Assembly: GCA_012515365.1 (NCBI GenBank)
Contig: JAAYYM010000627.1
Span: 1-12,076 of the forward strand
From: Clostridia bacterium
Lineage (GTDB): Bacteria > Bacillota_A > Clostridia > Lachnospirales > Lachnospiraceae
Direction: 5' to 3'
Length of the DNA stretch: 12,076 nucleotides
Shown here: in pieces, positions 1-12,076 of the stretch
Layout: every line of letters starts with the position of its first letter
Position numbering within the stretch: position 1 is the stretch's first letter
Notes under the pieces: model-generated
Database searches by the model: none
What the model saw: only the letters and a program-made list of their open reading frames with translations
What the model was told of the DNA's origin: nothing
Translations under genes and position numbers: made by a program

Positions 1-1400
1 ACAGCCTTCCATGTATGTTCCTCATCATACCAAAGTGCATCCAACTCCTCGACACTACGTCCTTGCTGCTCGACCCATGTATAATATTTCAAATTATGAA
101 TCCGTTTACGTGACACATATGTCAGTTCTTCCATATTGTCTGTTTTTATATCCAAAATGTGACGTGCATAATCTAGTGCAGCCATAGTAGGTGTATAGTC
201 CCCATTCTCTTCCTTCAGCTCCTCGATTCTGGATCCATACATGACTGACGAATCTGTCATAACGGTGGCAATCACGTCATGCTCTGTCAATTCATAGTAT
301 TTTGCCATTTTAATCGCGCAAAGCATATTGGCGATTCCTGAAATGCCAAAGTATGAAAGCATTTCTACAAATGCAGGATCTACCAAAGCTTCCTTGATCA
401 GATATTCCTGACCGACCGGCTCATTAAAGAATCGAATCAGCTTCTGGCTATCCTCATCATCTATATCAATGACTAAATCTGTATTTTTTACATTATGGAT
501 CCACGGTACATGTTTATCACCAATTCCTTCGATGCGATGGCCTCCAAACCCATTATTTAAAAGTGTCGGACACTGTAATGCCTCTCCCACACCGAGCTTT
601 GCCGTTGGATATTGTTCCTTTAGATAATCTCCAGATGCCATTGTTCCTGCTGATCCTGATGTAAAAACAGCTCCGGCAAAACGGTCACCCGGCTGTTTCA
701 TTTCTTCAAAAGCATCAGCAATTGCACTTCCGGTCACCTGATAATGCCACAGATAATTGCCCATCTCCTCGAATTGATTAAAAATCAAAACATCCTTTCT
801 TGTATGCTTCAGTTCCCAGGTCTTATCAAATATTTCTTTTACATTGCTTTCACATCCCGGCGTTGCAATCACTTCACCAGCTATGTTTTTTAACCAGTCA
901 AACCGTTCTTTACTCATTTCAGCAGGCAGGATGGCTATCGAATCTGCTGCCAATAATTTTGAATTAAATGCTCCACCACGACAATAATTTCCCGTAGAAG
1001 GCCAGACAGCTTTATGGTAAGTTGTGTCAAACTGCCCTGTGATCAGCCTCGGAGCCAGACAGCCAAAAGAGGCTCCCACCTTATGACACCCAGTCGGGAA
1101 CCACTTACCGATCATACAGATGATCTTTGCATCTACGCCGGTCAATTCCTTAGGAAGCACGATATAATTGCTGCCGTGAAATAAGCCTCCTCGTTCCTTT
1201 TGTTCATTTTTCCATGAAATACGAAACAAATTCAGCGGATTCACATCCCATAATCCAACATGCTGCAGCTGATCTTTAATGGAATCCGGGATCAGATCAG
1301 GATTTTTCATCTGTGCAATCGTTGGTATGATAATATGATTTTCTCTCGCTTTTCTGATATTTTTCTCTAATGCCTCTTCATTTCTTGTTAAGTCTATCAT
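1..1400 (-). CDS. PLP-dependent lyase, fold type II (cysteine synthase-like), 3' end beyond window
   Basis: An open frame runs leftward from ATG at 1398-1400 to the window edge, giving 466 codons without a stop; probably a few dozen residues are missing at the C terminus. The start is set by a strong AAAGGAGG at 1409-1416, 8 bases upstream. It looks like a fold-type II PLP enzyme (tryptophan-synthase-beta/cysteine-synthase superfamily). Lys107 in GCHKVGAS is the likely Schiff-base lysine, PSTGN at 135-139 is the substrate-carboxylate loop, and TSGSAGT at 247-253 is the glycine-rich phosphate loop. It is distinct from E. coli YgeX (diaminopropionate ammonia-lyase), whose active-site context I recall differently, but it sits where ygeX would be expected, divergent from ygeY-ygeW-arcC. 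Inference: an ammonia-releasing lyase on a diamino or ureido acid made by the operon. Databases tend to call such proteins cysteine synthase; the substrate is unknown to me. Superfamily is confident, function is not. Confidence 0.85.
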   Translation of the reverse strand, partial: MIDLTRNEEALEKNIRKARENHIIIPTIAQMKNPDLIPDSIKDQLQHVGLWDVNPLNLFRISWKNEQKERGGLFHGSNYIVLPKELTGVDAKIICMIGKWFPTGCHKVGASFGCLAPRLITGQFDTTYHKAVWPSTGNYCRGGAFNSKLLAADSIAILPAEMSKERFDWLKNIAGEVIATPGCESNVKEIFDKTWELKHTRKDVLIFNQFEEMGNYLWHYQVTGSAIADAFEEMKQPGDRFAGAVFTSGSAGTMASGDYLKEQYPTAKLGVGEALQCPTLLNNGFGGHRIEGIGDKHVPWIHNVKNTDLVIDIDDEDSQKLIRFFNEPVGQEYLIKEALVDPAFVEMLSYFGISGIANMLCAIKMAKYYELTEHDVIATVMTDSSVMYGSRIEELKEENGDYTPTMAALDYARHILDIKTDNMEELTYVSRKRIHNLKYYTWVEQQGRSVEELDALWYDEEHTWKA

Positions 1401-1448
1401 TTTCGTGACCTCCTTTGATGGATCATCCGGCTGTTACCTGTTAATTTC

Positions 1449-1477
1449 ATAGTAACATTGCCCCTCAAAAAAATCAA
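1449..1477 (-). promoter_or_regulatory. Candidate sigma-A promoter of the PLP lyase gene
   Basis: On the minus strand TTGATT (1472-1477) and TACTAT (1449-1454) are separated by 17 bases. Each matches four of six consensus bases, so it is moderate. It would give a leader of about 40 bases. The -35 lies about 10 bases from the palindrome pair at 1487-1521. Confidence 0.45.
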
Positions 1478-1486
1478 CGAGACTGC

Positions 1487-1521
1487 CTAAAAATTATTTT
1501 TTAGTCTAAAATTATTTTAGA
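1487..1521. promoter_or_regulatory. Two adjacent AT-rich palindromes, candidate operator between divergent promoters
   Basis: CTAAAAATTATTTTTTAG (1487-1504, near-perfect) is followed directly by TCTAAAATTATTTTAGA (1505-1521, a perfect inverted repeat around one central base). Their centres are about 17-18 bases apart, close to two helical turns minus a few bases. The pair lies about 9 bases from each of the two outward-facing -35 elements. This fits a dimer-of-dimers site for a regulator acting on both promoters, most simply the PAS/HTH protein encoded next door. An AT-rich UP element is an alternative. The binding protein is inferred. Confidence 0.55.
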
Positions 1522-1529
1522 TTTTCTCA

Positions 1530-1557
1530 TTGCAATCTCATCTTCATGTGTTATGAT
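1530..1557 (+). promoter_or_regulatory. Candidate sigma-A promoter of the regulator-ygeY-ygeW-arcC operon
   Basis: TTGCAA (1530-1535) and TATGAT (1552-1557) are separated by 16 bases, with an AT-rich upstream flank formed by the palindromes. The predicted start of transcription near 1564 leaves a leader of about 37 bases. An in-frame ATG at 1553 falls inside the -10 hexamer, so it cannot be the translation start of a transcript from this promoter. Confidence 0.6.
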
Positions 1558-1585
1558 TAAAATAAGAGCAAACGAATACCATGGT

Positions 1586-1593
1586 AAGGAGGT
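1586..1593 (+). promoter_or_regulatory. Ribosome binding site that fixes the regulator start at 1601
   Basis: AAGGAGGT ends 7 bases before ATG at 1601. The longer in-frame start at 1553 lies in the promoter -10 and has no comparable site. Confidence 0.85.
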
Positions 1594-1600
1594 AACCAGA

Positions 1601-2239
1601 ATGAACACACCTACTCTTGAAACACTGATCCATCTTGCTTCGGGACTTGCTGCTCAATTCGGAGAAAACTGTGAGATCGTGATCCATGATCTGTCTGCAA
1701 AAGCAGTTGAACACTCCATCGTACATATCGAAAACGGACACATTACAAACAGAGAAATCGGAGGAGGTCCCTCTCCAATCGTGCTTGATACACTTTGTCA
1801 TATGGATCATGTAGAGGATAAGCTTGCCTATTTGACACAGACTGAAAATGGACGCATTCTGAAATCAAGTACTATATTTATCAAAGATGATCTTGGCATC
1901 CCTCGCTATATTCTTGGGATTAATTTTGATATTACGAATCTTTTGGCAATTGATCAGTCCATTCTCTCCCTGACCGGTATAAAGACACAAAACAAATCTG
2001 AGGAAAAGCCAGACCGGATTTCGCACGATGTCAACTCACTGCTTGATGATCTGATCAGACAATCTGTTGATATGATTGGAATTCCTGCGCCGCTTATGTC
2101 ACGTGAAGACAAGATTAAGGCAATTAATTATCTGAATGATGCAGGTGCATTTCTGATCACAAAATCAGGTGATAAAATTTCAAAATATTTTGGTATTTCT
2201 AAGTATACACTTTACAGCTACGTGGATATCAATAAGTAA
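1601..2239 (+). CDS. YheO-like PAS / helix-turn-helix transcriptional regulator
   Basis: A 212-residue protein starting at ATG 1601. Residues about 4-115 match the YheO-type PAS domain: EIVIHDL at 25-31, [15 protein letters not shown] around 42-56, and a second half with a [11 protein letters not shown] strand and LGINFDIT at 105-112. Residues about 165-212 form a C-terminal helix-turn-helix ([13 protein letters not shown], then [16 protein letters not shown]). The family includes E. coli YheO and the Pseudomonas D-arginine regulator DauR; members sense small metabolites and control catabolic genes. It is first in the operon, 55 bases before ygeY with no terminator seen between them, and divergent from the PLP lyase. 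It most likely binds the palindromes at 1487-1521 and senses a purine or ureide intermediate. The family is clear; ligand and direction of control are inferred. Confidence 0.9.
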
Positions 2240-2278
2240 TCAATATGATTCAACAATAACTAATAAAAATAATGAAAT

Positions 2279-2285
2279 GAGGAGG
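2279..2285 (+). promoter_or_regulatory. Ribosome binding site that fixes the ygeY start at 2295
   Basis: GAGGAGG lies 9 bases before ATG 2295. The frame stays open back to 2169, but that would overlap the regulator gene by 71 bases and add 42 residues unlike the family. Confidence 0.85.
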
Positions 2286-2294
2286 AAATCAAAT

Positions 2295-3500
2295 ATGGAT
2301 TCTAACGCGATTAAATCAGCTGCAAAAAACTATGAAGCCGATATGACAAAGTTTCTTCGTGACCTAGTCCGAATTCCTGGAGAAAGCTGTTGTGAAAAGG
2401 GACATATCGACAGGATTGCGCAAGAAATGAAAGCACTTTCGTTTGATAAGGTCGAAATCGATCCAATGGGGAATGTACTTGGTTATATGGGAAATGGTCC
2501 ACGTATCATTGCATATGATGCACACATTGATAATGTCGGAATCGGAAACAGGGATAACTGGGACTTTGATCCTTATGAAGGTTATGAAACAGATACTGAG
2601 ATTGGCGGTCGTGGAACTTCTGATCAGCTTGGAGGACTGGTTTCTTCTGTTTATGGTGCTAAAATCATAAAAGACTTAAATCTTTTACCAGATGAATTCA
2701 CCATTTTGGTAACAGGAACTGTTCAGGAGGAAGACTGCGACGGACTTTGCTGGCAGTATATCATTAATGAGGATGACATCAGACCCGAATTTGCCGTGAT
2801 CACGGAACCAACTGATGGTAATATTTATCGTGGTCAGAGAGGGCGAATGGAGATACGTGTTCAAGTAGAGGGCATCTCCTGCCATGGTTCTGCACCTGAG
2901 CGCGGTGAAAATGCCATTTACAAGATGGCAGATATTTTGCAGGAAGTCCGCGATCTAAATGATAAACTGCATGATGATGAGTTTCTTGGAAAAGGAACGC
3001 TTGCTGTTTCAGAGGTATTTTTTACTTCTCCATCGCGCTGTGCAGTTGCTGATATGTGTGCAATTTCGATTGACCGCCGTTTGACAAATAACGAAACCTA
3101 CACGATGGCACTTGATGAAATCAGAGCACTTGAAAGCGTCAAAAAATATCAGGCTGTTGTATCTATGTATCAATATGAGCGTCCAAGCTATACCGGTCTC
3201 GTATATCCGACTGACTGCTATTTTCCGACTTGGGTAATCCCGGAGTCACATCCGGCAACGCAGGCTATGGTAAAAGCGCATGAAGGACTGTTTGGAAAAC
3301 CAACGGTAGATAAATGGACGTTCTCAACGAATGGAGTCTCCATAATGGGAAGGTTTCATATCCCATGTATTGGTTTCGGACCGGGTAAGGAAGCTCAGGC
3401 ACACGCTCCGAATGAACATACATGGAAAGAGGATCTGGTAAAATGTGCTGCCGTTTATGCTGCACTTCCTACATATTACAGCAATATCACTTCAAACTAA
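2295..3500 (+). CDS. ygeY: YgeY family M20-type metallohydrolase (selenium-metabolism-linked hydrolase)
   Basis: A 401-residue M20/ArgE/DapE-type dinuclear zinc amidohydrolase. Expected metal ligands and catalytic residues are present: His77 and Asp79 in YDAHIDN, Asp110 in [10 protein letters not shown], the catalytic Glu pair 145-146 in VQEED, Glu171 in VITEPTDG, and a C-terminal His370 in the HAPNE block. His197 in [10 protein letters not shown] belongs to the lid/dimerisation domain (about 185-300). Length and blocks match YgeY, found with selenium-dependent molybdenum hydroxylase and purine clusters. The likely reaction is hydrolysis of an amide or carbamoyl bond in a ring-opened purine intermediate in the cytoplasm; in the E. 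coli urate route it acts upstream of YgeW, though I cannot fix the exact substrate from sequence. It lies 21 bases before ygeW in the same operon. Dipeptidase or deacetylase labels are less specific alternatives. Confidence 0.92.
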
Positions 3501-3521
3501 CAACATTGGGAGGTATCTCGC

Positions 3522-4715
3522 ATGGAAACCTTAAGTATGTATATAGACCAACTGAATCAACTAAATTTTAAAGAGATGTATCAAAATGATTTTTTCCTGA
3601 CCTGGGAGAAATCGGATCAGGAAATAGCTGCGGTATTTGCAGTAGCTGATGCACTGCGATATCTGCGTAAAAAAAATATCTCCGTAAAAGCTTTTGAAAG
3701 CGGACTTGGTATCTCATTATTCAGAGATAATTCGACAAGAACAAGATTTTCTTTTGCTTCTGCCTGCGATCTGCTTGGACTAAAGGTACAGGATCTTGAC
3801 GAAGGAAAATCTCAGATTGCACACGGTGAAACAGTTCGCGAAACAGCAAATATGATCTCTTTTATGGCTGATGTAATCGGAATCAGAGACGACATGTATA
3901 TTGGAAAAGGGAACACATACATGAGAAGTGTCTCTAAAGCTGTCAGAGATGGCTATGAGGCAGGTATTTTAGAACAAATTCCTACTCTGGTCAATTTGCA
4001 GTGTGACATTGACCATCCGACACAATGTATGGCTGATATGCTGCATATCATTCATGAATTTGGTGGTGTTGAAAATCTAAAAGGAAAGAAAATTGCTATG
4101 ACCTGGGCTTACTCTCCTTCCTATGGAAAACCACTGTCTGTTCCTCAAGGTATCATTGGTCTTATGACAAGGTTTGGTATGGATGTTGTACTGGCGCATC
4201 CTGAAGGGTATGAAGTTATGCCGGAATGTGAAGAAGTTGCACAAAAACAAGCTGCTGCCTCTTCAGGATCCTTCACTAAAACAAATCAAATGGCAGAAGC
4301 ATTTAAGGATGCAGACATTGTTTATCCAAAAAGCTGGGCACCATTTGCTGCCATGGAAGAGCGAACCGAACTATATGCTAATTATGATTTTGATGGGATT
4401 AAAGAACTGGAAAAGAGAATGCTTGCACAAAATGCAGCTCATAAAGACTGGACTTGTTCAGAAGATCTTATGCGTACAACCAAAGATGGGAAAGCACTCT
4501 ACATGCATTGTCTTCCAGCTGATATTTCTGGCGTAAGCTGTGAAAAAGGTGAAGTAGATGCTTCTGTTTTTGACCGTTATCGCACGCCACTTTATAAACA
4601 GGCCAGTTTTAAACCATATATCATAGCTGCTATGATTTTTCTTGCTAAATTTCAAGATCCCGCTGCACTTCTCAAGCAATTTGAAACAAAGAACCAGCCT
4701 CGCAAACAACTTTAA
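3522..4715 (+). CDS. ygeW: Knotted carbamoyltransferase YgeW
   Basis: A 397-residue aspartate/ornithine carbamoyltransferase superfamily member. The carbamoyl-phosphate motif STRTR is at 71-75, HPTQ at 165-168 and HCLP at 329-332, all intact. The family-typical insertions, its length (near the 396 of E. coli YgeW) and the context place it in the YgeW type rather than ArgF or PyrB. GGGAGG at 3508-3513 supports the start, 8 bases away. The E. coli enzyme does not use ornithine or aspartate well; work on anaerobic purine degradation implicates phosphorolysis of a ureido acid related to 2,3-diaminopropionate, giving carbamoyl phosphate. The carbamate kinase gene begins 30 bases downstream, which supports the catabolic direction. 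ArgF/PyrB biosynthetic roles are unlikely because no arginine or pyrimidine genes are near. Confidence 0.93.
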   Translation: METLSMYIDQLNQLNFKEMYQNDFFLTWEKSDQEIAAVFAVADALRYLRKKNISVKAFESGLGISLFRDNSTRTRFSFASACDLLGLKVQDLDEGKSQIAHGETVRETANMISFMADVIGIRDDMYIGKGNTYMRSVSKAVRDGYEAGILEQIPTLVNLQCDIDHPTQCMADMLHIIHEFGGVENLKGKKIAMTWAYSPSYGKPLSVPQGIIGLMTRFGMDVVLAHPEGYEVMPECEEVAQKQAAASSGSFTKTNQMAEAFKDADIVYPKSWAPFAAMEERTELYANYDFDGIKELEKRMLAQNAAHKDWTCSEDLMRTTKDGKALYMHCLPADISGVSCEKGEVDASVFDRYRTPLYKQASFKPYIIAAMIFLAKFQDPAALLKQFETKNQPRKQL

Positions 4716-4745
4716 GTTTTATCCAAAAGACAAAAGGAGGATCAT

Positions 4746-5681
4746 ATGGCAAGAATCGTCATTGCACTTGGTGGAAATGCACTTGGATCTACGCTTCCGG
4801 AACAAATGAAGGCTGTTTCGATCACATCTCGTGCCATCGCTGATTTGATTCAGGCTGGACACGATGTTATCATTTCTCATGGAAATGGCCCTCAGGTAGG
4901 AATGATTAATCATGCTATGGCAGCTCTGTCCCGTGAGAATCCGACACATCCCAACACACCATTATCAGTCTGTGTTGCCATGAGTCAAGCCTATATTGGA
5001 TATGATCTGCAAAATGCACTTCGTGAAGAGTTATCTAAGCGTGGCATAAAAAAACCTGTAACGACAATGATCACTCAGGTTCGCGTAGATGAACATGACC
5101 CTGCTTTTCTCCATCCTGATAAACCCATTGGTCATTTTATGACAAAGGAGCAGGCAGAGTATGCAAAAAAGGAATATGGATACCAGATCACAGAGGATTC
5201 CGGACGAGGCTATCGTCGTGTAGTTGCATCTCCGCGCCCTGTTGAAATCATAGAAATTGAGTCCATCCGGACTTTAGTCGAAGCCGGTGATATTGTGATT
5301 GCTGCAGGTGGTGGCGGAATTCCGGTCTGTCTTAAAGGAACTCATTTGCGGGGAATCAGTGCTGTGATTGATAAGGATTTTGTTAGTGCAAAAATGGCAC
5401 AAGATTTAAATGCTGATATTCTGATTATTTTGACAGCTGTTGAGAAAGTAGCCATTCACTTTAACAAGCCTGATGTAAAATGGCTTACAAAAATGACAGT
5501 CAGTGAAGCTGCTGCATATATGAATGATCAGGAGTTTGCTGCAGGTTCCATGCTTCCAAAAGTCCGTGCAGCTATGGAATTCACAGCATCCAGAAAAGAC
5601 CGCTTCGCCGTGATCACATTACTGACAAGTGCGAAGGATGCCCTAGATGGTAAAACCGGAACTCGCATACTAAATGACTAA
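4746..5681 (+). CDS. arcC: Carbamate kinase
   Basis: A 311-residue amino-acid-kinase-fold protein. Diagnostic blocks are ALGGNALG (7-14), SHGNGPQVG (44-52), the GGGGIPV nucleotide/substrate loop (188-194), DKD (209-211) and GSMLPKV (267-273). It converts carbamoyl phosphate plus ADP to ATP, CO2 and ammonia. AAAGGAGG at 4733-4740 precedes the start by 5 bases. It is last in the operon and directly follows ygeW, so it probably harvests ATP from carbamoyl phosphate released from ureides rather than from the arginine deiminase pathway, since arcA is absent here. It corresponds in role to yqeA of the E. coli cluster. Its 3' end overlaps that of guaD by 12 bases. Confidence 0.95.
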   Translation: MARIVIALGGNALGSTLPEQMKAVSITSRAIADLIQAGHDVIISHGNGPQVGMINHAMAALSRENPTHPNTPLSVCVAMSQAYIGYDLQNALREELSKRGIKKPVTTMITQVRVDEHDPAFLHPDKPIGHFMTKEQAEYAKKEYGYQITEDSGRGYRRVVASPRPVEIIEIESIRTLVEAGDIVIAAGGGGIPVCLKGTHLRGISAVIDKDFVSAKMAQDLNADILIILTAVEKVAIHFNKPDVKWLTKMTVSEAAAYMNDQEFAAGSMLPKVRAAMEFTASRKDRFAVITLLTSAKDALDGKTGTRILND

Positions 5682-6953
5682 TTGCCTTCCGGCTACGTAT
5701 TTTGCCTGAATCTTTATTTTTGATTCCAAATAAGCACTTCGTTCAAGTCTTTGCTGAATATTATATTGATTCAATTTACATAATTCACTATCATCTATTA
5801 TAACTGCATCCATTTCATAGTCTGGATCAAAAGAACCGACTTTTCCAAAAAATGAACCTCCACCTATTGTTGCCAGATAAAAAGCTTCTGTGAACCGCAG
5901 AGGCTTTTCTTTTTCATCGATTAATCGAAAACGAAGCTTTGATACCGAAATGGCATTTACAATCATTTGAAGCATCGAAATCGAATGACCGCCTGCAAGA
6001 TCAGTTGCCAAGCCGACTTTCAGTCCTTCATTCAGATATCTACGTATTGGTGCAATTCCAGAAGATAAATTTGTATTAGAAGAAGGGCAATGTGCTACAT
6101 AAACTCCGTTTTGCTTCATTAGATTCTGCTCTTCTTTTGTAACATAAATACAATGTGCCATGATTGCCGGATAGTCTCCACCAAACATACCGACCCTGTC
6201 ATAAGCATCCGCATATCCTGAAGCATCAGGTACAAGATTCTTTACCCAGTCAACCTCAGACATATTTTCTGATAAATGTGATTGTACACTTAAATTCCAT
6301 TCTCTTCTGATTTGTGACAGTTTTGTCATTAATTCGTCTGTACACGATGGAATGAATCTCGGTGTCAAAATCGGTTCTGTTCGCTGATATCGTCCACTAG
6401 TTTCATTAAGCCATCTAAGGGTGTCCTTAATAGATGCCTCGGCACTCTCTTCACATAAATAACTCGGCGCATTACGATCCATATTGACCTTGCCAATCTT
6501 GGTGATCAGACCACTTTGCTCCATCTGATCCATCAGGATTTCTGTAGCCTTAAGATGACAGGTCGCAAATATGCAGGCTCTCGTTGTTACACTGTGTGTC
6601 AGATCATCTGTAAAGGTCTGATATGCCTTCCTCGCATATTCAAGATCCGCATATCTGGCTTCCTCCGGAAAGGTCTGCGTATCGAGCCATTCCAATAATT
6701 CCATATCCATGCCTAACCCGCAAAAAGAATATTGAGGTGCATGAACATGCAGATCCGTCATCCCCGGGATGATCAGCGAATGTTGATAATCATGAATCTG
6801 TAAAGCCGCGTATTGCTCCGGCAATTCATCAAATACCCCCTGACAGATTCCATCTATACAAACAAGATAACCACCACTTACACTATTCACACTTTCACTG
6901 TCAATACTATAACAAATATCCCCTTTTAAAACTATACTGGTTTCCTTTTGCAC
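5670..6953 (-). CDS. guaD: Guanine deaminase (GuaD-type amidohydrolase)
   Basis: A 427-residue zinc amidohydrolase converting guanine to xanthine and ammonia. Metal ligands are His69 and His71 in DLHVHAPQYSF, His226 in QSHLSEN, His267 in MAHC and Asp318 in ATDLAGG. Guanine-deaminase features include LLEWL..TFPEE around 86-98, TPRF at 197-200 and HCPSSNTNLSSG at 288-299. These favour GuaD over the related SsnA, and both occur in such clusters. The start is GTG at 6951-6953, chosen because GAGGTGA (6958-6964) is well spaced and no upstream ATG fits. It follows a TetR gene by 18 bases, so the two are probably cotranscribed. It feeds xanthine into the neighbouring purine pathway. Confidence 0.92.
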   Translation of the reverse strand: MQKETSIVLKGDICYSIDSESVNSVSGGYLVCIDGICQGVFDELPEQYAALQIHDYQHSLIIPGMTDLHVHAPQYSFCGLGMDMELLEWLDTQTFPEEARYADLEYARKAYQTFTDDLTHSVTTRACIFATCHLKATEILMDQMEQSGLITKIGKVNMDRNAPSYLCEESAEASIKDTLRWLNETSGRYQRTEPILTPRFIPSCTDELMTKLSQIRREWNLSVQSHLSENMSEVDWVKNLVPDASGYADAYDRVGMFGGDYPAIMAHCIYVTKEEQNLMKQNGVYVAHCPSSNTNLSSGIAPIRRYLNEGLKVGLATDLAGGHSISMLQMIVNAISVSKLRFRLIDEKEKPLRFTEAFYLATIGGGSFFGKVGSFDPDYEMDAVIIDDSELCKLNQYNIQQRLERSAYLESKIKIQAKYVAGRQLVI

Positions 6954-6957
6954 GGAA

Positions 6958-6964
6958 TCACCTC
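6958..6964 (-). promoter_or_regulatory. Ribosome binding site supporting the GTG start of guaD
   Basis: On the minus strand GAGGTGA lies just upstream of GTG 6953-6951, with the GAGG core 7 bases away. This is the only strong site near the 5' end of the frame. Confidence 0.75.
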
Positions 6965-6971
6965 ATTTCTA

Positions 6972-7604
6972 TTAATTCTGCCTAAATGTCTGATATGCAT
7001 GTAAAAAGTGTCCTGCTTCTACATGAAGCATACTCTCAAGCATGGTAATCATAGCTTTCAGCAACTTAGGCTTTTCTATTTCATTATTACTAAAGATACC
7101 ATCATCCAGCAATGTAAATGACGAAGATAGAAAAAGCTGCATATATTCTTTCGGATATTCACATTTGTATTCACCTGCTTCTATTCCAGACTCAATGATT
7201 TTCTGAAATAGCGGAGTCAGTAAAATAACCATAGATGTTAATGATTTCTGATGCATCATGGCGTTTTCCGGTTTATGTATTTCATTTAATAGTTCTGTCC
7301 CTCCCTGCTCTTCTACATTTAATGCTTCAAAAGCAGTTAGCAGTTTTTCGTCACAGGACATCGTTTGATCTTCACAGATCGCTTCCAGCCTGCTCACAAT
7401 GATATCTGTCGTCTGATAAATAATTGCATCCAGTACTTCTTCCTTTGATGCAAAATAGTAATAAAAAGTCCCCTTTGCTATTCCAATCTCATTCAAGATA
7501 TCATTTACACTGGATTTGTTATAACCTTTTGTTATAAACAGCTTCTTGGCTGTATCTATGATCTCATTTCTACGTTCATCATATTCCTTGACAATTCTCA
7601 TCAT
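6972..7604 (-). CDS. TetR/AcrR family transcriptional regulator
   Basis: A 210-residue protein with an N-terminal TetR DNA-binding domain: AKKLFITKGYNKSSVNDIL at about 19-37, then IGIAKGTFYYYFASKEEVLDA at 40-60, the family's signature helix-turn-helix. The remainder is the variable all-helical ligand/dimer domain. Two tandem ATGs occur at 7604 and 7601; AGAGG at 7610-7614 is 5 bases from the first and 8 from the second, so the second may be the true start. It sits 42 bases after the GTPase-NYN gene and 18 bases before guaD. Inference: it may control guaD, or the operon it lies in. Neither ligand nor target can be read from the sequence, although an efflux or toxic-compound sensor is a common role in the family. 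Confidence 0.92.
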   Translation of the reverse strand: MMRIVKEYDERRNEIIDTAKKLFITKGYNKSSVNDILNEIGIAKGTFYYYFASKEEVLDAIIYQTTDIIVSRLEAICEDQTMSCDEKLLTAFEALNVEEQGGTELLNEIHKPENAMMHQKSLTSMVILLTPLFQKIIESGIEAGEYKCEYPKEYMQLFLSSSFTLLDDGIFSNNEIEKPKLLKAMITMLESMLHVEAGHFLHAYQTFRQN

Positions 7605-7646
7605 AATTTCCTCTGCTTATCATATTCACCTAATAATTGGTATTTC

Positions 7647-10250
7647 TTAATGTCCTTTATTTTGAAACGATTCCATGGCTGCATCATTCAATCGCTTAAC
7701 CTCTTCCTTTAAATCCAAAGCTGAAAGCAGATGGCAGCCTGCGCCCCGAATAATGATCTGTTCCAGTCCATCCGATGTTGCTACCGTGATCCGATGTTTA
7801 GATGCATGGTCATGTGCAAATCGTTCTATGTAACGATCAGCAGTTTCTGCCTCTTTTGTATAGACCACATGAATGTTATGGTAATCCGTGACACTAGTGT
7901 CATGTCCCTTTACACGATACGCATCAAACACTAAAATCAAATTACATTTTCTAAGCGCCTGATAATTACACATGATATCCATCAGTGCGCCCCGTGCCCC
8001 ATCGAGGTTTACGGCGGCTAGTTCCTTCAGTTCCTGCCAAGCATAAATGATATTATATCCATCAACCAAAAGATAATCTTCTCCGATCAGAGTACTGTTA
8101 TAATTTCCGTTTCTGACACTCGTGACATTTTTCTGTGTATATGTAACATCCTTTTCTGATGGCTCTCTTTTTGTATAGGACCATTTATTTGCCGACGATC
8201 CGTCTCTCTTGTTTGCATTGGTAGCACGTTTTAAGATTGCGTCCACTTCTTCAACGCTGATGAATGTATCCCTGTCAAAGCAACTCTCTGATTTCAAAGA
8301 AATATCTGTTTCCTCATCTGACAATGCTTCCTGTGGACGATAGACTCTCTCGACATGCATATGATCGAATACCTGATCCCATGGTACAATAAATCCAGCA
8401 CCATGTGCACAAAACACAGAACCTGATGGATATTCGAGATCATGCTCAGCTTCATAACCGATCATTTTTATGACCTCATCTGCATTATGACATGGTTCAT
8501 ACCCTGAAAAACTACAGAATAATCGTCCTAGTCCTTTTGTATAGGAAATCACTTCTTTCGAATATTCACCTAGACTTGCAACAGGTACGTAACCTGATAT
8601 AACTGCTGTATCGTCTGTCATCTGTGGTGGTTCAAATCGTCCACCCATTCTTTCAATATCCGTCATTGCACGCCCTGTCATCTGACTTGGGATCTCCAGT
8701 CGAAATTGATAGAAAGGCTCCAATAAAAGAGAGTCAGCCTGACATAACCCCTGGCGCAATGCACGATAGGTCGCCTGTCTAAAGTCTCCACCCTCTGTAT
8801 GCTTTGTATGTGCTCGTCCTGCGACAACAGTGACTCGTATATCGGTGATGGCAGCACCTGTTAACACACCCTTATGAATTCGTTCTGACAAATGTGTCAG
8901 AATTAGACGCTGCCAGTTCTTATCAAGTATGTCCTCACTACAGTTAAGTGCAAACTGCATACCACTTCCACGCTCTAATGGTTCCAGCAGTAAATGAACC
9001 TCTGCATAATGCTTCAGTGGTTCAAAATGTCCCACGCCCTCTACTGTATTGATAATTGTTTCTTTATATACGATATGGCCTGTTCCAAACTCGACCTCCG
9101 TTTGAAATCGTTCTCGTATCAGGCTCTTTAGTATCTCGATCTGAACCTCTCCCATGATCTGAACCTGGATTTCCTTCAATGTATCATTCCAGATCACATG
9201 CAGCTCTGGTACTTCTTCTTCCAATTCACGCAGTTTCATCAACATGACAGTGTTGTCACATCCATCCGGCAGTTGTAGCTGGTAAGTTAGAAGGGGTTCC
9301 AGTACCGGTGTTTTCGATGCCTGCTCCATGCCCAATCCTTCCCCTGCTCTTGTAACAGATAGTCCGGTCACTGCACAGATATCACCCGCCTGTACTTCTG
9401 AACGTAATTCATATTTTGTTCCGGAATAACTTCTGATCTGGTTGATTTTCTCTCCATTGATTACACTTTTTACTAAAAGTTTTCCACCGGTAATCTTCAT
9501 ATATGTCAGTCTGTTTCCCTGCTCATCACGTGATATTTTAAATACTCTGGCACCAAAATCATCTGGATATGATTTCTGCTCTGTGTACTCTGACAGACCA
9601 TTTAGAAATTCCTCTACACCATGTGTCAAAAGAGCTGAACCAAAGAAACAAGGATATAATTTTCTGTTCGTAATCAGTTTTCTGATTACTTCAGATGGAA
9701 TAGTTCCTCCCTCAAGAAATAAATCAAGCACAGCTTCCTCACAAGTCGCTACAGCTTCATAAAATTCATCCGTCTGAGTAATCGTAAAGTCAATACAGTT
9801 ACTGTCAAGCCGAGTGCTGAGTTCACTCATCAGTTCCTTTTGTATGGTTCCCGGCTGATCCATCTTATTGATAAAGAGAAACGTCGGAATGTGATACCTC
9901 TTTAACAGCTGCCATAAAGTGTGCGTATGACTTTGCACCCCATCCGATCCACTAATAACAAGAATTGCATAATCCAAAACACTCAGAGTGCGCTCCATCT
10001 CTGCAGAAAAATCTACATGCCCCGGGGTATCTAATAAAATGATCTCAAGATCCTTCATCGTTAATCTTGCCTGCTTTGAGAAAATGGTGATGCCTCTTGC
10101 CCGCTCAAGTGCATAGGTATCCAAAAAGGCATCCTGATGATCCACTCTTCCCTGTTTTCTGATTGCACCACTTATATACAGCATCGCTTCTGATAGTGTG
10201 GTTTTCCCGGCATCTACGTGAGCCAGTATGCCTATAACTGTCCGCTTCAT
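7647..10250 (-). CDS. Tet(M)/EF-G-like translational GTPase fused to a C-terminal YacP/Rae1-like NYN RNase domain
   Basis: An 867-residue protein; canonical Tet(M)/Tet(O) proteins are about 640. The GTPase domain (1-225) is intact: AHVDAGKT 10-17, RGIT 52-55, DTPGH 74-78 with the catalytic His78, NKMD 128-131 and GSA about 204-206. Domains II and III span about 230-398, domain IV about 398-520 and the EF-G C-terminal domain about 520-640. A low-complexity polar linker (645-725) leads to an NYN/YacP-like domain (726-860) with acidic candidates Asp730 in DGYN, Asp776 in VFDAYR, the TKEAETAD block at 798-805 and Asp827 in ATSDG. Rae1/YacP of Bacillus cleaves mRNA in the ribosomal A site, where EF-G-like factors also bind. 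The Tet(M) tip YSPVSTPADFR is replaced by HTKHTEGGDFR (481-491), so tetracycline resistance is doubtful. The gene starts 14 bases after trxA (GGAGAG site). I infer ribosome rescue or stress-coupled mRNA cleavage. Confidence 0.9.
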   Translation of the reverse strand: MKRTVIGILAHVDAGKTTLSEAMLYISGAIRKQGRVDHQDAFLDTYALERARGITIFSKQARLTMKDLEIILLDTPGHVDFSAEMERTLSVLDYAILVISGSDGVQSHTHTLWQLLKRYHIPTFLFINKMDQPGTIQKELMSELSTRLDSNCIDFTITQTDEFYEAVATCEEAVLDLFLEGGTIPSEVIRKLITNRKLYPCFFGSALLTHGVEEFLNGLSEYTEQKSYPDDFGARVFKISRDEQGNRLTYMKITGGKLLVKSVINGEKINQIRSYSGTKYELRSEVQAGDICAVTGLSVTRAGEGLGMEQASKTPVLEPLLTYQLQLPDGCDNTVMLMKLRELEEEVPELHVIWNDTLKEIQVQIMGEVQIEILKSLIRERFQTEVEFGTGHIVYKETIINTVEGVGHFEPLKHYAEVHLLLEPLERGSGMQFALNCSEDILDKNWQRLILTHLSERIHKGVLTGAAITDIRVTVVAGRAHTKHTEGGDFRQATYRALRQGLCQADSLLLEPFYQFRLEIPSQMTGRAMTDIERMGGRFEPPQMTDDTAVISGYVPVASLGEYSKEVISYTKGLGRLFCSFSGYEPCHNADEVIKMIGYEAEHDLEYPSGSVFCAHGAGFIVPWDQVFDHMHVERVYRPQEALSDEETDISLKSESCFDRDTFISVEEVDAILKRATNANKRDGSSANKWSYTKREPSEKDVTYTQKNVTSVRNGNYNSTLIGEDYLLVDGYNIIYAWQELKELAAVNLDGARGALMDIMCNYQALRKCNLILVFDAYRVKGHDTSVTDYHNIHVVYTKEAETADRYIERFAHDHASKHRITVATSDGLEQIIIRGAGCHLLSALDLKEEVKRLNDAAMESFQNKGH

Positions 10251-10264
10251 TTTACTCTCCGGTT

Positions 10265-10576
10265 TTACAAATACTTTTCTATCACTTTTTTTATCTCTTC
10301 TTTTGGCTTAAATCCGATCTGAAGCTCCTGCTTTTCGCCGTCCTTCATAATGATTAAGGTAGGCAGCATGCTGACACCGTACTCAGTTGTAATCTTTGGA
10401 TTAGAGTCTGTATCAATATTATAAAAGCTGACTTTCCCATCCATTTCTTTTGATAATTCCTCGAGCACCGGCTCCATCATTCTGCATGGACCACACCATG
10501 CAGCTGAAAAATCTACTACCGTAATACCTTTCAGATCTGCTTGTCTAAATTCACTCTCATTCACTTTCTTTACCAT
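10265..10576 (-). CDS. trxA: Thioredoxin
   Basis: A 103-residue single-domain thioredoxin, the usual length. It has the active site WCGPC at 27-31, buried Asp22 in VVDFSAAW, and the cis-proline Pro72 in MLPTL. It reduces protein disulfides in the cytoplasm. AAGGAG about 8 bases upstream supports ATG 10576. It lies downstream of a thioredoxin-reductase-like gene, 165 bases away with a palindromic element between them. It is 14 bases upstream of the GTPase-NYN fusion, so it and the fusion are almost certainly on one transcript. No signal peptide or unusual residues are seen. Confidence 0.96.
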   Translation of the reverse strand: MVKKVNESEFRQADLKGITVVDFSAAWCGPCRMMEPVLEELSKEMDGKVSFYNIDTDSNPKITTEYGVSMLPTLIIMKDGEKQELQIGFKPKEEIKKVIEKYL

Positions 10577-10648
10577 ACTCTTCTCTCCTTTTTCTCGCTT
10601 ATTCTTACTTTCTCTCAGGCAACTTCGAAATGCACAATCCTATAAACA

Positions 10649-10726
10649 GATTTCATGAATTTACACAAAATAGGTAAGGCGTCAAAACGCCCTCGACGAA
10701 CGTTTTTTGTGCAAATTTATGAAATC
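10649..10726. repeat. 78-base element with 22-base imperfect terminal inverted repeats and an inner hairpin
   Basis: The left arm (10649-10670, beginning GATTTCATGAATTTACAC) and right arm (10705-10726, ending AAATTTATGAAATC) are reverse complements at 20 of 22 positions. The 34-base core holds a smaller hairpin, GGCGT-CAAA-ACGCC (10678-10691). The core is richer in GC than its flanks. It fills much of the 165-base gap between trxB and trxA, and no gene is seen there. No U-run follows it in either direction, so it is not a standard terminator. It resembles a REP- or MITE-like palindromic unit or a transcript-stabilising hairpin. Copy number in the genome is unknown. Confidence 0.7.
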
Positions 10727-10741
10727 GCTCCACTAATGAAA

Positions 10742-11623
10742 CTATTTCGCAGTCATCTGTCGTTTTTTCTGATCTAGATATCCGGCTGCAGATAATGCTG
10801 CGATATTTCCCTCACCTGCTGACTTAATATACTGATAAGGAGTGCCTACGATATCTCCGCATGCAAAACATCCCTGAAGATTTGTTTCCATTTTTCGATT
10901 TACTACAACATGTCCATCCGATACAGAAATACCGGGAACCAGCTGACTCGGTGCAACACTTTCACGTAAGATGAAAATACCATCCGCTTCATATTCGCCC
11001 TTTTGTGTAATCAGTTTTTCAACCTTTTCAGACCCATCTATGGAAATCGGCTTATCTTCAATAATCTCTATCTGCTCTGATAAAGTAACCGGTTCCTGAT
11101 ACATCGGAATATAGGAAACATGTTCGGCTAATTCCGACAAAAATTCTGCTTCTGCCTCATCCTTTTTTGCATACCCGATGACAATGACCTTTTTACCTCG
11201 GTAAAGTGCCCCATCACAGGTAGCACAATAACTGACACCTCTTCCTAGGTAATGTTCCTCTTTTGGATAAGGTTTTCCAAAATTCACTCCTGTTGCCAGG
11301 ATCACGCTGTCTGCCTCGTAGATCTGATTATTCGATGCCCATAAAGCAAAGTAGTCACCCATTGCATAAACAGCTGTGACTTTGTCCTCGGTTATCTCGA
11401 TTTCCATTTTTCTTAAATGTTCACGAAAATGTTCTGCGAGTGCTTCCCCGGTAATAGATGGCAGTCCAAGATAATTTTGAATCTCATGTGCCTTTGAAAG
11501 CTTGTAACTTAACTCATGACTTCCGATCAGCAGGATATTCTTTTTTCTGATTTTCAATGTGATCGCTGCAGATAATCCCGCCGGACCTGTGCCAATGATC
11601 GCTACATCAAATCGCTCACTCAT
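10742..11623 (-). CDS. Thioredoxin reductase-like flavoprotein lacking NADPH motifs (FFTR-like)
   Basis: A 293-residue protein of the low-molecular-weight thioredoxin reductase family (TrxB is usually about 310-320). The FAD-binding GTGPAG is at 11-16, the redox pair CATC at 133-136, and the C-terminal FAD block ACGDIVG...GEGNIAA at 254-276. The second dinucleotide fold is altered: the expected GGGxSAxEEA reads GYAKKDEAEAE at 150-160, and the HRRxxxR motif is missing, with VSYIPMYQEP at about 169-178 instead. Both motifs bind NADPH in classic TrxB. Their loss together with the short length matches ferredoxin-dependent flavin thioredoxin reductases described in Clostridium. It probably reduces the TrxA encoded downstream. 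A strong AAGGAGG sits a few bases before ATG 11623. Enzyme class is secure; the electron donor is inferred. Confidence 0.88.
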   Translation of the reverse strand: MSERFDVAIIGTGPAGLSAAITLKIRKKNILLIGSHELSYKLSKAHEIQNYLGLPSITGEALAEHFREHLRKMEIEITEDKVTAVYAMGDYFALWASNNQIYEADSVILATGVNFGKPYPKEEHYLGRGVSYCATCDGALYRGKKVIVIGYAKKDEAEAEFLSELAEHVSYIPMYQEPVTLSEQIEIIEDKPISIDGSEKVEKLITQKGEYEADGIFILRESVAPSQLVPGISVSDGHVVVNRKMETNLQGCFACGDIVGTPYQYIKSAGEGNIAALSAAGYLDQKKRQMTAK

Positions 11624-11654
11624 GGAACACCTCCTTCATCATTTTTCTCTTTCT

Positions 11655-11683
11655 ATCATAATGCGAAATGAAGAATGATGCAA
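11655..11683 (-). promoter_or_regulatory. Sigma-A promoter of the thioredoxin reductase/thioredoxin operon
   Basis: On the minus strand TTGCAT (11678-11683) and TATGAT (11655-11660) are separated by exactly 17 bases. Transcription would start near 11648, with a leader of about 25 bases that contains the ribosome binding site. It is the best promoter match in the right half of the window. Confidence 0.65.
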
Positions 11684-11723
11684 ACTTATTATTTCCTTTT
11701 TTGCCAAACTTGATACAAGATAC

Positions 11724-11762
11724 CGGATTTGCTCCTTCCGTTTCTTTTGAAGAAGGAATCCG
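11724..11762. other. Bulged inverted repeat upstream of the trxB promoter
   Basis: CGGATT (11724-11729) and CCTTC (11734-11738) pair with GAAGGAATCCG (11752-11762), forming 11 base pairs with a 4-base bulge and a 13-base loop. It lies between the ptsH terminator and the trxB promoter and is not followed by a U-run on either strand. It might be an operator, a decayed element or chance. Confidence 0.3.
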
Positions 11763-11771
11763 CAAGATAAT

Positions 11772-11808
11772 AAAAATGCCTGTCACTGATTTCTGACAGG
11801 CATTTTTT
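11772..11808 (-). terminator. Intrinsic terminator downstream of ptsH
   Basis: AATGCCTGTCA (11775-11785) pairs perfectly with TGACAGGCATT (11794-11804) around an 8-base loop. Flanking A and T runs extend the stem and supply a U-tract in both directions. It lies about 25 bases past the ptsH stop, so its main job is to end the HPr transcript. Confidence 0.9.
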
Positions 11809-11832
11809 ATTCCTATAATTGAATATTACTTT

Positions 11833-12076
11833 TTATTCACCTAAACCGTTTTCAATGGCTTCAATCAGAGTTTTTAATGCTACTTCTTCATCTTCACCCT
11901 CGCATACAAACTCTACTTCATCTCCACACTTTACACATGCACCTAAAACGCTTAATACACTTTTTGCATTCGCAGTATTCTCACGGAAACTAAATGTGAT
12001 CAATGATTTAAACTGCATCGCTTCCTTACATAGGATTCCTGCCGGTCTTAGATGTAGGCCCGTTGGATTCTTTATA
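11833..12076 (-). CDS. ptsH: Phosphocarrier protein HPr, 5' end beyond window
   Basis: The frame is open to the window edge and covers about 80 residues; probably only a handful of N-terminal residues are missing. The edge-side segment reads NPTGLHLRPAG, which holds the PTS phosphorylation histidine (His15 equivalent) and its arginine partner. NAKSVLSVLGA holds the regulatory serine (Ser46 equivalent) used by HPr kinase, and the C terminus EGEDEEVALKTLIEAIENGLGE is typical. An ATG at 12018 is internal to the protein, so the 61-residue frame beginning there is not the gene. HPr carries phosphate from enzyme I to sugar permeases and, when serine-phosphorylated, is the CcpA corepressor in Firmicutes. 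The active histidine makes it HPr, not Crh. It has its own terminator before the trxB unit. Confidence 0.93.
   Translation of the reverse strand, partial: IKNPTGLHLRPAGILCKEAMQFKSLITFSFRENTANAKSVLSVLGACVKCGDEVEFVCEGEDEEVALKTLIEAIENGLGE

Follow-up and report, generated by a model that had tools for sequence, protein, structure and literature searches.

A translational GTPase fused to a Rae1-like NYN domain, which may serve as the Rae1 nuclease of the bacteria that carry it

Translation factors of the EF-G type place their domain IV in the ribosomal A site. A nuclease, Rae1 (YacP), has been assigned to the same site: the available text of PMC12320835 says that it depends on translation and attacks mRNA there, and that of PMC10100781 gives this A-site cutting as "proposed". 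An architecture that joins the two has been in print since 2015, when, as far as the accessible portion of that paper goes, Tet proteins with a YacP-like NYN domain were reported in ten Clostridiales species (Atkinson 2015, PMC4342817). Our analysis concerns a gene of this architecture in a window of 12,076 nucleotides, by which we mean the whole stretch of DNA analysed. An open frame of 867 amino acids starts at an ATG and runs without an internal stop over 7647-10250 on the minus strand (reading from 10250 to 7647), and many stops interrupt the plus strand over the same interval. The first-pass annotation, which gave no strand, had described a single uninterrupted 867-residue frame, and exactly this was recovered. 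Its parts are as follows.

7647..10250, minus strand: whole fusion gene, 867 codons plus stop (open frame; 80/80 related loci also have a single open frame)
9579..10238, minus strand: translational GTPase G domain, residues 5-224 (PF00009, GTP_EFTU, 169.5 bits; K16 and H78 in 81/81)
10017-10019, minus strand: His78 codon, within the G domain that carries the G1 AHVDAGKTT and DTPGH motifs
9333..9557, minus strand: EF-G-like domain II, residues 232-306 (PF22042, EF-G_D2, 29.1 bits)
9084..9299, minus strand: EF-G-like domain III, residues 318-389 (PF14492, EFG_III, 25.2 bits, slightly below the cut-off of 27)
8736..9077, minus strand: EF-G-like domain IV, residues 392-505 (PF03764, EFG_IV, 63.9 bits)
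8778..8810, minus strand: domain IV tip loop HxKHTxGGDFR, residues 481-491 (from alignments)
8484..8726, minus strand: EF-G-like domain V, residues 509-589 (PF00679, EFG_C, 66 bits)
8331..8483, minus strand: GTPase C-terminal extension CHN...SVFCxxG...MH, residues 590-640 (conserved; common to unfused relatives)
8079..8330, minus strand: variable linker, residues 641-724, 84 residues in the window (mostly predicted disorder)
7662..8072, minus strand: NYN_YacP (Rae1-like) nuclease domain, residues 727-863 (PF05991, 161.4 bits, cut-off 24.6; matches to PDB 5mq8/5mq9)
8061-8063, 7923-7925, 7836-7838 and 7770-7772, minus strand: codons of the NYN acidic residues Asp730, Asp776, Asp805 and Asp827, respectively

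The positions given earlier for these four aspartates and for His78 were verified, and the call of a YacP/Rae1-like NYN domain was borne out by the 161.4-bit PF05991 match and the matches to both PDB entries. The G motifs, the catalytic His and the presence of EF-G domains II-V identify the GTPase half as a translational GTPase of the EF2 family. The model of the whole protein shows an EF-G-type fold, with no fold match beyond EF-G proteins found for its residues 603-867; folded separately, the NYN part has a predicted fold like that of Rae1 (PDB 5mq8/5mq9). The linker is predicted to be disordered apart from a weak helix at 666-680, whose motif was tried as a mark of the family and rejected (the pattern matched 32/81 fusions only). 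Conserved Cys587, His588, Cys614 and His632 (residues 587-640, 8331-8491), partly shared with unfused relatives, possibly form a metal site.

Relatives are encoded by 403 stretches of the genome collection, of which the best 80 were kept. Each of these 80 loci holds one open frame of 863-994 aa, though as the top matches of a full-length query they favour intact fusions. In these loci and the window, K16, H78, D730, D776, D805 and D827 are each present in 81/81, as are H11, D13, G15, K16, T17, T18 and H78, and the same four acidic columns occur in 20/20 stand-alone NYN proteins. Two grounds for doubt had been raised in the first-pass annotation, namely loss of the NYN catalytic residues in most homologues and a frameshift or assembly artefact joining two genes; the four aspartates were found in 81/81 fusions and a single frame in 80/80 loci, and on these counts the fusion is neither a matter of chance nor a joined gene pair. 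Mean pairwise identity among the 81 fusions is 0.63 for the G domain, 0.62 for domains II and III, 0.77 for domain IV (the best-conserved part), 0.58 for domain V, 0.57 for the extension, 0.23 for the linker and 0.71 for the NYN domain. The NYN domain is thus at least as constrained as the GTPase (0.71 against 0.63 for the G domain), which argues against a decaying passenger. Within the domain IV tip, H481-K483-H484-T485-E486-G487-G488-D489-F490-R491 is at least 98% conserved in the 81 fusions apart from position 486 (90-98%), with the intervening residue 482 variable; the linker spans 60-118 residues (median 77). One entry in a protein database matches at 100% identity across 85% of its length, and other relatives there, at 69-72% identity, share the architecture. 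The expected co-occurrence of the two domains held in that database, PF05991 being present in all 120 matches listed, with 7,991 candidates scored. Two records, L011 and L036, are named Calditrichales and Paenibacillaceae, and their proteins resemble Lachnospiraceae-type relatives; mislabelling or mixed assemblies may be the cause.

For the GTPase we built a tree from 57 sequences and 594 columns (FastTree local supports). It gathers 20 fusions in one clade (0.921) and 13 unfused relatives in another (0.766), both together at 1.0; 12 Tet-type proteins group at 0.976, and fusions, unfused relatives and Tet proteins, all 45, at 1.0. Since all 20 fusions lie in one clade, the fusion arose once on this tree. 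Together with the alignments, it places residues 1-640 as a translational GTPase subfamily that is sister to the tetracycline-protection proteins and has a domain-IV tip of its own, in which His481 aligns with His573 of T. thermophilus EF-G, so that the tip histidine of EF-G is retained. EF-G proper was tried as an identity and rejected (TIGR00484, 289 bits against a cut-off of 659.4; separate clade), and a true EF-G is also present in 6/6 genomes searched, of which G007 and G203 carry the fusion.

All 29 fused genomes searched have exactly one NYN_YacP match each, and it is the fused one. For a wider view we sampled 293 genomes from the class to which G007 belongs, G007 being the genome with the Roseburia inulinivorans locus L010; we take this class to be Clostridia. 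NYN_YacP was matched in 192 of the 293, in 191 of them above cut-off; 103 genomes have the fused form only, 87 the stand-alone form only, one (G311) both and 102 none, where seven interrupted or contig-broken frames are counted as fused on account of GTPase matches on the same contig or a contig end, G313 (a 342 aa frame, no GTPase match) as stand-alone and G289 (below cut-off) as none, and where the last class may include gaps in the genomes. Four genomes have two NYN_YacP matches, the second of which is below cut-off in G149, G203 and G236; G311 (L084 plus L146/L175) is the sole genome of the 293 with a fusion plus a stand-alone rae1 in the rlmB-sigH slot. The mutual exclusivity of the two forms gives a Fisher p of 1.3e-19 with kinship ignored, a value that one old replacement would suffice to produce. 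These fused-only genomes, together with the available text of PMC4342817, bear out the earlier belief that related fusions occur in other Clostridia.

The stand-alone genomes have the gene order mrnC-rlmB-rae1-sigH, and we read the DNA around rlmB, about 1.5 kb on the rae1 side, in 38 genomes. No rae1 follows rlmB in any of 30 fused genomes (0/30), sigH coming directly after rlmB in 17 and another gene in 13; rae1 lies between rlmB and sigH in 8/8 stand-alone genomes tested, which were hand-chosen from 88 and include G311 with its two forms. The stand-alone gene of G146 adjoins sigH, without rlmB. Another stand-alone NYN gene, L171 (genome G237, 1087-1608, minus strand), is not beside rlmB and is placed inside the fused group on the NYN tree; the fused NYN domains are consequently not strictly one clade on that tree, whose inner support is modest. 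Its position away from rlmB and its grouping with fused NYN domains make fission, transfer or a pre-fusion relic possible, and G237 also carries an unfused GTPase (L091). In many Clostridia the small protein Rae1, elsewhere a ribosome-dependent enzyme in its own right, thus exists only as the tail of a GTPase, which suggests that one protein would both find the ribosome and cut the message.

The fused and stand-alone nucleases also differ at their ends. A basic C-terminal motif closes 16/20 stand-alone Rae1 proteins against 1/81 fusions (1/19 in a smaller set), two of the four stand-alone misses carry the near form LEAMRR, and the median net charge of the tail is +3.5 in stand-alone proteins against -1 in fusions; the contrast in end motif is descriptive, as the pattern was drawn up after viewing the sequences. 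B. subtilis R166 falls within this motif, and the available text of PMC6613710 gives R166P as a suppressor mutation of B. subtilis Rae1, which the authors of that paper interpret as a loss of function.

When the genomes were searched with a profile of residues 1-640, unfused proteins of about 650 aa also came up, at 625-786 bits apart from one partial match at 483. They occur in 13/87 stand-alone-Rae1 genomes and in 7/102 genomes without NYN, and are missing from 74/87 stand-alone-Rae1 genomes, so neither half needs the other. A Rosetta-stone test of the association between unfused GTPase and stand-alone Rae1 (13/87 against 7/102) was not significant (Fisher p 0.096), and no second, unfused member of the subfamily was found in 24 fused genomes searched (0/24; GTPase profile, E 1e-100). 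The unfused proteins L085-L097 retain the tip HxKHTxGGDFR (with E, S or C at one position) and the extension. Close relatives of one of them are entries from Clostridium species, under database names that include GTP-binding protein, TetM/TetW/TetO/TetS family and "ribosome protection-type tetracycline resistance related proteins, group 2".

No conserved operon surrounds the fusion, the commonest neighbour family within six genes occurring in 13/81 loci, and PADLOC gave no defence-system match. The fused segment appears in 2/72,556 plasmid records and 2/50,697 phage records, which marks the gene as chromosomal. The segment made up of extension, linker and NYN is present in two unannotated faecal "Bacteriophage sp." records, MT835514.1 and MT835563.1 (99% and 92% of the query), and bacterial DNA in a virus preparation and a prophage edge are both possible sources. 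In the window, which has no tRNA and no Rfam family at gathering score, the fusion gene stands between a thioredoxin gene (10265-10576) and a gene for a TetR-type regulator on the same strand. Adjoining the thioredoxin gene, 10742-11623 (minus strand) encodes a thioredoxin-reductase-like protein (197 bits against the TIGR01292 cut-off of 343) that keeps the CATC motif and has, by eye, an altered NADPH-site glycine motif; it is perhaps a ferredoxin-type reductase. Facing the fusion gene, 2289-6953 is a selenium/purine-type cluster with ygeY (674 bits), the ygeW knotted carbamoyltransferase (772 bits), carbamate kinase and a guanine-deaminase-like gene (353.5 bits, below the cut-off of 375.4). 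The frame at 3-1400 (minus strand) had no NCBIfam match at E 1e-30.

What the computation yields is that the two halves are fused, that both active sites are conserved, that the fusion has one origin on the GTPase tree, that stand-alone rae1 is missing and that Rae1's end motif has been lost. From these results we think it probable that the fusion protein is these bacteria's Rae1 nuclease, carried to ribosomes by the fused EF-G-type GTPase. That it binds ribosomes and depends on GTP, where it cuts, and how one half hands over to the other are our inference. The GTP-bound GTPase would enter a paused or starved ribosome at the factor site while the A site is free, insert domain IV, hydrolyse GTP and then depart or rearrange; the NYN domain, on its flexible tether of 60-118 residues, would then cut mRNA in or near the A site, after which trans-translation and exonucleases could clear the complex. 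The GTPase would thereby have taken over ribosome recognition from the lost Rae1 end motif. Against this explanation count the genomes that have one half without the other, the two forms in G311 and the place of L171 on the NYN tree. Domain IV and Rae1 would, moreover, be rivals for the A site. As the two can hardly share it, the cut would probably follow GTP hydrolysis and the withdrawal of domain IV, or would alternatively be made where the mRNA enters or on an adjacent ribosome. The first-pass annotation had pictured a GTP-driven factor that docks on stalled ribosomes and cleaves or releases the message, an interpretation that is partly supported. A stricter version is a nuclease timed by GTP, in which an EF-G-like stroke of the domain-IV tip (His481, Lys483, His484) moves or frees the A-site codon for the NYN domain, GTP hydrolysis licenses the cut, and the protein has taken the place of free Rae1 in much of the Clostridia; we offer it as a tentative possibility.

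That both halves could instead work side by side without coupling is suggested by the long, length-variable and mostly predicted-disordered linker, and by unfused GTPases that share the tip and extension and occur both alongside Rae1 and in its absence (13/87 and 7/102 genomes). The GTPase would then do separate work as an auxiliary factor of the EF-G kind, as in the Clostridium relatives that have no NYN, and the NYN domain would gain ribosome proximity and co-expression, with a cut that is not timed by GTP. Fused genomes, however, lack a separate rae1, and 0/24 have a second unfused GTPase, so that both jobs rest on a single polypeptide, and we regard the uncoupled arrangement as unlikely. 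We are more doubtful still of a nuclease for ribosome assembly or for rRNA/tRNA maturation, whose GTPase would recognise pre-30S or pre-50S particles while the NYN domain trims rRNA. Such a role for NYN proteins was proposed by Anantharaman and Aravind, as cited in the available part of PMC4342817, but the nearest known counterpart of the present NYN domain is Rae1, for which mRNA cleavage in the A site is described, and the 102/293 genomes without NYN_YacP are a poor fit to a core maturation step.

The available text of PMC4342817 itself suggests a tetracycline ribosomal protection protein that acquired an RNase as a further means of resistance. The nearest characterised PDB relatives of the fusion are indeed TetO and TetM, the subfamily is sister to the Tet clade (Tet 0.976, pair 1.0), and database names often read TetM/TetW/TetO/TetS family. 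Against this, the window protein scores 428.7 bits with the tet_protect model NF012153, whose cut-off is 775; other fusions score 407-443, the EF-G of the same genomes 354-392 and proteins over the cut-off 819-1001. The fusion tip, HxKHTxGGDFR, replaces Tet Ser508-Pro509-Val510 with Thr482-Lys483-His484, where Tet proteins over the cut-off have S-P-V or S-P-A in 4/4, and Lys483 thereby takes the position of the TetO/TetM residue Pro509, which according to the accessible part of PMC7456112 overlaps tetracycline on the ribosome. A separate protein above the Tet cut-off is also present in 2/6 fused genomes, and the fusion is chromosomal, leaving resistance a very improbable function. Of the earlier description as an EF-G/Tet(M)-like GTPase, the EF-G domain order, the G motifs and His78 stood, while a Tet(M)-type assignment by sequence did not.

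If the preferred reading of a GTPase-borne Rae1 is true, recruitment through the factor-binding site would be a concrete answer to how Rae1 recognises its ribosomes, and the EF-G family would gain an mRNA-cutting member, with on-ribosome mRNA cleavage under a GTP switch in gut-type Clostridia. Many such chromosomal genes are named as tetracycline resistance, a label unsupported by sequence, and counts of resistance genes in gut genomes may be inflated for this reason. Searches of open-licence PMC papers turned up no report that the two forms exclude each other, that the slot lacks rae1, that the GTPase forms its own clade with its own tip or that the end motif has been lost; the fusion itself, or part of this, may already be covered by Condon 2018, which deals with Rae1 distribution.

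In comparison with known systems, the proteins of Atkinson 2015 have the same architecture and, from the available text, almost certainly belong to the same family as the window fusion; there they are read as Tet resistance proteins, and that text has nothing on a replacement of Rae1, an empty slot or a separate clade. The likeness to Tet(M) and Tet(O) lies in the same order of domains I-V without the EF-G G' insertion (from alignments, by length), in the sister clade and in TetO/TetM as the best PDB sequence match, whereas the fusion differs from them in its tip, in a score far below the cut-off, in the CHN..FC..MH extension and in the NYN domain. From EF-G and EF-G2 it is set apart by its separate clade and by the true EF-G that the genomes have besides. 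Rae1/YacP of Bacillus subtilis (5mq8, 5mq9) stands alone, whereas its counterpart here is the C-terminal domain of a GTPase, and unlike that protein the fusion lies outside the rlmB-rae1-sigH operon and lacks the basic end motif in 80/81 cases.
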